The position numbers and the translations under genes are program-made. From the NCBI RefSeq assembly GCF_013373795.3, contig NZ_CP088022.1, positions 6,014,001 to 6,078,000 on the forward strand: a stretch of 64,000 nt of DNA, in the 5' to 3' direction. Origin of the DNA: Bradyrhizobium quebecense (lineage in GTDB: Bacteria; Pseudomonadota; Alphaproteobacteria; Rhizobiales; Xanthobacteraceae). A model generated the notes under the pieces. That model saw only the letters and a program-made list of their open reading frames with translations, made no database searches and was not told where the DNA came from. This document shows, piece by piece, positions 1 to 64,000 of this stretch; position 1 is the first letter of the stretch; every line of letters starts with the position of its first letter.

Positions 1-173
1 AACAGCACGAGGAAGATCCAGAACGACCAGTAGCCGCGGCGGTTCGCCTTGAAATTCTGCCAGCGCCGCTGGTTGAGCGGCGACGGCGCGAAGGCGTGGC
101 GGGTGGCAGGCACCGCCTCGCCCATCGGCGATTGCGTCGAGGTCTCGACCGGCTGGGGCGCGAGCACCGTCAT
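1..173 (-). CDS. yejE: YejE-type peptide ABC transporter permease (5' part only)
   Basis: Only the first 57 codons lie in the window; the gene runs off the left edge. It is the second inner-membrane permease of the Yej (microcin C/oligopeptide) importer. The visible part is a cytoplasmic N-terminal tail with the motif PLNQRRWQNFKANRRGYWSF, typical of YejE, followed by the start of the first membrane helix. The ATG overlaps the yejB stop by one base (TGATG), so translational coupling is likely. The assignment rests on this motif plus the position after yejA and yejB; the ATPase YejF is expected just outside the window. Confidence 0.85.
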   Translation of the reverse strand, partial: MTVLAPQPVETSTQSPMGEAVPATRHAFAPSPLNQRRWQNFKANRRGYWSFWIFLVL

Positions 174-1282
174 CAGACCTCCCGCGCCTCGAAGTCGATC
201 CGCGGATCGATCCACATATAGGCAAGATCGGAGATCAGATTGACCACCAGTCCGACCAGCGAGAAGATGAACAGCGTCCCGAACACCACCGGATAATCGC
301 GGTTCAGGACGCTCTCGAAGCCGAGCAGGCCGAGCCCGTCAAGCGAGAAGATGGTCTCGATCAGCAGCGAGCCCGAGAAGAAGGCGTGGATGAACGCGCC
401 CGGAAAGCCCGCGATCACGATCAGCATGGCGTTGCGGAAAATGTGGTTGTACAGCACCTGGCGCTCGCTGCAGCCCTTGGCGCGCGCGGTCATCACATAT
501 TGCTTGCGGATCTCGTCGAGGAACGAATTCTTCGTCAGCAACGTCATGGTGGCGAAGGCGCCGAGCGCCATCGACACCAGCGGCAGCGTCAGGTGCCAGA
601 AGTAATCGATGATCTTCCAGTACCAGGGGAATTGCGACCAGCCGTCCGAGGTCAGACCGCGCAACGGGAAGATATTGAGGAACGAGCCGCCGGCAAACAG
701 CACGATCAACAGGATCGCAAACAGAAAGCCCGGGATCGCAAAGCCGATGATGATCACGGCCGACGTCCAGGTGTCGAACCGCGAACCATCCGTCACCGCC
801 TTGCGGATGCCGAGCGGGATCGAGATCAGATAGGTCAATAGCGTCATCCAGATGCCGAGCGACATCGAGACCGGCAGCTTCTCCTTGATCAGCTGAAGCA
901 CGCTGACGCTGCGGAAATAGCTTTCGCCGAAGTCGAACCGCGCGAAATTCCAGACCATCAGCGCGAACCGCTCCGGCGCCGGCTTGTCGAAGCCGAACTG
1001 CACCTCGAGCTTCTTGATAAAATCGGGATCGAGCCCCTGCGCGCCGCGATATTTCGAGTTGATGGCCGCGCCTGCGCCCGCGCCCTGGCCGCGCTGCGCG
1101 CCGAAATCGCCGCCGCCACCCGACACGCGCGAGGTGCCGCCGGTGTCGGCGCCATTGATCTGCGCAATGACGCGCTCGACCGGACCGCCGGGGGCAAACT
1201 GCACGACCACGAAGGAGACGAACAGGATGCCGAGCAGCGTCGGCAGCATCAGGAAGATACGTCGGGCGATATAGGCGCTCAT
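173..1282 (-). CDS. yejB: YejB-type peptide ABC transporter permease
   Basis: This 369-residue inner-membrane protein should form, with YejE, the channel of a peptide importer fed by the upstream YejA-like binding proteins. The N-terminus (MSAYIARRIFLMLPTLLGIL) is the first helix of the DppB/OppB family. The C-terminal half carries the permease loop (around RAKGCSERQVLYNHIFRNAM) that contacts the ATPase. A Gly-rich insert (about residues 43-75) sits in the large periplasmic loop between helices 1 and 2. The gene starts 3 bp after the yejA-like stop and overlaps yejE by one base, so the genes form one operon. The family assignment is secure; the substrate (peptides, perhaps microcin C-like compounds) is inferred. 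Confidence 0.93.
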   Translation of the reverse strand: MSAYIARRIFLMLPTLLGILFVSFVVVQFAPGGPVERVIAQINGADTGGTSRVSGGGGDFGAQRGQGAGAGAAINSKYRGAQGLDPDFIKKLEVQFGFDKPAPERFALMVWNFARFDFGESYFRSVSVLQLIKEKLPVSMSLGIWMTLLTYLISIPLGIRKAVTDGSRFDTWTSAVIIIGFAIPGFLFAILLIVLFAGGSFLNIFPLRGLTSDGWSQFPWYWKIIDYFWHLTLPLVSMALGAFATMTLLTKNSFLDEIRKQYVMTARAKGCSERQVLYNHIFRNAMLIVIAGFPGAFIHAFFSGSLLIETIFSLDGLGLLGFESVLNRDYPVVFGTLFIFSLVGLVVNLISDLAYMWIDPRIDFEAREV

Positions 1283-1285
1283 CGG

Positions 1286-3157
1286 CTACTTCGCCTGCTC
1301 GAGCTTGGCGGCCTTGGCCGCATCGTACCACCAGTTCTCCGGCGCCCCGACGCCCTGGGTATATTTCGCCAGCTTCTCCATATGACCGAACTGGTCCCAG
1401 TAGGCGATCGGATGCGTGTTGCGGTACCACTGCGGCACCCAGTAGCGGCCGGCGCGAAACACGCGGTCGAAGGCGCGGCAGGCGATCGTCAGCTCATGGC
1501 GGCTGTTCGCGCTGATGATCTTCTCGATCAGTACGTCGATCGCGGGATTGGAAATGCCTGCGAGATTGTAGGAGCCCTTGGTCTTCGCAGCCTGCGAGGA
1601 GAAGAACGGCCGCATGCTGTCGCCGGGCGTCGCCGAGAAGCTGAAGCGCTGCATAGTCATGTCGAAATCGAAGTCTTCCACCCGGGCACGGTATTGCACC
1701 GCGTCGACCAGGCGGAACGTCGCATCGATGCCGAGCGTGCCGAGATTCTTGATGTAAGGCCCGTGGTGCGGTTGCAGCGAGGGCTCGTCGTTGAGGAATT
1801 CGATGGTCATGGGTGTGCCGTTCGGCAGCACACGCTTGCCGTCCTTGACCACACAGCCGGCCTCGTTGAGCAGCTGCACGGCCTTGCGCAGCAGCGCACG
1901 GTCCTGACCTGAACCGTCCGACATCGGCGGCACGAACGGCAGGCCGAACACCTCGTCGGGCACCTGGCCGCGGAACGGCTCGAGCAACGCAAGCTCCTCC
2001 GGCGAGGGAGGCCCTTCCGCCACCATGTCCGAGTTCTGGAACGGCGAGACGGTGCGCGCATACGCATCGTACATGATGGTCTTGTTGGTCCACTCGAAGT
2101 CGAAGGCGCAGATCAGCGCCTCGCGCACGCGTGGATCCTTGAATTTGTCGCGGCGCATGTTGATGAACCAGCCTTGCGCACCGGACGGTGTGTCGTCGGG
2201 CAGCGTCTCGCGCTTGACCCGACCGTCCTTGACCGCGGTGAAATCGTAGCGTGTCGCCCAAACGCGCGCGGTGAACTCCTCGCGGAACAAATAGCTCTTC
2301 GAGGTGAAGCCCTCGAATGCCACATCGCGGTCGCGATAGAATTCGTAGCGCACGGTGTCGAAATTGTAGCTGCCGCGATTGACCGGAAGATCGGCGCCCC
2401 ACCAGTCCTTGACGCGGTCGTATTCGACGTAGCGATTGACCTCGAACCGGCCGACCTTGTACGGCCCCGAGCCGAGCGGCGCATCGAGCGTCGATTCCTC
2501 GAACGACCGCGTCGCGTAGTAGGCCTTGGAGAAGATCGGCAGGCTCGCGACATAGAGCGGCACGTCGCGCGCGCGCCCCGCCGCGAAGGTCACCACCACG
2601 GTCGCGTCATCGGGCGCCTCGGCCTTGACGAAGTCGCGGAGCTGCACCTGGATCAGCGGGTGCCCCTTTTCCTTCAGCGCGTTGAGCGAGAAGGCGACGT
2701 CCTGCGCGGTCAGCTTCGAGCCGTCGTGGAAGCGCGCTTCCGGGCGCATGGTGAAGCGATAGGTCAGCTTGTCCGGCGATATCTGCACCGACTTCGCGGC
2801 GAAGCCGTACATCGCGTCGGGCTCGTCATTGGCGCGCGACATCAGCGCCGCGAACGTCATGTCCATGCCCTGCGCGCCTTCGCCCTTCAGGACATAGGCG
2901 TTCAGCGAGTTGAAGGTGTAGTAGGACTGGTTGTAGGCTCGCACCCACGGAATCACCGAGAAGACGCCGCCCTTCGGCGCTTTCGGATTGACGTAGTCGA
3001 AGATCCGGAAATCCGCGGGATATTTCAGGTCGCCGAACACCGACATGCCGTGCATCTCGGTTCCGTTGTCGGCCACTGCCGGTGCAGCACGCAAGCTTGC
3101 AGCACTCAACGCACCGATGCCGAGACCGAGTGCGTGCCGACGGGAGAATAGCGCCAT
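1286..3157 (-). CDS. yejA: YejA-like extracellular solute-binding protein (second copy)
   Basis: A 623-residue periplasmic peptide-binding protein of SBP family 5. The chosen ATG gives MALFSRRHALGLGIGAL, a twin-arginine-like signal (SRRHALG) followed by a hydrophobic stretch and an A-V-A-D cleavage region; the open frame extends about 130 codons further upstream but over the end of the neighbouring gene. The body has the family hallmarks: GDLKYPADFRIFDYVNPKAP near the mature N-terminus, KLTAQDVAFSLNALKEKG, and a C-terminal YWVPQWYRNTHPIAYWDQFG segment. It starts 16 bp after the stop of the neighbouring paralogue and ends 3 bp before yejB. The two binding proteins share architecture but are clearly diverged, suggesting different peptide preferences for one permease. 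Confidence 0.9.
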   Translation of the reverse strand: MALFSRRHALGLGIGALSAASLRAAPAVADNGTEMHGMSVFGDLKYPADFRIFDYVNPKAPKGGVFSVIPWVRAYNQSYYTFNSLNAYVLKGEGAQGMDMTFAALMSRANDEPDAMYGFAAKSVQISPDKLTYRFTMRPEARFHDGSKLTAQDVAFSLNALKEKGHPLIQVQLRDFVKAEAPDDATVVVTFAAGRARDVPLYVASLPIFSKAYYATRSFEESTLDAPLGSGPYKVGRFEVNRYVEYDRVKDWWGADLPVNRGSYNFDTVRYEFYRDRDVAFEGFTSKSYLFREEFTARVWATRYDFTAVKDGRVKRETLPDDTPSGAQGWFINMRRDKFKDPRVREALICAFDFEWTNKTIMYDAYARTVSPFQNSDMVAEGPPSPEELALLEPFRGQVPDEVFGLPFVPPMSDGSGQDRALLRKAVQLLNEAGCVVKDGKRVLPNGTPMTIEFLNDEPSLQPHHGPYIKNLGTLGIDATFRLVDAVQYRARVEDFDFDMTMQRFSFSATPGDSMRPFFSSQAAKTKGSYNLAGISNPAIDVLIEKIISANSRHELTIACRAFDRVFRAGRYWVPQWYRNTHPIAYWDQFGHMEKLAKYTQGVGAPENWWYDAAKAAKLEQAK

Positions 3158-3173
3158 GCGCGGATCCTTGAGC

Positions 3174-5078
3174 TTATGAACGCTTGAGCTTGGCTGCCTT
3201 GTCGGCGTCGTACCACCAAAGATTTGGGAATCCTGAAACCGCGTATTTCGGCAGCGGATCGGGATGGCTGAAGCGATCCCAATAGACATAGCGCTGCTTG
3301 TCGTAATTGAAGTGTGGAACGCAATAGAAGTTCCAGAGCAGAACCCGGTCCAGCGCCTTGGCGGCGGCGATCTGATCGGCGCGGCTGTTGGCGAAGATGA
3401 TGCGCTCGATGATGGCATCGACGGCCGGATTCTTGATGCCCGGAAGATTGTTCGAGCCTTGCCGGTCGGCAGCCTGCGAGCCGAAATTGTCGCGCTGCTC
3501 GTTGCCGGGCGAGATCGACTGTCCCCAGACCTGGGTGACCATCTCGAAATCGAAATCACGCACCCGGTTCTGGTACTGCACGGTGTCGACGGCGCGCAGA
3601 TTGACGGTAATGCCGAGGCGCTCCAGGCTCGGCTTGTAGAACAGCGTGATCCGCTCCATGCCGGAATCGCCGCTGTTGCCGAGGATCTCGACCGTAAACG
3701 GCTGGCCCGAGGAATCGACCAGCTTGCGATCGCGGATCTCGAAGCCGGCTTCCTTCAGCAGTCGCGTCGCCTCGCGCAGATTGGCGCGCACGTTTTCCGG
3801 CGTGCCGCCGACCGGGTTCGTGTAGGGCGTGATGAAGACTTCCGGCGGCACCTTGTCGTGCACCGTCTCCAGAAGCTCGAGCTCCTTGCCTTGCGGCAGG
3901 CCGGTCGCCATCAGATCGGGGATGCCGTCGAAATAGCTCGAATCGCGATGGTACTCGCCGGTCGAGAGCACGCGGTTCATCTCTTCGAAATCGAACGCGT
4001 AGTTGAAGGCGCGGCGCAGCCTGGGGTCCGCGAACTTCGGACGCCTCAGGTTGAACACCCAGCCCTGCATCCGGCCTTGATTGCGGACGGTGAAAAGCTC
4101 CTTGAGCAGCCGGTTCTCGCGCACCGGCGGAACGTCGTAGGCCGACGCCCATTCCTTGGCGCTGCGCTCGTTGTACCAATCGAACTGGTCGGCCTTCAAC
4201 GCCTCGCGCGCGACGGTGTCGTCGCGGAAATACTCGTAGCGCAGCTCGTCGAAATTATTCTGCCCGATCGCAATCGGAATGTCCTTGCCCCAGTAATCCT
4301 TGACGCGCTCGAGCACGACCGATCGTCCGGCGACGAATTCCTTGATCTTGTAGGGGCCGGACCCGAGCGGCGGCTCCAGCGTGCTCGCGGTGATGTCACG
4401 CTTCTTGCCCTGCGCGTCGGTGCCCTCCCACCAATGCTTGGGCAGGATGACGAGCTGGCCGGTGATCATCGGCAACTCGCGGTTGCCCGGGCTGTCGAAG
4501 GTGAACTTGACGTCGCGATCGCCGATCTTCTCGGCCTTCGCGATATGCCGGTAGTAGGCACTGAACATCGGGCTGTTCGCCTTCAGTGCCTCGAAGGAGA
4601 AGATCACGTCTTCAGGCGTGACCGGCTTGCCGTCGTGCCAGCGTGACGCTGGACGGAGGCGGTAGATCACGTAAGAGAAATCGTCGGGGAAGGCTGCGGC
4701 CTCGGCGAGTTCGCCGTAATAGGTATCGGGCTCGTCGAGCGAGGCTTCCATCAGCGAGTCGTAAATGCGGGTGACCGCCGCGGCGACCGTGCCCTTCAAT
4801 CCCGCAACGACCAGGTTGAAGCTGTCATAGGTGCCGGGCTGGAATAGCCGCACCACGCCGCCCTTCGGCGCGTCCGGCTTGACGTAATCGTAACGCTTGA
4901 AGTCGGCGGGGTACTTGATTTCGCCGTAGGTAGAGAGGCCGTGGCGCCATTTCAGCCCGTTGGGGGCATCGTCGGCGAGTGCCGGCGTGATCGCCGACAG
5001 GCCGGAGTTCAGTCCGAGCGCCGGAGCGAGTGCCGCCAGTGCGCTGCCTTGAAGGAGGTGTCGTCGGGTGATCGCCAA
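3174..5078 (-). CDS. yejA: YejA-like extracellular solute-binding protein (first copy)
   Basis: First gene of the Yej operon, a 634-residue periplasmic binding protein (SBP family 5). The N-terminus MAITRRHLLQGSALAALAPA looks like a Tat signal (TRRHLLQ) with an alanine-rich h-region. The mature part opens with LSTYGEIKYPADFKRYDYVK, has PLGSGPYKIKEFVAGRSVVL in the middle, and ends FPNLWWYDADKAAKLKRS, matching the C-terminus of the second copy (NWWYDAAKAAKLEQAK). It is followed after 16 bp by the second yejA-like gene, then yejB and yejE. Family membership is seen directly; that both proteins deliver to the same permease is inferred from gene order. Confidence 0.9.
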   Translation of the reverse strand: MAITRRHLLQGSALAALAPALGLNSGLSAITPALADDAPNGLKWRHGLSTYGEIKYPADFKRYDYVKPDAPKGGVVRLFQPGTYDSFNLVVAGLKGTVAAAVTRIYDSLMEASLDEPDTYYGELAEAAAFPDDFSYVIYRLRPASRWHDGKPVTPEDVIFSFEALKANSPMFSAYYRHIAKAEKIGDRDVKFTFDSPGNRELPMITGQLVILPKHWWEGTDAQGKKRDITASTLEPPLGSGPYKIKEFVAGRSVVLERVKDYWGKDIPIAIGQNNFDELRYEYFRDDTVAREALKADQFDWYNERSAKEWASAYDVPPVRENRLLKELFTVRNQGRMQGWVFNLRRPKFADPRLRRAFNYAFDFEEMNRVLSTGEYHRDSSYFDGIPDLMATGLPQGKELELLETVHDKVPPEVFITPYTNPVGGTPENVRANLREATRLLKEAGFEIRDRKLVDSSGQPFTVEILGNSGDSGMERITLFYKPSLERLGITVNLRAVDTVQYQNRVRDFDFEMVTQVWGQSISPGNEQRDNFGSQAADRQGSNNLPGIKNPAVDAIIERIIFANSRADQIAAAKALDRVLLWNFYCVPHFNYDKQRYVYWDRFSHPDPLPKYAVSGFPNLWWYDADKAAKLKRS

Positions 5079-5237
5079 ATTCGGTCTTCCTGCTTGCGGC
5101 CCCGGTTACATGGGACCCAATATAAGGCAACGGTTCGACAAATTACGTTGCTTTTTCCTCATGATATTGGCCCGGGAACAATATCGGTGCGGCGAAACGT
5201 CCCGATAACAACCCCGCGACAGCGGATTCCCCATGCG

Positions 5238-5265
5238 AAAACGGCCAGGCATTGCCTGGCCGTTT
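5238..5265 (-). terminator. Rho-independent terminator of cycM
   Basis: A perfect 12-bp stem (AAACGGCCAGGC / GCCTGGCCGTTT) with a 3-base loop lies about 30 bp past the cycM stop. Read on the minus strand it ends in a short T run (TTTTCG). It separates cycM from the divergent intergenic region upstream of the yej operon. Confidence 0.75.
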
Positions 5266-5293
5266 CATCCGCGTGCTTGCGCGAAGCAATTCG

Positions 5294-5842
5294 TTACTTC
5301 GAAGCGGTCGGGAGCGGGGCCGGATGCTCCGAGTTCGAATTCAGATAGGCGATGATGTCGGCGCGCTCGCTGTCCTTCGGCACGCCGGCGAAGCCCATCG
5401 CGGTGCCCGGGACGAAGCCCTTCGGGTTGGTCAGGAACTTGTTCAGGTCGTCGAAGGACCAGTCGCCGCCCTTGCTCTTCATCGCGGCCGAGAAATTGAA
5501 GCCACGGCCCTCGCCCTTCTTCTCGCCGACGATACCGTAGAGGTTCGGACCGACGCGGTTGGGGCCGCCCTTCTCGAAGGTATGGCAGGCCTGGCACTTC
5601 TTGGCGGCGGCGGCGCCCTTCTCGGCGGAAGCGGTCTGCAGCAGCTTCTCGATCGGCTCGGAGGCCGCCGCGGCAGCCTCGCCGCCACCGCCATGGGACT
5701 CTTCCTTCACCGCGATCTCAAAACCCGGTTTCTCCGGCAGCTTCGCGGAAAACACCGATCCGGCGGCAAAGCTCATCACCAGGACGACGATGCAGGTGCC
5801 GAGAACCGCACCGAGGATTTTGTTGAGTTCGAAGGAGTCCAT
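5294..5842 (-). CDS. cycM: Membrane-anchored c-type cytochrome CycM
   Basis: A 182-residue class I cytochrome c tethered by an uncleaved N-terminal helix (about residues 9-30), with the haem domain in the periplasm. The haem-binding CQACH is at residues 83-87 and the likely axial Met is M149 in FVPGTAMGF. An Ala/Gly/Glu-rich linker (about 50-65) joins anchor and haem domain, as in Bradyrhizobium CycM. In that genus CycM carries electrons from the bc1 complex to the aa3-type oxidase, whose operon is also in this window (33.5-40.2 kb). The ATG at 5842 (MDSFELNKIL) is chosen over an upstream in-frame ATG because it begins directly before the anchor and has GGA-type pairing upstream. Followed by a strong terminator. 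Confidence 0.9.
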   Translation of the reverse strand: MDSFELNKILGAVLGTCIVVLVMSFAAGSVFSAKLPEKPGFEIAVKEESHGGGGEAAAAASEPIEKLLQTASAEKGAAAAKKCQACHTFEKGGPNRVGPNLYGIVGEKKGEGRGFNFSAAMKSKGGDWSFDDLNKFLTNPKGFVPGTAMGFAGVPKDSERADIIAYLNSNSEHPAPLPTASK

Positions 5843-6041
5843 TTCGGTCAGGCTCCGGGCCTTGAATGTCGACTTCAGGCCGGGAATACGGCCGCGGGGA
5901 AAGACCTGGGAATCGGCCTTATCGCACCGCCCCAAGCAGGGTTGAGATATCGGTTTGCCCGCGCTCTGGCAACCCGTATAAACGCGCCGAATTCAACCTC
6001 CTCCCCGCCAATTTCCGCAGGCCGGACGGGCCCCGACACGA

Positions 6042-6782
6042 ATGACCCAACCCCGTACCTTGGTGCTGATTCCGGCCCGCATGGCCGCCACGCGCCTCCC
6101 CGGCAAACCGCTGCTCGATATCGCGGGCGTGCCGATGATCGTCCATGTGCTGCGGCGGGCCGAGGCGGCCGGGATCGGCCGGGTTGCGGTCGCCACCGAT
6201 ACGGCGGAGATCGCAGCCGCAGTGAAGGCTGCGGGCGGCGAGGTCGTGATGACCCGCCCGGACCATCCCTCCGGCTCGGACCGGATCCATGAAGCGATGA
6301 CGATCCTCGACCCGGACGGCGCCGCCGAGATCGTGGTCAATCTGCAGGGCGATTTCCCGACCATCACGCCCGAAACCATCCGCAGCGTGATGCCGCCGCT
6401 CGCCGATCCCGCGGTCGACATTTCGACCCTGGCCTCGCGCATCCATACCGAGGAGGAGGATCTGGCTCCCAGCGTCGTCAAGGCAGTCGGCTCCCCGATC
6501 GGCGCCAACCGGCTACGCGCACTGTATTTTACCCGCGCCACCGCGCCCTATGGCGACGGACCGCGCTATCACCATATCGGCCTCTACGCCTACCGCCGGG
6601 CCGCGCTGGAGCGGTTCGTGCGGCTGCCGCCCTCGCCGCTGGAGCAGCAGGAGAAGCTCGAGCAGCTGCGCGCGCTGGAGGCCGGGATGCGGATCGACAT
6701 CACCATCGTCGACACCGTGCCCCGCGGCGTCGACACCCCGGCCGACCTCGAAACCGCCCGCAGAATACTTTCCAAAGCCTGA
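6042..6782 (+). CDS. kdsB: 3-deoxy-manno-octulosonate cytidylyltransferase
   Basis: A 246-residue cytoplasmic enzyme that activates Kdo with CTP to CMP-Kdo for lipopolysaccharide inner-core synthesis. The N-terminal nucleotide-binding signature [19 protein letters not shown] is clear, as are [11 protein letters not shown] (about residue 72) and [11 protein letters not shown] (about 100), where the Asp coordinates Mg2+. The typical C-terminal segment [19 protein letters not shown] is present. Length equals the family norm. It is followed after 21 bp by pheA, with which it may be cotranscribed. Confidence 0.96.
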
Positions 6783-6803
6783 CCGGCTGCTAAAAGGCCA
6801 CCC

Positions 6804-7664
6804 ATGACCAAGAAGCTGAAAATCGCGTTCCAGGGCGAGCCTGGCGCCAATTCCCATATCGCGATCGCCGAGGCCTATCCCGACGCCGAGCCGATGCCCT
6901 GCCCGACCTTCGAGGACGCGCTGGCCGCGATTTCCTCGGGCGAGGCCGATCTCGGCATGATCCCGATCGAGAATTCGGTCGCCGGCCGCGTCGCCGACAT
7001 CCATCATCTCTTGCCTGCCTCGGGCCTGTTCATCGTCGGCGAATGGTTCTTGCCGATCCGCCACCAGTTGATGGCGGTGAAGGGCACCAAGCTCGCCGAC
7101 ATCAAGAGCGTGGAGAGCCACGTCCACGCGCTCGGCCAGTGCCGGCGCATCATCCGCAAGCTCGGCATCCGGTCGATCGTCGCCGGCGACACCGCCGGCA
7201 GCGCCCGCGATATTTCCGAACGCGGCGACAAGAGCGTGGCGGCGATCGCCTCGCGCCTCGCCGCCGATATCTATGGCCTCGACATTCTGGCCGAGGACAT
7301 CGAGGACGAGGCCCACAACACCACCCGCTTCGTGGTGCTGGCGCGCGAGGCCAAATGGGCTGCGCAGGGCTCCGGGCCGCTGGTCACCAGTTTTGTTTTC
7401 CGGGTGCGCAATCTGCCCGCTGCGCTCTACAAGGCACTCGGCGGCTTCGCCACCAACGGCGTCAACATGACCAAGCTCGAAAGCTACATGGTCGACGGCA
7501 ATTTCTTCGCCACGCAATTCTATGCCGATGTCGACGGCCACCCCGACGACCGCGGACTTGCCTTCGCGCTGGAAGAGCTGAAATTCTTCTCGCGCGAATT
7601 CCGCATCGTCGGCGTCTATCCCGGCCATCCGTTCCGCGCGACCTTCAGCGAAACGCAGAGCTAG
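6804..7664 (+). CDS. pheA: Prephenate dehydratase
   Basis: A 286-residue monofunctional prephenate dehydratase converting prephenate to phenylpyruvate in phenylalanine synthesis. The N-terminal catalytic domain contains [18 protein letters not shown] (about residues 54-71) and the catalytic T-R-F triplet at 174-176 (NTTRFVV). A C-terminal ACT domain (about 195-280) would bind phenylalanine for feedback inhibition; its ligand loop reads [14 protein letters not shown], where the classical ESRP is ESYM, a form common in alphaproteobacteria. There is no chorismate mutase domain. Its TAG stop shares a CTAG tetranucleotide with the stop of the convergent monooxygenase gene. Confidence 0.95.
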
Positions 7665-8677
7665 GCCACTTTCTTCTGCAGCCCGAACGCCTCCGCAAGC
7701 AGGCTGTACGACTTCTTCCGCGCCGCGTGATCGTAGACCGCGGTGATCACCATCAGCTCATCCGCCTGGCTCGCCGCGATCAGCGGCTCCAGCTTCGTCA
7801 TCACGGTTGCGGGGCTGCCGACGAAAAGTCGCGCGCGGTTGCGCGCGATCGAGGCGCGCTCGGCGTCGGTGTAGGGATAGGCCTCTGCCTCCTCGACGCT
7901 CGGCAGCGGCAGATACTGGCCGCGGTCGCGGCGCAGCCGGTTGAGATCCATCGATAGCGCAAGCCGCTCGGCTTCCGCGTCGGTCTCCGCCGCAACGGCC
8001 GCGACCGCCAGGATCGACCGCGGCGTCGCACGCCAGCCCGACGGCTTGAAATGCGCACGATAGTTCGTCATCGCCGCGATTGCGTCGTGAGTGGCAAAAT
8101 GATGCGCGAACGCAAAGCCCATCCCGACCTGCGCGGCAAGCTCGGCGGAATAGTCGCTCGAGCCGAGCAGCCAGATCGGCGGCAGGGGCGAATCATCCGG
8201 CATCGCCACCACATTGTTGTAGGGATGGCCGGCCGGGAAATCGCGCGTCTCCCACAAGGTCAGCTCATGCAGCCGCTCGAGGAAATCGTCGCCCTCGCGG
8301 CGATCGAGCCGGCTGCGCAGCGCGTAAGCGGTGGCGCCATCGGTGCCGGGCGCACGGCCGAGGCCGAGATCGATGCGGCCGGGAAACAGCGCCTCCAGCA
8401 TCTTGAAGCGCTCGGCGACCACCAGCGGCGCATGGTTGGGCAGCATCACCCCGCCGGAGCCGACGCGGATATGCTGCGTCACCGCCGCGATCTGCCCGAT
8501 CATCAGATCGGGCGCCGGGCTCGCGACGGAAGCGAGGTTGTGGTGCTCGGCGAGCCAGTATCTGACGTAGCCAAGACCATCGACATGGCGCGCCAGATCG
8601 ATGCTGTTGCGGAGCGCAGCGGCGGGCTTGGTGCCTGACGTGACGACGGACAGGTCGAGGACGGAGAGCGGGATCAT
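7661..8677 (-). CDS. Luciferase-like (LLM class) flavin-dependent monooxygenase
   Basis: A 338-residue cytosolic protein of the bacterial-luciferase fold, expected to use reduced FMN and O2. Recognisable segments are [15 protein letters not shown] at the start, [19 protein letters not shown] near residue 50, [20 protein letters not shown], and [16 protein letters not shown], the signature of the MsnO8-type LLM subgroup. The substrate cannot be read from sequence. The ATG at 8677 is chosen because the family always starts about ten residues before this SVLDLS strand. It converges on pheA with stop codons sharing CTAG and is divergent from metF across about 390 bp. Confidence 0.85.
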
Positions 8678-8862
8678 GGCCGACAACCTAATGGGGCGCC
8701 ACGAGGCGACAAAGACGCCGGCCGCGCAGACCAGTCCCGCACCGGAAAGTCGGCGCCGGTCATCGCGACTCTTGGGACGAAATACGAAGATTCGTTGACA
8801 TGCGGCCCTGCCGACGACCGGTTCGGACATCCAACCGATTCCAGAATCACGTTTTTTATTAA

Positions 8863-8999
8863 TATAATTCAATGAATTAATTCCATTGCTCGCCAACTGA
8901 AGGCGCAGCCCACCACTCGTTTTCGACCGCTCATTTTGAGCACATCATCGTCATCAATGGGCAATTTCCCATATCCGATGGGCTGTTTCAGCCCACCGG
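8863..8999 (+). promoter_or_regulatory. metF promoter -10 and structured 5' leader
   Basis: An AT-rich patch carries a perfect -10 hexamer TATAAT at 8863-8868, without a convincing -35. Transcription from there would give a leader of almost 200 nt before metF. It contains two adjacent hairpins: ATGGG/CCCAT at 8957-8972, and a longer one at 8975-8999 (CCG-TGGGCTG / CAGCCCA-CGG, loop TTT, one mismatch). The two stems share a GATGGG/ATGGG core, so alternative pairings are possible. No known SAM riboswitch consensus was recognised. The rest of the 8678-9069 gap has nothing else I can name. Confidence 0.35.
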
Positions 9000-9069
9000 T
9001 TTCGCCTATCTTAGGGCCTCCATAGCCGGGCCGGACGTCTGCCCTCCAGTTGCGGAGCCTTTGCGTATC

Positions 9070-9984
9070 ATGACCGAGACCATTTCCTCCCTGCCGAACG
9101 GGCAGCGCGCGCCGAAAACGCCGAAAATCTCCTTCGAGTTCTTCCCGCCGAAGACCGAGGAGATGGAGCGCAGTCTCTGGGAGACCATCAATCGCCTGGC
9201 GCCGCTGACGCCGAACTTCGTCTCGGTCACCTACGGCGCCGGCGGCTCGACCCGCGAGCGCACCCACTCCACCATCAGCCGCATCCTCCGCGAGACCGAT
9301 CTTCTGCCGGCCGCGCATCTGACCTGCGTCAGTGCCTCGCGCGGCGAGATCGACGAGATCGTCGACCGCTATCATGAGGTCGGTGTCCGCCACATCGTGG
9401 CACTGCGCGGCGATCCGCCCGGCGGCATCGGCACGCCCTACTTCACCCATCCCGACGGCTACCAGAGCTCAGCCGAGCTCGTCGCCGCCATCAAGAAGCG
9501 CCACGCCGACATCGAGATCTCGGTGTCCGCCTATCCGGAGAAGCATCCGGAAGCCGCCGATTTCGACGCCGACATCGACACGCTGAAGGCCAAGGTCGAC
9601 GCCGGCGCGACACGCGCGATCACCCAGGTGTTCTTCGACAACGATCTCTACCATCGCTATGTCGACCGGGTGCGCGCACGCGGCATCGAGATTCCGATCG
9701 TGCCCGGCATCATGCCGATGCACAATTTCAAGCAGGCCCGCAATTTCGTGACGCGCGCCGGCACCAGCGTGCCGGACTGGCTCGCCGAGAAATTCGAGGG
9801 CCTCGACAACGACGCCGAGACCCGCAAGCTGGTCGCCGCCACCGTTGCCGCCGGCCAGGTGCAGAAGCTGTTCAAGCACGGCGTCGACACCTTCCACTTC
9901 TACACCATGAACCGCGCGGACCTCGTGTTCGCGATCAGCCACCTGCTCGGCATCCGGCCGACCGGTGCCCAGAAAGCTGCCTGA
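9070..9984 (+). CDS. metF: 5,10-methylenetetrahydrofolate reductase
   Basis: A 304-residue FAD enzyme reducing methylene-THF to methyl-THF, the methyl donor for MetH. Typical elements: KISFEFFPPKTEEMERSLW at the start of the barrel, FVSVTYGAGGSTRERTHS with the conserved Thr/Gly loop, LTCVSASR, HIVALRGDPPGG and GATRAITQVFFDNDLY. The ATG at 9070 is preferred to a TTG nine bases upstream. It ends 3 bp before metH; the pair is clearly one operon for the methionine/folate methyl cycle, preceded by an unusual structured leader. Confidence 0.95.
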   Translation: MTETISSLPNGQRAPKTPKISFEFFPPKTEEMERSLWETINRLAPLTPNFVSVTYGAGGSTRERTHSTISRILRETDLLPAAHLTCVSASRGEIDEIVDRYHEVGVRHIVALRGDPPGGIGTPYFTHPDGYQSSAELVAAIKKRHADIEISVSAYPEKHPEAADFDADIDTLKAKVDAGATRAITQVFFDNDLYHRYVDRVRARGIEIPIVPGIMPMHNFKQARNFVTRAGTSVPDWLAEKFEGLDNDAETRKLVAATVAAGQVQKLFKHGVDTFHFYTMNRADLVFAISHLLGIRPTGAQKAA

Positions 9985-9987
9985 ATC

Positions 9988-12900
9988 ATGTCCGTACCGG
10001 TTTCCCCCAAGCGTAACGCTTTGCTCGCGGCTGCCCGCGAGCGCATCCTGGTGCTCGACGGCGCCATGGGCACGATGATCCAGGGCTTGCAGTTCGACGA
10101 AGCCGCCTTCCGCGGCGAACGCTTCAAGGACTTCCACCGCGACATCAAGGGCAACAACGATCTCCTGATCCTGACCCAGGCTGAGGCGATCACGGACATC
10201 CACGCCGCCTACCTGCGCGCCGGCGCCGACATCGTCGCGACCAATACCTTCTCCTCCACCTCGATCGCGCAGGCCGACTACGACATGTCGGACCTCGCCT
10301 ATGAGCTCAACCTGCAGGGCGCTCGGCTCGCGCGTGCGGCCGCGGAGCGGGTGAGCGCCGAGGACGGCAAGCAGCGCTTCGTCGCCGGCGCGCTTGGCCC
10401 GACCAACCGCACCGCCTCGATCTCGCCCGACGTCTCCAATCCCGGCTATCGCGCGGTGACCTTCGACGATCTGCGCAAGGCCTATGGCGAACAGGCCAAG
10501 GGCCTGCTCGATGGCGGCGCCGACCTGCTGCTGGTCGAGACCATCTTCGACACGCTGAACGCCAAGGCGGCGCTGTATGCGATCGCCGAGCTCATCGCGG
10601 AGCGCGGCATCGACGTGCCCGTGATGATTTCCGGCACCATCACCGACAAGTCCGGCCGGCTGCTCTCCGGGCAGCTGCCGGAGGCGTTCTGGCATTCGGT
10701 GCGGCACGCCAAGCCGATCACGATCGGCTTCAATTGCGCGCTCGGCGCCGAGGATCTGCGCGCGCATATCGCCGATATCGGCCGCGTCGCCGACACGCTG
10801 GTCTGCGCTTACCCCAACGCCGGCCTGCCCAACGAGTTCGGCCAGTATGACGAGACGCCGGACTACATGGCCCGGCTGATTGGCGAGTTCGCTGCCGCCG
10901 GCCTCGTCAACATCGTTGGCGGCTGCTGCGGCACCACGCCCGATCATATCGCGGCGATCGCCAGGGCCGTCGCCCCGCACAAGCCGCGCGTCGTGCCCGA
11001 GATCGAACCGCGGCTCAAGCTCTCCGGCCTCGAGCCGTTCACGCTGACCGACGCGATCCCGTTCGTGAACGTCGGCGAGCGCACCAACGTCACCGGTTCG
11101 GCGCGCTTCCGCAAGCTGATCACCGCGGGCGACTACACCGCCGCGCTTCAGGTGGCGCGCGACCAGGTCGAGAACGGCGCCCAGGTCATCGACGTCAACA
11201 TGGACGAGGGCCTCCTCGACTCCGAAGCGGCGATGGTGACGTTCCTCAACCTCGTCGCCGCCGAGCCCGACATCGCGCGGGTGCCCGTGATGGTCGACTC
11301 CTCGAAATTCCACGTCATCGAGGCCGGCCTGAAATGCATCCAGGGCAAGCCGATCGTGAACTCGATCTCGATGAAGGAAGGCGAGGAGAAATTCCTGCAC
11401 GAGGCGACGGTCGCCAAGCGTCACGGCGCCGCCGTGGTGGTGATGGCGTTCGACGAGACCGGCCAGGCCGACACGTTCGCGCGCAAGACCGAGATCTGCA
11501 AGCGCGCCTACGACCTTCTGGTCAACCGGCTCGACTTCCCGCCCGAGGACATCATCTTCGATCCGAACATCTTCGCGATCGCGACTGGCCTCGAGGAGCA
11601 CAACAATTACGGCGTCGACTTCATCGAGGCGACGCGCTGGATCCGCCAGAACCTGCCCGGCGCCCACATCTCTGGCGGCGTCTCCAACCTGTCGTTCTCG
11701 TTCCGCGGCAACGAGCCGGTGCGCGAGGCGATGCACTCGGTGTTCCTGTATCACGCCATCCATGCCGGCATGGACATGGGCATCGTCAATGCTGGACAGA
11801 TGATCGTCTATGACGACATCGACCCCGAGCTGCGCCAGACCTGCGAGGACGTGATCCTCAACCGCGACCCGGGCGCGTCCGAGCGGCTGCTGGCGCTTGC
11901 CGAGAAATTCCGCGGCAAGGAGAAGCAGACCAAGGAGCAGGATCTCGCCTGGCGCGAATGGCCGGTCGAGAAGCGACTCAGTCACGCGCTGGTGCACGGC
12001 ATCACCGAGTTCATCGAGGCCGACACCGAAGCCGCCCGCCAGAACACGTCCCGTCCGCTCGACGTCATCGAGGGGCCGCTGATGGCCAGCATGAACGTGG
12101 TCGGCGATCTCTTCGGCGACGGCAAGATGTTCCTGCCGCAGGTCGTGAAGTCGGCCCGCGTGATGAAGCAGGCGGTCGCCTACCTGATGCCGTTCATGGA
12201 GGAGGAGAAGGCGCGCAACCTCGCCAATGGCATCACCGGCGGCCGCAACGCCGCGGGCAAGATCGTGCTCGCGACCGTGAAGGGCGACGTCCATGACATC
12301 GGCAAGAACATCGTCGGCATCGTGCTCCAGTGCAACAATTTCGAGGTCATCGACCTCGGCGTCATGGTGCCCGCCAACAAGATCATCGAGACCGCGAAGG
12401 CCGAGGGCGCCGACATCATCGGCCTGTCCGGCCTGATCACGCCCTCGCTTGACGAGATGAGCTTCCTCGCCGGCGAGCTGGAACGGCAGGGCATGAACGT
12501 GCCGCTCCTGATCGGCGGCGCCACCACGAGCCGGGTGCACACCGCCGTCAAGATCGACCCGAACTATCCGGGCGGCCCGGTCGTGCATGTCAATGATGCG
12601 AGCCGCGCCGTCGGCGTCGCCTCCTCGCTGCTGTCGGCCGAGAAGAAGCAGGCCTATGCCGCCGAGGTGCGCGCCGAATACGCCAAGATCTCGACGGCGC
12701 ATTTCCGCGCCCAGGCCGACAAGAAGCGGCTGAAGCTCAACGACGCCCGCGCCAACAAGGTCGCGATCGACTTTGCGGCGGCGCCGCCGAAGAAGCCGGC
12801 GTTCTTCGGGCTGAAGAGCTTCGATGCCTACGATCTCGCCGAGTTCGCCGACTACATCGACTGGACGCCGTTCCTCCAGACCTGGGAATTGACCGGCCGC

Positions 12901-13851
12901 TTCCCCGCGATCCTCGACGACCCCAAGGTCGGCGAAGTCGCCCGCTCGCTCTATGCCGACGCGCGCAAGATGCTCGACACGATCATCCAGGAGAAGTGGT
13001 TCACTGCGCGGGCCGCCATCGGCTTCTGGCCGGCAAATGCCGTCGGCGACGACATCGAGGTCTATGCCGACGAGACGCGGAAGCAGAAGATCGCGACCTT
13101 CCACACGCTGCGCCAGCAGCTCGAGAAGCGCGAGGGCCGCTTCAACGCCGCGCTGTCCGACTTCGTCGCGCCAAAGGAGACCGGCGTGCCCGACTATATC
13201 GGCGGCTTCGTCGTCACCGCGGGGATCGGCGAGGATGCGGTCGCCGACCGTTTCAAGAACGCCAATGATGACTACTCCTCGATCCTGTGCAAGGCGCTGG
13301 CCGATCGTCTGGCGGAAGCCTTTGCCGAGCGCATGCACCAGCGCGTGCGCAAGGAGTTCTGGGGCTATGCGCCCGACGAGGCCTCGTCGCCGGACGAATT
13401 GATCCTCGAAAAGTATGACGGCATTCGCCCCGCGCCCGGCTATCCGGCGCAGCCCGACCACACCGAGAAGCGGACGCTGTTCGCGCTGCTCGATGCCGAG
13501 AACACGTCCGGCGTGAAGCTGACCGAGAGCTACGCGATGTGGCCGGGTTCGTCGGTTTCGGGCCTGTATTTCTCGCACCCCGAAAGCTTCTATTTCGGCG
13601 TCGGCAAGATCGAACGCGACCAGGTCGAGGACTATGCCGCACGCAAGGCCATGACGGTCGCCGAGGTCGAGCGCTGGCTGGCGCCGGTGTTGAACTACAT
13701 CCCCTCGCAGGACGGCGCCAAGGGCCAGGCGATCGCGCCTGCCGCGACGCCCGCCAACGACGAGGAGTCTCGGGAACTCGCCTCGCATCCGCAGGGCTGC
13801 ACCTGCGCGGTGCACCTTGCCTGGCGGAAGAAGAAGGTGGGTGCGGGGTAG
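9988..13851 (+). CDS. metH: Cobalamin-dependent methionine synthase
   Basis: A 1287-residue, full-length, four-module enzyme that transfers the methyl group of methyl-THF to homocysteine through B12. The homocysteine barrel has zinc ligands Cys250 (GFNCALG) and Cys313-Cys314 ([10 protein letters not shown]). The pterin domain includes [18 protein letters not shown]. The B12 domain has DVHDIGKN with the cobalt-ligating His769 and [13 protein letters not shown]. The C-terminal activation domain carries [15 protein letters not shown], which binds SAM. The tail ends in a CTCAVH segment. Because activation is by SAM plus reduced flavodoxin, the protein should be self-sufficient. It lies directly after metF. 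Confidence 0.97.
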
Positions 13852-13866
13852 CTCCAGCCGCCGCTT

Positions 13867-14060
13867 CACCTCGCCCCGCTCTTGCGGGGAGAGGTCGAAG
13901 CCGAAGGCTTCGGGTGAGGGGTTCCTCCGCAATGACGGTTTCCTTTGTTGTCCGGTGAGGATTTCCGAGTCGGAGTGGGCTATGGTGCGGCACGATCGTG
14001 CCATGCCCCTCACCCGGCGCTGCGCGCCGACCTCTCCCCGCAAAAGGGCGGGGCGAGGTG
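13867..14060. repeat. Long intergenic inverted repeat (CTCTCC family, copy 1)
   Basis: The metH-maiA gap is filled by a nearly symmetrical element of about 194 bp. It begins CACCTCGCCCCGC and ends GCGGGGCGAGGTG. Each arm, about 55 bp, contains a smaller GC hairpin, GAGAGGTCG and a GGGTGAGGGG block, read inward from both ends. The centre (CGCAATGACGG... to ...CGATCGTGCC) is unrelated. A second copy of the same design is at 46861-47023 and a single hairpin of this type is at 15019-15037. Confidence 0.7.
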
Positions 14061-14077
14061 AACATCGGACCCTCCCC

Positions 14078-14737
14078 ATGCAATTCTTCTCCTTCTGGCG
14101 ATCGCTGGCGAGCTTTCGGGTGCGGATCGCGCTCAATCTGAAGGGCGTGCCGGCGGAGGTCGTGTTCGTCGACATCGATGCGGACGCGCATCGCACTGAT
14201 GCCTATCGCAAGATCAATCCGCAGATGGCGCTGCCGGCGCTGGTGACCGACGATGGCACGGTGCTGTTCCAGTCGCTCGCGATCATCGACTATCTCGACG
14301 AGACCTACCCGAGCCCGCCGTTGCTGCCGCCCGACGCGCTCGGCCGTGCCCGGGTGCGCGGGCTTGCGCTGATCGTCGCCTGCGAGGGCCATCCGCTGCT
14401 GACGCCACGGGTGCGCCGCTATCTCGACCGCGAGCTCGATCTGCGCGACAGCCAGCAGAACGCCTGGCGGCGGCACTGGACGGTCGAGACGCTGGCGGCG
14501 CTCGAGGGCCACCTCGCCGGCCACAAGGCAACCGGCCAGTTCTGTCACGGCGATGCGCCGACCCTCGCCGATATCTGCCTGGTCGGCCATGTCACCGCGG
14601 CGATCAACCAGCAGATCAGCCTGTCGCCCTGGCCGACCGTGAAGCGCATCCACGACACCGCAATGGCGCTGCCGGCGTTCGCCAAGGCGCATCCCTCCGC
14701 GCAGCCGGATACGCCCGAGGCGATGCGCGCGAAGTAG
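14078..14737 (+). CDS. maiA: Maleylacetoacetate isomerase (zeta-class GST)
   Basis: A 219-residue glutathione-S-transferase-fold protein. The N-terminal thioredoxin-like domain reads FFSFWRSLASFRVRIALNLKG, matching the zeta-class SxxxxRVRIAL signature (canonical YSYWRSSAAYRVR). It continues KINPQMALPALVTDDGTVLFQSLAIIDYLDE, the glutathione-gamma-glutamyl site. The helical domain ends with GDAPTLADICLVGHVTAA. This class isomerises maleylacetoacetate in tyrosine/homogentisate breakdown using glutathione. No fah or hmgA neighbours are present, so the exact substrate is inferred. The start is the first ATG after the repeat element and matches the family N-terminus. Confidence 0.75.
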   Translation: MQFFSFWRSLASFRVRIALNLKGVPAEVVFVDIDADAHRTDAYRKINPQMALPALVTDDGTVLFQSLAIIDYLDETYPSPPLLPPDALGRARVRGLALIVACEGHPLLTPRVRRYLDRELDLRDSQQNAWRRHWTVETLAALEGHLAGHKATGQFCHGDAPTLADICLVGHVTAAINQQISLSPWPTVKRIHDTAMALPAFAKAHPSAQPDTPEAMRAK

Positions 14738-14800
14738 TGCGCGAACGGAAGCGCCGCGAAGCATAGACAGAGGCGCAAACGTGTGCACGACCCTCTCCAC

Positions 14801-14934
14801 CGTCGTCCCTGCGAAAGCAGGAGACCCATAACCACAGGGCATTGTTGTTGAAGCGAGCTGCGGCTCCAGCGTTGTGCAACGATGACCATCGGTGGTTATG
14901 GGTCCCGGGTCGCGCTGCGCTTGCCCGGGACGAC
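14801..14934. repeat. Intergenic inverted repeat (CGTCGTCCC family)
   Basis: The left end, CGTCGTCCCTGCGAAAGCAG followed by GACCCATAACCAC, and the right end, GGTGGTTATGGGTC followed by CGGGTCGCG...CCCGGGACGAC, form an interrupted inverted repeat. Each end also holds its own small hairpin. The internal 55 bp are not symmetrical. It lies in the 370-bp gap 14738-15110, which contains no gene I can support. Confidence 0.65.
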
Positions 14935-15018
14935 AGCGAATTTTTGGCCCGCTTGTGAATCACACGTTCGCGTTTTCGCGACACGAATAGTCCGAGCTTT
15001 CTCGCCCCGAGGCCACCC

Positions 15019-15037
15019 CTCTCCCACAAGGGGAGAG
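15019..15037. terminator. Hairpin CTCTCCC-ACAAG-GGGAGAG
   Basis: A 7-bp perfect stem with a 5-base loop, identical in type to the end hairpins of the long CTCTCC repeats. It probably represents half of such an element and may act as a terminator downstream of the ATP-grasp-like gene. Confidence 0.4.
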
Positions 15038-15110
15038 CGAGCCTGAGAAGCGTGCTCACATCACATCGCGTGGGCCCAATAATTAGACCTCACCCATCAG
15101 CGGCCCTGCC

Positions 15111-16202
15111 CTACCGGCCCGCATCGCTCTCCAGATGCAGACGAACGCGCTCGCCGACCGTCCGCGCGATCGCCGCCGGCGTCTCTTCGGGAATCGCAAA
15201 GCACGAGCTCGCGTTGATCTCGCAGAGCACATAGGTATCGGCGCCGTCGGCATCGCGCGGACCGTAGAGGAAGTCCGCATCCCAGATCACCGGCAGCGAC
15301 GCTTCATCGATCGCCAGCGCCGCCATCAACCCTGGAATCCATTTGTCCTCCATCAGCCGCCGCAGCGTCTGGAATTGTGCGGCATCAGGACCGTGCATGA
15401 TGCGCGGTCCGGGTTGGGCTTCCGGTGAGTCCGGACCTTCCGGCGGCGACGGGATCAAGGCCTTGATCAGTTGGTGTCCGAAGCCCGCGACCTTCGATCC
15501 GCTGACATAGCAACGGATCATGCCCTCGGGCAGTCGCGGCTGGAATGCCTGATCGATGATGCAGCCGCCCCAACCGAAATACGGCTCGCAGCGTGCCAAG
15601 AAGGCGTCCAGCGGCAGCTCCCCGGGCCGGCTGCCGCGCAGTGCGTGGAGCACGCAGACGGTGGCGTCCGCATTCGGTAAGCCTTCCACCTTCAAGGCTT
15701 CCACCTTCCAGACGCCCTGCTCGCCATTGCCACGGTTCTGCTTGAGCACGCGCGGCCCGGCCGCGCGAAGGCGCGACGGTGCGGCGCGGAAGGCGTCCGC
15801 GGTGGCGTATCGATGCGTGTCAGCGCCCAGCCCAGATGACGCGTCCGATAGCGCACGTCCTTGACGCCCATCTTGAGGATGATTTCGGGATGTGCGCTGA
15901 CCCACGGACGCTTCATCGCGACCTCGCGCAGCAGCGGATCGAGCGCCGCGCGGGTCTTGCCCTGATGGATCGGATCGACCCAGACGAGAACGCCGTCCGC
16001 GGTCAGCAATTGGTCGCGGACGAGATCGGCGAAGCTCTCGTCATAGACGACGGGAAAAGCATCGATGCCGGAAGCGGCAAGCGCTTCGAAGACGCGAAAC
16101 GAAACGGCTGTTTTGTGGGGTCGCCTCCCGGCGCGACGCGGCATCGCCACGCCACAGGATGGCGATTTTGGAACGACGGGATGTGTGCTGTTCGGTGTCC
16201 AT
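15111..16202 (-). pseudogene. ATP-grasp-like (Cj0069-type) protein, broken by two compensating frameshifts
   Basis: The coding signal needs three segments in two frames. From ATG 16202 (GGAG 7 bp upstream) it reads MDTEQHTSRRSKIAILWRGD ... TPQNSRF. An extra base near 16100 (within CGTTTCGTTTCGC on the minus strand) shifts to the frame reading FRVFEALAASGIDAFPVVYD ... VWVDPIHQGKTRAALD ... YRTRHLGW. A missing G in the GGG at 15826-15828 then restores the first frame: GADTHRYATADAFR ... RVLKQNRGNGEQGVWKVE ... LCEINASSCFAIPEE. The ordered motifs (KIAILWRGD, WVDPIH, LKQNRGNGGQGVWK, CEINASS) point to an uncharacterised ATP-grasp-like family of about 360 residues. As written the protein would stop soon after residue 35. 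Real decay and sequencing error are both possible. Family name is from memory and tentative. Confidence 0.7.
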
Positions 16203-16324
16203 ATCAAAGCTCCACGACGGTGAGTGTCGCGCAGAGCTTGGACCGAAGTCTCACGGGGAGTCCGCCTTGTCCCCTTGGCAGGAACTCCAGACCACCTCGC
16301 GCAGGTTTCAAGATGGAAGTGGGA

Positions 16325-17410
16325 TCAGGCCGTGATCCCGTGCAACCCCAGCCAGCCCGTGTAGAGGCCGACCAAAACGATCAGCGCGGCCGACACGTAG
16401 GGCGCGCGTTGGGCGAAGCGGCTGAAGCCGCCCCAATGACGCTCGACATGACGCAGACTGAGCGCCGCCGCGACGCCAACCGAGACCATGGTGATCGCAA
16501 GCCCGATGCCGAAGCAGAGCACCAGCACGAAGCCGAGGCTGAACTGCTTGAGCTGAAGGCAGAGCAGCAACACGGTGATCGCCGCCGGACACGGAATGAG
16601 CCCGCCGGTCAGGCCGAACAGAATGATCTGCCACGTCGTGACGGTCCGCCCGGCAAAGCGCTTGCGGATGTCGGCGGCGTGCGCGCGCGCATGCGCATCG
16701 TCCGCGTCGCCGAGGTCCATATGCGCATGGTCATGCTCCTCGAACAGGACTTCGGCCGTGTCCGCCCGCACCGACACGCGTGCCTTGAAGGCATGCGGCT
16801 CCGGAATTTCATCGATGCTTTCCAGATAGCCGTCCCGCGCGGCGAAGCGAAACTGCTGTTCGCGGCCGTCGGGACGGATCGTCACGACATCAACTTCGCC
16901 GGCTGCCGGGAGCGCCCCGGCCTCGCTTCGCAACCGCCAGCGCGGCGGCACGCCGTCCTCGAAGACTTCGAGTGACAGCGATTGCCCGGCCAGGGTCAGT
17001 TGCCGCGTTTCGTCATGATGATGGTGATCATGGTCATGATCGTGGTGATGGCCGTGTTCCGAATTCTGCTCGCGCCAGGTGCGCCAGGCCATCCAGGCTG
17101 CGATCGAAATGATGATCGCCGCCGAGGCCAGTTGCAGCCAGGCTTCGCTGCGTTCGCCGGACCACTGCTGGCCGAAATGCAGCCCCGCCAGCGCGATGAT
17201 CCAGACGATGGCCGTGTGCGAGATCGTCGCCGACAGGCCGAGCAGCACCGCCTGCACCACGGTGCCGCGGATGGCGACGATGAAGGCCGCCATCATCGTC
17301 TTGGAGTGGCCGGGCTCGAGACCATGCAGCGCGCCGAGCAGGATCGCACTGGGGACGAACAGCCATGCATGCGCGCTGCTCTGCTGGAGCAGCCGAGACA
17401 GATCGGTCAT
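16325..17410 (-). CDS. rcnA: Nickel/cobalt efflux protein RcnA
   Basis: A 361-residue inner-membrane exporter of the NicO/RcnA family that removes Ni2+ and Co2+ from the cytoplasm. The first helices contain LLGALHGLEPGHSKTMMAAF, nearly identical to E. coli RcnA, and the second half contains ILFGLTGGLIPCPAAITVLL. A His-rich cytoplasmic loop (HGHHHDHDHDHHHHD, about residues 119-133) is followed by a hydrophilic insert of about 110 residues that includes a second acidic/His stretch (EEHDHAHMD), longer than in E. coli. The ATG giving MTDLSRLLQQ matches the family start, although a GTG three codons earlier overlaps the rcnR stop. Cotranscribed with rcnR. Confidence 0.93.
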   Translation of the reverse strand: MTDLSRLLQQSSAHAWLFVPSAILLGALHGLEPGHSKTMMAAFIVAIRGTVVQAVLLGLSATISHTAIVWIIALAGLHFGQQWSGERSEAWLQLASAAIIISIAAWMAWRTWREQNSEHGHHHDHDHDHHHHDETRQLTLAGQSLSLEVFEDGVPPRWRLRSEAGALPAAGEVDVVTIRPDGREQQFRFAARDGYLESIDEIPEPHAFKARVSVRADTAEVLFEEHDHAHMDLGDADDAHARAHAADIRKRFAGRTVTTWQIILFGLTGGLIPCPAAITVLLLCLQLKQFSLGFVLVLCFGIGLAITMVSVGVAAALSLRHVERHWGGFSRFAQRAPYVSAALIVLVGLYTGWLGLHGITA

Positions 17411-17415
17411 GTGCT

Positions 17416-17694
17416 TCACTTCAAATAGGTACGAACGACGTCGATCAGGTCCGCCGCGCCCTGCGCTCTCTCGGGATCCTTCTCCCGGGCAGGGTCCACC
17501 ACGTGATGGCGGATGTGATCCTCGAGCAGTTCCGCGGTGAGACCGTTGATGGCGCCGCGAACCGAGGCCACCAGCATCAACACGTCGGCACAGCCGATCT
17601 CGGACTCCAGCGCCCGCTCGACGGCGTCGAGCTGACCCTTGATGCGGCGGACCCGGCCGACGAGCTTGGACTTGTGCTTGATCGTGTGCGACAT
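17416..17694 (-). CDS. rcnR: Nickel/cobalt-responsive repressor RcnR (CsoR/RcnR family)
   Basis: A 92-residue all-helical metal sensor. Starting at the ATG giving MSHTIKHKSK, the four RcnR nickel/cobalt ligands fall exactly at His3, Cys35, His60 and His64, which decides this start over an ATG two codons upstream and distinguishes it from CsoR (copper) and FrmR (formaldehyde). Metal binding is expected to release it from the rcnRA promoter. A G6 tract flanked by TATA inverted repeats lies 6 bp upstream of the start and is the likely operator. It overlaps or nearly touches rcnA downstream. Confidence 0.92.
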   Translation of the reverse strand: MSHTIKHKSKLVGRVRRIKGQLDAVERALESEIGCADVLMLVASVRGAINGLTAELLEDHIRHHVVDPAREKDPERAQGAADLIDVVRTYLK

Positions 17695-17700
17695 GGCCAT

Positions 17701-17723
17701 AATATAGGGGGGTACCCTATATT
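17701..17723 (-). promoter_or_regulatory. Predicted RcnR operator
   Basis: Inverted arms AATATAGGG (17701-17709) and CCCTATATT (17715-17723) surround a GGGTA spacer, giving a run of six G. This is the layout of RcnR/CsoR operators (G-tract flanked by AT-rich inverted repeats). It ends 6 bp before the rcnR start, consistent with autorepression. Confidence 0.65.
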
Positions 17724-17875
17724 GGTCAACCCGTTTCGGGCCCGGTGGGGTGCGCGGGCCCGGCCGCGCTCACGCTGGGTTGCCTGGCCCGCGCTTTACA
17801 TTGCGGCGCCGACGGCGTTGAATCCGGTCAATCCAGGAACAAGGGTCACGAAACAACTGGCAAGGGAGGCGTCGC

Positions 17876-18232
17876 GTGAAAGTCCACATCCTGATGTTGG
17901 CTCTCCCGATCCTGCTTTCGAGCGAACTGCCGGCCGTGTCCAAGAGCAGCATTGGGCATAATGACGGCCCCTGGAATTCCGATCACATCGACAGTTTGCC
18001 GCCCGAAGTCCGGCAATACATCGCAGGGATTTGCAGAGGACCAGCCAGCGCCCAACACGACTTCGCGACCTACTCGCCGCGTGAAAAACGCTGGCGGATA
18101 AACCTCGAATATCTCCGATGCAACGGCATCGGCGCGTTCCGTCGGGGCAACCAGTGCCTGGACGTGGACTTCGTCGAGCAAGGCTCGCGATTTCACGTCG
18201 GCGCAAAACAATTCAGGGATTGCGGCTTCTAG
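17876..18232 (+). CDS. Small exported protein of unknown function
   Basis: A 118-residue protein starting at GTG with a good Shine-Dalgarno (AAGGGAGG) upstream. The N-terminus (MKVHILMLALPILLSSELPA) is a Sec signal peptide. The mature part begins KSSIGHNDGPWNSDHIDSLP and has three later cysteines (in AGICRGP, EYLRCNG and NQCLDVDF) plus a terminal Cys-Gly-Phe, allowing two disulfides in the periplasm. I do not recognise a family beyond similar small rhizobial exported proteins. It lies between the nickel and chromate modules, with no operon partner. Confidence 0.7.
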   Translation: MKVHILMLALPILLSSELPAVSKSSIGHNDGPWNSDHIDSLPPEVRQYIAGICRGPASAQHDFATYSPREKRWRINLEYLRCNGIGAFRRGNQCLDVDFVEQGSRFHVGAKQFRDCGF

Positions 18233-18354
18233 ATCGCAGCGATCCTGACCGTCTGAGTCTTGCGTCGCGGTCGGAACATTGTTCCAAACCGCGCAGGTGA
18301 ACTGTTCGTGACAGTGACCTGGACGTTTCGCTTGTGACCGCGGGCGCACTCCGG

Positions 18355-18383
18355 TTGACATCGATCAACACAAGGTCTTAATT
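18355..18383 (+). promoter_or_regulatory. Predicted promoter of the chromate operon
   Basis: TTGACA (18355-18360) and TTAATT (18378-18383) are 17 bp apart, a good sigma70-like pair, about 75 bp before the chrB-like ATG. A short inverted repeat TTGA-CATCGA-TCAA overlaps the -35 and could be a regulator site. A CGGGGA/TCCCCG hairpin (about 18390-18410) lies in the leader. Confidence 0.5.
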
Positions 18384-18459
18384 CCGGGGCACGGGGATGT
18401 GCGATCTCCCCGCGAGGCGACATGCCCAAGAATCGCGTCCTGTTCACCAAGGACGCACC

Positions 18460-19278
18460 ATGTCGTCATACACATCGATCTCATCCGAAAAACTGTCTCG
18501 TCTCATCGGTACGGCCAAGGCGCCGGCGCTTGTCGACGTTCGCCTCGATGAGGATTTCGTCGCCGATCCGCGCTTGATCCCGGGCGCTATCCGGCGCTCC
18601 CATCTCGACGTCGAGGATTGGGCTTCCGGCCTCTCCGGCCAATCCGTGGTCGTCGTCTGCCAGAGGGGGCAGAAACTGGCCGAAGGCACCGCCGCCTGGC
18701 TGCGGTGCAGCAACATTGCAGCTGAAGTTCTGGAGGGTGGGCACCTCGGCTGGAGGGAAGCGGAACTTCCGACCGTTCCCGCCGACAGGATTCCGAAACG
18801 TGACGGGCGCGGCCGCACCATCTGGGTGACGCGATCGCGACCGAAGATCGATCGCATCGCCTGTCCGTGGCTGATCCGACGCTTTGTCGATCCCGCGGCC
18901 GTCTTTCTGTTCGTCACATCGGCGGAGGTCGAAGGCGTCGCCGACCGATTCGAGGCCACGCCGTTCGATATCGAGAATGTGTTCTGGAGCCATCGCGGCG
19001 AACTCTGCACGTTCGACGTCATGGTGAAGGAATTTGGTCTCTCGACGCCGGCGCTGGAGCGGCTCGCGACGATGGTGCGCGCCGCGGACACCGCGCGGCT
19101 CGAGCTTTCGCCGGAGGCGTCCGGACTGCTCGCCGCCTCGCTCGGCCTGTCGCGCATGTTCGACGACGACCTCGAACAGTTGAGCGCCGGCATGCTGCTC
19201 TACGACGCCTTCTATCGCTGGTGCCGCGACGCGACCCGCGAGACGCACAACTGGCCGACCAGCAAGGTGAAGCCATGA
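18460..19278 (+). CDS. chrB: Rhodanese-ChrB fusion, chromate resistance/regulatory protein
   Basis: A 272-residue two-domain protein. Residues about 1-100 are rhodanese-like: LVDVRLDEDFVADPRLIPGA and VVVVCQRGQKLAEGTAAWLR, with the active-site loop CQRGQK, so the catalytic Cys is present. Residues about 120-270 are the ChrB C-terminal domain: IWVTRSRPKIDRIACPWLIR, RFVDPAAVFLFV, FDVMVKEFGL, LLYDAFYRWCRD. ChrB senses or binds chromate in known chr operons. The start has AAGGA 6 bp upstream and avoids a longer reading over the promoter. The stop overlaps the chrA start as ATGA, so the two are coupled. The rhodanese fusion suggests a sulfur-relay or redox role, which is inference. Confidence 0.85.
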   Translation: MSSYTSISSEKLSRLIGTAKAPALVDVRLDEDFVADPRLIPGAIRRSHLDVEDWASGLSGQSVVVVCQRGQKLAEGTAAWLRCSNIAAEVLEGGHLGWREAELPTVPADRIPKRDGRGRTIWVTRSRPKIDRIACPWLIRRFVDPAAVFLFVTSAEVEGVADRFEATPFDIENVFWSHRGELCTFDVMVKEFGLSTPALERLATMVRAADTARLELSPEASGLLAASLGLSRMFDDDLEQLSAGMLLYDAFYRWCRDATRETHNWPTSKVKP

Positions 19279-20666
19279 CGGACGTCGCAACGACACCAAG
19301 GGCGCGCGGAGAGGAGCACGCGCACGGCATCTCATTTCACGAGGCGCTGCTCGTCTGGATGCGTGTCGCCATCCTGAGCTTCGGCGGACCGGCCGGCCAG
19401 ATCGCCGTGATGCATCGCATTCTGGTCGAGGAGAAGAACTGGATATCGGAAGGACGTTTCCTGCACGCCCTCAACTACTGCATGCTGCTGCCGGGACCGG
19501 AAGCGCAGCAGCTCGCGACCTATATCGGTTGGTTGCTGCACCGGACGCTTGGGGGCATCGTGGCAGGCGGATTGTTCATCCTGCCCGGCATCTTCGCCAT
19601 CATGGGCCTCAGCTACGTCTACGCAGCGTACGGCAATGTGGGGTTTGTGGAGGCCCTGTTCTTCGGCCTGAAGGCCGCGGTGCTTGCCATCGTCATCCAG
19701 GCCGTGGTGCGGGTCGGCAAACGCGCGCTGCGCAACCGGGTGATGGTCGCGCTCGCGGCCATCGCCTTTGTCGCGATCTTCTTCTTCGCCGTGCCGTTTC
19801 CACTGATCATCGGAGCCGCGGCCGTCGTCGGCCTCGTCGGCGCACGCCTGGGCCGGCCGGAATTTGCAGCCGTCGAGCATGGCGGGAAGAGCTCAGCCGC
19901 GATCGACAGCATGCTCGGCGACGCGGTGCCGGATCACGTCCGTCCCAACGCATCGCGCGCCTTGCGGGTCGGCGCGGTCTGGCTCGCGCTTTGGCTTATC
20001 CCGGTGTTCGGGCTGCTCATCGTCTTGGGGCCCGGCGACGTGTTCACCCAGATCGCGATCTTCTTCAGCAAGATGGCGATGGTGACGTTCGGCGGAGCCT
20101 ACGCCGTGCTCGCCTACGTCGCGCAGCAGGCGGCGGAATATTATCACTGGGTTAGCGCACGCGAGATGCTGGACGGGCTCGGCATGGCCGAGACCACGCC
20201 CGGCCCGCTCATCATGGTGGTTCAGTTCGTGGGCTTCATGGCCGCGTTCCGTGAGGCAAGCGGGCTGTCTCCGATGCTAGCCGCCACGCTCGGCGGGTTG
20301 CTGGCGACATGGGTGACGTTCACACCGTGCTTCCTGTGGATCTTCGTCGGCGCGCCCTACATCGAAGCGCTGCGCGGCAACAAGGTGCTGGCGGGCGCGC
20401 TTTCGGCGATCACGGCCGCCGTGGTCGGCGTGATCCTCAACCTGTCGATCTGGTTTGCGCTGCATACGCTGTTTCGGCAAACCTTTGCGATGCACGGGCT
20501 TGGCCTGTCGTTCGACGCGCCGGTGCCTGATAGCATCGAGTGGCCTGCGCTTGCGCTGTCCGTCGCCGCCGCCATCGCGATCTTCCGTTTCAATGTGGGG
20601 ATGCTCAGCGTCCTCGCAGCGTCCTGCATCACGGGCGTGCTGCTGCGCCTGGCAGGTCTCATCTGA
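19275..20666 (+). CDS. chrA: Chromate transporter ChrA
   Basis: A 463-residue polytopic membrane protein of the long-chain CHR family, which expels chromate. It has two homologous halves. The first starts RVAILSFGGPAGQIAVMHRI and has YCMLLPGPEAQQLATYIGWL. The second has MAMVTFGGAYAVLAYVAQQA and MAETTPGPLIMVVQFVGFMA. The duplicated FGG and PGP signatures are thus both present. The preferred ATG overlaps the end of chrB (ATGA). A PepSY-type small protein follows after about 60 bp. ChrB control is inferred from gene order. Confidence 0.93.
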   Translation: MTDVATTPRARGEEHAHGISFHEALLVWMRVAILSFGGPAGQIAVMHRILVEEKNWISEGRFLHALNYCMLLPGPEAQQLATYIGWLLHRTLGGIVAGGLFILPGIFAIMGLSYVYAAYGNVGFVEALFFGLKAAVLAIVIQAVVRVGKRALRNRVMVALAAIAFVAIFFFAVPFPLIIGAAAVVGLVGARLGRPEFAAVEHGGKSSAAIDSMLGDAVPDHVRPNASRALRVGAVWLALWLIPVFGLLIVLGPGDVFTQIAIFFSKMAMVTFGGAYAVLAYVAQQAAEYYHWVSAREMLDGLGMAETTPGPLIMVVQFVGFMAAFREASGLSPMLAATLGGLLATWVTFTPCFLWIFVGAPYIEALRGNKVLAGALSAITAAVVGVILNLSIWFALHTLFRQTFAMHGLGLSFDAPVPDSIEWPALALSVAAAIAIFRFNVGMLSVLAASCITGVLLRLAGLI

Positions 20667-20724
20667 ACGGAGCGGCACGCGTCACGAGAACCTGGGGCAG
20701 CACAACACAACCAGGAGAACGACC

Positions 20725-20958
20725 ATGCAGAAAACAACCCTCTCGCATTTGATCCTCGCGCTTGCGATCGCGGCCGGCGCGATGCCCGCCAACGCCCTGA
20801 CGCAGGACGAGCTTGTCGCGAAGCTTCAGGCCGCCGGCTACGGGAACATCGGCGACGTCAAATCGACGGCCGAGGGTATGACGGCGAAGGCGATGAAGAA
20901 CGGCAAGCCCGTGAGGCTCGTGATCGACAGCAGCGGTCAGGTCAAGGAGCAGGACTGA
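20725..20958 (+). CDS. Small periplasmic PepSY-like protein
   Basis: A 77-residue protein with a signal peptide (MQKTTLSHLILALAIAAGAM, cleavage near ANA-LT). The mature part (LTQDELVAKLQAAGYGNIGD, then a K-rich strand ending DSSGQVKEQD) is a single PepSY-like unit. Such proteins inhibit proteases or modulate membrane redox partners. The gene has AGGAGAACGACC before its ATG and lies between chrA and another exported protein, so it probably belongs to the chromate operon. The role there is unknown. Confidence 0.75.
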   Translation: MQKTTLSHLILALAIAAGAMPANALTQDELVAKLQAAGYGNIGDVKSTAEGMTAKAMKNGKPVRLVIDSSGQVKEQD

Positions 20959-21002
20959 GGTCCTGGCGAAACCACCACAATCGAACTGAACGAGGAGCAA
21001 TC

Positions 21003-21338
21003 ATGCCCAAATCAACCTTGGCACTGTGTGTCGCCCTGCTCTGGCCCGCAATGTCTCTCGCGACGCCAAGCGACGACAGCGAGCCGCAGCAAGCCGTCGT
21101 TGCACTGGCCGCGACGGCGGCGGTCCAGCCGCCGGCGACCGAGATCCTGCGCGGCGTCGTCGACAGCATCGATGAACGCAACAACACGATCAGGATACGC
21201 CTGTCTCCGGACAGAATAGAGCCGTTCAAGGTTCAGGACGGCCTGCTCTTCAACGCCGTTCGCTTCGGCGAGCCCGTCGCGTTCTCGGTGCAGGACATCT
21301 CGGGATTCCGGACCATCGTCGGGCTCACGAAGGAATAG
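21003..21338 (+). CDS. Small exported protein, OB-fold/DUF1344-like
   Basis: A 111-residue protein with a Sec signal (MPKSTLALCVALLWPAMSLA) and a low-complexity alanine linker. The compact end, GVVDSIDERNNTIRIRLS to PFKVQDGLLFNAVRFGEPVA, resembles small periplasmic OB-fold proteins such as DUF1344/CusF, but the Met/His copper ligands of CusF are not seen. GGAGCAATC precedes the ATG. It sits 44 bp after the PepSY-like gene and about 60 bp before the superoxide dismutase, inside the chromate operon. Confidence 0.65.
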   Translation: MPKSTLALCVALLWPAMSLATPSDDSEPQQAVVALAATAAVQPPATEILRGVVDSIDERNNTIRIRLSPDRIEPFKVQDGLLFNAVRFGEPVAFSVQDISGFRTIVGLTKE

Positions 21339-21396
21339 CGCGAACTTTTGCGCCTTAGATCCAAAAGTATCGGCATTTCCAACATCAGGAGGACCA

Positions 21397-22116
21397 ATGA
21401 CCATCAACACCGAGCGCCGAAACTTCATCACCGCGGTCGGCGCGGCCACCGCGTCGGCAGTCGTGCTGGGCGCCAACCAAGCCGCTGCCGAAACCAAGCA
21501 GCAGACAGGAACCAGGGCCATGTCCTATCAGGCAAAACCGATGTCGTTCGACCCGAAATCGATCAGCGGCATCTCGGAGAAGATTCTCGTCAGCCATTAC
21601 GAGAACAATTACGTCGGCGCGGTGAAGCGGCTGAATGCCATCGGCACGCAGCTTGCCGAACTCGACTTCGCCAAGGCGCCGAACTTTGTGATCAACGGCC
21701 TGAAGCGCGAGGAGCTGATCGCAGCGAACTCGATGATCCTGCATGAAGTCTATTTCGATGGACTCGGCGGCGCCGGCAAACCGAACGGAGCGCTCGCCGA
21801 GGCGATTACGCGCGACTTCGGCAGCATGGAGCGCTGGCAGACGGAATTCGCGGCGATGGGCAAGGCCGAAGGTGGCGGTTCGGGGTGGGTGATCCTCGCT
21901 TACTCGCCCCGCGACAAGCGGCTGGTCAATCAATGGGCCGCGGATCATACGACGACGCTGGCCGGGGGCCGTCCGGTCCTGGTGCTCGACATGTATGAGC
22001 ACGCCTATCACATGGACTTCGGTGCCGCCGCAGCCCGCTATGTCGACGTCTACATGGAGGCCATTCGCTGGGACAATGCAGCCCGGCTTTACGAGCAATA
22101 CGCGAAGGAGACGTGA
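21397..22116 (+). CDS. chrC: Tat-exported Fe/Mn superoxide dismutase (chrC-type)
   Basis: A 239-residue Fe/Mn SOD with an N-terminal twin-arginine signal (ERRNFITAVGAATASAVVLG), so periplasmic. Metal ligands are readable: His67 (VSHYENNYVG), His116 (MILHEVYFDGL), Asp198 and His202 (LDMYEHAYHMDFG). The second-shell residues differ from classic SodB (DMYEHAY for DVWEHAY), so Fe or Mn cannot be chosen. In characterised chr operons, chrC encodes an SOD that handles superoxide made during Cr(VI) reduction, and it occupies the same place here. AGGAGG precedes the ATG. Confidence 0.88.
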   Translation: MTINTERRNFITAVGAATASAVVLGANQAAAETKQQTGTRAMSYQAKPMSFDPKSISGISEKILVSHYENNYVGAVKRLNAIGTQLAELDFAKAPNFVINGLKREELIAANSMILHEVYFDGLGGAGKPNGALAEAITRDFGSMERWQTEFAAMGKAEGGGSGWVILAYSPRDKRLVNQWAADHTTTLAGGRPVLVLDMYEHAYHMDFGAAAARYVDVYMEAIRWDNAARLYEQYAKET

Positions 22117-22274
22117 GGAGAGACGTGGAGCGGCGCTGCCGGTTCCATTTGGTGGGCGCGTTGCCAAACACTGCTGCGTTATCGGCATTGAGAACGCGCC
22201 TCCGCCATTCTAGATCAGAGCTTGCCCCTCCCCCCGGGCGCTGTCACCGCGCCGCTCCACCGAAGAGTTAGTCT

Positions 22275-22991
22275 ATGCGACCCCACATCATCTGCCACAT
22301 GGGCACGTCGATCGACGGCCGGCTGCATCCCAGCCGCTTCACCAAGCCGGCCGCCGGCATCCCGGCCGACGTGCTGCGCTCCCACTATGAGAGGATCCAT
22401 GACGGCTTCAATGCCGATGGATGGATCATCGGCCGCGTGACCATGAACGAGATGGCCAAGGGAACCGAGCGGCACATAGCCAACCCACCGAGACTGCCGC
22501 GCGAGCCGCATCTCGGCAACCGCAACGGCCGCAAGCTCGCTGTTGGCATCGATCCGTCGGGCCGCGTGCATTTCGGCAAGGACAATGTCGGCGGCGATCA
22601 CGCCGTTGCGGTGCTCGGCGAGCAAGTCTCGGACAGCCATCTCGCCTCGCTGCGCGAGGACGGCGCGTCCTACATCTTTGCCGGGGCGAAGGGCGACGAT
22701 CTGGCGAGCGCGATGACCCAGCTCGCGGCGCTGTTCGGCGCCAAGACGCTGCTGCTCGAAGGCGGCGGCGGGATCAATGGCGCGTTCCTGAAGCAGGGGC
22801 TGATCGACGAGTTCAGCACATTGATCCATCCGGCCGTCGACGGCGTCGCGGGATCGCAGAGCATCGTCGACTATCACGGCCCGGACGGCGACCGCCCCGG
22901 CGCCGGCCAGTCGCTCCGGCTCACGCACTGCGAGACGCTGGAAGGCGGCATGGTCTGGCTGCGTCACGCCGTGGAGCGCGCACCGGGCTGA
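22275..22991 (+). CDS. RibD C-terminal/dihydrofolate-reductase-like protein
   Basis: A 238-residue cytosolic protein of the RibD C-terminal domain superfamily, expected to bind NADPH. It begins RPHIICHMGTSIDGRLHPSR, with the ICxMxxSxDG strand of the family, and ends with GAKTLLLEGGGGINGAFLKQ, the conserved glycine-rich segment, then LIDEFSTLIHPAVDG. Stand-alone members reduce varied small molecules; it is not the fused RibD of riboflavin synthesis. It converges on the TetR gene with only 5 bp between stops. Confidence 0.85.
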   Translation: MRPHIICHMGTSIDGRLHPSRFTKPAAGIPADVLRSHYERIHDGFNADGWIIGRVTMNEMAKGTERHIANPPRLPREPHLGNRNGRKLAVGIDPSGRVHFGKDNVGGDHAVAVLGEQVSDSHLASLREDGASYIFAGAKGDDLASAMTQLAALFGAKTLLLEGGGGINGAFLKQGLIDEFSTLIHPAVDGVAGSQSIVDYHGPDGDRPGAGQSLRLTHCETLEGGMVWLRHAVERAPG

Positions 22992-22996
22992 GCGGC

Positions 22997-23725
22997 CTAT
23001 TGCTGGGGACCATCCGCCCAGCCGCTCCTGCATCCCGCGACGAAAAACCCGACGCCGCGCGCGACGTGCTCATCGAGCTCGGGATCGAGCGCCTTGAGGT
23101 CGACTTCGTAGAGAGCCCGCAGCAGCATCGGTACCGCGATGATGTCGAGGAACAGGCGCGCCGTGGTCGGCAGGTGCTCCGGCGCGAAGGCCGGCAGCTT
23201 GCCGAGTTCGTCGGATCGCGTCAGGTCGCGCAGCAGGTGAACGCCGAACTCGGTGGCGAGCGCGCGCGCCCTGCGGTTGACGGTGGCGGCGAGATCCGGG
23301 AAGCGATGCGCCTCCGCGATCGCAAGCCGCATCAGGCCGATCCGGTCGGCGTCGAGGCCCCAATGCAACAGGGTCGAGGCGACGCTGGTGAGGCGCTCCT
23401 CCACCGTCGCGCCGAGCGGCGCGTCCGCCTTGAACTCTGCGATTCGTGACAGGATGTCCCGCGTCACCACCTCGGTGAACAGCGCGCGCTTGTCGCGAAA
23501 GCGCGCATAGATGGTGCGCTTGCCGGAGCGCGCGGCCTCCGCAATCTCGTCGATACTGGCGCCTTCGAACCCGCGCTCAAGGAACACCTCGCGTGCGGCA
23601 TCGAGGATGCGCGCATCGACCTCGCCGGCCAATTCCTTCGGCGGCCGGCCCGCGCGCACCTCGACCGGCCCGGTCGCCGCCCTGGTCTTGCGCGCCCGCG
23701 GCATCTTCAGGGTACTGGTGGTCAT
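22997..23725 (-). CDS. TetR-family regulator of the emrAB-type pump
   Basis: A 242-residue regulator. A basic N-terminal tail (MPRARKTRAATGPVEVRAGR) precedes the TetR helix-turn-helix: ILDAAREVFLERGFEGASID, EIAEAARSGKRTIYARFRDK (about residues 40-82). The C-terminal part has the WxxD/G ligand-domain pattern, with FVAGCRSGWADG at the end. It is transcribed divergently from the emrA-like gene with two near-identical 16-bp palindromes between them, so it most likely represses the pump and itself. The ATG at 23725 is the start that gives the usual length; the longer open frame would run over the operators. Confidence 0.87.
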   Translation of the reverse strand: MTTSTLKMPRARKTRAATGPVEVRAGRPPKELAGEVDARILDAAREVFLERGFEGASIDEIAEAARSGKRTIYARFRDKRALFTEVVTRDILSRIAEFKADAPLGATVEERLTSVASTLLHWGLDADRIGLMRLAIAEAHRFPDLAATVNRRARALATEFGVHLLRDLTRSDELGKLPAFAPEHLPTTARLFLDIIAVPMLLRALYEVDLKALDPELDEHVARGVGFFVAGCRSGWADGPQQ

Positions 23726-23772
23726 CAGTCTTCCCCGGGTTCCATGGGCCGGTCCGGCCGGTAACATCAAGC

Positions 23773-23801
23773 AATATAGCCTTATCACATCTAGTTGTAA
23801 A
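23773..23801 (-). promoter_or_regulatory. Predicted tetR promoter
   Basis: On the minus strand, TTTACA (23801-23796) and TATATT (23778-23773) are separated by exactly 17 bp, about 50 bp before the tetR start. The -35 lies one base from the upstream palindrome at 23803-23818. Confidence 0.6.
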
Positions 23802-23802
23802 T

Positions 23803-23818
23803 AGAACGATACAGTTCC
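23803..23818. promoter_or_regulatory. TetR operator candidate 1
   Basis: AGAACGATACAGTTCC, an imperfect 16-bp palindrome matching operator 2 at 13 of 16 positions. It lies between the -35 boxes of the two divergent promoters. Confidence 0.65.
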
Positions 23819-23825
23819 GTTTCTA

Positions 23826-23854
23826 TTGACGCTGCGCTGCCGCGAGACTATTTG
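23826..23854 (+). promoter_or_regulatory. Predicted emrA promoter
   Basis: TTGACG (23826-23831) and TATTTG (23849-23854) with a 17-bp spacer. The predicted transcription start lies just before or within operator 2, so repressor binding there would block initiation. Confidence 0.55.
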
Positions 23855-23865
23855 CCGCACAGAAC

Positions 23866-23881
23866 GGAACGGTACCGTTCC
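23866..23881. promoter_or_regulatory. TetR operator candidate 2
   Basis: GGAACGGTACCGTTCC is a perfect 16-bp palindrome. Its centre is 63 bp from operator 1, about six helical turns, which would put both sites on the same face of the DNA. Confidence 0.7.
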
Positions 23882-23929
23882 CTTTTGCGAAAACCTTGCA
23901 TACCTCGCCCGACAGCAGGAGCAGCCATC

Positions 23930-25192
23930 ATGTTCGAAGACACTGTTTTGGAGCGCGACCAAGGAGGGCACGAGAGCATCGAGGGTTCACCCTCGGCACC
24001 CGCCTCACACGAGCCCAACGTCACATCCGAGCGGTCGGAGGTCACCGCGCGGGCGCCCGCGCAGGAGCGCCCTGCAAGCAAGGAGCCCGCCCCGCCGGAA
24101 GTCGCCCCACAGCGGCGCGGCTTCCTGCGCCGCCGTCCGGTGGTCTCCGCGATCGGCGCTGTGCTGCTCGCCGCCACGCTCGGCGGCGGCACCCTCTACA
24201 TGGACTACACCGGGCATTTCGAATCCACCGATGACGCCTTCATCGCGGCGCGGCAGTTCGCGCTCGCGCCAAAAGTCTCCGGCTACATCACTGCGGTTCC
24301 GGTCACCGACAACCAGCACATCGCCGCCGGCGACGTGATCGCGCGCATCGACGACCGCGACTATCGCGTCGCGCTGGCGCAGGCCGAGGCGCAGGTCGCG
24401 GCCGCGCAGGCCAGCATCCAGAATGTCGATGCCCAGCTCGACGTGCAGCAGGCGCAGATATCAGCCAACCAGGCCCAGGTCGACCAGGCCCAGGCGGCGC
24501 TGACCTTCGCCCAGCAGCAGGCGACGCGCTACCAGCATCTGGAACAGACCGGCTACGGCACGGTGCAGAATTCCGAGCAGTACACCTCGCAACTGCATCA
24601 GCAGCAGGCGTCTCTGTTGAGCGCGCAGGCGACGCTCAACCTGGCGCAGCGCCAGGTGGAATCGCTGAAGGCGCAGCGCAAGAGCGCGGTCGCCAACCTT
24701 GCCCAGGCCGGGGCGCAGCGCGACCAGGCCAAGCTCAACCTGTCCTACACCACGGTCACCGCCGCGCAGCCGGGCCGCGTCGTCAATCTGTCGGCGGCGG
24801 TCGGCCAATTCGCGCAGGCCGGCACCAACCTCACGATGTTCGTGCCCGACCAGACCTGGGTCACCGCGAACTTCAAGGAGATCCAGCTCGACCAGATGCG
24901 TCCGGGCGAGAAGGTGACGCTGAAGATCGACGCCTATCCCGGCCGCACGATCAAAGGCCATGTCGAGAGCGTGCAGCCGGGATCGGGCACCGCGTTCTCG
25001 CTGCTGCCGGCGCAGAACGCCACCGGCAACTACGTCAAGATCGTGCAGCGCGTGCCGGTGAAGATCGTGATGGACGATCCGCCGACCGACGTCGCGCTCG
25101 GCCCGGGCATGTCTGTCGTCCCGACCGTGCGGATCAACCCCGCGCCGTCGCTGCTCGAGCGTCTTGAGAAGTTGAATTTTGGGAGGCAGTAA
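23930..25192 (+). CDS. emrA: EmrA/HlyD-type membrane fusion protein
   Basis: A 420-residue periplasmic adaptor for the following DHA2 transporter. A cytoplasmic Pro/Glu-rich tail (about 1-65) precedes one membrane helix (VVSAIGAVLLAATLGGGTLY, about 72-92). After it come FESTDDAFIAARQFALAPKV and the half-lipoyl motif, then a long Gln/Ala-rich alpha-helical hairpin (about 150-270, coiled coil), and NLSYTTVTAAQPGRVVNLSA with the second half-motif. AGGAGCAGCC precedes the ATG. The TAA stop overlaps the emrB start (TAATG). The divergent TetR protein probably represses the pair; substrates are likely hydrophobic toxic compounds. Confidence 0.9.
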   Translation: MFEDTVLERDQGGHESIEGSPSAPASHEPNVTSERSEVTARAPAQERPASKEPAPPEVAPQRRGFLRRRPVVSAIGAVLLAATLGGGTLYMDYTGHFESTDDAFIAARQFALAPKVSGYITAVPVTDNQHIAAGDVIARIDDRDYRVALAQAEAQVAAAQASIQNVDAQLDVQQAQISANQAQVDQAQAALTFAQQQATRYQHLEQTGYGTVQNSEQYTSQLHQQQASLLSAQATLNLAQRQVESLKAQRKSAVANLAQAGAQRDQAKLNLSYTTVTAAQPGRVVNLSAAVGQFAQAGTNLTMFVPDQTWVTANFKEIQLDQMRPGEKVTLKIDAYPGRTIKGHVESVQPGSGTAFSLLPAQNATGNYVKIVQRVPVKIVMDDPPTDVALGPGMSVVPTVRINPAPSLLERLEKLNFGRQ

Positions 25193-26796
25193 TGAGCGCG
25201 GCCGCAATCGACGCCAAAGGCATCCCGGCTCCGAGCGTTGCCGTCAATCCCTGGCTGATCGCGATCGTGGTTGCGCTCGCGAGCTTCATGGAGGTGCTCG
25301 ACACCACCATCGCCAACGTCGCGCTGCCCTACATCGCAGGCGGCATGGGCGTGAGCGAGGACGAGGCCTCCTGGGTGGTCACGACCTACCTGGTGTCCAA
25401 CGCCATCATCCTGACCGCCTCCGGCTTTCTCGCAAGAATGCTGGGCCGCAAGACCTTCTTCCTGATCTGCCTCGGCATCTTCACGGTGAGTTCGGTGCTG
25501 TGCGGCTTCGCGCCCAATCTGAACGCACTGCTGCTGTTCCGCATCCTGCAGGGTCTCGGCGGCGGCGGCATGGTGCCGGTGGCGCAGTCGATCCTCGCCG
25601 ACGCCTTCCCGCCGGCCAAGCGCGGCCAGGCGTTTGCGGTGTTCGGCATCGCCGTGGTGGTGGCGCCGGTGGTCGGGCCGACGCTCGGCGGCTGGCTGTC
25701 CGACAATCTGTCCTGGCACTGGTGCTTCCTGATCAACGCCCCGGTCGGCGTGTTCGCGATCGCGCTGATCGCAGCAGTGCTGCAAGAGCCCGCGAAGGCC
25801 AAGGGAGCGCAGAAGGCCGCACAGCCGCAGAACAACAGCTTCGATTTCGTCGGCTTCGCGCTGGTTGCGACCTTCCTCGGCGCGCTCGAGGTGACGCTCG
25901 ACCGCGGCCTCGAGGACGACTGGTTCTCTTCGCCCTTCATCATCACCTTTGCGGCGATCAGCGCCGTGGCGTTCGTGCTGATGATCCCGTGGGAGATGAC
26001 CCGCCGCAATCCGATGATCGACCTGCGCATGGTCGCGACCCGGCAATTCGGCGCCTGCTTCCTGGTGATGCTGGCGACCGGCGCCATCCTGCTTGCGACC
26101 ACCCAGTTCCTGCCGCAGCTGGTGCAACAGGATTTCGGCTACACCGCGACCTGGGCCGGCCTCGTGCTCTCGCCCGGCGGCGTGGTCACCATGGTGATGA
26201 TGTTCGCGGTCGGCCGGCTCGCCGCCAAGGTGCAGCCGAAATATTTGATCGTCGCCGGCGCGCTGGTGATCGCCGCCTCGATGTACAGCATGACCAACGT
26301 CTACGGCGATCTCGGCTTCTGGTTCATGGCGCGCTCGCGCATGCTGATCGGCGTCGGTCTGCCTCTGATCTTCGTGCCGATCATGGCGGCGTCCTATGAC
26401 GGCATTCCGCCTGACAAGACCGACCAGGCCTCCGCGCTGATCAACGCGGCGCGCAACACCGGCGGCTCGATCGGCGTCTCGATCGTCTCCAACGTGCTGA
26501 CGCATCGCCAGCAATTCCATCAGAGCCGGCTGGTTGAGCAGGTGACGCCGTCGAGCCCGCAATACCAGGACACGCTGCACCAGGTCACCGACTTCTTCGT
26601 CGCCCAGGGCAATTCGCTGGCGCAGGCGCACCAGCAGGCGATCCAGTGGATCGGGCAGCAGGTGCAGACCCAGGCCTCGTTCCTGTCCTACATGGATGCG
26701 TTCTGGGTCCTGATGCTGATCGCGCTCTCGGCGATCCCGCTGGCGCTGACCTTGCGCAAGGTCAAGCTCGGCGGCCCCGCGCCGGTCGGTCATTGA
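25192..26796 (+). CDS. emrB: EmrB-type DHA2 multidrug efflux MFS transporter
   Basis: A 534-residue 14-helix major facilitator of the DHA2 family. Signatures: ASFMEVLDTTIANVALPYIA in helix 1 (motif D1), VTTYLVSNAIILTASGFLAR and LGRKTFF (motif A), FRILQGLGGGGMVPVAQSIL (motif B), and GPTLGGWLSDNLSWHWCFLI (motif C, antiporter). The C-terminus includes the Gln-rich loop before the last helix (QAHQQAIQWIGQQVQTQASF). It should work as a proton antiporter with the EmrA-like adaptor, crossing the outer membrane with a TolC-like channel encoded elsewhere. Confidence 0.93.
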   Translation: MSAAAIDAKGIPAPSVAVNPWLIAIVVALASFMEVLDTTIANVALPYIAGGMGVSEDEASWVVTTYLVSNAIILTASGFLARMLGRKTFFLICLGIFTVSSVLCGFAPNLNALLLFRILQGLGGGGMVPVAQSILADAFPPAKRGQAFAVFGIAVVVAPVVGPTLGGWLSDNLSWHWCFLINAPVGVFAIALIAAVLQEPAKAKGAQKAAQPQNNSFDFVGFALVATFLGALEVTLDRGLEDDWFSSPFIITFAAISAVAFVLMIPWEMTRRNPMIDLRMVATRQFGACFLVMLATGAILLATTQFLPQLVQQDFGYTATWAGLVLSPGGVVTMVMMFAVGRLAAKVQPKYLIVAGALVIAASMYSMTNVYGDLGFWFMARSRMLIGVGLPLIFVPIMAASYDGIPPDKTDQASALINAARNTGGSIGVSIVSNVLTHRQQFHQSRLVEQVTPSSPQYQDTLHQVTDFFVAQGNSLAQAHQQAIQWIGQQVQTQASFLSYMDAFWVLMLIALSAIPLALTLRKVKLGGPAPVGH

Positions 26797-26820
26797 CGAG
26801 TGCAGAGCCCAACTGCGATA

Positions 26821-26847
26821 CGCCCGCGCCAAAGATCGGCGCGGGCG
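26821..26847. terminator. Bidirectional terminator between emrB and the LysR gene
   Basis: A perfect 10-bp GC stem, CGCCCGCGCC / GGCGCGGGCG, with a 7-base loop, lies between the convergent stops of emrB and the LysR gene. There is no long T run on either side. Confidence 0.6.
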
Positions 26848-26875
26848 CATCGATTCGAGATCCTATCGGCGCAGA

Positions 26876-27775
26876 TCAAATGCCGCGCGTGGCGGCAATG
26901 ATCGTGTCCCGCAGCCAGCCGTGCGCCGGCAGATCGTCGAAGCGGCGGTGCCAGCTCATGACGCTCTGCAACTTCGATGCATCGAACGGCAGCTCCCGCA
27001 TCTCGATCGGATAGGCGCGGCGGAATTCGAGCGCGAGCTTGCGCCCGAGGATCGCAACCATGTTCGATTGCACCAGGACCGCGCCGGCGGACAGATACGG
27101 CACATCGGAAGCAATGATGCGGCTCGCCTTGCGTGCCCGCAGCCAGGCGTCGATGAAATCCAGATCTTCGCCGCTGGAGGTGATCGCAAGGTGCGGCAGC
27201 TCGACCAGCGTCTCGCCGGTCAGCTTCTTGCGCAACGCCGGATGACCGGCCCTCAGCACCGCGACGAAGCGGTCCTCGATCAACCGGCAGGAGGCGAAGC
27301 GCTCGCCCTCCAGCGCGCGCGCGGAGATCGCGAGATCGAGTTCGCCGCGGTCGAGCCTGTCGGCGAGATTGAGCGTCCCGCTCGGCACCAGCGTCAACCG
27401 CACCTTAGGTGCCTGTGCGCGCACCGCGGCGATGATCGCGCCGGCCGCGACCACCGCGGCATAATTGTTGACGGCAATGGTGAAGCGCCGTTCCGCCTGC
27501 GCCGGATCGAAACGATCTCCCTCGACCGCGAGTTGCAGTTCGCTGAGCGCCTTGCGGACCGGCAGCGCGAGCGCTTCCGCCCGCGGCGTCGGCAGCATGC
27601 CGGACGGCGTGCGGACGAACAGCTGGTCCTTCAGCGCATGACGCAGCCGGTTCAGCGCGTGGCTCACGGCGGGCTGGCTGATGGCAAGCGCGCCGGCCGC
27701 GCGCACCACGCTGCGCTCGCGCATGACGGCGTCGAACACCAGCAGCAGATTGAGATCCAGATCGCGCATCCGCAT
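26876..27775 (-). CDS. LysR-family transcriptional regulator
   Basis: A 299-residue LysR regulator. The N-terminal winged helix reads LDLNLLLVFDAVMRERSVVR, AAGALAISQPAVSHALNRLR, typical of the NodD/SyrM-like branch (DLNLLxxFDAVxxxRSVTRAA). The effector domain starts near [20 protein letters not shown] and includes GELDLAISARALEGERFASC. The ATG at 27775 (MRMRDLDLNL) is chosen because the HTH begins right after; an in-frame ATG two codons later is an alternative. It is divergent, across about 80 bp, from a gene that leads an RND efflux operon, so it likely controls that operon. Confidence 0.87.
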   Translation of the reverse strand: MRMRDLDLNLLLVFDAVMRERSVVRAAGALAISQPAVSHALNRLRHALKDQLFVRTPSGMLPTPRAEALALPVRKALSELQLAVEGDRFDPAQAERRFTIAVNNYAAVVAAGAIIAAVRAQAPKVRLTLVPSGTLNLADRLDRGELDLAISARALEGERFASCRLIEDRFVAVLRAGHPALRKKLTGETLVELPHLAITSSGEDLDFIDAWLRARKASRIIASDVPYLSAGAVLVQSNMVAILGRKLALEFRRAYPIEMRELPFDASKLQSVMSWHRRFDDLPAHGWLRDTIIAATRGI

Positions 27776-27855
27776 GCCTTCATCATGCACGATGTGAATT
27801 GGAGGATAAAGACAATTCATTTGAATAATATCGGGCCGAAGCCCAGCTTCCGGGC

Positions 27856-28452
27856 ATGTCCGAAAGCCCGCACAGCGCAATCGCAACCCGGCCCCGTCGC
27901 GCCACCACGGGCGTGCTGGTCGGCGTCCTGGTGGCCCCCGATGCCGCGTCCATCGCCGTGCCCGAAACCTTCGCGCGCTGGCGCCGGCTTACGCCGCTGG
28001 CAACATGGCTGCCGATCGAGCTCCGCGAAGCGAGCTACGCCGGCATTCTGAGCGGCGTCGCCGCGGCGCTCGACCGCGTCGGCATGATCCCGCGGCAGCT
28101 GATCCTGCTCGGCGAGGGATCGGTCGCGCGGCGCATGCTCGAACTGGCGCTGCGCGGCGAGCTGCCCTGCGGCGGCATTGTCGCGATCGACGTCGCCTCC
28201 GACGCACTGCCGTTTCACATCGTGCCGACGGTGACCGCGATCCGGCTCGTCGTTCATCGCAACGACGATGCGCCGCAAGGCAGCCTGATCGGCGCGTTGC
28301 GCGCCGCCGATCTCGACGCACGCATCATCCACGTCGATTTGACCGCCGGCCGTGGAACGGAAGCGGCCGCAGCGAGCGCAACTGAAACCTTCGTCCTGGA
28401 GCTGGTCGCAACGATCGGCCGCCGGACAACCGATGGAGCTGGTGACCCATGA
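27856..28452 (+). CDS. Unknown protein leading the RND efflux operon (alpha/beta-hydrolase-like?)
   Basis: A 198-residue cytoplasmic protein without signal peptide. The arrangement PRQLILLGEGSVARRMLELA, then PCGGIVAIDVASDALPFHIV, then AIRLVVHRNDDAPQGSLIGA with ADLDARIIHVD, recalls the second half of a small serine esterase (YpfH/carboxylesterase type). However the nucleophile elbow GxSxG is replaced by GEGSV, so activity is doubtful. It lies between the divergent LysR regulator and the adaptor gene, and its TGA overlaps the adaptor ATG (ATGA), so it is cotranslated with the pump. Function unknown. Confidence 0.7.
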   Translation: MSESPHSAIATRPRRATTGVLVGVLVAPDAASIAVPETFARWRRLTPLATWLPIELREASYAGILSGVAAALDRVGMIPRQLILLGEGSVARRMLELALRGELPCGGIVAIDVASDALPFHIVPTVTAIRLVVHRNDDAPQGSLIGALRAADLDARIIHVDLTAGRGTEAAAASATETFVLELVATIGRRTTDGAGDP

Positions 28453-29648
28453 TATCGAAGACCTTCAAGATCGCGTGCGCGGGCCTGGTGGCCGCCGCCG
28501 CAATCGGCGCCGGCGCTTTTGTCGCGCATCGGCCGGACGGCGCAACGGACCATGCACCGCCGGCCACGCAGTCCGCCGCGGCCACACCCGTCGTTCCGGT
28601 GACGGCGGCGAAGGTCCTGCAGCATGATGTGCCGATCGTGCTCGAAGGACTGGGCACGGTGACGCCGATCAATACGGCCACCATACGCACCCAGGTGCAG
28701 GGTACGCTCGACAGCGTCGATTTCGTCGAGGGCAAGCAGGTGAAGCGCGGCGACGTGCTCGCCAGGATCGACCCGCGGGTCTACGAGGCCCAGGTCGACC
28801 AGGCCGAGGCCGCGCTGGCGCGCGACGAGGCGAGCCTGAAGAACGCCAGGACCAATCTGGCGCGAACGCAGCCGCTCGCCAATCGCGGCTTTGCGACCCA
28901 GCAACTGCTCGACACCCAGGATTCGCAGGTCACGCAGGGCGAAGGCACGGTCGCGCTCGACAAGGCGGCGCTGGAAGCCGCGCAGACCCAGCTGAGCTTC
29001 GCCACGATCACCGCGCCGTTTGACGGCGTCACCGGCATCCGCCGCATCGATCCCGGCAACATCGTGCACCCAACCGACACCAACGGGCTTGTGATCCTCA
29101 CCCAGCTGCAGCCGATCGCTGTGATCTTCACGCTGCCGTCCGGCGAGATCCCCGGCGTGCGGCAGGCGCTGGCGTCCGGAGACGCCTCGGTCGACGTCTA
29201 TGATGCACAGAACAAGCGCAAGCTCGACCACGGCAGCCTGATGCTGATCAACAACCAGGTCGACAGCACGACCGGCACGGTGCAGCTGAAGGCGTCCTTT
29301 CCCAATGCCGGCAACACGCTGTGGCCCGGCACCTTCGTCAACGTCCATCTGACGATCGCGATTCGTCACGACGCGCTCACCGTGCCGCTGACGGCGGTGC
29401 GCCAGGGACCGGACGGCAGCTTCGCCTATGTGGTCGGAGCGAACAACGTCGTCAGCATCCGCAATGTCACCACCGGCCAATCGCGCGATGGACAGGTCCT
29501 GATCGAGCAGGGCCTCGCCGCGAACGAGACCGTGGTCACCGCGGGTCAGTATCGGCTCAATCCGGGGACGACGGTCGAGATCGCGCCCGATGACAAGAAA
29601 GACCAGGTCCAGAACGCAACCACCGCAAGCGCAGGCATGCTGCCATGA
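28449..29648 (+). CDS. RND efflux periplasmic adaptor (MdtA-like)
   Basis: A 399-residue membrane fusion protein with an N-terminal anchor/signal (FKIACAGLVAAAAIGAGAFV). Family motifs: VPIVLEGLGTVTPINTATIR, then VDFVEGKQVKRGDVLARIDPR (lipoyl half), a helical hairpin with QAEAALARDEASLKNARTNL, ITAPFDGVTGIRRIDPGNIV, and the beta-barrel segment VTTGQSRDGQVLIEQGL. This matches MdtA of the MdtABC system rather than AcrA. It links the RND pump to an outer-membrane channel. Both ends overlap neighbours by ATGA, so three genes are coupled. Confidence 0.9.
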   Translation: MISKTFKIACAGLVAAAAIGAGAFVAHRPDGATDHAPPATQSAAATPVVPVTAAKVLQHDVPIVLEGLGTVTPINTATIRTQVQGTLDSVDFVEGKQVKRGDVLARIDPRVYEAQVDQAEAALARDEASLKNARTNLARTQPLANRGFATQQLLDTQDSQVTQGEGTVALDKAALEAAQTQLSFATITAPFDGVTGIRRIDPGNIVHPTDTNGLVILTQLQPIAVIFTLPSGEIPGVRQALASGDASVDVYDAQNKRKLDHGSLMLINNQVDSTTGTVQLKASFPNAGNTLWPGTFVNVHLTIAIRHDALTVPLTAVRQGPDGSFAYVVGANNVVSIRNVTTGQSRDGQVLIEQGLAANETVVTAGQYRLNPGTTVEIAPDDKKDQVQNATTASAGMLP

Positions 29649-32600
29649 ACATCTCCGCAGGTTTTATCCGCAAGCCCGTCGCCACCGCCTTTCTGGCCAT
29701 CGCCATCGTGCTGGTCGGCATGATCGCCTTCGTGCGGCTGCCGGTCTCGGCGCTGCCGACCGTGGATACCCCGACCATCCAGGTCACCGCGCAATTGCCC
29801 GGCGCCGATCCGCAGACCATGGCCTCCTCGGTCGCGACGCCGCTGGAGCGGCAATTCGGGCAGATCGCCGGCCTCACCGGCATGAGCTCGAGCAGCGGGC
29901 TCGGCAACACCCAGATCACGCTGCAATTCGCGCTGAACCGCAGCGTCGATGCGGCCGCGCAGGACGTGCAGACCGCGATCGATGCGGCATCGGGGCAATT
30001 GCCCAAGACCATGCCGTCGCCGCCGACCTTCCATAAGGTCAACCCGGCCGACGTGCCGGTGTTGCTGATCGCGCTGATGTCGGACACCGAGCCGCTGACC
30101 AAGGTCGACGACTATGCCGACAGCATTTTGGCGCAGAAATTGTCGCAGGTGCCGGGCGTTTCGCTCGTCACCATCGGCGGCATGCAAAAGCCCTCGATCC
30201 GGGTGCAGGTCAATCCGGCCAAGCTCGCCGCCGCGGGGCTCGATCTCGAGCAATTGCGCACCACGCTCGGCAACATCACCGTGAACCAGCCCAAGGGCGT
30301 ACTCTACGGCAGCCAGCAGGCCTATACGCTCGCCACCAACGACCAGGTGCTGGCCGCGAGCAAGTATGACGACCTGATCATCGCCTATCGCAACGGCGCA
30401 CCGGTCCGCTTACGCGATATCGGGCATGCCGTGGTGGCGGCCGAGGACATCACGCTGCATGGCTGGTACAACGACAAGCCCGCCGTCATCCTCGCGATCC
30501 AGCGTCAGCCCGGCGCCAACGTGATCAGCACGGTGGACGGCATCAAGAAGCTGCTGCCGCAGCTGGTGTCGAGCCTGCCGTCCGACATCAAGGTCCAGAT
30601 CGCCTCCGACCGCACCCAGACCATCCGCGCCAGCGTCGCCGACGTTCAGCTCACTTTGGTGCTGACCATTGCGCTGGTGGTCGGCGTGATCTTCCTGTTC
30701 CTGCGCAATCTGTGGGCGACCATCATTCCCGCTGTCTCGGTTCCCATCTCGCTGATCGGCACCTTCGGCGTGATGTATCTGCTCAACTACAGCCTCGACA
30801 ATTTGTCGCTGATGGGCCTGTCGATCGCGGTCGGCTTCGTCGTCGACGATGCCATCGTGATGATCGAGAACATCTCGCGGCATATCGAGGAAGGCCTCTC
30901 TCCAATGCAGGCCGCGCTGAAGGGCGCCGGCGAGATCGGCTTCACCATCATCTCGATCTCGGTCTCGCTGATCGCGGTGTTCATTCCGCTGCTGCTGATG
31001 GGTGGCGTGATCGGCCGCATGTTCCAGGAGTTCGCCGTCACGGTGTGCGTTGCCATCGTGGTATCGGTGATCGTCTCGGTGACCCTGACGCCGATGATGT
31101 GCGCCTATCTGCTGTCGCCGCACCAGGGCGCCAATGCTGGAGCGGTGTCGCGCGCGCTGGAACGCGGCTTTGTTGCGATCCAGGCGGCCTACGAGGCCGT
31201 GCTTGCCAGAGCGTTGCGCTACAAGGCGACGACCCTGTCGGTCATGCTGGCGAGCGTCGTCCTGACCGGCCTGCTGTTCGTGGGCATCCCGAAGGGCTTC
31301 TTTCCTCAACAAGACACCGGCATGATCACCGGCATCACCGAGGCGTCGGCGGACATCTCGCCGGCGCAGATGGCGACGCTGCAACGAAGCGTCATCGACG
31401 TCATCGCCAAGAACCCCTCGGTCGCCAATGCGACCGGCTATATCGGACCGGGCGGCCCGACCGTGACCGAGAACAACGGCCGCCTGTTCGTGCTGTTGAA
31501 GCCGCGAAACGAGCGCAATGCTTCCGCCGATCAGGTGATCCGGCAGCTCGACACCGCGCTGCAGAAGATCAAGGGGATGTCGGTGTTCATGCAGGCGACG
31601 CAGGACATCAATCTCGCCAGCCGGCTGTCCAAGACGCAGTACCAGTACACCCTCACCGACGTTAACCAGGACGAGCTCAATCTGTGGGCCGGCAAGCTGT
31701 ATCAGAAGCTGAAGACGTTGCCGGAACTGGCCGACGTCGCCACCGACCAGGCCAACGCCGCGCGTCAGCTCAAGCTGCAGATCGACCGCGACGCGGCCTC
31801 CCGCCTCGGCATCGATCCGGCCGCGGTGGACAACACGCTCTATGACTCATTCGGCCAGCGTCACGTCGCCCAGCTGTTCACGACACTCAACACCTACTAC
31901 GTGATCCTCGAGGTCGATCCGTCGTTCCAGCTCGGCCCCTATGCGCTCAACCGCATCTACGTCCGCTCGTCCGCGGGCACGATGGTGCCCTTGAGCCAGA
32001 TCGCGAGCATCGACTACGGCACCGCGCCGCTCGCCGTGAACCACCAGAGCCAGTTTCCGTCGGTCACGCTGAGCTTCAACCTGGCGCCGGGCACGGCAGT
32101 GGGGACCGCGGTCGCGGCGGTCCAGAAGGCGACCGCCGACCTGCACGTGCCCTCGACCGTGATCACCAGCTTCCAGGGCAATGCGCAGGCGTTCCAGGCC
32201 GCGCTCGCGTCGACGCCGATCCTGATCCTCGCCGCGGTGGTCGCGGTCTATCTGATCCTCGGCATGCTCTATGAGAGCACGATCCATCCGATCACGATCC
32301 TCTCGACCCTGCCGTCCGCCGGGCTCGGCGCCCTGCTCGCGCTGTGGGCCTTCGGCTTCGGGCTCGACGTGATCGGGCTGGTCGGCATCATCCTGCTGAT
32401 CGGCATCGTGCAGAAGAACGGCATCATGCTGATCGATTTCGCGCTGGAGGCCGAACGCCACCAGCATCTCCCTGCCGAGCAGTCGGTCTACTTGGCCTGC
32501 AAGGCGCGCTTCCGCCCGATCCTGATGACGACGATGTGCGCGATGCTCGGCGGCGTCCCGCTGATGATCGGCACCGGCACCGGATCGGAGCTGCGCCAGC

Positions 32601-32764
32601 CGCTCGGCTTTGCCATCGTCGGCGGGCTGATCGTCTCGCAGCTGATGACGCTGGTCACGACGCCAGTCGTGTACATCTATCTCGACGGCTTGACCCAATG
32701 GATCAACCGAATGCGCAGCAGCCGTTCAGCTGAGCCTGCGGCACATCCGACATTGTCGAGCTGA
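29645..32764 (+). CDS. RND-family multidrug efflux permease (MdtB/MdtC-like)
   Basis: A 1039-residue inner-membrane proton-drug antiporter of the HAE1 family, with twelve helices and two large periplasmic loops. It starts NISAGFIRKPVATAFLAIAI, includes FVVDDAIVMIENISRHIEEG in TM4, where the conserved Asp pair couples protons, and GFFPQQDTGMITGITEASAD at the start of the second loop, a phrase shared with MdtB/MdtC. The C-terminal half has LIGIVQKNGIMLIDFALEAE. A single RND gene rather than an mdtB/mdtC pair follows the adaptor. Substrate unknown; no outer-membrane channel is encoded here. Confidence 0.93.
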   Translation: MNISAGFIRKPVATAFLAIAIVLVGMIAFVRLPVSALPTVDTPTIQVTAQLPGADPQTMASSVATPLERQFGQIAGLTGMSSSSGLGNTQITLQFALNRSVDAAAQDVQTAIDAASGQLPKTMPSPPTFHKVNPADVPVLLIALMSDTEPLTKVDDYADSILAQKLSQVPGVSLVTIGGMQKPSIRVQVNPAKLAAAGLDLEQLRTTLGNITVNQPKGVLYGSQQAYTLATNDQVLAASKYDDLIIAYRNGAPVRLRDIGHAVVAAEDITLHGWYNDKPAVILAIQRQPGANVISTVDGIKKLLPQLVSSLPSDIKVQIASDRTQTIRASVADVQLTLVLTIALVVGVIFLFLRNLWATIIPAVSVPISLIGTFGVMYLLNYSLDNLSLMGLSIAVGFVVDDAIVMIENISRHIEEGLSPMQAALKGAGEIGFTIISISVSLIAVFIPLLLMGGVIGRMFQEFAVTVCVAIVVSVIVSVTLTPMMCAYLLSPHQGANAGAVSRALERGFVAIQAAYEAVLARALRYKATTLSVMLASVVLTGLLFVGIPKGFFPQQDTGMITGITEASADISPAQMATLQRSVIDVIAKNPSVANATGYIGPGGPTVTENNGRLFVLLKPRNERNASADQVIRQLDTALQKIKGMSVFMQATQDINLASRLSKTQYQYTLTDVNQDELNLWAGKLYQKLKTLPELADVATDQANAARQLKLQIDRDAASRLGIDPAAVDNTLYDSFGQRHVAQLFTTLNTYYVILEVDPSFQLGPYALNRIYVRSSAGTMVPLSQIASIDYGTAPLAVNHQSQFPSVTLSFNLAPGTAVGTAVAAVQKATADLHVPSTVITSFQGNAQAFQAALASTPILILAAVVAVYLILGMLYESTIHPITILSTLPSAGLGALLALWAFGFGLDVIGLVGIILLIGIVQKNGIMLIDFALEAERHQHLPAEQSVYLACKARFRPILMTTMCAMLGGVPLMIGTGTGSELRQPLGFAIVGGLIVSQLMTLVTTPVVYIYLDGLTQWINRMRSSRSAEPAAHPTLSS

Positions 32765-32784
32765 ACGTTGCCGCGGAGACGCGC

Positions 32785-33441
32785 ATGGACATGCGTCACA
32801 TAGAGATGCGAGGGACGAGCGGAGTGCGCGAGGCCGCGTTCCGCTTCTGGGCGATCAGGACCTTTGCCGCAATGCTGGGCGAAATCGGAGGCCATGCGGT
32901 CGCGGGCAAGGGCAGCCACGTCCTGGCCGCGGCCGGCGTGGTGTCGATCGGGGTCCTGTATGCGCGCGACCGTGCCGGTCGGATCGCCTTCTGGCCGGTG
33001 CTGGTCGGCGTCCTGGTCCTCAGCGCGGCGTTGGCCCATATGGCGGACCGGTCGCTCGGGATCGGCGATCTTGTCGCCTCCGTTCAGCTGGCGGCGCTGT
33101 TCGCGCTCGCCCTGATCGTCTGGGCCCGGGTGGCGGGAACAACGGGATTTCTCTGCGTCGGCACGGTCCGCGACCAGACTCCGTTCTGGATCGTCGCGAT
33201 GCTGGCGCAGGCATTCGCCAGCTCGTTGGCCGACTGGGTGGTGGACCCCGGCCAGACCGGCTCGTCCATCGTGCTGCTGGCCGTCGCGATCGGCCTGCCG
33301 GCGGTCGCCGCGGCCCGATGGGCGCGGATCGCGCGTCCCGCGCTGTTCTGGACGGCGTTCGTGCTGACCGGGATTCTCGGCGCACTATGGGGCGACATGT
33401 GGATCCGCCTGGTAGGAGCCGGCCAGGCGCTCTCCACCTAA
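32785..33441 (+). CDS. COG4705-type integral membrane protein
   Basis: A 218-residue protein with about six to eight membrane helices. It shows the internally repeated pattern of the COG4705 family: FWAIRTFAAMLGEIGGHAVA near the N-terminus, ALAHMADRSLGIGDLVASV, then PFWIVAMLAQAFASSLADWV, and ALFWTAFVLTGILGALWGDM. Each FW...GE/AD/GD unit is one family repeat. The biochemical role is unknown; relatives often lie near transport or stress genes. It is 20 bp after the RND permease and may be part of that operon. An ATG four codons later is an alternative start. Confidence 0.75.
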   Translation: MDMRHIEMRGTSGVREAAFRFWAIRTFAAMLGEIGGHAVAGKGSHVLAAAGVVSIGVLYARDRAGRIAFWPVLVGVLVLSAALAHMADRSLGIGDLVASVQLAALFALALIVWARVAGTTGFLCVGTVRDQTPFWIVAMLAQAFASSLADWVVDPGQTGSSIVLLAVAIGLPAVAAARWARIARPALFWTAFVLTGILGALWGDMWIRLVGAGQALST

Positions 33442-33535
33442 CGCGCGATGAGATCGGGTCGAATCGTCATCGCGCTTCTGCTTGCAATAGCCGGGCAGGC
33501 CCGCGCAGCACGCCGCAGCAATCACCGCGTCTCTC

Positions 33536-34357
33536 TCAGACCACCCGGCGGCGTTGGCCGCGCCACCAAAGGCCGAAGGCGATCGTGACCGCGGCGGCCA
33601 GCGAGAACCAGGTGATGGCGTACTGCATGTGGTCGTCCTTGAGCCGCACCTTGAGCGGTCCGGGCTTTGGCGTGGCGCTGTCGGGCACCGGCGCCTCGAG
33701 GTCGATGTAGAACGGCGCGACCTCGCCCCAACCGAGCACCTGCGCCATCGCGCGATGATCGCGCACGAACCACAGCCGCTTCGGCAGATCTTCTTTCGGC
33801 GTCAGCCGGCCCGGCGGCTCGGGAAAGCGGATGTAACCAGTCAGCTCAACCGGCGCGCCGGTGACGAGACGGCCGGCGACGCGATCCTCGAAGGCACGGT
33901 CCTGCATCGTGTTCTGGACAAAGCCGGTGTTGATCACGATGGTCTCGCCGCTGGCGAGCTTGGCCGGCAGGAACGCCCAGGTGCCGGGTCCCGCGACATC
34001 GTCGCGCACCGCCGAGCCGGAGCTGAAGACCATCGCGTCCGGCTGTTTGACGTAGGTTGCGGTCAGCGTAACGCGGCGGAATTCATCCTTGGCCGAGGTC
34101 ACTGCAGGCCACGCCGATGGCGGCGGCAGCGCCTCGGTCGGGGCGGCCAGCCGCTCGTCGAGCGCGGCGATCAGCGCATGCTTCTCCACCCGGCGCTGCA
34201 ACTGCCAGACGCCGAGGGCGATGAACACCGCGATCAGGATCAGCGTGAAGACACCGAAGCCGGCCGCGCTCGGCCGCTGAGAGCCCTTTGACGCGTTTCC
34301 TCCGCGCGAACCGGTGCCCACTTCGCTGGAAAACGCCTTGTTCGTCGCATCATTCAT
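33536..34357 (-). CDS. SURF1-family cytochrome oxidase assembly protein
   Basis: A 273-residue inner-membrane protein that helps insert haem a into subunit I of the aa3 oxidase. Two helices frame a periplasmic domain: FGVFTLILIAVFIALGVWQL (about residues 34-53) and ITWFSLAAAVTIAFGLWWRG at the C-terminus. ALGVWQLQRR and the late HMQYAITWFSLA are SURF1 hallmarks. Residues about 8-24 (AFSSEVGTGSRGGNASK) are not SURF1-like: they are the translation of a dispersed intergenic repeat that is also found at 55079-55130 and 62069-62120. Last gene of the cta operon in this window, overlapping the DUF983 stop by a few bases. Confidence 0.92.
   Translation of the reverse strand: MNDATNKAFSSEVGTGSRGGNASKGSQRPSAAGFGVFTLILIAVFIALGVWQLQRRVEKHALIAALDERLAAPTEALPPPSAWPAVTSAKDEFRRVTLTATYVKQPDAMVFSSGSAVRDDVAGPGTWAFLPAKLASGETIVINTGFVQNTMQDRAFEDRVAGRLVTGAPVELTGYIRFPEPPGRLTPKEDLPKRLWFVRDHRAMAQVLGWGEVAPFYIDLEAPVPDSATPKPGPLKVRLKDDHMQYAITWFSLAAAVTIAFGLWWRGQRRRVV
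34287..34337. repeat. Dispersed repeat (ACGCGAACCGGT family) inside SURF1
   Basis: TTTGACGCGTTTCCTCCGCG followed by AACCGGTGCCCACTTCGCTG and GAAAACGCC. The same 51-bp unit, with only a few differences, occurs in intergenic DNA at 55079-55130 and 62069-62120. Here it is in frame in the SURF1 coding region. Confidence 0.8.
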
Positions 34358-34740
34358 TGCGGGTCGCGCTCGATCAATTGGCCTTCGGCGGCCTTGTGGT
34401 GGAATTGCAGCGCGATCAGCAGCGCCTTCATCGAACGCAGCGGCAGGATCGTGGTGACCACGATCAACGGTAGCCACAGCGCGGCGTGAACCCAGAATGG
34501 CGGCTGGTACTTCACCTCGACGATCAGCGCCGCCGCGACCACGATGGCGCCGGCCAGCATGATGACGAAGATCGCCGGACCGTCGCCGGCATCGATGAAG
34601 GCGAAGTCGAGGCCGCAGGCCTGGCAGCGCGGCGCCAGCGTCAGGAAGCCGGAATAGAGCTTGCCCTTGCCGCAGCGCGGGCAGCGGCAGGCGATGCCGC
34701 GCAGCGCGCTTTCGGTCACAGTGGGCGGGGTGTCGGTCAT
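34354..34740 (-). CDS. DUF983 zinc-ribbon membrane protein of the cta operon
   Basis: A 128-residue protein with an N-terminal zinc ribbon (CRCPRCGKGKLYSGFLTLAP, then CQACGLDF; four Cys in CPRC and CQAC) and two membrane helices (about 50-70 and 78-98). DUF983 proteins lie in oxidase operons of alphaproteobacteria between ctaE and SURF1, as here, but have no proven function; a metal or haem assembly role is plausible. A terminator-like hairpin separates it from ctaE, and its end overlaps the SURF1 start. Confidence 0.85.
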   Translation of the reverse strand: MTDTPPTVTESALRGIACRCPRCGKGKLYSGFLTLAPRCQACGLDFAFIDAGDGPAIFVIMLAGAIVVAAALIVEVKYQPPFWVHAALWLPLIVVTTILPLRSMKALLIALQFHHKAAEGQLIERDPQ

Positions 34741-34760
34741 CGGTTCTCTTCAAAAGCAAA

Positions 34761-34784
34761 GGGGGCGGCCATCGGGCCGCCCCC
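34761..34784 (-). terminator. Hairpin between ctaE and the DUF983 gene
   Basis: A perfect 10-bp stem GGGGGCGGCC / GGCCGCCCCC with loop ATCG. It follows ctaE but precedes two more genes of the same operon, so it may reduce rather than stop expression of the assembly factors. Confidence 0.6.
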
Positions 34785-34803
34785 TATTAGCACGTCAGTG
34801 TGG

Positions 34804-35700
34804 TTAGTGTGCGCCGTGCGCCATGGACTCGGCGCCGTGGCCCCAGACGTAGATGCAGATGAACAGGAACAGCCAGACCACGTCGACGAAGTGCCAGTAC
34901 CAGGCGGCGAACTCGAAGCCGAGGTGCTGCTTCGGCGTGAAGTGGCCGGCATAGGCGCGGATCAGGCAGACCAAGAGGAAGATGGTGCCGACCAGCACGT
35001 GGAAGCCGTGGAACCCGGTCGCCATGAAGAAGGTCGAGCCGTAGACGTTGCCGCCGAACGAGAACGTCGCATGGGCGTACTCATAGGCCTGCACGCAGGT
35101 GAAGCAGGCGCCGAGGATCACGGTGAGGATCAGGCCCTGCTTGAGGCCCTGGCGGTCGTTCTCCAGCAGCGCATGGTGCGCCCAGGTGACGGTCGTGCCC
35201 GAGGTCAGGAGCAGCAGCGTGTTGAGCAGCGGCAGATGCCAGGGATCGAAGGTCTCGATGCCATGCGGCGGCCAAGTGCCGGGGACCGAGCAGGCGCCCA
35301 TCGCCGTGCCGGCGCCGCAGCCGAACACCGCATCGCGGGTGGCGTGCACCGCATCGGCCGGGAACAGCGCCGAATTGAAGAACGCCCAGAACCAGGCGAC
35401 GAAGAACATCACTTCGGAGGCGATGAACAGGATCATGCCGTAGCGGTGGCTGATCTGCACCACACGGGTATGGTCGCCCTTGTACTGGGCTTCCTTGATC
35501 ACGTCGCCCCACCAGCTTGCCATGGTGTAGAGCACGCCGATGGTGCCGACGCCGAACACGATCGGCGCGGCGGAGAACATGTGGTGCATCCAGCCGATCG
35601 CACCGAGCGCCATGATGAAGGCCGAGACCGAGCCGACCACCGGCCACGGGCTCGGGTCGACGAGATGATAGTCGTGATGCTTGACTTGCGCCTCAGCCAT
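34804..35700 (-). CDS. ctaE: Cytochrome c oxidase subunit III
   Basis: A 298-residue subunit III of the aa3 oxidase with seven predicted helices. It begins [20 protein letters not shown], and has [20 protein letters not shown] (including the conserved Glu of helix III) and [20 protein letters not shown]. The C-terminus [20 protein letters not shown] is diagnostic. The ATG at 35700 gives the standard start; a slightly longer frame exists. It follows ctaG by about 50 bp and is followed by a hairpin. Confidence 0.96.
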
Positions 35701-35754
35701 TGCCGTCTCTCCATTCGCGTGCCGCAAGGCACGTCTTAATCTTGAATTCCAGAA

Positions 35755-36393
35755 CTAGCCGCCCTTGCGCTGCTCCGCCTCGCCCGCAGCCACGGGCTTC
35801 GGCGCGGCATCGCGCACGGGGAAGAAGGTGTAGGACAAAGTGATGTTCTTCAGCGTGTCGTTCTCGCTGTCCTTGGCCAGCGCAGGATCGACATAGAACA
35901 CCACGGCCATCTCGCGCTTTTCGCCCGGCGCCATGGTCTGTTCGGTGAAGCAGAAGCAGTTGATCTTCTGGAAATAGGCGCCGACCGTCAGTGGCGCGAC
36001 GTTGTAGGCAGCCTGTCCTGTCGTGGCGCGCGCCGACTGGTTGGTCACGGTGTAATAGACCGTGACGACCTGGCCGATCTTGACGTCGATCGTGTTCTGC
36101 TCGGCCTCGAACTTCCAGGGCAGGCCCGGCGCGACGTTGGAATCGAAGCTGACCGAAATGGTGCGCGCAAGCGGCGCATCCGTCGGCACCGAGGTCGCGA
36201 CCTGGGTGGTGCCGTTGAAGCCGGTGGTGCGGCAGAACCAGTTGTAGAACGGCACGGCCGCGTAGGACGCGCCGACCATCAGCACCACGACGAAGCCGCA
36301 GATCGACGCGACCATGGCGTCGCGCGTCAGCCCGCGGCGCGTGACCTTGGCGCCCTCGCCTTGCGGAGTCTGCGGTGCGCTCTGGTTTGCCAT
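35755..36393 (-). CDS. ctaG: Cytochrome c oxidase assembly protein CtaG (Cox11 family, CuB insertion)
   Basis: A 212-residue protein with one N-terminal helix ([20 protein letters not shown]) and a periplasmic copper-binding domain. The copper motif CFCFTEQ, preceded by YFQKIN, is intact. [20 protein letters not shown] matches Cox11. It delivers copper to the CuB site in CtaD. The ATG at 36393 ([10 protein letters not shown]) is chosen for family length; the longer open frame covers the small preceding gene. It lies between the small ctaF-like gene and ctaE. Confidence 0.94.
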
Positions 36394-36398
36394 CTCAC

Positions 36399-36563
36399 TC
36401 ACAGCGGCCGCACCAGCACGGCCGGCCCCTTGACGAGGGTGACGGCGAAGAACAGCACGACCATGACGCCGAGCGCGAGCGCAATGGCGATCGAGCGCTG
36501 GCGACGGCTCTTGAGCTGCGCCTCGGTGAGGACGATTCCTTCTGGTTCGCGTTTCTCGTCCAT
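36399..36563 (-). CDS. Small membrane protein of the oxidase operon (CoxF-like)
   Basis: A 54-residue protein with a charged N-terminal tail ([20 protein letters not shown]) and one helix ([20 protein letters not shown]). Short proteins of this type lie between ctaB and ctaG in many alphaproteobacterial oxidase operons and are usually called CoxF; they have no proven function. It ends 5 bp before ctaG. The ATG at 36563 is preferred over one seven codons upstream because it gives the conserved MDEK start. Confidence 0.75.
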
Positions 36564-36601
36564 TGGTATCCCATGCGCCCCCATCCTGCCCCCCGGCGTC
36601 C

Positions 36602-37540
36602 CTACCCGATGAAGACAGGCAGGATCGCGCGGACGACCACCTCGGCGAGGAGGACGGCAAACAGCGCGAACAGATAGAGGATCGAGAAGGCGAACAGCCG
36701 GCGCGTCGCCTTGTTGGCCGCAACGCCCTCACGGCGGCGATAGACCTCGATCGCGAGCCACAGCATGCCGGCACCTGCTACCAGCGAGGTGACGCCGTAG
36801 ATCGCGTCGAAATAGCCGAGCGGCCACGGCGCCAGCGCGATTGCGACCAGCACGATGGTGTAGAGCAGGATCTGCAGCCGGGTCGCGTCGGGACCGGCGA
36901 CCACCGGCAGCATCGGGATGCCGGCGCGCGCATAGTCGTCGCTGCGGAACAGCGCCAGCGCCCAGAAGTGCGGCGGGGTCCAGAAGAAGATGATCAGGAA
37001 CAGCAGGATCGGCTCGACCGAGAGCGAGCCGGTCGCGGCCGCCCAAGCCACCACCGGCGGCAGCGCGCCGGCGGCACCGCCGATCACGATGTTCTGCGCG
37101 GTCCAGCGCTTCAGCAGCATCGTGTAGATCACGGCATAGAAGAAGATGGTGAAGGCAAGCAGCCCGCCCGCGACCCAGTTGACCAGAATGCCGAGCGTCA
37201 TCACCGAGAAGAAGGCGAGCGTCAGGCCGAAGGCGGCGGCCTCGGCCGAGGTGATCCGGCCGCGCGGGATCGGCCGGTTGGCGGTGCGCGACATCAAGGC
37301 GTCGACGTCGCTCTCATAGGCCATGTTGAGCGCGCCCGAGGCGCCGGCCCCGACCGCGATGCAGAGGATCGAGGTGAATGCCAGCACCGGATGGACATGC
37401 ACCGGCGCGATCATCAGCCCGACCAGCGCGGTGAAGATCACCAGCGACATCACGCGCGGCTTCAATAGCGCGATGTAGTCGCCCACTTCGGCCTCGGAAA
37501 TCCGGGGCAGCTCGATGGCGTTGTGATCGACAACCGACAA
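36602..37540 (-). CDS. ctaB: Protoheme IX farnesyltransferase (haem O synthase)
   Basis: A 312-residue UbiA-superfamily membrane prenyltransferase that makes haem O, the precursor of haem A for the aa3 oxidase. The prenyl-binding Asp motif is in [20 protein letters not shown], and the second motif is around [20 protein letters not shown]. The start [20 protein letters not shown] leads to [19 protein letters not shown], the family N-terminus. About nine helices follow. It lies between ctaD and the small CoxF-like gene. Confidence 0.96.
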
Positions 37541-37566
37541 GATCAGGTCTCACTTCTCTCAAAAGG

Positions 37567-37591
37567 CGCGGCGCACCCAGGGTGCGCCGCG
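37567..37591 (-). terminator. Hairpin between ctaD and ctaB
   Basis: CGCGGCGCACCC and GGGTGCGCCGCG form a 12-bp perfect inverted repeat around a single A. It lies in the 62-bp ctaD-ctaB gap and could attenuate the operon or stabilise the ctaCD message. Confidence 0.55.
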
Positions 37592-37602
37592 TTGTCTTGG
37601 AC

Positions 37603-39270
<1,668 letters not shown>

Positions 39271-39288
39271 TTATTCCATCCGCACCGC

Positions 39289-39333
39289 AAGCCTTGGGGC
39301 CTTAAGCCTTGGGGCCTTAACCCTTGGGGCTTA
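39289..39333. repeat. 15-bp tandem repeat (three units) at the end of ctaC
   Basis: Three consecutive units of AAGCCTTGGGGCCTT type (the last slightly shorter and changed to AACCCTTGGGGCTTA) fill the start of the ctaC-ctaD gap. The third unit overlaps the ctaC stop codon. Each unit contains the near-palindrome CCTTGGGGCCTTAAG. Confidence 0.75.
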
Positions 39334-40170
39334 CTGCGCCGCCTGACCAGCCGAGGCGTAGGAATTCGCCGGGTTGGTCGCAAACTTCTTCTTGGCCCCT
39401 TCAACCCAGGTCGCGAATTCCTGGTCGCTGACGACCCGCACCGCGATCGGCATGAAGGCATGGTCCTTGCCGCACAGTTCCGAGCATTGGCCGTAGAACA
39501 CACCGGTCTTGGTGGCCTTGAACCAGCTCTCGTTGAGGCGGCCGGGGACCGAGTCGATCTTCACGCCGAAGGCCGGCACCGCGAAGGAGTGGATCACATC
39601 GGCGCCGGTGGTCTGGATCCGCACCACCTTGTTGACCGGGACCACCATCTCGTTGTCGACGCCGAGCAGCCGGGGCTGCTTGTCCTTGTCGAGCAGCGAG
39701 TCGAACTCGAACTTGCCGTTATCCGGGTAGGCGTAGGACCAATACCACTGCTTGCCGGTGACCTTCACGGTCAGGTCCGGCTTCGGCACGTCGAGCTCCA
39801 GGAACAGGAGACGGAAGGACGGCACCGCGATGCCGACCAGGATCAGGACCGGGATCAGCGTCCAGGCCACTTCGATCAGGGTGTTGTGGGTGGTCCTGGA
39901 GGGGACCGGGTTGGCCTTGGCGTTGAACTTCACCACCACGATGACGAGCAGCGCCAGCACGAACAGGGTGATGACGGTGATCAGCACCAGCAGGAAATTA
40001 TGAAACCAGATGATGTTTTCCATCACCGGGGTCGCGGCTTCCTGCAGCGTGTGCTCCCACGGCGCCGGCTGCCCCATTTCGGCGAGGGCCGATCCCGCGG
40101 CGACTGACGCCACACCCGCCACCGCCAACCCCAGCAATTGCCTGCCCAACCGGCCAATCGACATCTTCAT
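39331..40170 (-). CDS. ctaC: Cytochrome c oxidase subunit II
   Basis: A 279-residue subunit II with the CuA site, first gene of the oxidase operon. A signal peptide (GRLGRQLLGLAVAGVASVAA) is followed by two helices and a periplasmic cupredoxin domain. CuA ligands are in DVIHSFAVPAFGVKIDSVPG and GQCSELCGKDHAFMP, with both Cys, His and Met present. The aromatic electron-entry patch GKQWYWSYAYPD is intact. ATG 40170 (MKMSIGRLG) is chosen; an ATG seven codons upstream is possible. The 3' end runs into a tandem repeat. Confidence 0.96.
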   Translation of the reverse strand: MKMSIGRLGRQLLGLAVAGVASVAAGSALAEMGQPAPWEHTLQEAATPVMENIIWFHNFLLVLITVITLFVLALLVIVVVKFNAKANPVPSRTTHNTLIEVAWTLIPVLILVGIAVPSFRLLFLELDVPKPDLTVKVTGKQWYWSYAYPDNGKFEFDSLLDKDKQPRLLGVDNEMVVPVNKVVRIQTTGADVIHSFAVPAFGVKIDSVPGRLNESWFKATKTGVFYGQCSELCGKDHAFMPIAVRVVSDQEFATWVEGAKKKFATNPANSYASAGQAAQ

Positions 40171-40215
40171 GCCGTTCGCGCTCCCTTGCATTATTCCCCA
40201 ACGCACCCCCGGCAC

Positions 40216-40657
40216 GTGACCGGAGATACAGCACGATCCGCCCTGACAAATGGCCTTCCGGACATACCCGTCTCTGAGTCAAGGTGGGTACGGGAGCCAG
40301 ATCGCTAGAACGCGTCGAAATCCAGCCTCTCAAACCATAATTCGCAGGCGCTCGCAATGCAGTAGTACGGCCGAAAGCCATGCGCGTGCGATGAAGCTGC
40401 CGCTTGCGAATTTTCCCGCAAAATCAAGCGAAAGTCGCCGAAACAGCGCCGCGCACTGTTGACAGGTGGATTACCGGATGTACGCACAGACGGGATGGCC
40501 CGCAGGAACCTGATTCGCTGCGGGCTGCCCCAATCCGGCGCGCGAATGGCTTCAAGATCGCCTTCAAGGCGCCCAATTGCGGTATCAGTCGACTGATGCG
40601 TGCTACCCGGCGGCCTCGACGGCCGGACCGACCGAACAATCAAAGGATCGACCCCGG
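40216..40657. other. Intergenic region between ctaC and the ialB-like gene
   Basis: About 440 bp between two divergently transcribed genes. It should hold the promoter of the cta operon and that of the ialB-like gene. A TTGACA occurs at 40458-40463 but I see no matching -10 at 16-18 bp. No gene, repeat or hairpin stands out. Confidence 0.4.
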
Positions 40658-41185
40658 ATGGGCGCTTCGAAAATTCAGGCAGAACGAAAGGCCGGCTGGC
40701 TCGGCGGCCTGCTGATTCTGGCCCTTTCTCTCGGCCTGACCCAGCCCGCGAACGCGCAGGGCGCGGTGCGCTCGGTCCATGGCGACTGGCAGATCCGCTG
40801 CGACACTCCGCCCGGCGCCCAGGCCGAGCAATGCGCGCTGATCCAGAGCGTGGTAGCCGAAGACCGCTCCAATGCCGGCCTGACCGTGATCGTGCTGAAG
40901 ACCGCCGACCAGAAGAGCCGCCTGATGCGCGTGGTCGCCCCGCTCGGCGTGCTCTTGCCCTCCGGCCTTGGCCTGAAGCTCGACAACCAGGACGTCGGCC
41001 GCGCCGGTTTCGTCAGATGCCTGCCCAATGGCTGCGTCGCCGAGGTCGTGATGGACGACAAGCTGCTCGGCCAGCTCAAGAACGCCAAGACCGCGACGTT
41101 CATCATCTTCGAGACCCCGGAAGAGGGCATCGGCTTTCCGCTCAGCCTGAATGGCCTGGCGGAGGGGTATGACAAATTGCCCTAG
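40658..41185 (+). CDS. Invasion-associated locus B (IalB) family protein
   Basis: A 175-residue exported protein. The signal peptide (WLGGLLILALSLGLTQPANA) is followed by SVHGDWQIRCDTPPGAQAEQ, the IalB GDW-x4-C pattern, and RCLPNGCVAEVVMDDKLL with the second Cys pair. Four cysteines would form two disulfides. The family is widespread in alphaproteobacteria; its role outside Bartonella (red-cell invasion) is unknown. AAAGGA lies upstream of the ATG. Its TAG stop shares a CTAG with the convergent TlpA-like gene. Confidence 0.88.
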   Translation: MGASKIQAERKAGWLGGLLILALSLGLTQPANAQGAVRSVHGDWQIRCDTPPGAQAEQCALIQSVVAEDRSNAGLTVIVLKTADQKSRLMRVVAPLGVLLPSGLGLKLDNQDVGRAGFVRCLPNGCVAEVVMDDKLLGQLKNAKTATFIIFETPEEGIGFPLSLNGLAEGYDKLP

Positions 41186-41802
41186 GGTGACTGCTGCGCC
41201 CCAAGCTCACCGCCCGCATAATAGTCGAACAGCCCGCTCGCCTCCGCGGACAGCCAGTCCGCCTCTCCCGTCATGTAGCCCTCGACCTGTCCGGTGACGC
41301 CGATCAGGAACGAGATCGGCATGCCGTAGAGCGCGAACGGCGTGTCGAGCTCGGCGGCGTCGACGCGCGACACGAGGCCACCGGGATCGAAGCCGATCGC
41401 AAGGTGGCGGAGCTTGAGCTGCTTGACATAGGGCGCGACCAGCGCGCGGTTGCGATCGGTGCTGACAGCGATGACCGCAAGATCGCTACGGCCGCTGGCG
41501 GCGAGGCGATCCAGCATCGGCAGTTCGCTCCGGCACGCCGCGCACCAGGTGGCCCAGAAGTTCGCCAGCACCAGTCTGCCCTTGAACGAGGTGAGATCGA
41601 GCGCGCCGCCGGCGAGCGCCAGTATCGCCACCTGCGGCACCGGGCGGGCGCCTTGAACCAGCGTGAACTGGTGGCGGATGGTGCCGAACGGCGGCGGTCC
41701 CGACGCTGCGCCGAGGCGTGCTGCCGGCATCGCGAGCGAGACGCCGGCGCCGATCATGCCGGCGACGACGGCGCGGCGGGTGGGCACCTGAACAGAAGTC
41801 AT
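41182..41802 (-). CDS. Exported TlpA-like thioredoxin-fold protein
   Basis: A 206-residue periplasmic thiol protein. The Tat-like signal PTRRAVVAGMIGAGVSLAMP is followed by the thioredoxin fold, with active site WCAAC (Cys87, Cys90) in LVLANFWATWCAACRSELPM. The cis-Pro loop is in ALYGMPISFLIGVTGQV. CAAC is not the usual CxPC, hinting at a reductase or transfer function. Third gene of a DoxX / DsrE-like / TlpA-like set on the minus strand, 35 bp after the DsrE-like gene. Confidence 0.88.
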   Translation of the reverse strand: MTSVQVPTRRAVVAGMIGAGVSLAMPAARLGAASGPPPFGTIRHQFTLVQGARPVPQVAILALAGGALDLTSFKGRLVLANFWATWCAACRSELPMLDRLAASGRSDLAVIAVSTDRNRALVAPYVKQLKLRHLAIGFDPGGLVSRVDAAELDTPFALYGMPISFLIGVTGQVEGYMTGEADWLSAEASGLFDYYAGGELGAQQSP

Positions 41803-41837
41803 GACGTTTACTCCGCTTGCGTTGATGGCCAGATCGC

Positions 41838-42341
41838 TCAGGACCGGATGTAGGACCAGCCGGCTTCCTGCAATTCGATGATGCGTCCGGGCCCGTTCGG
41901 CACCAGATCGACATTGTCGAGCAGGACCAGCGGATGCCCCTCGGCACGCTCCATGCAGAGCTTGGTGGCTTCGCAGACCACGAAGCGGATGTCCGGCGTG
42001 AGCCCCCGAACCACCCGCAACAGGTCCTTCACCGGCGAGGTATCGGCGCGCAGCATGTGGACACCGGCATTGTAGGCGACGACCTCGATCTCGAACGGCT
42101 CGTTGCGCTCCCGATAATATTTCGGAAGATTGAGCGCGGTCGAGATCAGCGCCCGCATCGTGGTCGGATCGTTCGAGTTGATCGGCAGCACCACATGGTG
42201 CACGCGCGGCTCGGGCTTCTTCAGCTCGACTTTGGAGACGGCCGCGACCGGGCCGGTCAGCAGCAATGTCACGGCGAACGGCACCGCGAAGGCCAGTGCG
42301 AGCCCCGCGGCCAGCGTCAGGATGCGGCGAGAGAAGCGCAT
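41838..42341 (-). CDS. Exported DsrE-family protein
   Basis: A 167-residue DsrE/F-like sulfurtransferase-fold protein, with an N-terminal signal or anchor (RILTLAAGLALAFAVPFAVT). Family pattern: VHHVVLPINSNDPTTMRALI, EIEVVAYNAGVHMLRADTSP, FVVCEATKLCMERAEGHPLV, ending with LIELQEAGWSYIRS-like sequence. Cys123 sits at the DsrE active-site position, Cys129 six residues later. DsrE proteins normally act in the cytosol; an exported one beside DoxX and a TlpA-like protein suggests periplasmic persulfide or thiol chemistry, which is inference. Confidence 0.85.
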   Translation of the reverse strand: MRFSRRILTLAAGLALAFAVPFAVTLLLTGPVAAVSKVELKKPEPRVHHVVLPINSNDPTTMRALISTALNLPKYYRERNEPFEIEVVAYNAGVHMLRADTSPVKDLLRVVRGLTPDIRFVVCEATKLCMERAEGHPLVLLDNVDLVPNGPGRIIELQEAGWSYIRS

Positions 42342-42351
42342 CGCGGCCAGC

Positions 42352-42744
42352 TCACGGCAAGCTCGCGAGCAAGCCGAATTGGCTGCGCTTGGCGTAGGCG
42401 ACGATCGCGCTCAACGTCAGCAGCACGAGGGCGGGCACCGGCGAGCCCCCGATCAGGAACAGATGCGCGATGGTGGCGCCGACCATGATGCAGCTCAGCA
42501 GCAGGCCGCCGAAGGCTGCGACCGGCGGCACCAGGATCAGGACCGCGCCGAGCAGCTCCAACGATCCCGTGAAATAGCGGAACCACTGGCCGAGCCCGAT
42601 ATGCTCGAATTCCTCGACCAGCATCGGCACGCCATAGAGCTTGGCCGCACCGGCGGCGGCAAAGGCAAGCGCGAGCAATCCCCTGACGACCCACAGCGTG
42701 ACGGATTTCCAGCGCGATGGCGCTGCGGCAACGGCAACTGACAT
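42352..42744 (-). CDS. DoxX-family membrane protein
   Basis: A 130-residue protein with four helices. Family elements are VVRGLLALAFAAAGAAKLYG in helix 1, EEFEHIGLGQWFRYFTGSLE, and GALLL-type helices 2-4. DoxX/DoxD-like proteins take part in sulfur-compound oxidation and in membrane oxidoreductase complexes. It is the first gene of the operon with the DsrE-like and TlpA-like genes (7-11 bp and 35 bp gaps). It is divergent from hxlR. The ATG at 42744 (MSVAVAAAPS) is chosen because the longer frame runs over the intergenic region. Confidence 0.87.
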   Translation of the reverse strand: MSVAVAAAPSRWKSVTLWVVRGLLALAFAAAGAAKLYGVPMLVEEFEHIGLGQWFRYFTGSLELLGAVLILVPPVAAFGGLLLSCIMVGATIAHLFLIGGSPVPALVLLTLSAIVAYAKRSQFGLLASLP

Positions 42745-42878
42745 GGATGACTCCCCATATGTTCGAATCGACCGGACCGCGCGGCCACCCGCCCATTCGG
42801 CGACGGCCCACGGCTTTCGATGCATTAAATTCGGGAGTAAGATGAAAAGAACAAGTAGGATGCTTTTTGTGAGGTAGT

Positions 42879-43337
42879 ATGAAAAAACTGACTATTGAAC
42901 CCGCCGAGCCTCCGGCGGCGTCCGAGCCGTGCAACGGCGACCTGTCAGCGCAATTTCATCGGGCGCTGTCGGTGCTGGCCGGGAAATGGAAGGGCGACAT
43001 CCTCTGGCAACTGGTCGAGCGCAAGCGCCGGTTCGGCGAATTGCGGCAGGCGATCCCCGGCGTGACCCAGCACATGCTGACCACCCAACTGCGCGATCTC
43101 GAGGCCAATGGCCTGGTCAAGCGCACGGTCTATCCCGAGGTGCCGCCGCGGGTTGAGTACGAGATGACGCCGTCAGCCAAGGCGCTCAAACCGGTGTTCG
43201 ACGAGCTGTACCGGTGGGCGCAGGAGCATGGTTTTCCGACCTCGGCGCAGGGTGCCGCGCAGCCGAAGCCTGAACCGTCGAGCGACGGCATCGCGCCGGA
43301 GGGCCAGCAGCGGAAGGCGGATCGGCGGGCTGGCTGA
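42879..43337 (+). CDS. HxlR-family transcriptional regulator
   Basis: A 152-residue winged-helix regulator. The DNA-binding core reads LSVLAGKWKGDILWQLVERK, RRFGELRQAIPGVTQHMLTT and QLRDLEANGLVKRTVYPEVP. The N-terminus has a single Cys at residue 18 (SEPCNGDL), the position used by many HxlR proteins to sense electrophiles or thiol stress. It is divergent from the DoxX operon with about 130 bp between, and probably controls it. The C-terminal tail after residue 120 is a disordered Pro/Glu/Arg-rich extension. Confidence 0.88.
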   Translation: MKKLTIEPAEPPAASEPCNGDLSAQFHRALSVLAGKWKGDILWQLVERKRRFGELRQAIPGVTQHMLTTQLRDLEANGLVKRTVYPEVPPRVEYEMTPSAKALKPVFDELYRWAQEHGFPTSAQGAAQPKPEPSSDGIAPEGQQRKADRRAG

Positions 43338-43609
43338 TGACGACAAGGTGACAATCGCGTGGGGCTGCCGTGATCGACCGGATAGCCGCAGGCACTCCCG
43401 GTTTGCCACCCCAAACACTATCTTTGCCGATCGCCGTCCAGGCCTGAACCGGGACCGGCACAGGTTTCCGGGTTGTAAGGTGAGTTTTCCGCTCGTCTCT
43501 GCTTCAATCGCCCGAAAGTCCTGCTTCCGGGTTCCGCACTGGCAATCGGCTGCGCTTCAGGCAAGGATGACAAGGAATCGCCAAGGAATCGCATTGCGTC
43601 GGAGTGACC

Positions 43610-45034
43610 ATGACCAATCCTGCCACCACCTCCCTGCTCGACCGCGCCAATCTGGACCGCGATGCCGTCCGCCGCGAGGTGTCCCGCGGACTTGAAGGTG
43701 CCGACGACGGCGAGCTGTTCCTGGAGTTCGGGCAGACCGAGGCGCTGGTGTTCGACAACGGCCGGCTGAAGCAGGCGACCTACGACACCTCGCAGGGTTT
43801 TGGCCTGCGCGCCGTCAAGGACGACGCGGTCGGCTACGCGCATTCCTCCGATGTCTCGATCCCGGCATTGATCCGCGCCGCGGATGCGGTCGCGGCTGTG
43901 CGCGGCGGCTATGCCGGCACGTTTGCCGCGGCGCCGGCCCACACCAACATCAAACTTTACGGCGACGAGAATCCACTCGATGGCCCGGCATTCGAGGCAA
44001 AAGTAAAACTGCTCGGCGAGATCGACGCCTATGTCCGCGACAAGGACCCGCGGGTGCGGCAGGTCTCGGCCAGCCTCACCGCGACCTGGCAGGTGGTGGA
44101 GATCCTGCGGCCCGACGGCGAGAGCTATCGCGACATCCGTCCGCTGGTGCGCGTCAATATCTCCGTGGTCGCCGGCCAGGGCGACCGGCAGGAGAGCGGC
44201 AGCAAAGGCTATGGCGGCCGCGAGGGCTATGCGCGCTTCATCGAGACCAAGGCCTGGCGCGATGCCGCCGACGGCGCGCTGCGCGAGGCGCTGGTCAATC
44301 TCGAATCGGTGCCGGCGCCCGCCGGCGAGATGGATGTCGTACTCGGCGCCGGCTGGCCCGGCGTGATGCTGCATGAAGCCGTCGGCCACGGGCTCGAGGG
44401 CGATTTCAACCGCAAGCAGACCTCCGCTTTCGCCGGCCTGATGGGCCAGCAGGTCGCAGCCAAGGGCGTCACCGTGGTCGATGACGGCACCATGGCATCG
44501 CGCCGCGGCTCGCTGTCGATCGACGACGAGGGCACGCCGACCAACCGCACCGTGCTGATCGAGGACGGCGTTTTGGTCGGCTACATGCAGGATCGCCAGA
44601 ATGCCCGGCTGATGGGCATGAAGCCGACCGGCAACGGCCGTCGGCAGAGCTATGCCCATGTGCCGATGCCGCGCATGACCAACACCTACATGCTGTCGGG
44701 TGACCGCGACCCGGCCGAGATCATCGCCTCGGTGAAGAACGGCATGTATGCCGCCAATTTCGGCGGCGGCCAGGTCGACATCACCTCGGGCAAATACGTG
44801 TTCCAGTGCACCGAGGCCTACAAGATCGAGGACGGCAAGCTCGGCGCGCCGCTGAAGGGCGCCATGCTGATCGGCAATGGACCGACCGATCTCCACAGGA
44901 TCACCATGATCGGCAACGATCTTGCGCTGGATACGGGAATCGGTACCTGCGGCAAGAACGGCCAGGGCGTGCCGGTCGGCGTCGGCCAGCCGACGCTGCG
45001 GATGGAACGGATTACGGTCGGAGGAACGGGCTAG
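43610..45034 (+). CDS. tldD: Metalloprotease TldD
   Basis: A 474-residue cytoplasmic metallopeptidase that acts with TldE/PmbA in peptide maturation and turnover. The metal site HEAVGHGLEGDF is at residues 255-266 (His255, Glu256, His260). GQTEALVFDNGRLKQATYDT and VTVVDDGTMASRRGSLSIDD are family segments, and GKYVFQCTEAYKIEDGKLG is near the end. Cys in the last segment supports the metal centre. GGAG lies 5-6 bp before the ATG at 43610. Its TAG overlaps the GTG start of lepB by one base. Confidence 0.95.
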   Translation: MTNPATTSLLDRANLDRDAVRREVSRGLEGADDGELFLEFGQTEALVFDNGRLKQATYDTSQGFGLRAVKDDAVGYAHSSDVSIPALIRAADAVAAVRGGYAGTFAAAPAHTNIKLYGDENPLDGPAFEAKVKLLGEIDAYVRDKDPRVRQVSASLTATWQVVEILRPDGESYRDIRPLVRVNISVVAGQGDRQESGSKGYGGREGYARFIETKAWRDAADGALREALVNLESVPAPAGEMDVVLGAGWPGVMLHEAVGHGLEGDFNRKQTSAFAGLMGQQVAAKGVTVVDDGTMASRRGSLSIDDEGTPTNRTVLIEDGVLVGYMQDRQNARLMGMKPTGNGRRQSYAHVPMPRMTNTYMLSGDRDPAEIIASVKNGMYAANFGGGQVDITSGKYVFQCTEAYKIEDGKLGAPLKGAMLIGNGPTDLHRITMIGNDLALDTGIGTCGKNGQGVPVGVGQPTLRMERITVGGTG

Positions 45035-45804
45035 TGAGCAGCGGAAACGAAGTCGTGACGGCCAAGCCGACCAGCTGGCGCGGGCAGGCCGTGCAACTGG
45101 CCGCGATCGTGGCCGTCGTGTTCCTCGCCAAGGGCGCGATCGCCGAGCCGTTCTACGTGCCGTCGGGCTCGATGGAACCGACGCTGCTGATCGGCGACGC
45201 GCTGGTCGCTTCGAAATTTCCCTACGGCTACGGCGCGGCGTCGCTGCCGATCCAGATCACGCTGCCGGAGACCGGCCGCGTGTTCGGCGAGACGCCGAAG
45301 CGCGGCGACGTTGTCGTGTTCCGCTGGCCGGGCGACCGTTCGCAGGCCTGGGTCAAGCGCGTGGTCGGGCTGCCCGGCGATCGCATCCAGATGCGGCAGG
45401 GCCAGCTCTTCATCAACGATCACCCGGCGGCGCTGAAGCCCGACGGCACCGGCTTTGCCGAGGACGATCGCGGCGGCGGCGAGGACGCCTACCGCTATAT
45501 CGAGACGCTGCCGAACGGCGTCAGCCACGCGATCTTCAAGATCCGCGACAATGGACGGCTCGACAACACGGCCGAAGTGACGGTGCCGCCCGGCAATCTG
45601 TTCGTGCTCGGCGATAACAGGGACAATTCCGCCGACAGCCGCGTGCCGGTGCGCGACGGCGGCGTCGGCCTGTTGCCGATCGACAATCTGATCGGCCGCG
45701 CCGATGCAGTGGTCGGTTCCTGGGACATGGGCATCCGCAGCCAGCCGGTCTGGACCTGGCTCTCCGGCTTCCGCCTCGCACGCTTCTTCACCTCGGTGCA
45801 GTGA
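45034..45804 (+). CDS. lepB: Signal peptidase I
   Basis: A 256-residue inner-membrane peptidase that removes signal peptides. One N-terminal helix (about residues 20-36) leads to FYVPSGSMEPTLLIGD with the catalytic Ser46. The general base Lys108 is in WVKRVVGLPGDRI. GDNRDNSADSRVPV is box E. The extra loop (ALKPDGTGFAEDDRGGGEDA) matches alphaproteobacterial LepB. The GTG start overlaps the tldD stop, so the genes are coupled, an arrangement worth noting because lepB is normally with rnc or acpS; a second lepB copy may exist elsewhere. Confidence 0.93.
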   Translation: MSSGNEVVTAKPTSWRGQAVQLAAIVAVVFLAKGAIAEPFYVPSGSMEPTLLIGDALVASKFPYGYGAASLPIQITLPETGRVFGETPKRGDVVVFRWPGDRSQAWVKRVVGLPGDRIQMRQGQLFINDHPAALKPDGTGFAEDDRGGGEDAYRYIETLPNGVSHAIFKIRDNGRLDNTAEVTVPPGNLFVLGDNRDNSADSRVPVRDGGVGLLPIDNLIGRADAVVGSWDMGIRSQPVWTWLSGFRLARFFTSVQ

Positions 45805-45814
45805 GCTCGCCAAC

Positions 45815-46159
45815 GTGACCTTCGACGACGTCAGGACCCTGGTGCTGGCGTGGCCGGAGATCGAGGACGGCTCGTCCTACGGCACACCGGCGCTGAAGGT
45901 GCGCAAGAAGATGCTGGTGCGGCTCAAGGAGGACGGCGACCGCCTGGTAATGCCCGGCGTGCCGCCGGACGAGCGCGACATGCTGGTCGAGAGCCAGCCG
46001 ACGGTGTTCTACTTCACCGATCACTACCGTGATTATCCGATCGTGCTGATCCGCCTGTCGAAGGCCAAGCGCACGACCGTCGAGCCGTTGCTGCGCCGGC
46101 ACTGGCGCACCCTGGCATCGAAGAAGGCGGTCAGGGATTACGACGCGACGATGGCATAA
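45815..46159 (+). CDS. MmcQ/YjbR-family protein
   Basis: A 114-residue cytoplasmic protein starting with GTG 10 bp after lepB. It begins TFDDVRTLVLAWPEIEDGSS, with YGTPALKVRKKMLVRLKEDG, and has VESQPTVFYFTDHYRDYPIV and TLASKKAVRDYDATMA at the end. This is the YjbR/CyaY-like fold used as a DNA-binding-like domain; function unknown. Probably translated from the tldD-lepB message. Shine-Dalgarno is weak. Confidence 0.75.
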   Translation: MTFDDVRTLVLAWPEIEDGSSYGTPALKVRKKMLVRLKEDGDRLVMPGVPPDERDMLVESQPTVFYFTDHYRDYPIVLIRLSKAKRTTVEPLLRRHWRTLASKKAVRDYDATMA

Positions 46160-46167
46160 CTCTCATC

Positions 46168-46252
46168 CGTCATTGCGAGCGCAGCGAAACAATCCATGTC
46201 ACGGCATAACGGATCAACGGATTGCTTCGTCGCTTCGCTCCTCGCAATGACG
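46168..46252. repeat. Intergenic palindrome (CGTCATTGCGAG family)
   Basis: CGTCATTGCGAGCGCAGCGA, continuing AACAATCC, at the left, and GGATTGCTTCGTCGCTTCG, continuing CTCCTCGCAATGACG, at the right are an interrupted inverted repeat with about 20 bp between the arms. It lies directly before the nucleotidyltransferase-like gene, leaving only 9 bp for its ribosome site. Confidence 0.75.
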
Positions 46253-46261
46253 GGGAAAAGC

Positions 46262-46828
46262 ATGACGCAAGACGAGTTCCTCACCGCCGCGCTGCGCAAC
46301 CCGGCCAATCAAGCGATCACAGACGAGCTACACCGCGTTGCCCTGCCCGACGCCTGGCTGGTGTCCGGCTGCCTGGTGCAGACCGTGTGGAATGCGCTGA
46401 CTGGCCGGCCGATCGATTACGGCATCAGCGACTACGACATCTTCTATTTCGATCCGGATACGTCGTGGGAGGCCGAGGACGCTGTGATCCGCGCGCTGAA
46501 GGCACGGCTCAGCCATCTCGGGGTTGCGATCGAGGCGCGCAATCAGGCCCGGGTCCATCTCTGGTATCCCGACAAGCACGGCCTGCCCTACCCCGCGCTG
46601 TCGCGCTCAACCGACGGCATCGATCGCTTCCTCACCGCGACCACGCAGATCGGCATCCGCCGCAGCACCGATGGTTACGACGTCTATGCGCCGAACGGTT
46701 TCGACGATGTCGCCGGCATGATCGTGCGGCCGAACCTCACCGCGAATTTTTCCGCGGCGAACTATGCGAAGAAGGCGGCGCGGTGGAAGGCGTTGTGGCC
46801 GGAGATCACAGTGCTGGCGGCGAAGTGA
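46262..46828 (+). CDS. Nucleotidyltransferase-like protein (COG3575 type)
   Basis: A 188-residue protein with the GS-x-D-x-D type pattern modified: WLVSGCLVQTVWNALTGRPI, then YGISDYDIFYFDPDTSWEAE with the acidic pair. It continues IEARNQARVHLWYPDKHGLP and ends SAANYAKKAARWKALWPEIT. The family (nucleotidyltransferase, formerly DUF925) is broadly conserved without known substrate. The ATG at 46262 is chosen because the frame upstream runs through a dispersed repeat. The protein stands alone. Confidence 0.8.
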   Translation: MTQDEFLTAALRNPANQAITDELHRVALPDAWLVSGCLVQTVWNALTGRPIDYGISDYDIFYFDPDTSWEAEDAVIRALKARLSHLGVAIEARNQARVHLWYPDKHGLPYPALSRSTDGIDRFLTATTQIGIRRSTDGYDVYAPNGFDDVAGMIVRPNLTANFSAANYAKKAARWKALWPEITVLAAK

Positions 46829-46860
46829 TCGTTCAAGCTGTATCCGCTTGAGAGATGCAG

Positions 46861-47023
46861 CCTCTCCCCTTGTGGGAGAGGCCGGAGCGCATGAAGCGAA
46901 GCGCAATGCGGTCCGGGTGAGGGGTCGCGGTCTCTCGAGGGACTTCAGTTCACGGACAGACCTGAACCCCTCACCCGGATTGCATCTGGCGATGCAATCC
47001 GACCTCTCCCACAAGGGGAGAGG
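46861..47023. repeat. Long intergenic inverted repeat (CTCTCC family, copy 2)
   Basis: Starts CCTCTCCCCTTGTGGGAGAG and ends with its counterpart CTCTCCCACAAGGGGAGAGG; inner blocks GGGTGAGGGG and CCCCTCACCC also face each other. The GCATC/GATGC stem near 46982-46997 is extra. Same architecture as 13867-14060, so one family. It lies between convergent genes and may terminate transcription from both sides. Confidence 0.7.
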
Positions 47024-47047
47024 TGTCGTTGCGCAAGTGGAGAGACG

Positions 47048-47602
47048 TCAGCGCACCACGCCGGACGTGAACCCCGCCTTGCGGCGCGGCGGCTTGATCT
47101 CCTTCTTCAGGAAGCAATGCGCGTCGCGGCCGGCATAGCCGGGCCGGGCGTAGGTCCAGGCGCGGCACTTGTTGTCGGCGGTGCAGGCGGCCTGGCAGGC
47201 CTCGTCGCCGTCACTGCTCTTCAGCTCGAAATTCTTGTAGTCACCGCCGAGGCGGTCGATCGAGGTTTCGATGGCGCCGTTGCGCGGTTCGACCACGCCC
47301 GCGCCACGCACCCCTGAGACGCAGCAGACGTTCTGCACCCGCGCCGGCACGGTGTTCTTCAGCCAGCACACCGCGCCGTTGTTGGCGTCGGTCGGATAGT
47401 TGAAGCTCCAGGCGCGGCAGCGGCGGTCACGCTCGCAGGTGAGCGCGCAATCGGCGGGATCGCCTGATGTCACTGGCGCATTCAGGTAGTCGCCGCCGGG
47501 ACGGTCGAAATTGGTCTGCGCCAATGCCGGGCGTGCGACGAAAGCGGCCGCGAAAACCGCGAACATCACCGCACACGCCCTAAAGAGGCGACCTATCCCC
47601 AT
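47048..47602 (-). CDS. Exported PAN/Apple-domain protein
   Basis: A 184-residue secreted or periplasmic protein. The signal peptide ends near AALAQ (VMFAVFAAAFVARPALAQ). Two PAN-like repeats follow: FDRPGGDYLNAPVTSGDPAD, with CALTCERDRRCRAWSFNYPT, and IDRLGGDYKNFELKSSDGDE, with CQAACTADNKCRAWTYARPG. Each has the CxxxCxxxxxCRAWxY signature and CWLK/CFLK near the end. Such domains bind carbohydrate or protein; the ligand is unknown. It is alone, next to a long repeat. Confidence 0.87.
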   Translation of the reverse strand: MGIGRLFRACAVMFAVFAAAFVARPALAQTNFDRPGGDYLNAPVTSGDPADCALTCERDRRCRAWSFNYPTDANNGAVCWLKNTVPARVQNVCCVSGVRGAGVVEPRNGAIETSIDRLGGDYKNFELKSSDGDEACQAACTADNKCRAWTYARPGYAGRDAHCFLKKEIKPPRRKAGFTSGVVR

Positions 47603-47745
47603 GAGATTGCTTTCAAATTCGCACAGCCCCGCGCACTTCGCGGGGCGTCATTTGAACGCCATGAACCTGTACGGCTGATGAACGGCGGGTGCGACACCAC
47701 CGCCGTCAGCGCGCGTTCCGGACCCGAATTCAGGCCAAGCGCGGA

Positions 47746-49115
47746 CTAGAAGGCGTACTCCTGATAGGCCGGTTCCACCGAGCCCTTCCACGGGCCGTTG
47801 AACTTCTCCAGCATCTCCTCCGCCGGCGAGCGGCCGGTCTCGATGATGCGCTCGAGCGGTTCGAGGAAGCGGCTCTCGTCGCGTCCGAGATGATCGATCC
47901 GGCCGCGCCGCCGCAATCCGGCGTGCGACAGGATCAGGCACTCCTTGGCAATCTCGAATAGATAGCGGTCCTTGATCCGCGCCTTGAAGCCGAAACGCGG
48001 CACGTCGTCGCGCAGCGCCTGACGCTCCGGCGCGGTCCAATGCCGGACGATGTCCCAGGCGGCATCGAGGCTGTCATTGTCGTAGAGCAGCCCGACCCAG
48101 AACGCCGGCAGCGCCGGCAGCCGGCCCCACGGCACGCCGTCGGCGCCGCGCATCTCGAGGTAACGCTTCAGCCGCACCTCGGGAAGATCGTCGACAGGTG
48201 GTTGGCCCAGTCCGACAAGGTCGGGCGCTCGCCGGGGAAGGCGGCATTCTTGCCGGCGAAGAAGTCGCGGAACGACGATCCGGAGACGTCGATATATTCC
48301 TCGCCGCGCTTGACGAAATACATCGGCACGTCGAGCGCGTAATCGACATAGCGCTCGAAGCCCATGCCGTCCTCGAACGCGAACGGGATCATGCCAGAGC
48401 GCGCATTGTCGGTGTCGCGCCAGATCTCGGAGCGGAACGAGAGGAAGCCGTTGAGCTTGCCTTCCGTGAATGGCGAGTTGGCGAACAGCGCGGTCGCGAC
48501 CGGCTGCAGCGCCAGCGATACCCGCAGCTTCTTCACCATGTCGGCTTCGGAGGAGAAGTCGAGATTGGTCTGCACCGTGCAGGTCCGGAACATCATGTCG
48601 AGGCCGTATTTGCCGACCTTCGGCATGTAATTTCTCATGATCTTGTAGCGGCCCTTGGGCATCACGGGGATCTGTGCCCGCGACCAGGACGGCGTCATGC
48701 CGAGGCCCAGGAAGCCGATGCCGAGCGGGGTCGCGACCTCCCGCACCTGCGCCAGATGCGCCATCAGCTCCGATTGCGTCTGGTGCACGGTCTCGACCGG
48801 CGCGCCCGACAATTCGAACTGCCCGCCCGGCTCGAGCGAAATCGCGCCGCCGCCGGTGACGTCATAGAGCCCGATGATGTTGCCGCGCTCCATGATCGGC
48901 TCCCAGCCGAGCAGGAGCTTCATGCCTTCGAGCAGCGCGCCGATGCCCTTCGCGCCTTCATAGGGCACGGGGTGATGGCCCTCGAGCGTGAACGGGGTCT
49001 TCTCGTGCTCGGTGCCGATCCGGAATTCGGACTCGGGCTTCACGCCGGCTTCAATCCACGCCACGAGTTCGTCGCGCGATTGCAGCGGCGTCATGTCGAT
49101 CTGGTCACGCGCCAT
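47746..49115 (-). pseudogene. gshA: Glutamate-cysteine ligase, split by a single-base frameshift
   Basis: Together the two parts encode a plant/alphaproteobacterial-type glutamate-cysteine ligase of about 456 residues, the first step of glutathione synthesis. The 5' part (48168-49115) runs [60 protein letters not shown] to [11 protein letters not shown], then stops. The 3' part (47746-48177) resumes [20 protein letters not shown] and ends EPAYQEYAF. Restoring one C to the CCC (ggg at 48181-48183 on the plus strand) gives the expected [15 protein letters not shown]. Both sides are otherwise intact, so the lesion is recent or a base-calling error. Glutathione-dependent genes lie nearby (49.9 kb). 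Confidence 0.85.
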
Positions 49116-49208
49116 AGAAAATCCAACTCAAGGGCGCTTCGATCGAAGGCGCGCGGTGGCAGGGACATCCGCGAGCCACAACGGCCGCGGATGATGGGAT
49201 CAGGAATA

Positions 49209-49733
49209 TCATCGGGCAGGCACGCCGTCTCGCGCCGGCGCGGCCTTGGTATCGCTCTTCGCATCGACCTTGGTGTCACCTTTGGCGTCGCCGCAGGAGC
49301 AGCCCAGACGGTCGAGCAGGCCGCACAGCCTGGCCGCGTCGGCATCGGACAATTTGGAGCCGACATGCTTGTCGATCGCGGCCGAATAGGCGCTCCACAT
49401 CTTCTTCTGGAGCTCGCGACCGGCCTCGGTGATCTCGACGAACTGGCCGCGCTTGTCGATCTTGCATTCGCGCCGGGCGGCAAGCCCCTCGTCGACCAGC
49501 TTGTCGATCAGCCGCGAGGTCGAATATTGCGGGATCAGCATCTGCCGCTCGAGCTCGACCGGGCGCAGTTCGCCCGACGGCGCGCGCGACAGCTCGAGCA
49601 AGGCGTCATACCAGGCGAGCGGCGGAAAGCCGGCCTTCTTCAAATCCTGCTCGACGCAGTCCAGCACCCGGCTCGGCACCCGCATCAGGCGGATCCAGGC
49701 GGCCGTCGCCTCGCTCGATAGCTTGCGTTTCAT
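49209..49733 (-). CDS. MarR-family regulator with a Cys-rich/Lys-rich tail
   Basis: A 174-residue winged-helix regulator. LAWYDALLELSRAPSGELRP, ERQMLIPQYSTSRLIDKLVD and GLAARRECKIDKRGQFVEIT are the MarR core. After residue 145 a tail reads LGCSCGDAKGDTKVDAKSDT, with a Cys-Ser-Cys pair and (D/S)(A/T)K repeats; it is not part of the usual family length. It is divergent from a glutathione transferase gene with two ATGCA-NN-TGCAT palindromes in between, so it likely represses that gene in response to an electrophile. Confidence 0.87.
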   Translation of the reverse strand: MKRKLSSEATAAWIRLMRVPSRVLDCVEQDLKKAGFPPLAWYDALLELSRAPSGELRPVELERQMLIPQYSTSRLIDKLVDEGLAARRECKIDKRGQFVEITEAGRELQKKMWSAYSAAIDKHVGSKLSDADAARLCGLLDRLGCSCGDAKGDTKVDAKSDTKAAPARDGVPAR

Positions 49734-49775
49734 CGTCTAGCCCATAAGGTCCCGGCACCGACTGTACCGCACTGA

Positions 49776-49787
49776 ATGCATCTGCAT
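49776..49787. promoter_or_regulatory. MarR operator candidate 1
   Basis: ATGCATCTGCAT, two perfect ATGCA/TGCAT arms around TC. It lies just upstream of a TTGACT -35 at 49793-49798. Confidence 0.6.
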
Positions 49788-49803
49788 CAATCTTGACTAT
49801 TTC

Positions 49804-49815
49804 ATGCAGGTGCAT
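49804..49815. promoter_or_regulatory. MarR operator candidate 2
   Basis: ATGCAGGTGCAT with the same arms around GG. Its centre is 28 bp from that of candidate 1, and it lies immediately after the TTGACT -35, so binding would cover the gst promoter. Confidence 0.6.
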
Positions 49816-49863
49816 GTAGGCAATCCCTCTCCGGACGCCAAGAACAAGGGAAGGAATACCCCC

Positions 49864-50481
49864 ATGAAGCTTTATTACTCCCCCGGTGCCTGCTCCCTCT
49901 CCCCCCACATCGCCCTGCTCGAGGCCGGCCTGCCCTACGACCTGGTCAAGGTCGATCTGCGCGCCAAGAAGCTCGAAAACGGCGACGATTTCCTGCAAGT
50001 GAACCCCAAGGGCCAGGTGCCCGCGCTGGCGCTGGATACCGGCGAGATGGTCACCGAAGGGCCGATCATCATCCAGATGATCGCCGACAGGGTCGCCGAC
50101 CGGAAGCTGGCACCGGCGCGGGACTCCAACGAGCGCTACAAACTGCTCGAATGGCTGAACTACATCACGACCGAGCTGCACAAGAATCTCGGTCCGATGT
50201 TCTCGCCCGTGCTGGCCGACGACGCCAAGGCCTTCTTCAAGGATCGCGCCATGGGCAAGTTCAAATATGTCGAGAGCCAGCTCGCCGGGCGCGACTATCT
50301 GATGGGCAACCAGTTCACGGTCGCCGACGGCTACCTGTTCACCATGATGATGTGGGCGCAAGACCGCCTCGGCTTCGACTTCTCCGGCCTGCCCAATGTG
50401 ACGGCCTACAAGGCCCGCGTCGCGGCGCGCCCGAAGGTGCAGGAAGCGCTGAAGAAGGAAGGCCTGCTGAAGGCGGCCTGA
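49864..50481 (+). CDS. gst: Glutathione S-transferase (beta-like)
   Basis: A 205-residue cytosolic GST. The start MKLYYSPGACSLSPHIALLE carries the bacterial beta-class Cys10-Ser motif, and VNPKGQVPALALDTGEMVTE contributes the glutathione site. The helical domain has YLMGNQFTVADGYLFTMMMW with the N-capping box. It conjugates or reduces with glutathione, made by the nearby gshA if that gene is functional. The ATG at 49864 is preferred over an upstream in-frame codon. The divergent MarR protein probably represses it. Confidence 0.92.
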   Translation: MKLYYSPGACSLSPHIALLEAGLPYDLVKVDLRAKKLENGDDFLQVNPKGQVPALALDTGEMVTEGPIIIQMIADRVADRKLAPARDSNERYKLLEWLNYITTELHKNLGPMFSPVLADDAKAFFKDRAMGKFKYVESQLAGRDYLMGNQFTVADGYLFTMMMWAQDRLGFDFSGLPNVTAYKARVAARPKVQEALKKEGLLKAA

Positions 50482-50508
50482 GCTTCGAGCCAGTTTCATC
50501 AGACGTGA

Positions 50509-50534
50509 AAGGGCCGGATCAGGATCCGGCCCTT
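50509..50534 (+). terminator. Terminator after the gst gene
   Basis: AAGGGCCGGAT and ATCCGGCCCTT form a perfect 11-bp stem with loop CAGG, followed by TGTCTCT. It is 28 bp past the gst stop. The rest of the 50482-50798 gap shows no gene I can name. Confidence 0.75.
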
Positions 50535-50798
50535 GTCTCTGCGTGGCGCCAGCACCTGGCGGGCTCGACGGCGCTGCTGGCAGCCGGCCCATCTCCTGGA
50601 GAGCACGGCCTCCATGCGGTGACATCGGCAGTGCGTCCGGGTTCCGAGCTGTGCGGAACGTCTCAATTTGACCTGCATTGTACCGATTAATACTAAGTCG
50701 GTGTACTTCCGGCTGAGGGCGTTCCTCTCCTTGTTCGTGCGATCCAACTGACCGACTATGACCTGCGGCGCGCCCTCCGGTCCAGTTGGTCTAAAAAT

Positions 50799-51107
50799 GT
50801 GACGATCGCCTCTACGCTTTTATTGACCAGCACGCTCGTTGGGCTGGCAACCAGTTTGTACTTTCGGGTTTGGACATTGATGCTGGTGTCGCCGCTGATC
50901 GCGGTGCTCGCGGCAATCGTGCTCCAATCCGACGGCTATGCATTTGCCACCGGCGCCCCGATCGTCGTCGCCTGCCTCGCATTCAACCAGATCGCCTATC
51001 TCACCGGCGCTGTGCTCTCGCCGGACCATGACGGCTCAATGGCGGAAGAAGTCGACGGCATTCCACGCGGCCGCCGCGAGCACAAGGTCCACGGCCAGAA
51101 CGAGTAG
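50799..51107 (+). CDS. Small integral membrane protein, unknown function
   Basis: A 102-residue frame starting at GTG. Two or three helices are visible: STLLLTSTLVGLATSLYFRV, WTLMLVSPLIAVLAAIVLQS, and APIVVACLAFNQIAYLTGAV, followed by a charged tail. The pattern of hydrophobic runs supports a real membrane protein; I recognise no family. It has no clear ribosome site, and its last 72 bp overlap the end of a possible opposite-strand gene. Confidence 0.45.
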   Translation: MTIASTLLLTSTLVGLATSLYFRVWTLMLVSPLIAVLAAIVLQSDGYAFATGAPIVVACLAFNQIAYLTGAVLSPDHDGSMAEEVDGIPRGRREHKVHGQNE

Positions 51108-51233
51108 CACCAGACCGAACCAGGAAGGACCCTTGCCCCGCAAGCGCAGCGGATTCCCTCGTCGCGGCGGTGAGAGCGAGACGGAATGCTTGCCGGTGAC
51201 CTCAGCCGCACCTTCCTTGAGCACAGAACGCAT
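51036..51233 (-). CDS. Possible very small membrane protein
   Basis: A 65-residue frame from ATG at 51233: a basic N-terminal half (PRRGNPLRLRGKGPSW) followed by one helix (FGLVLLVLAVDLVLAAAAWN) and AVDFFRH. Such short basic-tail/one-helix proteins are common in rhizobial genomes. It overlaps the tail of the opposite small membrane gene; at most one may be expressed strongly. Evidence is composition only. Confidence 0.35.
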   Translation of the reverse strand: MRSVLKEGAAEVTGKHSVSLSPPRRGNPLRLRGKGPSWFGLVLLVLAVDLVLAAAAWNAVDFFRH

Positions 51234-51430
51234 TGCAGGACACCCCAACCCTGATCGTCATCTTTGGTGATCGTCTTGGCGATCGACCAGCAAGAGTGAT
51301 GCCAGCAGCATGGTGCCAGTGGGGAGCAAGCGTGGCGGGACTTTGACCTGCGCGACCGTCACGCAACAGGATCAAGTCGAGTCGATGACCGGCTTGATCC
51401 TGCGCGAGTTGGCTCAAAACGTAACGGCGC

Positions 51431-53644
51431 TCACGCCGCCTGCTTCTTCGGCGGGAAGCGGCCGTAGAAGGTTTCGCCCTTGGCCGCCATCTCCTCGAGC
51501 AGCTTCGGTGGCGTGAAGCGCGAGCCGTATTTCTTCTCGAAGGCGTGGCAGAGCGCGACGAAATTCTTGGTGCCCATGAAGTCGATGTAGGACAGCGCAC
51601 CGCCGGTGAACGGCGCGAAGCCGAAGCCGAGGATCGAGCCGACATCCGCCTCGCGCACGTCGGTGATGACGTGATCCTCGACGGTACGCGCGGCTTCCAC
51701 CGCCTGCACCACCAGGAAGCGCTGCTTCAATTCCTCGACGCTGAGCGTGTCGGGATCGAGCTGCTTCGGCTGCAGATCGGCGAGCCCCGGCCACAGGCTC
51801 TTCTGACCCTTGCCCTTCTCCGGATAATCGTAGAAGCCCTTGCCGTTCTTGCGGCCGAAGCGGCCCTGCTTCTCGACCATCTCGACCATCAGTTTCTTCT
51901 GCGCCTGGTCGATCGCGTTGGGGCCGAGATCGGCCTCGGTCGCCTTGGTGATCTTCAGGCCGAGATCGAGCGCGACCTCGTCCTGCAGCGACAGCGGCCC
52001 GACCGGCATGCCGGCCATCTTGGCGGTGTTCTCGATCATGGCCGGCGGCACGCCCTCGAGCAGCATCTCATTGCCCTCGGAGATGTAGCGCATCACGCAG
52101 CGGTTGGCGAAGAAGCCGCGGGAATCGTTCACCACAATGGGCGTCTTGCCGATCGCGCGGACATAGTCGAGCGCGGTCGCCAGCGCGACGTCGCCGGTGT
52201 TCTTGCCCAGGATGATCTCGACCAGCATCATCTTCTCGACCGGCGAGAAGAAGTGGATGCCGATGAACTTGCCCTGGTCCTTGAACTCCTCGGCCAGCGA
52301 ATTGATCGGCAGCGTCGAGGTGTTGGAGGCGAAGATCGCGCCCGACTTCAATAGCGGCTGCGCCTTGGCATAGGTGTCGGCCTTGACCTTGCGGTCCTCG
52401 AACACCGCCTCGATGACGAGGTCGCAGTCCGAGATCACGTTGTAGTCCGCAGTGGCCGAGATGCGCGCGAGGATGGCGTCGCCGGCCTCCTGCTTCATCC
52501 GGCCCTTCGCGACCAGGCCGTCGACCACGGTCTTGGCGTGGCCCTTGCCCTTGTCGGCGCTGTCCTGGTCGCGATCGACCAGCACGACGTCGATGCCGGC
52601 CTGCGCCGAGACATAGCCGACGCTGGCGCCCATGAAGCCGGCGCCGATCACGGCGAGCTTCTTCACCTTGGTCGGCGGCACACCCGCCGGGCGGCGCGCG
52701 CCCTTGTTCAATTCCTGCATCGACAGGAACAGCGAGCGGATCATCGCAGCCCCTTCCTTCGAGCGCAGGATTTGCGTGAAGTAGCGCGACTCGACCCGTA
52801 ACGCGGCGTCGATCGGCAGCTGCAGGCCTTCATAGACGCAGCTCATGATGGCGCGCGCGGCCGGATAATTGTCGTAGGTCTCGCGGCGATAGATCGCGTT
52901 GCCGGCCGGGAACATCTGCATGCCCATCTTGGAGAAGACGGGGCCGCCGGGCAGCTTGAAGCCCTTCTCGTCCCACGGCGCGACCGCCTTGCCGCCGCCC
53001 TTGATCCAGTCCTTCGCGGCCTTGATCAGATCGGCCGCGGGCACGACGGCGTGAATCAGATTGAGCGCCTTGGCGCGGGTCAGATTGACCGCCTCGCCCT
53101 TGAGCAGCAATTGCATCGCGTCCTGCGGCGACACCAGGCGCGGCACGCGCTGGGTACCGCCGGCGCCGGGAAACAGGCCGACCTTGATCTCGGGCAGACC
53201 GAGGCGAGTCTTGGGGTTCTCGGCCGCGACGCGGTAGTGGCAGGCCAGCGTGATCTCGAAACCGCCGCCGAGCGCGAGGCCGTTGATCGCGGCGACCCAC
53301 GGCTTGCCCGAGGTCTCGATCGCGCGGAACGACTGCGACATCTGGCGGCTCTGCTCGAACAGCATCTGGTTCGCGGCTTCCTCGCCCTTCTCCTTGAAGA
53401 GCTGCGCGTAGCTGCGGTTCATGCCCTCGAGCATCGAGAGGTCGGCGCCGGCGCAGAACGCCTCCTTGGCCGAGGTGATCACAACGCCTTTGATCGCGGC
53501 ATCGCTCGTCGTCTGCTTGATGATGTCGTCGATCTCCCGGGTCGAGACCTCGTCGAACACGTTCATCGAGCGGCCGGGGATATCCCAGGTGACCAGCGCG
53601 ATGCCGTCGGCGTCAACGTCGAACTTGAAATTCTTGAAGGCCAT
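51431..53644 (-). CDS. Multifunctional fatty acid oxidation enzyme (enoyl-CoA hydratase/3-hydroxyacyl-CoA dehydrogenase)
   Basis: A 737-residue FadJ/FadB-like protein. The N-terminal crotonase domain has AINGLALGGGFEITLACHYR and LPEIKVGLFPGAGGTQRVPR, with both catalytic Glu residues. The dehydrogenase starts at KLAVIGAGFMGASVGYVSAQ (GxGxxG, about residue 320), with NTSTLPINSLAEEFKDQGKF and GIHFFSPVEKMMLVEIILGK. It forms the trifunctional complex with the thiolase encoded just upstream. The start at 53644 (MAFKNFKFDVD) avoids the repeat at 53666-53771. Confidence 0.93.
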   Translation of the reverse strand: MAFKNFKFDVDADGIALVTWDIPGRSMNVFDEVSTREIDDIIKQTTSDAAIKGVVITSAKEAFCAGADLSMLEGMNRSYAQLFKEKGEEAANQMLFEQSRQMSQSFRAIETSGKPWVAAINGLALGGGFEITLACHYRVAAENPKTRLGLPEIKVGLFPGAGGTQRVPRLVSPQDAMQLLLKGEAVNLTRAKALNLIHAVVPAADLIKAAKDWIKGGGKAVAPWDEKGFKLPGGPVFSKMGMQMFPAGNAIYRRETYDNYPAARAIMSCVYEGLQLPIDAALRVESRYFTQILRSKEGAAMIRSLFLSMQELNKGARRPAGVPPTKVKKLAVIGAGFMGASVGYVSAQAGIDVVLVDRDQDSADKGKGHAKTVVDGLVAKGRMKQEAGDAILARISATADYNVISDCDLVIEAVFEDRKVKADTYAKAQPLLKSGAIFASNTSTLPINSLAEEFKDQGKFIGIHFFSPVEKMMLVEIILGKNTGDVALATALDYVRAIGKTPIVVNDSRGFFANRCVMRYISEGNEMLLEGVPPAMIENTAKMAGMPVGPLSLQDEVALDLGLKITKATEADLGPNAIDQAQKKLMVEMVEKQGRFGRKNGKGFYDYPEKGKGQKSLWPGLADLQPKQLDPDTLSVEELKQRFLVVQAVEAARTVEDHVITDVREADVGSILGFGFAPFTGGALSYIDFMGTKNFVALCHAFEKKYGSRFTPPKLLEEMAAKGETFYGRFPPKKQAA

Positions 53645-53665
53645 GTAAGTCGCTCCCAATCTCTC

Positions 53666-53771
53666 CGTCATCCCGAGGTGGCCTCGCTCTTGCGAGGCCC
53701 TCGAAGGATGAGTCAGTGAATTTATCCATCCTTCGAGGCTCGGGCTCTCGCCCTCGCACCTCAGGATGACG
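53666..53771. repeat. Intergenic palindrome (CGTCATCCCGAGG family)
   Basis: CGTCATCCCGAGGTGGCCTC at the left and its counterpart CACCTCAGGATGACG at the right enclose the facing blocks CCTCGAAGGATG and CATCCTTCGAGG. It lies between the thiolase stop and the start of the FadJ-like gene, and may form a long RNA hairpin in their common message. Confidence 0.75.
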
Positions 53772-53783
53772 CCGCCTTCCCGG

Positions 53784-54992
53784 CTACACGCGCTCGATGA
53801 TGGTGGCGGTGCCCATGCCGCCGCCGATGCACAGCGTCACCAGCGCCGTCTCCTTGTTGGTGCGCTCGAGCTCGTCGAGCACGGTGCCCAGGATCATCGC
53901 GCCGGTCGCCCCTAACGGATGGCCGAGCGCGATCGCGCCGCCATTGACGTTGATCTTGGCGTTGTCGATGTCGAACGCCTGGATGTAGCGCAGCACCACC
54001 GAGGCGAAGGCCTCGTTGAGCTCGAACAGGTCGATGTCCGACTTCTTCATGCCGGAACGCTCGAACAGCTTTTCGGTGACGTCGACCGGGCCGGTCAGCA
54101 TCATCGCAGGCTCCGAGCCGATATTGGCGAACGCGCGGATTTTTGCGCGCGGCTTCAGGCCGTGTTTCGCGCCTGCCTCCTTGCTGCCGAGCAGCACGGC
54201 GCCGGCGCCGTCGACGATGCCGGAGGAATTGCCGGCGTGATGCACGTAATTGACCTTCTCGACCTCGGGGTGCGACTGGATCGCCACCGCGTCGAAACCG
54301 GCCATCGCCGCCATCGCCGCGAAGGACGGCTGCAGCTGCGCCAGCGACTGCATCGTCGTGGTCGGGCGCATGTGCTCGTCCTTGGCCAGGATGGTCAGGC
54401 CGTTGATGTCCTTGACCGGCACCACCGACTTGTTGAAGCGACCTTCGTCCCAGGCCTTGGCCGCACGCTGCTGGCTCTGCACGGCATAGGCATCGACGTC
54501 GTCGCGCGAAAAACCGTATTTGGTCGCGATCAGATCGGCCGAGATGCCCTGCGGCATGAAATAGGCCGGCACCGCCATCGAGGGATCCATCGGCCATGCG
54601 CCGCCGGAGGCACCGATGCCGACGCGGCTCATCGATTCGGCGCCGCCGCCGATCACGAGCTCATGCTGGCCGCTCATGATCTGGGCCGCGGCGAAGTTCA
54701 CGGCATCGAGGCCGGAAGCGCAGAAGCGGCTGATCTGCACGCCCGGCACCTTCTTGCCGAGACCGGCCTTCAGCGCGGCGAAGCGGGCGATGTCGGAGCC
54801 GGCCTCGCCGACCGGATCGACCACGCCGAGGATGACGTCGTCGACGGAGTCCTCGGGCAGATTGTTGCGCTCCTTGAGCGACTTCAGCGGCACCGTGGCG
54901 AGCGCCAGCGCGGTGACCTCGTGGAGCGCGCCATCGGCCTTGCCGCGGCCGCGCGGGGTACGAACGTGATCGTAGATGTATGCCTCAGGCAT
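53784..54992 (-). CDS. Acetyl-CoA C-acetyltransferase (thiolase, FadA-like)
   Basis: A 402-residue thiolase, the last step of beta-oxidation. The nucleophile is Cys91 ([20 protein letters not shown]). [15 protein letters not shown], the His in [20 protein letters not shown] and the second Cys in [18 protein letters not shown] complete the active site. It precedes the FadJ-like gene, and the acyl-CoA dehydrogenase gene precedes it across a 137-bp gap with a hairpin. Confidence 0.94.
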
Positions 54993-55038
54993 GACGCCCT
55001 CCTTGATATGAGGATCATAATATATACGGAAAGAAGCG

Positions 55039-55058
55039 CCGCCGCACCGGTGCGGCGG
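55039..55058 (-). terminator. 20-bp palindrome after the acyl-CoA dehydrogenase gene
   Basis: CCGCCGCACC/GGTGCGGCGG is a perfect palindrome with no loop spacer, about 70 bp after the stop, followed on the minus strand by TTCTTTCC. It may end or weaken the transcript before the thiolase gene. Confidence 0.5.
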
Positions 55059-55078
55059 TAATTTTCAAGGCTTTCTTG

Positions 55079-55130
55079 TTTGACGCGTTTTCTTCACGCG
55101 AACCGGTATCCACTTCGCTGGAAAACGCTT
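55079..55130. repeat. Dispersed repeat (ACGCGAACCGGT family), intergenic copy
   Basis: TTTGACGCGTTTTCTTCACG, then CGAACCGGTATCCACTTCGC, then TGGAAAACGCTT. It runs up to the stop codon of the acyl-CoA dehydrogenase gene. Same unit as at 34287-34337 and 62069-62120. Confidence 0.8.
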
Positions 55131-56917
55131 CAGAACGCTTCCGCGGCCAATTCCATCGTGGTGGCGCTGCCGCTCTGGATCCGGGCCAGATGCACGGCGG
55201 TCTCCGGCAGCAGCCGCTCCATGAAGAAGCGGCCGGTCACGAGCTTGGTGTTGAGATAGGGCGTGGCGCCGGCGGCGGCCTTGTCCTGCGCCACCTTGGC
55301 CATCTTCGCCCACATGTAGCCGAGCGCGACGAGGCCGAACAATTTCATGAAATCGGTCGCGGCGGCGCCGGCATTGTCGGGCTTGGTCAGCGCGTTCTGC
55401 ATCAGCCAGCCGGTGGCCTGCTGCAGATGGCCGAGCGCGGTGGAGAGCGGGGTAATGAACGGCTTCATCGCCTCGTCGCCGCCATGCTCCTTGGCGAAGG
55501 CCGCGACCTCGCCGAAGAATGCCATCGCGGCGCGGCCGCCGTCGCGCGGCAGCTTGCGGCCGACCAGGTCGAGCGCCTGGATACCGTTGGCGCCCTCATA
55601 GATCATCGCGATGCGGGCATCGCGCACGAACTGCTCCATGCCGTGCTCGGCGATATAGCCGTGGCCGCCGAACATCTGCTGCGCGGAAACCGTGTTGGCG
55701 AAGCCGGTGTCGGTCAGAACGCCCTTCAGCACCGGCGTCATCAGGCCCATGTGATCGTCGGCGGCCTGGCGGTCCTTCGGGTCGTTGGAGCGGTGCGCGA
55801 CGTCGCTCTTCAGCGCGGTCCACACCACCATGGCGCGCGCCGCCTCGTTGAAGGCGCGGATCGTGAGCAGCGTGCGACGCACGTCGGGATGCACGATGAT
55901 CGGATCGGCCGGCTTGTCGGCCGCCTTGACGCCGGTCAACGAGCGGCCCTGCAGGCGCTCGCGCGCATAGGCGACCGCGTTCTGATAGGCGACCTCGGAC
56001 TGCGCGAGGCCCTGCACGGCGACGCCGAGGCGAGCCTCGTTCATCATCACGAACATGCCCTGCATGCCCTTGTTCTCTTCGCCGATCAGCCAGCCGGTGG
56101 CGTTGTCGTAGTTCATCACACAGGTGGAATTGCCGTGGATGCCCATCTTGTGCTCGATCGAGCCGCAGGTGACGCCGTTGCGCTGGCCGAGCGAGCCGTC
56201 GGCATTGACCAGCACCTTGGGAACGACGAACAGCGAGACGCCCTTGATGCCGGCCGGCGCGCCTTCGATGCGCGCCAGCACCAGGTGGATGATGTTCTCG
56301 GCGAGGTCGTGCTCGCCGGCGGAGATGAAGATCTTGGTGCCCGTGATCTTGAAGCTGCCGTCGGCCTGGCGCACCGCCTTGGTGCGGAGCAGACCGAGAT
56401 CGGTGCCGCACTGCGGCTCGGTCAGGTTCATGGTGCCGGTCCACTCGCCGGCAACCATCTTCGGCACATAGGTCTTCTTCTGCTCGGGGGTGCCGTGCAC
56501 CAGGAGCGCGGCGGTCGCGCCCATGGTCAGCCCGCCATACATCGAGAATGCCATGTTGGCGGAGATCTGGAATTCGTTGACCGCCTGCGAGAGCGTCACC
56601 GGCAGGCCCTGGCCGCCAAATTCAGTCGGCGCCGACAGGCCGAGCCAGCCGCCTTCGGCGACCTGCCTGAAGGCTTCCTTGAAGCCTTTCGGCGTGGTGA
56701 CGCTGCCGTCGTCATTGCGCTTGCAGCCTTCGAGATCGCCTGTGCGATTGAGCGGCTGCAACACCTCTTCGCTGAGCTTGGCGGCCTCGCCGAGGATCGC
56801 CTCGCGCACATCGGCCGACGCATCGGTAAAGCCGGGAAGATTGCCGTAGCGATCGATCTGGAAAACGTCGTTCAACAGGAAGCTGACGTCTTCGACGGGG
56901 GCTTTGTAGGTCGGCAT
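55130..56917 (-). CDS. Acyl-CoA dehydrogenase (FadE/long form)
   Basis: A 595-residue flavoprotein catalysing the first step of beta-oxidation. The N-terminus MPTYKAPVEDVSFLLNDVFQ belongs to the extended ACAD subfamily. FAD/substrate motifs: LTEPQCGTDLGLLRTKAVRQ, FKITGTKIFISAGEHDLAEN. The catalytic Glu is in IAMIYEGANGIQALDLVGRK. The C-terminal about 150 residues are the extra helical domain of this form. A dispersed repeat touches the stop codon. The ATG at 56917 matches the conserved start. Confidence 0.94.
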   Translation of the reverse strand: MPTYKAPVEDVSFLLNDVFQIDRYGNLPGFTDASADVREAILGEAAKLSEEVLQPLNRTGDLEGCKRNDDGSVTTPKGFKEAFRQVAEGGWLGLSAPTEFGGQGLPVTLSQAVNEFQISANMAFSMYGGLTMGATAALLVHGTPEQKKTYVPKMVAGEWTGTMNLTEPQCGTDLGLLRTKAVRQADGSFKITGTKIFISAGEHDLAENIIHLVLARIEGAPAGIKGVSLFVVPKVLVNADGSLGQRNGVTCGSIEHKMGIHGNSTCVMNYDNATGWLIGEENKGMQGMFVMMNEARLGVAVQGLAQSEVAYQNAVAYARERLQGRSLTGVKAADKPADPIIVHPDVRRTLLTIRAFNEAARAMVVWTALKSDVAHRSNDPKDRQAADDHMGLMTPVLKGVLTDTGFANTVSAQQMFGGHGYIAEHGMEQFVRDARIAMIYEGANGIQALDLVGRKLPRDGGRAAMAFFGEVAAFAKEHGGDEAMKPFITPLSTALGHLQQATGWLMQNALTKPDNAGAAATDFMKLFGLVALGYMWAKMAKVAQDKAAAGATPYLNTKLVTGRFFMERLLPETAVHLARIQSGSATTMELAAEAF

Positions 56918-57025
56918 GCTGATCTCCCGGCTGGCTCGCGGTCGCACGCGCGACCGATGTTGCGCAGCTTGTCCTTGGGTTTGTTGGAACGGACCTTATC
57001 CGGTTCGGGAGGTCCGCGGCAGGTC

Positions 57026-57442
57026 CTAGCGAGACTGTGATTGCGACGTTGCGCCGCTCTGCTTCATCAACTCCTCGCCCATCATCCGATGCAGCAGGTT
57101 GATCGCCTTGAGCGGGCGCACCATCACCTTGAAATGCGTGATCCGGCCGTCACCGTCGAACGTGATGATGTCGACGCCGTTCAGCTTGATGCCTTCGATC
57201 TCGTTCTCGAATTCGAGCACCGCGCCGGTGTCGTTGCGCCACTCGCCGAGATACTTGAAGGTCGGGCCGCCGAGCACCTTGGCGGCGCTGGTGAGATATT
57301 TGAAGGTGATGTCGCGGCCGCGCTGCGGCGTGTGCACGACCGGGCTTTCGAACACCGCGTCGGGATGCAGCAGATCCCACAGAGCGGCGGTATCGTGGGA
57401 CTTCATGTAGGCGTACCACTTGTCGAGGCCCGGCTTGCTCAT
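57026..57442 (-). CDS. SnoaL/NTF2-like protein
   Basis: A 138-residue single-domain protein of the SnoaL/NTF2-like fold. It begins MSKPGLDKWYAYMKSHDTAA, with LWDLLHPDAVFESPVVHTPQ, GEWRNDTGAVLEFENEIEGI and KLNGVDIITFDGDGRITHFK. Members are polyketide cyclases, isomerases or binding domains; the activity here is unknown. First gene of the minus-strand beta-oxidation group, 108 bp before the acyl-CoA dehydrogenase gene, and divergent from the PadR regulator. Confidence 0.8.
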   Translation of the reverse strand: MSKPGLDKWYAYMKSHDTAALWDLLHPDAVFESPVVHTPQRGRDITFKYLTSAAKVLGGPTFKYLGEWRNDTGAVLEFENEIEGIKLNGVDIITFDGDGRITHFKVMVRPLKAINLLHRMMGEELMKQSGATSQSQSR

Positions 57443-57519
57443 TCGGACGTCTCCTGCGGCAGGGGGTTTAAGAAGCCTGAACATCGGCCGCGCGCGACAA
57501 GGCGGCACGCCGATCACCA

Positions 57520-57553
57520 TATGCATATTGACGCATATGCACAGTAACGCATA
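57520..57553. promoter_or_regulatory. Predicted PadR operator region
   Basis: The short divergent gap has repeated GCATA/TATGC elements: TATGCATA (57520-57527), GCATATGC (57533-57540) and GCATA (57549-57553). The first two are palindromes 13 bp apart. They lie between the SnoaL-like and PadR genes and fit PadR-type sites, but are not tested. Confidence 0.5.
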
Positions 57554-57606
57554 AAGTCAAGCGAACTTCAGAATGGCGAACTCGGGAACTGAGATGGAGG
57601 TGGGCG

Positions 57607-58194
57607 TTGGCACTCGGTGACGCAATCCTCGCCTGCCTCACGGAACGTCCGATGACGGGCTATGAGCTCGCCAAGACGTTCGACGCCTCGATCGGCTTCT
57701 TCTGGAAGGCCGACCATCAGCAGATCTACCGCGAGCTCTCCCGCCTGCGCGACAAGGGCCATGTCCAGGGCCGCGAGGTGGTGCAATCCGGCAAGCCGAA
57801 CAAGCTGGTCTACACGCTGACGGCCGAGGGCCGCGCGGCGCTGAAGCACTGGGCGGCGCGGCCGAGCGTTCCGCCCTCGATCAAGGACGACCTCTTGGTC
57901 CGGCTCTACGCGCTCGACTGCGTCGACATCGAGCCGCTGCGCACCGACCTGATGGCGCGGCTGGAGCATCACCGCGACCGCTATGAGCGCTACGAGCGCC
58001 TGCTCAACAAGCGCTTTCCCGACGGCACCGCACCGCCGGCCGATGTCGGCAAGATGCTCAGTCTGCGTCTCGGGATGCGCCATGAGCGCATGGTGGTGGA
58101 GTGGTGCGAGGAGGCGCTCGACGCGCTGTCGGCGATGTCCGGCCGCAGCAATGTGCTGCCGCTCGACGACGGCAAGCGCGAAGGCAACGGCTAG
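57607..58194 (+). CDS. PadR-family transcriptional regulator
   Basis: A 195-residue regulator starting at TTG with a strong ribosome site (GGAGGTGGGCG). The winged-helix domain reads LGDAILACLTERPMTGYELA, KTFDASIGFFWKADHQQIYR and ELSRLRDKGHVQGREVVQSG. The C-terminal helical domain (EHHRDRYERYERLLNKRFPD) is for dimerisation, as in the Vir-type subgroup. It is divergent from the beta-oxidation group and is the likely repressor of that group and of itself. Confidence 0.9.
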   Translation: MALGDAILACLTERPMTGYELAKTFDASIGFFWKADHQQIYRELSRLRDKGHVQGREVVQSGKPNKLVYTLTAEGRAALKHWAARPSVPPSIKDDLLVRLYALDCVDIEPLRTDLMARLEHHRDRYERYERLLNKRFPDGTAPPADVGKMLSLRLGMRHERMVVEWCEEALDALSAMSGRSNVLPLDDGKREGNG

Positions 58195-58472
58195 AAACAA
58201 ATCTCAGGTCATGTTTTGCGCGTGCCGACACGCGACGCGGAATCCGCTTTGCCGGAAAGCGATAGGCGTGTCCTGATCCGGCGCAACAGGTTCCCGGATT
58301 CCCTAACTTTAAGGCCCGCCGGCCGCATTCCTTAACCCGTTATTTACCGTGACGGGAAAAAGTCAGCAGCTGAAGCAGACGACCAGCGCAGAATTCGATT
58401 GTCTCTTAACGGGAATGCGCGGGGAGGCTGCGGGCGCAGGGTGTAGCGCCGGAGTCGGGACCGGACGGAATC

Positions 58473-61400
58473 ATGAATTCGCGCGTATCGTGGAGTGTTG
58501 ACGGCATCGATCCCTCCGTCCGCGACAGGGCCGAGGCGGCTGCGCGCCGCGCCGGCATGTCGCTGAACGACTGGCTCAACTCCACCGTAGGCGAACCGAG
58601 CCCGCCGGATTGGCGCATGGCGCACGAGCAACGGCAGCCGATGCCGAGCCGGGAAAGCCGCGAGGTCGCCGATATCCATCAGCGGCTCGACGCGATCACC
58701 CGCCAGATCGAACAGATTGCAAAGCCAATGTCGCGCGCCGAAGCCGTGCGCGCCGAAGTGCCGCGCGGCCAGCCCGCCGTCGCACGGCAGCTGAACGACG
58801 CGATTTCGCGCCTCGATGCGCGGCTGTCGCAGATTTCGCGACCGCAGCCGGCGCGCGAGCCGCAACCCCAGCCGATGCGTGAAGCGCAGATGCAGCGGGA
58901 GCCGCAGATGCAGGACCGGCAACTGGAGGAAAGGCTGCGCCAGGCGGAAGCGGTCGAGCGCGCCGCAGCCCAGGTCTACCGCCCCTCGCCGCCGCTGAGC
59001 CCGGCCTCGTTCGATTCCGCGATCGCGGAGATCGCCGCGCGCCAGAACGAGCTCGACGGATCAGCGCAACGGCAGATGCCGCCGCGTAGCGCACCGCCGA
59101 TGCCGCAAGCGGCGCCGCCGATGGCCGCCTATGCGCCGCCGCCGGCTGCGCCGGCCGGGCCCGATTTCTCCTCGCTCGAGCGGCACCTGCTCAAGATCAC
59201 GAGCCAGATCGAGGCACTGCAGCGGCCCGATCATATCGAGCAATCGATCGCGGCCTTCCGCGGCGAGCTTGCCGAAATCCGCCAGGCGATCACCGAGGCG
59301 ATGCCGCGCCGCGCGATCGAATCGATCGAGAACGAGATCCGTTCGCTGCATCACCGGATCGACGAGATCCGCCAGGACAGCAGCAACGGCCAGGGCCAGG
59401 TGATTACCGGCATCGAACGCGCGCTGGCGGAAATCCGCGAGGCGCTGCGCACGCTGACGCCCGCCGAGCAGCTGACCGGCTATGACGAGGCGATCCGCAA
59501 TCTCGGCGCCAAGCTCGACATGATCCTGCGCGCCAACGACGATCCGTCGACGGTGCACCAGCTCGAGAGCGCGATCGCCGCGCTGCGCGCCATCGTCTCC
59601 AATGTCGCCTCCAACGACGCGCTGCTGCAGCTCTCCGGGGACGTGCATGCGCTGGCCGCGAAGGTCGACCAGCTGTCGCAGATGTCGCGCGCCGAGTCCC
59701 ACGTCGATGCCTTCGCCGGGATCGAGCAGCGCATCGCCGCATTGGCCTCGACGCTGGAAACCCGCGAGCGGCCGGTCGCTGGCTACGACAATACCGACGC
59801 CATCGAGGGCGCCCTGCGCTCGCTGTCGGAGCGGATCGACCGCCTGCAGGTCGGCAACGACAGCTCCTCGGCGTTCACCCATCTCGAGCAGCGCGTCTCC
59901 TATCTGCTCGAGCGCCTGGAATCCGCCGACCAGCGCTCCGGCAATCTCGGCCCGGTCGAGGAAGGGCTGCATGACATCATGCGGCACCTCGAGGCGCAGC
60001 ACGCCCACATCGCCTCTCTGGCCGAAGCCACCCGCAACAACATCAACACCGCCGCGCCGCAGCCGATGATGGACAGCGGCATCGTCGACCTGGTGAAGCG
60101 CGAACTGTCCGACATCCGCTTCAGCCAGTCGGAAACCGATCGCCGCACCCAGGATTCGCTGGAGACCGTTCACAACACGCTCGGTCATGTCGTCGATCGG
60201 CTGGCGATGATCGAGAACGATCTGCGCACCGTACGCACCGCGCCGCCGCCGGCCCCTGCGCCGGCCGAACCGCGGATGGAAGCACCGCGCATGGAGATGC
60301 CGCGCGCGGCGATGCCGCAGCCGGTCGCGCAGCCCCAACCTGAATCGTACAGGCCTGAATCGTACCGGCCCGAATTGCCCAATCCTGCGCTGGCGCAGGA
60401 GCACTTCATGTCCGCGCCGCGCGAATTCCATGCCGCGCAGCCGGTCGAGACCGCGCCGCCGCCGCTGCCGCCGCGCGCGATCAGCGAGATCCTCGAGCCG
60501 CATGCCGCCTCCGCGCGCGCCGCGATCGCGCCGGATCTGCCGCCGGATCATCCGCTCGAGCCGGGCACACGCCCCTCGGGCCGCGCGTCGTCGCCGTCGG
60601 AGCGGATCGCGGACTCCGAGCGCGCGATCTCTGATCTTCCCGCCGGCAAGAAGGAGCCGGTCTCGACCTCGAGCTTCATCGCCGCCGCGCGCCGCGCCGC
60701 GCAGGCCGCCGCCGCGCAGCCCGTCAACGACAAGGCCGCGCGTGCAGCGAGCAAGGCCGCCGCCAAGGCCAAGGAGAAGGCCGACAAGGCTGCGAAGGCC
60801 GCGGCCGGCAAGGCCGGCGCGCCGGCGACTGGCGCGTCGGAGACCCAGCCTTCGACCATCACCTCCAAGATCCGCTCGCTGCTGGTCGGCGCGAGCGTGG
60901 TCGTGATCCTGCTCTCGACCGCCAAGATGGCGATGAACCTGCTCGACACCAGCTCCGCGCCGCAGACGCCGGCGATCGAGCACAGCGAGCCGGCCGCGCC
61001 CCCCGTGCAGCCGCCCGCCGAGAACTCTGTCGTCCCAGCACCGGCTGCGCCGTCCGGCACGCCCAGGCCGTCAGCGCCTGGGCCGTCGATGACCTCGCCG
61101 ACTCCGCTCGGCCGCCAGTCCAACAACTCGGCGGCGCCGAACACGCTCGACAGCGCGCAGGTCACGATCCCTCAGGCTCCCGCGCCCGCCGCGGCGCCGG
61201 AGCCGGCCGCGGCACCGGTCGCCGCCGCCAGCGATATCACCGGCACGATTCCGACCGCGCCGCCGCTCGGCGGCAAGCTCGCCACGATCCAGATTCCGGC
61301 GGGCGAGAAGCTGCCCGACGCGATCGGCGGTCCGGCGTTGCGCACGGCTGCGATCAAGGGCGATGCGGCCGCGGCTTACGAGGTCGGCGTCCGCTTTGCC

Positions 61401-62021
61401 GAGGGCAAGGGCGTGCCCGCCAATGTCGACGAGGCGGCCAAATGGTATGGCCGCGCGGCACAGGCCGGCGTGGTGCCCGCGATGTTCCGGCTCGGCACCT
61501 TCTACGAGAAGGGCCTCAGCGTGAAGCGCGATTTCGATGTCGCACGGCGCTACTACGTGCAGGCCGCCGAGCGCGGCAATGCCAAGGCGATGCATAACCT
61601 CGCCGTGCTCGACGCCGATGGCGGCGGCAAGGGCGCCGACTACAAGAGCGCGGCGCAGTGGTTCCGCAAGGCGGCCGATCGCGGCGTCGCCGACAGCCAG
61701 GTCAACCTCGGCATCCTCTATGCCCGCGGCATCGGGGTCGAACAGAACCTCGCAGAATCCTTCAAGTGGTTCAGCCTTGCGGCCGCACAGGGCGACGCCG
61801 ACGCCGGTCACAAGCGCGACGATATCGCCAAGCGGCTCGACCCGCAGTCGCTGGCCGCAGCGAAGCTTGCGATCCAGACCTTTACCCCCGAGCCGCAGCC
61901 GAGCGATGCGGTCAACGTGCCGGCCCCGGCCGGCGGCTGGGACGGCGCGCCGGTGCAGCCCGCGGCGGCGAAGTCCGTCAAGCCACCGTCGAAGCGGACC
62001 GCGGCGCTGACCGCACACTAG
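58473..62021 (+). CDS. podJ: PodJ-like polarity/localisation protein with Sel1 repeats
   Basis: A 1182-residue single-pass inner-membrane protein. The N-terminus (SWSVDGIDPSVRDRAEAAAR, RRAGMSLNDWLNSTVGEPSP) resembles PodJ-like proteins. A very long cytoplasmic region is Gln/Ala/Pro-rich with coiled coils (about residues 60-640) and an Ala/Lys-rich segment before the helix LVGASVVVILLSTAKMAMNL (about 803-823). After a Pro-rich periplasmic stretch, four to five Sel1-like repeats (about 965-1130) follow, e.g. AAKWYGRAAQAGVVPAMFRL and ARRYYVQAAERGNAKAMHNL. In Caulobacter PodJ recruits polar proteins. No close partners are encoded nearby. Confidence 0.85.
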   Translation: MNSRVSWSVDGIDPSVRDRAEAAARRAGMSLNDWLNSTVGEPSPPDWRMAHEQRQPMPSRESREVADIHQRLDAITRQIEQIAKPMSRAEAVRAEVPRGQPAVARQLNDAISRLDARLSQISRPQPAREPQPQPMREAQMQREPQMQDRQLEERLRQAEAVERAAAQVYRPSPPLSPASFDSAIAEIAARQNELDGSAQRQMPPRSAPPMPQAAPPMAAYAPPPAAPAGPDFSSLERHLLKITSQIEALQRPDHIEQSIAAFRGELAEIRQAITEAMPRRAIESIENEIRSLHHRIDEIRQDSSNGQGQVITGIERALAEIREALRTLTPAEQLTGYDEAIRNLGAKLDMILRANDDPSTVHQLESAIAALRAIVSNVASNDALLQLSGDVHALAAKVDQLSQMSRAESHVDAFAGIEQRIAALASTLETRERPVAGYDNTDAIEGALRSLSERIDRLQVGNDSSSAFTHLEQRVSYLLERLESADQRSGNLGPVEEGLHDIMRHLEAQHAHIASLAEATRNNINTAAPQPMMDSGIVDLVKRELSDIRFSQSETDRRTQDSLETVHNTLGHVVDRLAMIENDLRTVRTAPPPAPAPAEPRMEAPRMEMPRAAMPQPVAQPQPESYRPESYRPELPNPALAQEHFMSAPREFHAAQPVETAPPPLPPRAISEILEPHAASARAAIAPDLPPDHPLEPGTRPSGRASSPSERIADSERAISDLPAGKKEPVSTSSFIAAARRAAQAAAAQPVNDKAARAASKAAAKAKEKADKAAKAAAGKAGAPATGASETQPSTITSKIRSLLVGASVVVILLSTAKMAMNLLDTSSAPQTPAIEHSEPAAPPVQPPAENSVVPAPAAPSGTPRPSAPGPSMTSPTPLGRQSNNSAAPNTLDSAQVTIPQAPAPAAAPEPAAAPVAAASDITGTIPTAPPLGGKLATIQIPAGEKLPDAIGGPALRTAAIKGDAAAAYEVGVRFAEGKGVPANVDEAAKWYGRAAQAGVVPAMFRLGTFYEKGLSVKRDFDVARRYYVQAAERGNAKAMHNLAVLDADGGGKGADYKSAAQWFRKAADRGVADSQVNLGILYARGIGVEQNLAESFKWFSLAAAQGDADAGHKRDDIAKRLDPQSLAAAKLAIQTFTPEPQPSDAVNVPAPAGGWDGAPVQPAAAKSVKPPSKRTAALTAH

Positions 62022-62061
62022 AGCATTTTCGGTTCTGATTGAATCAGAACCGAAGCTCTAG
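62020..62061. repeat. Palindromic element after podJ
   Basis: AGAGCATTTTCGGTTCTGATT and AATCAGAACCGAAGCTCT form an interrupted inverted repeat overlapping the last base of the podJ stop. It can serve as a terminator and is followed at once by the 62069-62120 repeat. Confidence 0.7.
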
Positions 62062-62068
62062 ATTCTTG

Positions 62069-62120
62069 TTTTGATGCGTTTTCTTCACGCGAACCGGTGT
62101 CCACTTCGCTCGAAAACGCT
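62069..62120. repeat. Dispersed repeat (ACGCGAACCGGT family), third copy
   Basis: TTTTGATGCGTTTTCTTCAC, then GCGAACCGGTGTCCACTTCG, then CTCGAAAACGCT. It is in tandem with the palindrome at 62020-62061, forming a composite element of about 100 bp. Confidence 0.8.
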
Positions 62121-62249
62121 CTAAATCGAACTCATTTGAAAGCTGCTGCGACGCCTTGGCGGCGCCGCTGTCCTATCCCTCCGCCCTTCCGCCGTGTAGA
62201 CAGGCGCAAAACCCCGCGCCAATTGCGCATGCGTTCCGGAGGGTCAGGC

Positions 62250-63125
62250 TTGTCTGTCGACGATCGTCAGGATGATGGAACGGGCCATCGTTCGTCGCCG
62301 ACCGGTCCCCGCGTCGCGCCGCCGCGTCAGACGCCGTCGCCATTTGCCGCGCCTCCCAAGCCTCGGCCTTCTCCTCCACCTTCCCCTCGGCCTCCACCCC
62401 CGCAATGGCAAGGACAAGAGAACGTCGCATCGCCGCCCCGCACCTTCCGGTTCTCGCTCTGGTCGGTCATCATCTTCGTGCTGCTGGTGTCGAGCGTTGC
62501 CATTCAGGCCTATCGCGACCTGTCGAGGCCGGGCGCGTGGGACTTCTGGCGCGAGACCTATGTTGCGGCGAGCATGAATTCGGCGGTGATTTCCGACGTC
62601 GACATCGACGGGTCGGGCCGCGGCCGGCGTGCGCTTGCGATCAGCGGCACGATCGGCTCGGCCAGTGCGAGCTGGTTCCGCGACCGGCTCAGCGAGGCGC
62701 GTCTCGCACCGGGTGATGCCGTGTTGCTCTCGTCGCAGGGCGGTGCGCTGAATCAGGCGGCGATCATGGGCGAGGTCATCCGCACCCATGGGCTCGTCAC
62801 CGCCGTCGCCACATCAGACGCCTCGGGCAAGCTCCGCCCTTCTGCCTGCGCCAGCGCCTGTGTGCTGGTCTATGCCGGCGGCCAGACCCGCTATGGCATC
62901 GCGGGCTCGCGGCTCGGCGTGCATCGCTTCACGACCAGCGCACCGGTCAGCGATCCCCTCGCCGAGGCGCAACGCATCCAGGGCATGGTGCTGGGCTACA
63001 TGACCAAGATGGGCGTCTCGTCCGGGATCGTGGAAGCGATGTCGCAGACCTCGGATATCCGCTGGCTGAGCCCGAAGGAAGCGCTCGCGCTGAACCTGAT
63101 CACCAAGCCGGTCGATCGGCCCTAA
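62250..63125 (+). CDS. ClpP-like periplasmic/membrane protein (COG3904 type)
   Basis: A 291-residue protein. A Pro-rich cytoplasmic tail leads to one helix (FRFSLWSVIIFVLLVSSVAI) and a ClpP/crotonase-like domain. It has SGTIGSASASWFRDRLSEAR, AVLLSSQGGALNQAAIMGEV, SACASACVLVYAGGQTRYGI (candidate Ser in ACASAC) and SRLGVHRFTTSAPVSDPLAE (candidate His). It resembles uncharacterised alphaproteobacterial ClpP-like proteins. The TTG at 62250 is chosen because GGAGGG lies 6 bp upstream; an ATG 7 codons earlier has no ribosome site. Confidence 0.8.
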   Translation: MSVDDRQDDGTGHRSSPTGPRVAPPRQTPSPFAAPPKPRPSPPPSPRPPPPQWQGQENVASPPRTFRFSLWSVIIFVLLVSSVAIQAYRDLSRPGAWDFWRETYVAASMNSAVISDVDIDGSGRGRRALAISGTIGSASASWFRDRLSEARLAPGDAVLLSSQGGALNQAAIMGEVIRTHGLVTAVATSDASGKLRPSACASACVLVYAGGQTRYGIAGSRLGVHRFTTSAPVSDPLAEAQRIQGMVLGYMTKMGVSSGIVEAMSQTSDIRWLSPKEALALNLITKPVDRP

Positions 63126-63127
63126 GG

Positions 63128-63179
63128 CATGATCCGGAAAAGTGCGGAGCGGTTTTCCGAAAAGATCATGCTCAAACAA
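63128..63179. repeat. Dispersed repeat (GATCCGGAAAAGTG type)
   Basis: CATGATCCGGAAAAGTGCGG, then AGCGGTTTTCCGAAAAGATC and ATGCTCAAACAA. ATGATCCGGAAAA and TTTTCCGAAAAGATCATG are its facing arms. It directly follows the ClpP-like gene. The rest of 63180-63446 holds nothing I can name. Confidence 0.7.
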
Positions 63180-63446
63180 GCCGACACGGGCGTCATTAAT
63201 CTGAATTATCAACCACGTCCGCAGCCGAGCTGCCACGTGCGGCGAAAAATGCCACCCGAGGCGGAATCTTTAGTCCCTCCCCTCGCCGATTTCGGTTATG
63301 CAAGAACGCGGCAATCGACCCGCGTTCGCCTGCTTCTTGCGCGCCGACCGGATTCGTTCAGCCGGAGAATGCCCGACCAGAACGACATCACGCCGTGATG
63401 CGGCCTTGCGCCCCAGCATGTGGCGAACCGACAAGAAGCGACGCGC

Positions 63447-64000
63447 GTGCAGCTCTACCTCCCGATCGCCGACATTCCAGTCAATGTCTTCCTCATCCTG
63501 GCGATGGGCGCGGCGGTTGGCTTCGTCTCCGGCATGTTCGGGATCGGCGGCGGCTTCCTGATGACGCCGCTCTTGATCTTCGTCGGCATCGCGCCCGCGG
63601 TCGCGGTTGCCTCGGTTGCGAGCCACATCGCGGCCTCCTCGTTCTCCGGCGCGATCTCCTATTGGCGCCGGCGGGCGATCGATCCCCTGCTGGCGGCAGT
63701 GCTGCTGGTCGGCGGCACGATCGGCACCGCGCTGGGGGTATGGACCTTCACTTTCCTGCGCTCGCTCGGCCAGCTCGACCTGATGATCGCGCTGTCCTAC
63801 GTCATCCTGCTGACCACGGTCGGCGGGCTGATGTTCTGGGAAGGCCTGCGCGCGATGCTGCGTTCCCGGCGCGGCGGCCCGGTCACGCTGCGCAAGCCCG
63901 GCAGCCATGGCTGGATCCACGGCCTGCCGCTGAAGCTGCGCTTCAAGCGCTCCAAGATCTACCTCTCGGTCATCCCGGTCGTCGTGGTCGGGCTCGTGAT
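63447..64000 (+). CDS. TauE/SafE-family sulfite exporter-like transporter (5' part only)
   Basis: The first 184 codons of a membrane transporter; the gene continues past the right edge. It starts at GTG (QLYLPIADIPVNVFLILAMG) and has the family motif AVGFVSGMFGIGGGFLMTPL in the first helix pair, then AVASVASHIAASSFSGAISY. TauE/SafE proteins export sulfite, sulfoacetate or other organic anions; the substrate here is open. The cytoplasmic loop with GGPVTLRKPGSHGWIHGLPL is characteristic of the larger members. Confidence 0.85.
   Translation, partial: MQLYLPIADIPVNVFLILAMGAAVGFVSGMFGIGGGFLMTPLLIFVGIAPAVAVASVASHIAASSFSGAISYWRRRAIDPLLAAVLLVGGTIGTALGVWTFTFLRSLGQLDLMIALSYVILLTTVGGLMFWEGLRAMLRSRRGGPVTLRKPGSHGWIHGLPLKLRFKRSKIYLSVIPVVVVGLV

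Follow-up and report, generated by a model that had tools for sequence, protein, structure and literature searches.

The DNA analysed here is a window of 64,000 nucleotides from the genome of Bradyrhizobium quebecense (contig NZ_CP088022.1), and all positions given below without further label are those of the window. On its minus strand lies a 273-codon open reading frame (33536..34357) whose ATG at 34357 overlaps the stop codon of the upstream gene as ATGA. Its product matches the SURF1 family (Pfam PF02104) over residues 39–255 with an E value of 1e-42 and 147.2 bits, compared with a cut-off of 23.4. The overlapping upstream gene (34354..34740, minus strand) encodes 128 amino acids and, by its letters, is presumably a DUF983-type protein. 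Residues 8–24 of SURF1 read AFSSEVGTGSRGGNASK, and ordinary SURF1 sequence resumes at RPSAAGF. The corresponding DNA is the core of a repeat, GCGTTTTC...GCGTCAAA (34287..34337, minus strand), with 6 mismatches in 50 positions to the core consensus. The first-pass annotation of this DNA took residues 8–24 to be exactly the translation of the repeat unit. These residues are indeed repeat-encoded, but the match is not exact: identity between the SURF1 copy and the one at 55079 is 88%, and the SURF1 peptide has three residues that depart from AFSSEVDTGSREENASK. Likewise, the core does lie at residues 8–24, but the inserted stretch is longer. When 6 filled loci are aligned with 17 empty ones, it comprises about codons 6–27, NKAFSSEVGTGSRGGNASKGSQ (34277..34342, minus strand), and compared with empty-site relatives it replaces two codons, for a net gain of 60 nt or 20 residues. 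The same genome also contains a second, diverged SURF1-like match with 40% identity (G000:C1:6424734-6425396).

The core pattern occurs three times in the window, always on the minus strand. One further copy (55079..55129) is intergenic and lies directly 3′ of the stop codon of ORF 55130–56947 (minus strand), which, from its letters, we take to encode an acyl-CoA dehydrogenase-like protein. The other (62070..62120), also intergenic, forms hairpin module A. Both had been reported before, with boundaries of 55079–55130 and 62069–62120 that are refined here, and both are real, but they greatly understate the family. Across the whole genome (9,172,345 bases in 4 contigs) we found 123 core copies with up to 3 mismatches, so the notion that the repeat has no further copies in the genome fails. 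Moreover, the family is present in 114 of 198 genomes, some of them incomplete, and in 31 of the 47 genera of the taxonomic family, with no match in the control. Chance resemblance or convergent low-complexity sequence is a practically negligible explanation for the SURF1 segment, given that it matches the consensus at 44 of 50 DNA positions and that the pattern was found neither in 100 dinucleotide-preserving shuffles of the window nor in the reversed-pattern control of the genome. In an Rfam search of the window, no family covered the repeat at the gathering threshold. The same search placed the chrB-a and chrB-b RNA motifs above their gathering scores at 18388–18462 (plus strand) and 16231–16275 (minus strand).

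To describe the element, we located 115 copies in genome stretches and in the window, among the matches listed and with a pattern that differs from that of the 123-copy search. Their consensus, CTAGAGCGTTTTCGAGCGAAGTGGATACCGGTTCGCGTGAAGAAAACGCGTCAAAACAAGAATCTAGAGC, has CTAG-type ends and gives a full module of about 70 bp, bounded by CTAGAGC, with a core of about 51 bp. The predicted hairpin has the stem GCGTTTTC/GAAAACGC and an inner stem, with an energy of −23.6 kcal/mol. The ends of the SURF1 copy match the full module only in part. A second palindrome often follows the element; the consensus contains traces of this partner, module B (CTAGAGC...GCTCTAG), and the sequence has it complete at 62018..62061, joined to the copy at 62070. 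The CTAG end of module B provides the TAG stop codon (62019–62021) of ORF 58473–62021, and stop codons supplied by element ends are also described for other REPs (PMC3733652). The 115 located copies seem to be unevenly oriented: by a codon score that is coarse, coding signal is commoner on the CTAGAGCG side, where it is mostly directed away from the copy.

Among relatives, the insert was present in 6 of the 110 SURF1 loci read, namely those of the own genome, G004 and L031–L034. Of these 110 loci, 80 come from named genome records and are the best among 150 confirmed matches; the other 30 are further places, with some species represented twice. The nearest relatives of this SURF1 are in Bradyrhizobium (best identity 96%), and the database homologues P0001–P0003, among the best 120 of 5504, also have the insert. 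In the alignment, a 60-column gap falls at one place in all 17 empty loci, and none of the six filled loci has an indel within the insert. Most relatives are thus without the insert, and the proposition that all of them share it fails. It could still be argued that SURF1 ancestrally had the segment and that most relatives lost it: P0003 carries it at only 85% identity, and on the DNA tree of 41 rows the filled or empty state needs at least two changes, which allows one gain and one loss. However, the other 104 loci, including every deeper branch among the 41 tree rows, lack the insert, and the insert belongs to a family dispersed elsewhere in the genome. We therefore regard shared ancestry with loss as extremely unlikely. 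The tree is compatible with a single origin of the SURF1 insert without establishing it, because the base of that group is poorly resolved. Together, the 123 copies and the empty-site relatives support the first-pass view of a mobile or spreading repeat inserted in SURF1, with mobility itself being what we infer from filled and empty orthologous sites.

All frames through the 115 copies were scanned with a codon-usage score, which suggested many additional ORFs running across copies, and 20 ORFs were put to Pfam: 19 of the 21 listed ORFs (without L167 and L197) together with SURF1, 8 of them in the frame that we call AFSSEV and 12 in other frames. Pfam and orthologues point to four in-gene cases: SURF1, a dCache-HAMP-GAF-cyclase, CcmC and a DUF1045 protein. 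All four read the AFSSEV frame (AFSSEVDTGSREENASK), for which the expectation is about 1 in 80 if three open frames are equally likely, a rough figure from few cases. In the cyclase the copy occupies residues 479–495, within a single GAF match (401–559). In CcmC it lies at residues 284–300 of 305, well past the Pfam match (52–223) and on the same conserved reading frame, and the DUF1045 protein (Pfam 62–220) ends in a copy at 231–247. Among the loci read, 3 of 29 orthologous cyclase loci and 2 of 30 DUF1045 loci are filled. For CcmC, 22 of 30 loci have a recognised copy, 5 have an eroded one (judged by eye) and 3 are empty, a count that favours carriers because these 30 are the best matches; many further genomes match CcmC only to about residue 282–290, short of the tail. 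The cyclase insertion, at 1 to 4 consensus mismatches in 50, is probably young, and the one in CcmC is probably old. As judged from these comparisons, copies sit in frame in conserved protein genes with empty-site orthologues, and the earlier proposal that the repeat donates peptide sequence to core genes is supported by the same frame in at least three conserved genes besides SURF1.

The remaining ORFs were set aside. Those in other frames look by eye like shadow ORFs, and no Pfam match among them reaches the copy. In L159, L152 and L023 the Pfam domains begin 35, 51 and 92 residues after the copy; the N-terminal ends are ambiguous, and these cases were therefore left uncounted. An orthologue search with L002 and L207 (both frame 0) placed the copy beyond the part conserved in most relatives, i.e., in C-terminal extensions, and in the G004 orthologue of L002 the copy follows in another frame. 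Both were omitted from the frame count because they had been chosen as frame-0 cases.

A further site of insertion is the linker of ImuB between LPxDRIKR and PSIVVAKQNNA, which is a landing pad for repeats (L342–L371). In 30 loci of Bradyrhizobium-genus genomes, out of 80 searched, the AFSSEV element lies in frame in 5 linkers. An unrelated palindromic repeat of the CCCTCCCCC..GCGGGGGAGGG type, encoding the peptide PPLRGRAGERG/PLPLAGEGWGGG, was recognised by pattern in 10 linkers and by eye in three more (L347, L364 and L368). The remaining 12 loci have a linker of 8–21 residues. On this view, a single linker within the ImuB polymerase domain would have accepted, in different lineages, in-frame insertions of two palindromic repeats that are unrelated to each other. 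The window itself has inverted repeats of the CTCTCCCC..GGGGAGAG type (I1, I14 and I19, at 46843–47041 and 13865–14062) that, by eye, resemble the second ImuB-linker repeat.

Three of the six frames of the element are open end to end. The AFSSEV frame, with its hydrophilic, order-poor peptide AFSSEVDTGSREENASKQESRA, is the poorest of them in order-promoting residues, with 2 of 23 compared with 6 and 7 in the other two. A database search with a padded synthetic AFSSEV query (1175 candidates, about 211–672 residues) gave 426 proteins with the peptide at E ≤ 10. The two remaining open frames together gave 88 proteins from 122 candidates, divided into 37 and 51 per frame. This comparison is uneven because the AFSSEV query held two variants and the control one copy each of two peptides. 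In the best 120 of the 426, the peptide lies within 30 residues of the N-terminus in 36, within 30 residues of the C-terminus in 35 and internally in 49; 96 of these 120 have a precomputed Pfam domain and 28 contain the peptide more than once. The corresponding control numbers are 27 internal cases and 51 proteins with Pfam among the 88. One Pfam match spans the insert in 5 of 20 hand-picked AFSSEV-frame proteins: a dihydroorotate dehydrogenase (P0206), an alpha/beta hydrolase (P0205), a methyltransferase (P0210), RimM (P0175) and ApbE (P0189). The same is true of 2 of 10 hand-picked control-frame proteins (P0279 and P0307); insertions in other frames are therefore tolerated on occasion. In-frame tandem copies of a 19–20 residue unit occur in P0121, P0122, P0123, P0125, P0126 and P0127, for example before PhoB and in ImuB; the repeated copies in the best 120 are not all adjacent.

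Structural models and codon alignments provide a view of what the insert does to its hosts. The SURF1 model, built on 33 sequences with a mean pLDDT of 72.5, falls below 50 at residues 1–27, ahead of a first helix predicted from residue 31, and at 224–232. In the model of the GAF domain (28 sequences, mean pLDDT 75), pLDDT drops below 50 only at 98–119; this stretch corresponds to the insert and forms a loop that connects a strand with a helix. The insert is accordingly predicted to be disordered in both. The pN/pS ratio of the SURF1 insert is 0.51 (6 sequences), compared with 0.165 elsewhere in SURF1, and its pN exceeds that of all 78 windows of the remaining gene. For the CcmC tail the ratio is 0.39, compared with 0.086 in the remainder of CcmC (22 sequences). 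The inserted codons are thus less constrained than their hosts and yet remain in frame, which fits a tolerated passenger.

Two other readings of the SURF1 insert bear on this point. (i) Translation of SURF1 could begin after the repeat, which would then be 5′ leader DNA. This has been argued for many N-terminal REPs, which may be extragenic, and N-terminal cases are described as the most doubtful published class (PMC3733652). In SURF1, codon 13, inside the insert, is GTG and a candidate alternative start, and of the 36 proteins with an N-terminal insert in the top 120 database matches, 15 have a Met within 40 residues after it. A misplaced start is nevertheless very unlikely here. The ATGA overlap with the upstream stop codon is found in 6 of 6 filled and most of the 17 empty SURF1 alleles, all six carriers keep the reading frame without any indel within the insert, and downstream of the insert no start codon occurs before codon 44, which lies inside the predicted helix 31–70. 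In addition, such a model leaves the internal and C-terminal cases (cyclase and CcmC) unexplained. (ii) The segment could have been domesticated, i.e., retained because the tail benefits, for example, the topology or stability of SURF1 or its binding to partners. Consistent with this, pN/pS is below 1 in both the SURF1 and CcmC inserts, and the CcmC tail is found in 27 of 30 loci, including the 5 eroded ones, although these best matches favour carriers. However, the inserts are far less constrained than their host proteins, most visibly in the pN of the SURF1 insert. Some CcmC tails have in-frame deletions, three loci have no tail, and in many further genomes the match ends before it. The same peptide is common to unrelated proteins, which therefore favours tolerance, and we consider domestication unlikely.

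Our preferred reading is that the SURF1 insert is very probably a copy of a short non-autonomous hairpin repeat, tolerated as a disordered segment and probably without a required function. Taken as a whole, the element is most probably a selfish repeat that is tolerated and that persists in proteins through its hydrophilic open frame. The repeat would be copied or moved by a transposase acting in trans, and most insertions into genes would be lost. One of the three frames that are open end to end gives the hydrophilic, order-poor peptide, and insertions in this AFSSEV frame could be tolerated at chain ends, in linkers and in surface loops; for that reason an extra disordered segment may recur in unrelated proteins. 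In SURF1 the result would be a flexible extension ahead of the first helix that probably serves no required function and evolves as ordinary, weakly constrained codons. That the inserted segment is translated, and that it is nearly neutral, we likewise infer. The genome has one Y1_Tnp match, and no copy of the element lies within its 3.3-kb locus. The flanking of a Y1/RAYT gene by copies, which marks a RAYT-mobilised REP, is thus not seen at the sole Y1_Tnp locus, and a RAYT link is not supported. As regards a MITE derived from a known insertion sequence, the consensus has CTAG-type ends, and no target-site duplication was demonstrated.

A broader proposal is that dispersed palindromic repeats generally and continually supply new disordered segments to the proteins of free-living Bradyrhizobium relatives, with favoured landing places, and that a protein-compatible frame is part of the persistence of the element, which would then be a selfish repeat adapted to coding sequence. 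This is conceivable but doubtful. Over the 115 copies of the own genome, mismatches at codon positions 1, 2 and 3 number 123, 130 and 123; there is no codon-position signal, so the copies taken together show no coding selection. This flat result counts against a repeat adapted to coding sequence.

In-frame palindromic repeats have mostly been treated as an oddity of Rickettsia, one common explanation being that selection is relaxed in small populations. With a free-living soil bacterium that has a large genome, many sequenced species and closely related filled and empty alleles, it becomes testable whether the inserts matter to the protein, how the repeats move and why one frame dominates. For annotation there is a warning that one 17-residue peptide, although it turns up in hundreds of predicted proteins unrelated to each other, represents a repeat and not a domain, with the caveat that some cases of repeats in proteins are genuinely coding.

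The first-pass annotation had likened the element to the palindromic elements of Rickettsia (RPE), and in behaviour the comparison holds. As described for RPE (Ogata 2000, 2002, as cited in PMC3733652 and PMC5896051), both are short hairpin repeats that are found between genes and in frame in unrelated genes, and in both the encoded peptide seems to be tolerated. The features of that class seen here are the hairpin-forming sequence, the 123 dispersed copies, and the in-frame copies with empty-site orthologues. The element works like RPE, a likeness that concerns behaviour. In contrast to RPE, whose host is obligate intracellular, it resides in a free-living genus with a genome of 9.17 Mb, and in the sample searched a single frame predominates. 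There are parallels besides Rickettsia, because in-frame REPs of free-living bacteria are in print. REPs inside genes of such bacteria, several of them in DNA repair genes, and REP ends that give stop codons are described by Di Nocera (2013, PMC3733652), where section 15 does not name Bradyrhizobium among the intragenic cases. The GTAG/CGTC REPs of that source are 20–40 bp long with an unpaired tag at one end, whereas the present module is 51–70 bp with CTAG-type ends; by this text definition alone, the element differs in size and tag and was not assigned to them.

Other small repeats are similar in part. Br-REP1 and Br-REP2 of Bradyrhizobium japonicum are also dispersed hairpin repeats of the same genus, reported in intergenic regions and 3′-UTRs (PMC5082802). 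Identity with them was rejected, as the longest shared runs are 6 and 7 nt, lengths reached by 120 and 65 of 500 shuffles. In the open-licence literature searched, which leaves most subscription papers outside, the DNA core of the element matched only as a short 12-letter piece, in three papers on mouse work, and its peptide strings had no match. By description, the QMITEs of Coxiella, in another host and of the MITE type, are likewise small mobile repeats that have become part of proteins by fusion or insertion (PMC5896051), and the enterobacterial repeat units are small mobile repeats in proteins of other hosts, with lengths of 103–168 bp (Delihas, PMC2759123). Intragenic REPs in free-living bacteria are therefore already known, and to these the present element adds clear cases among core enzymes and, within the sample studied, a strong bias towards one frame.
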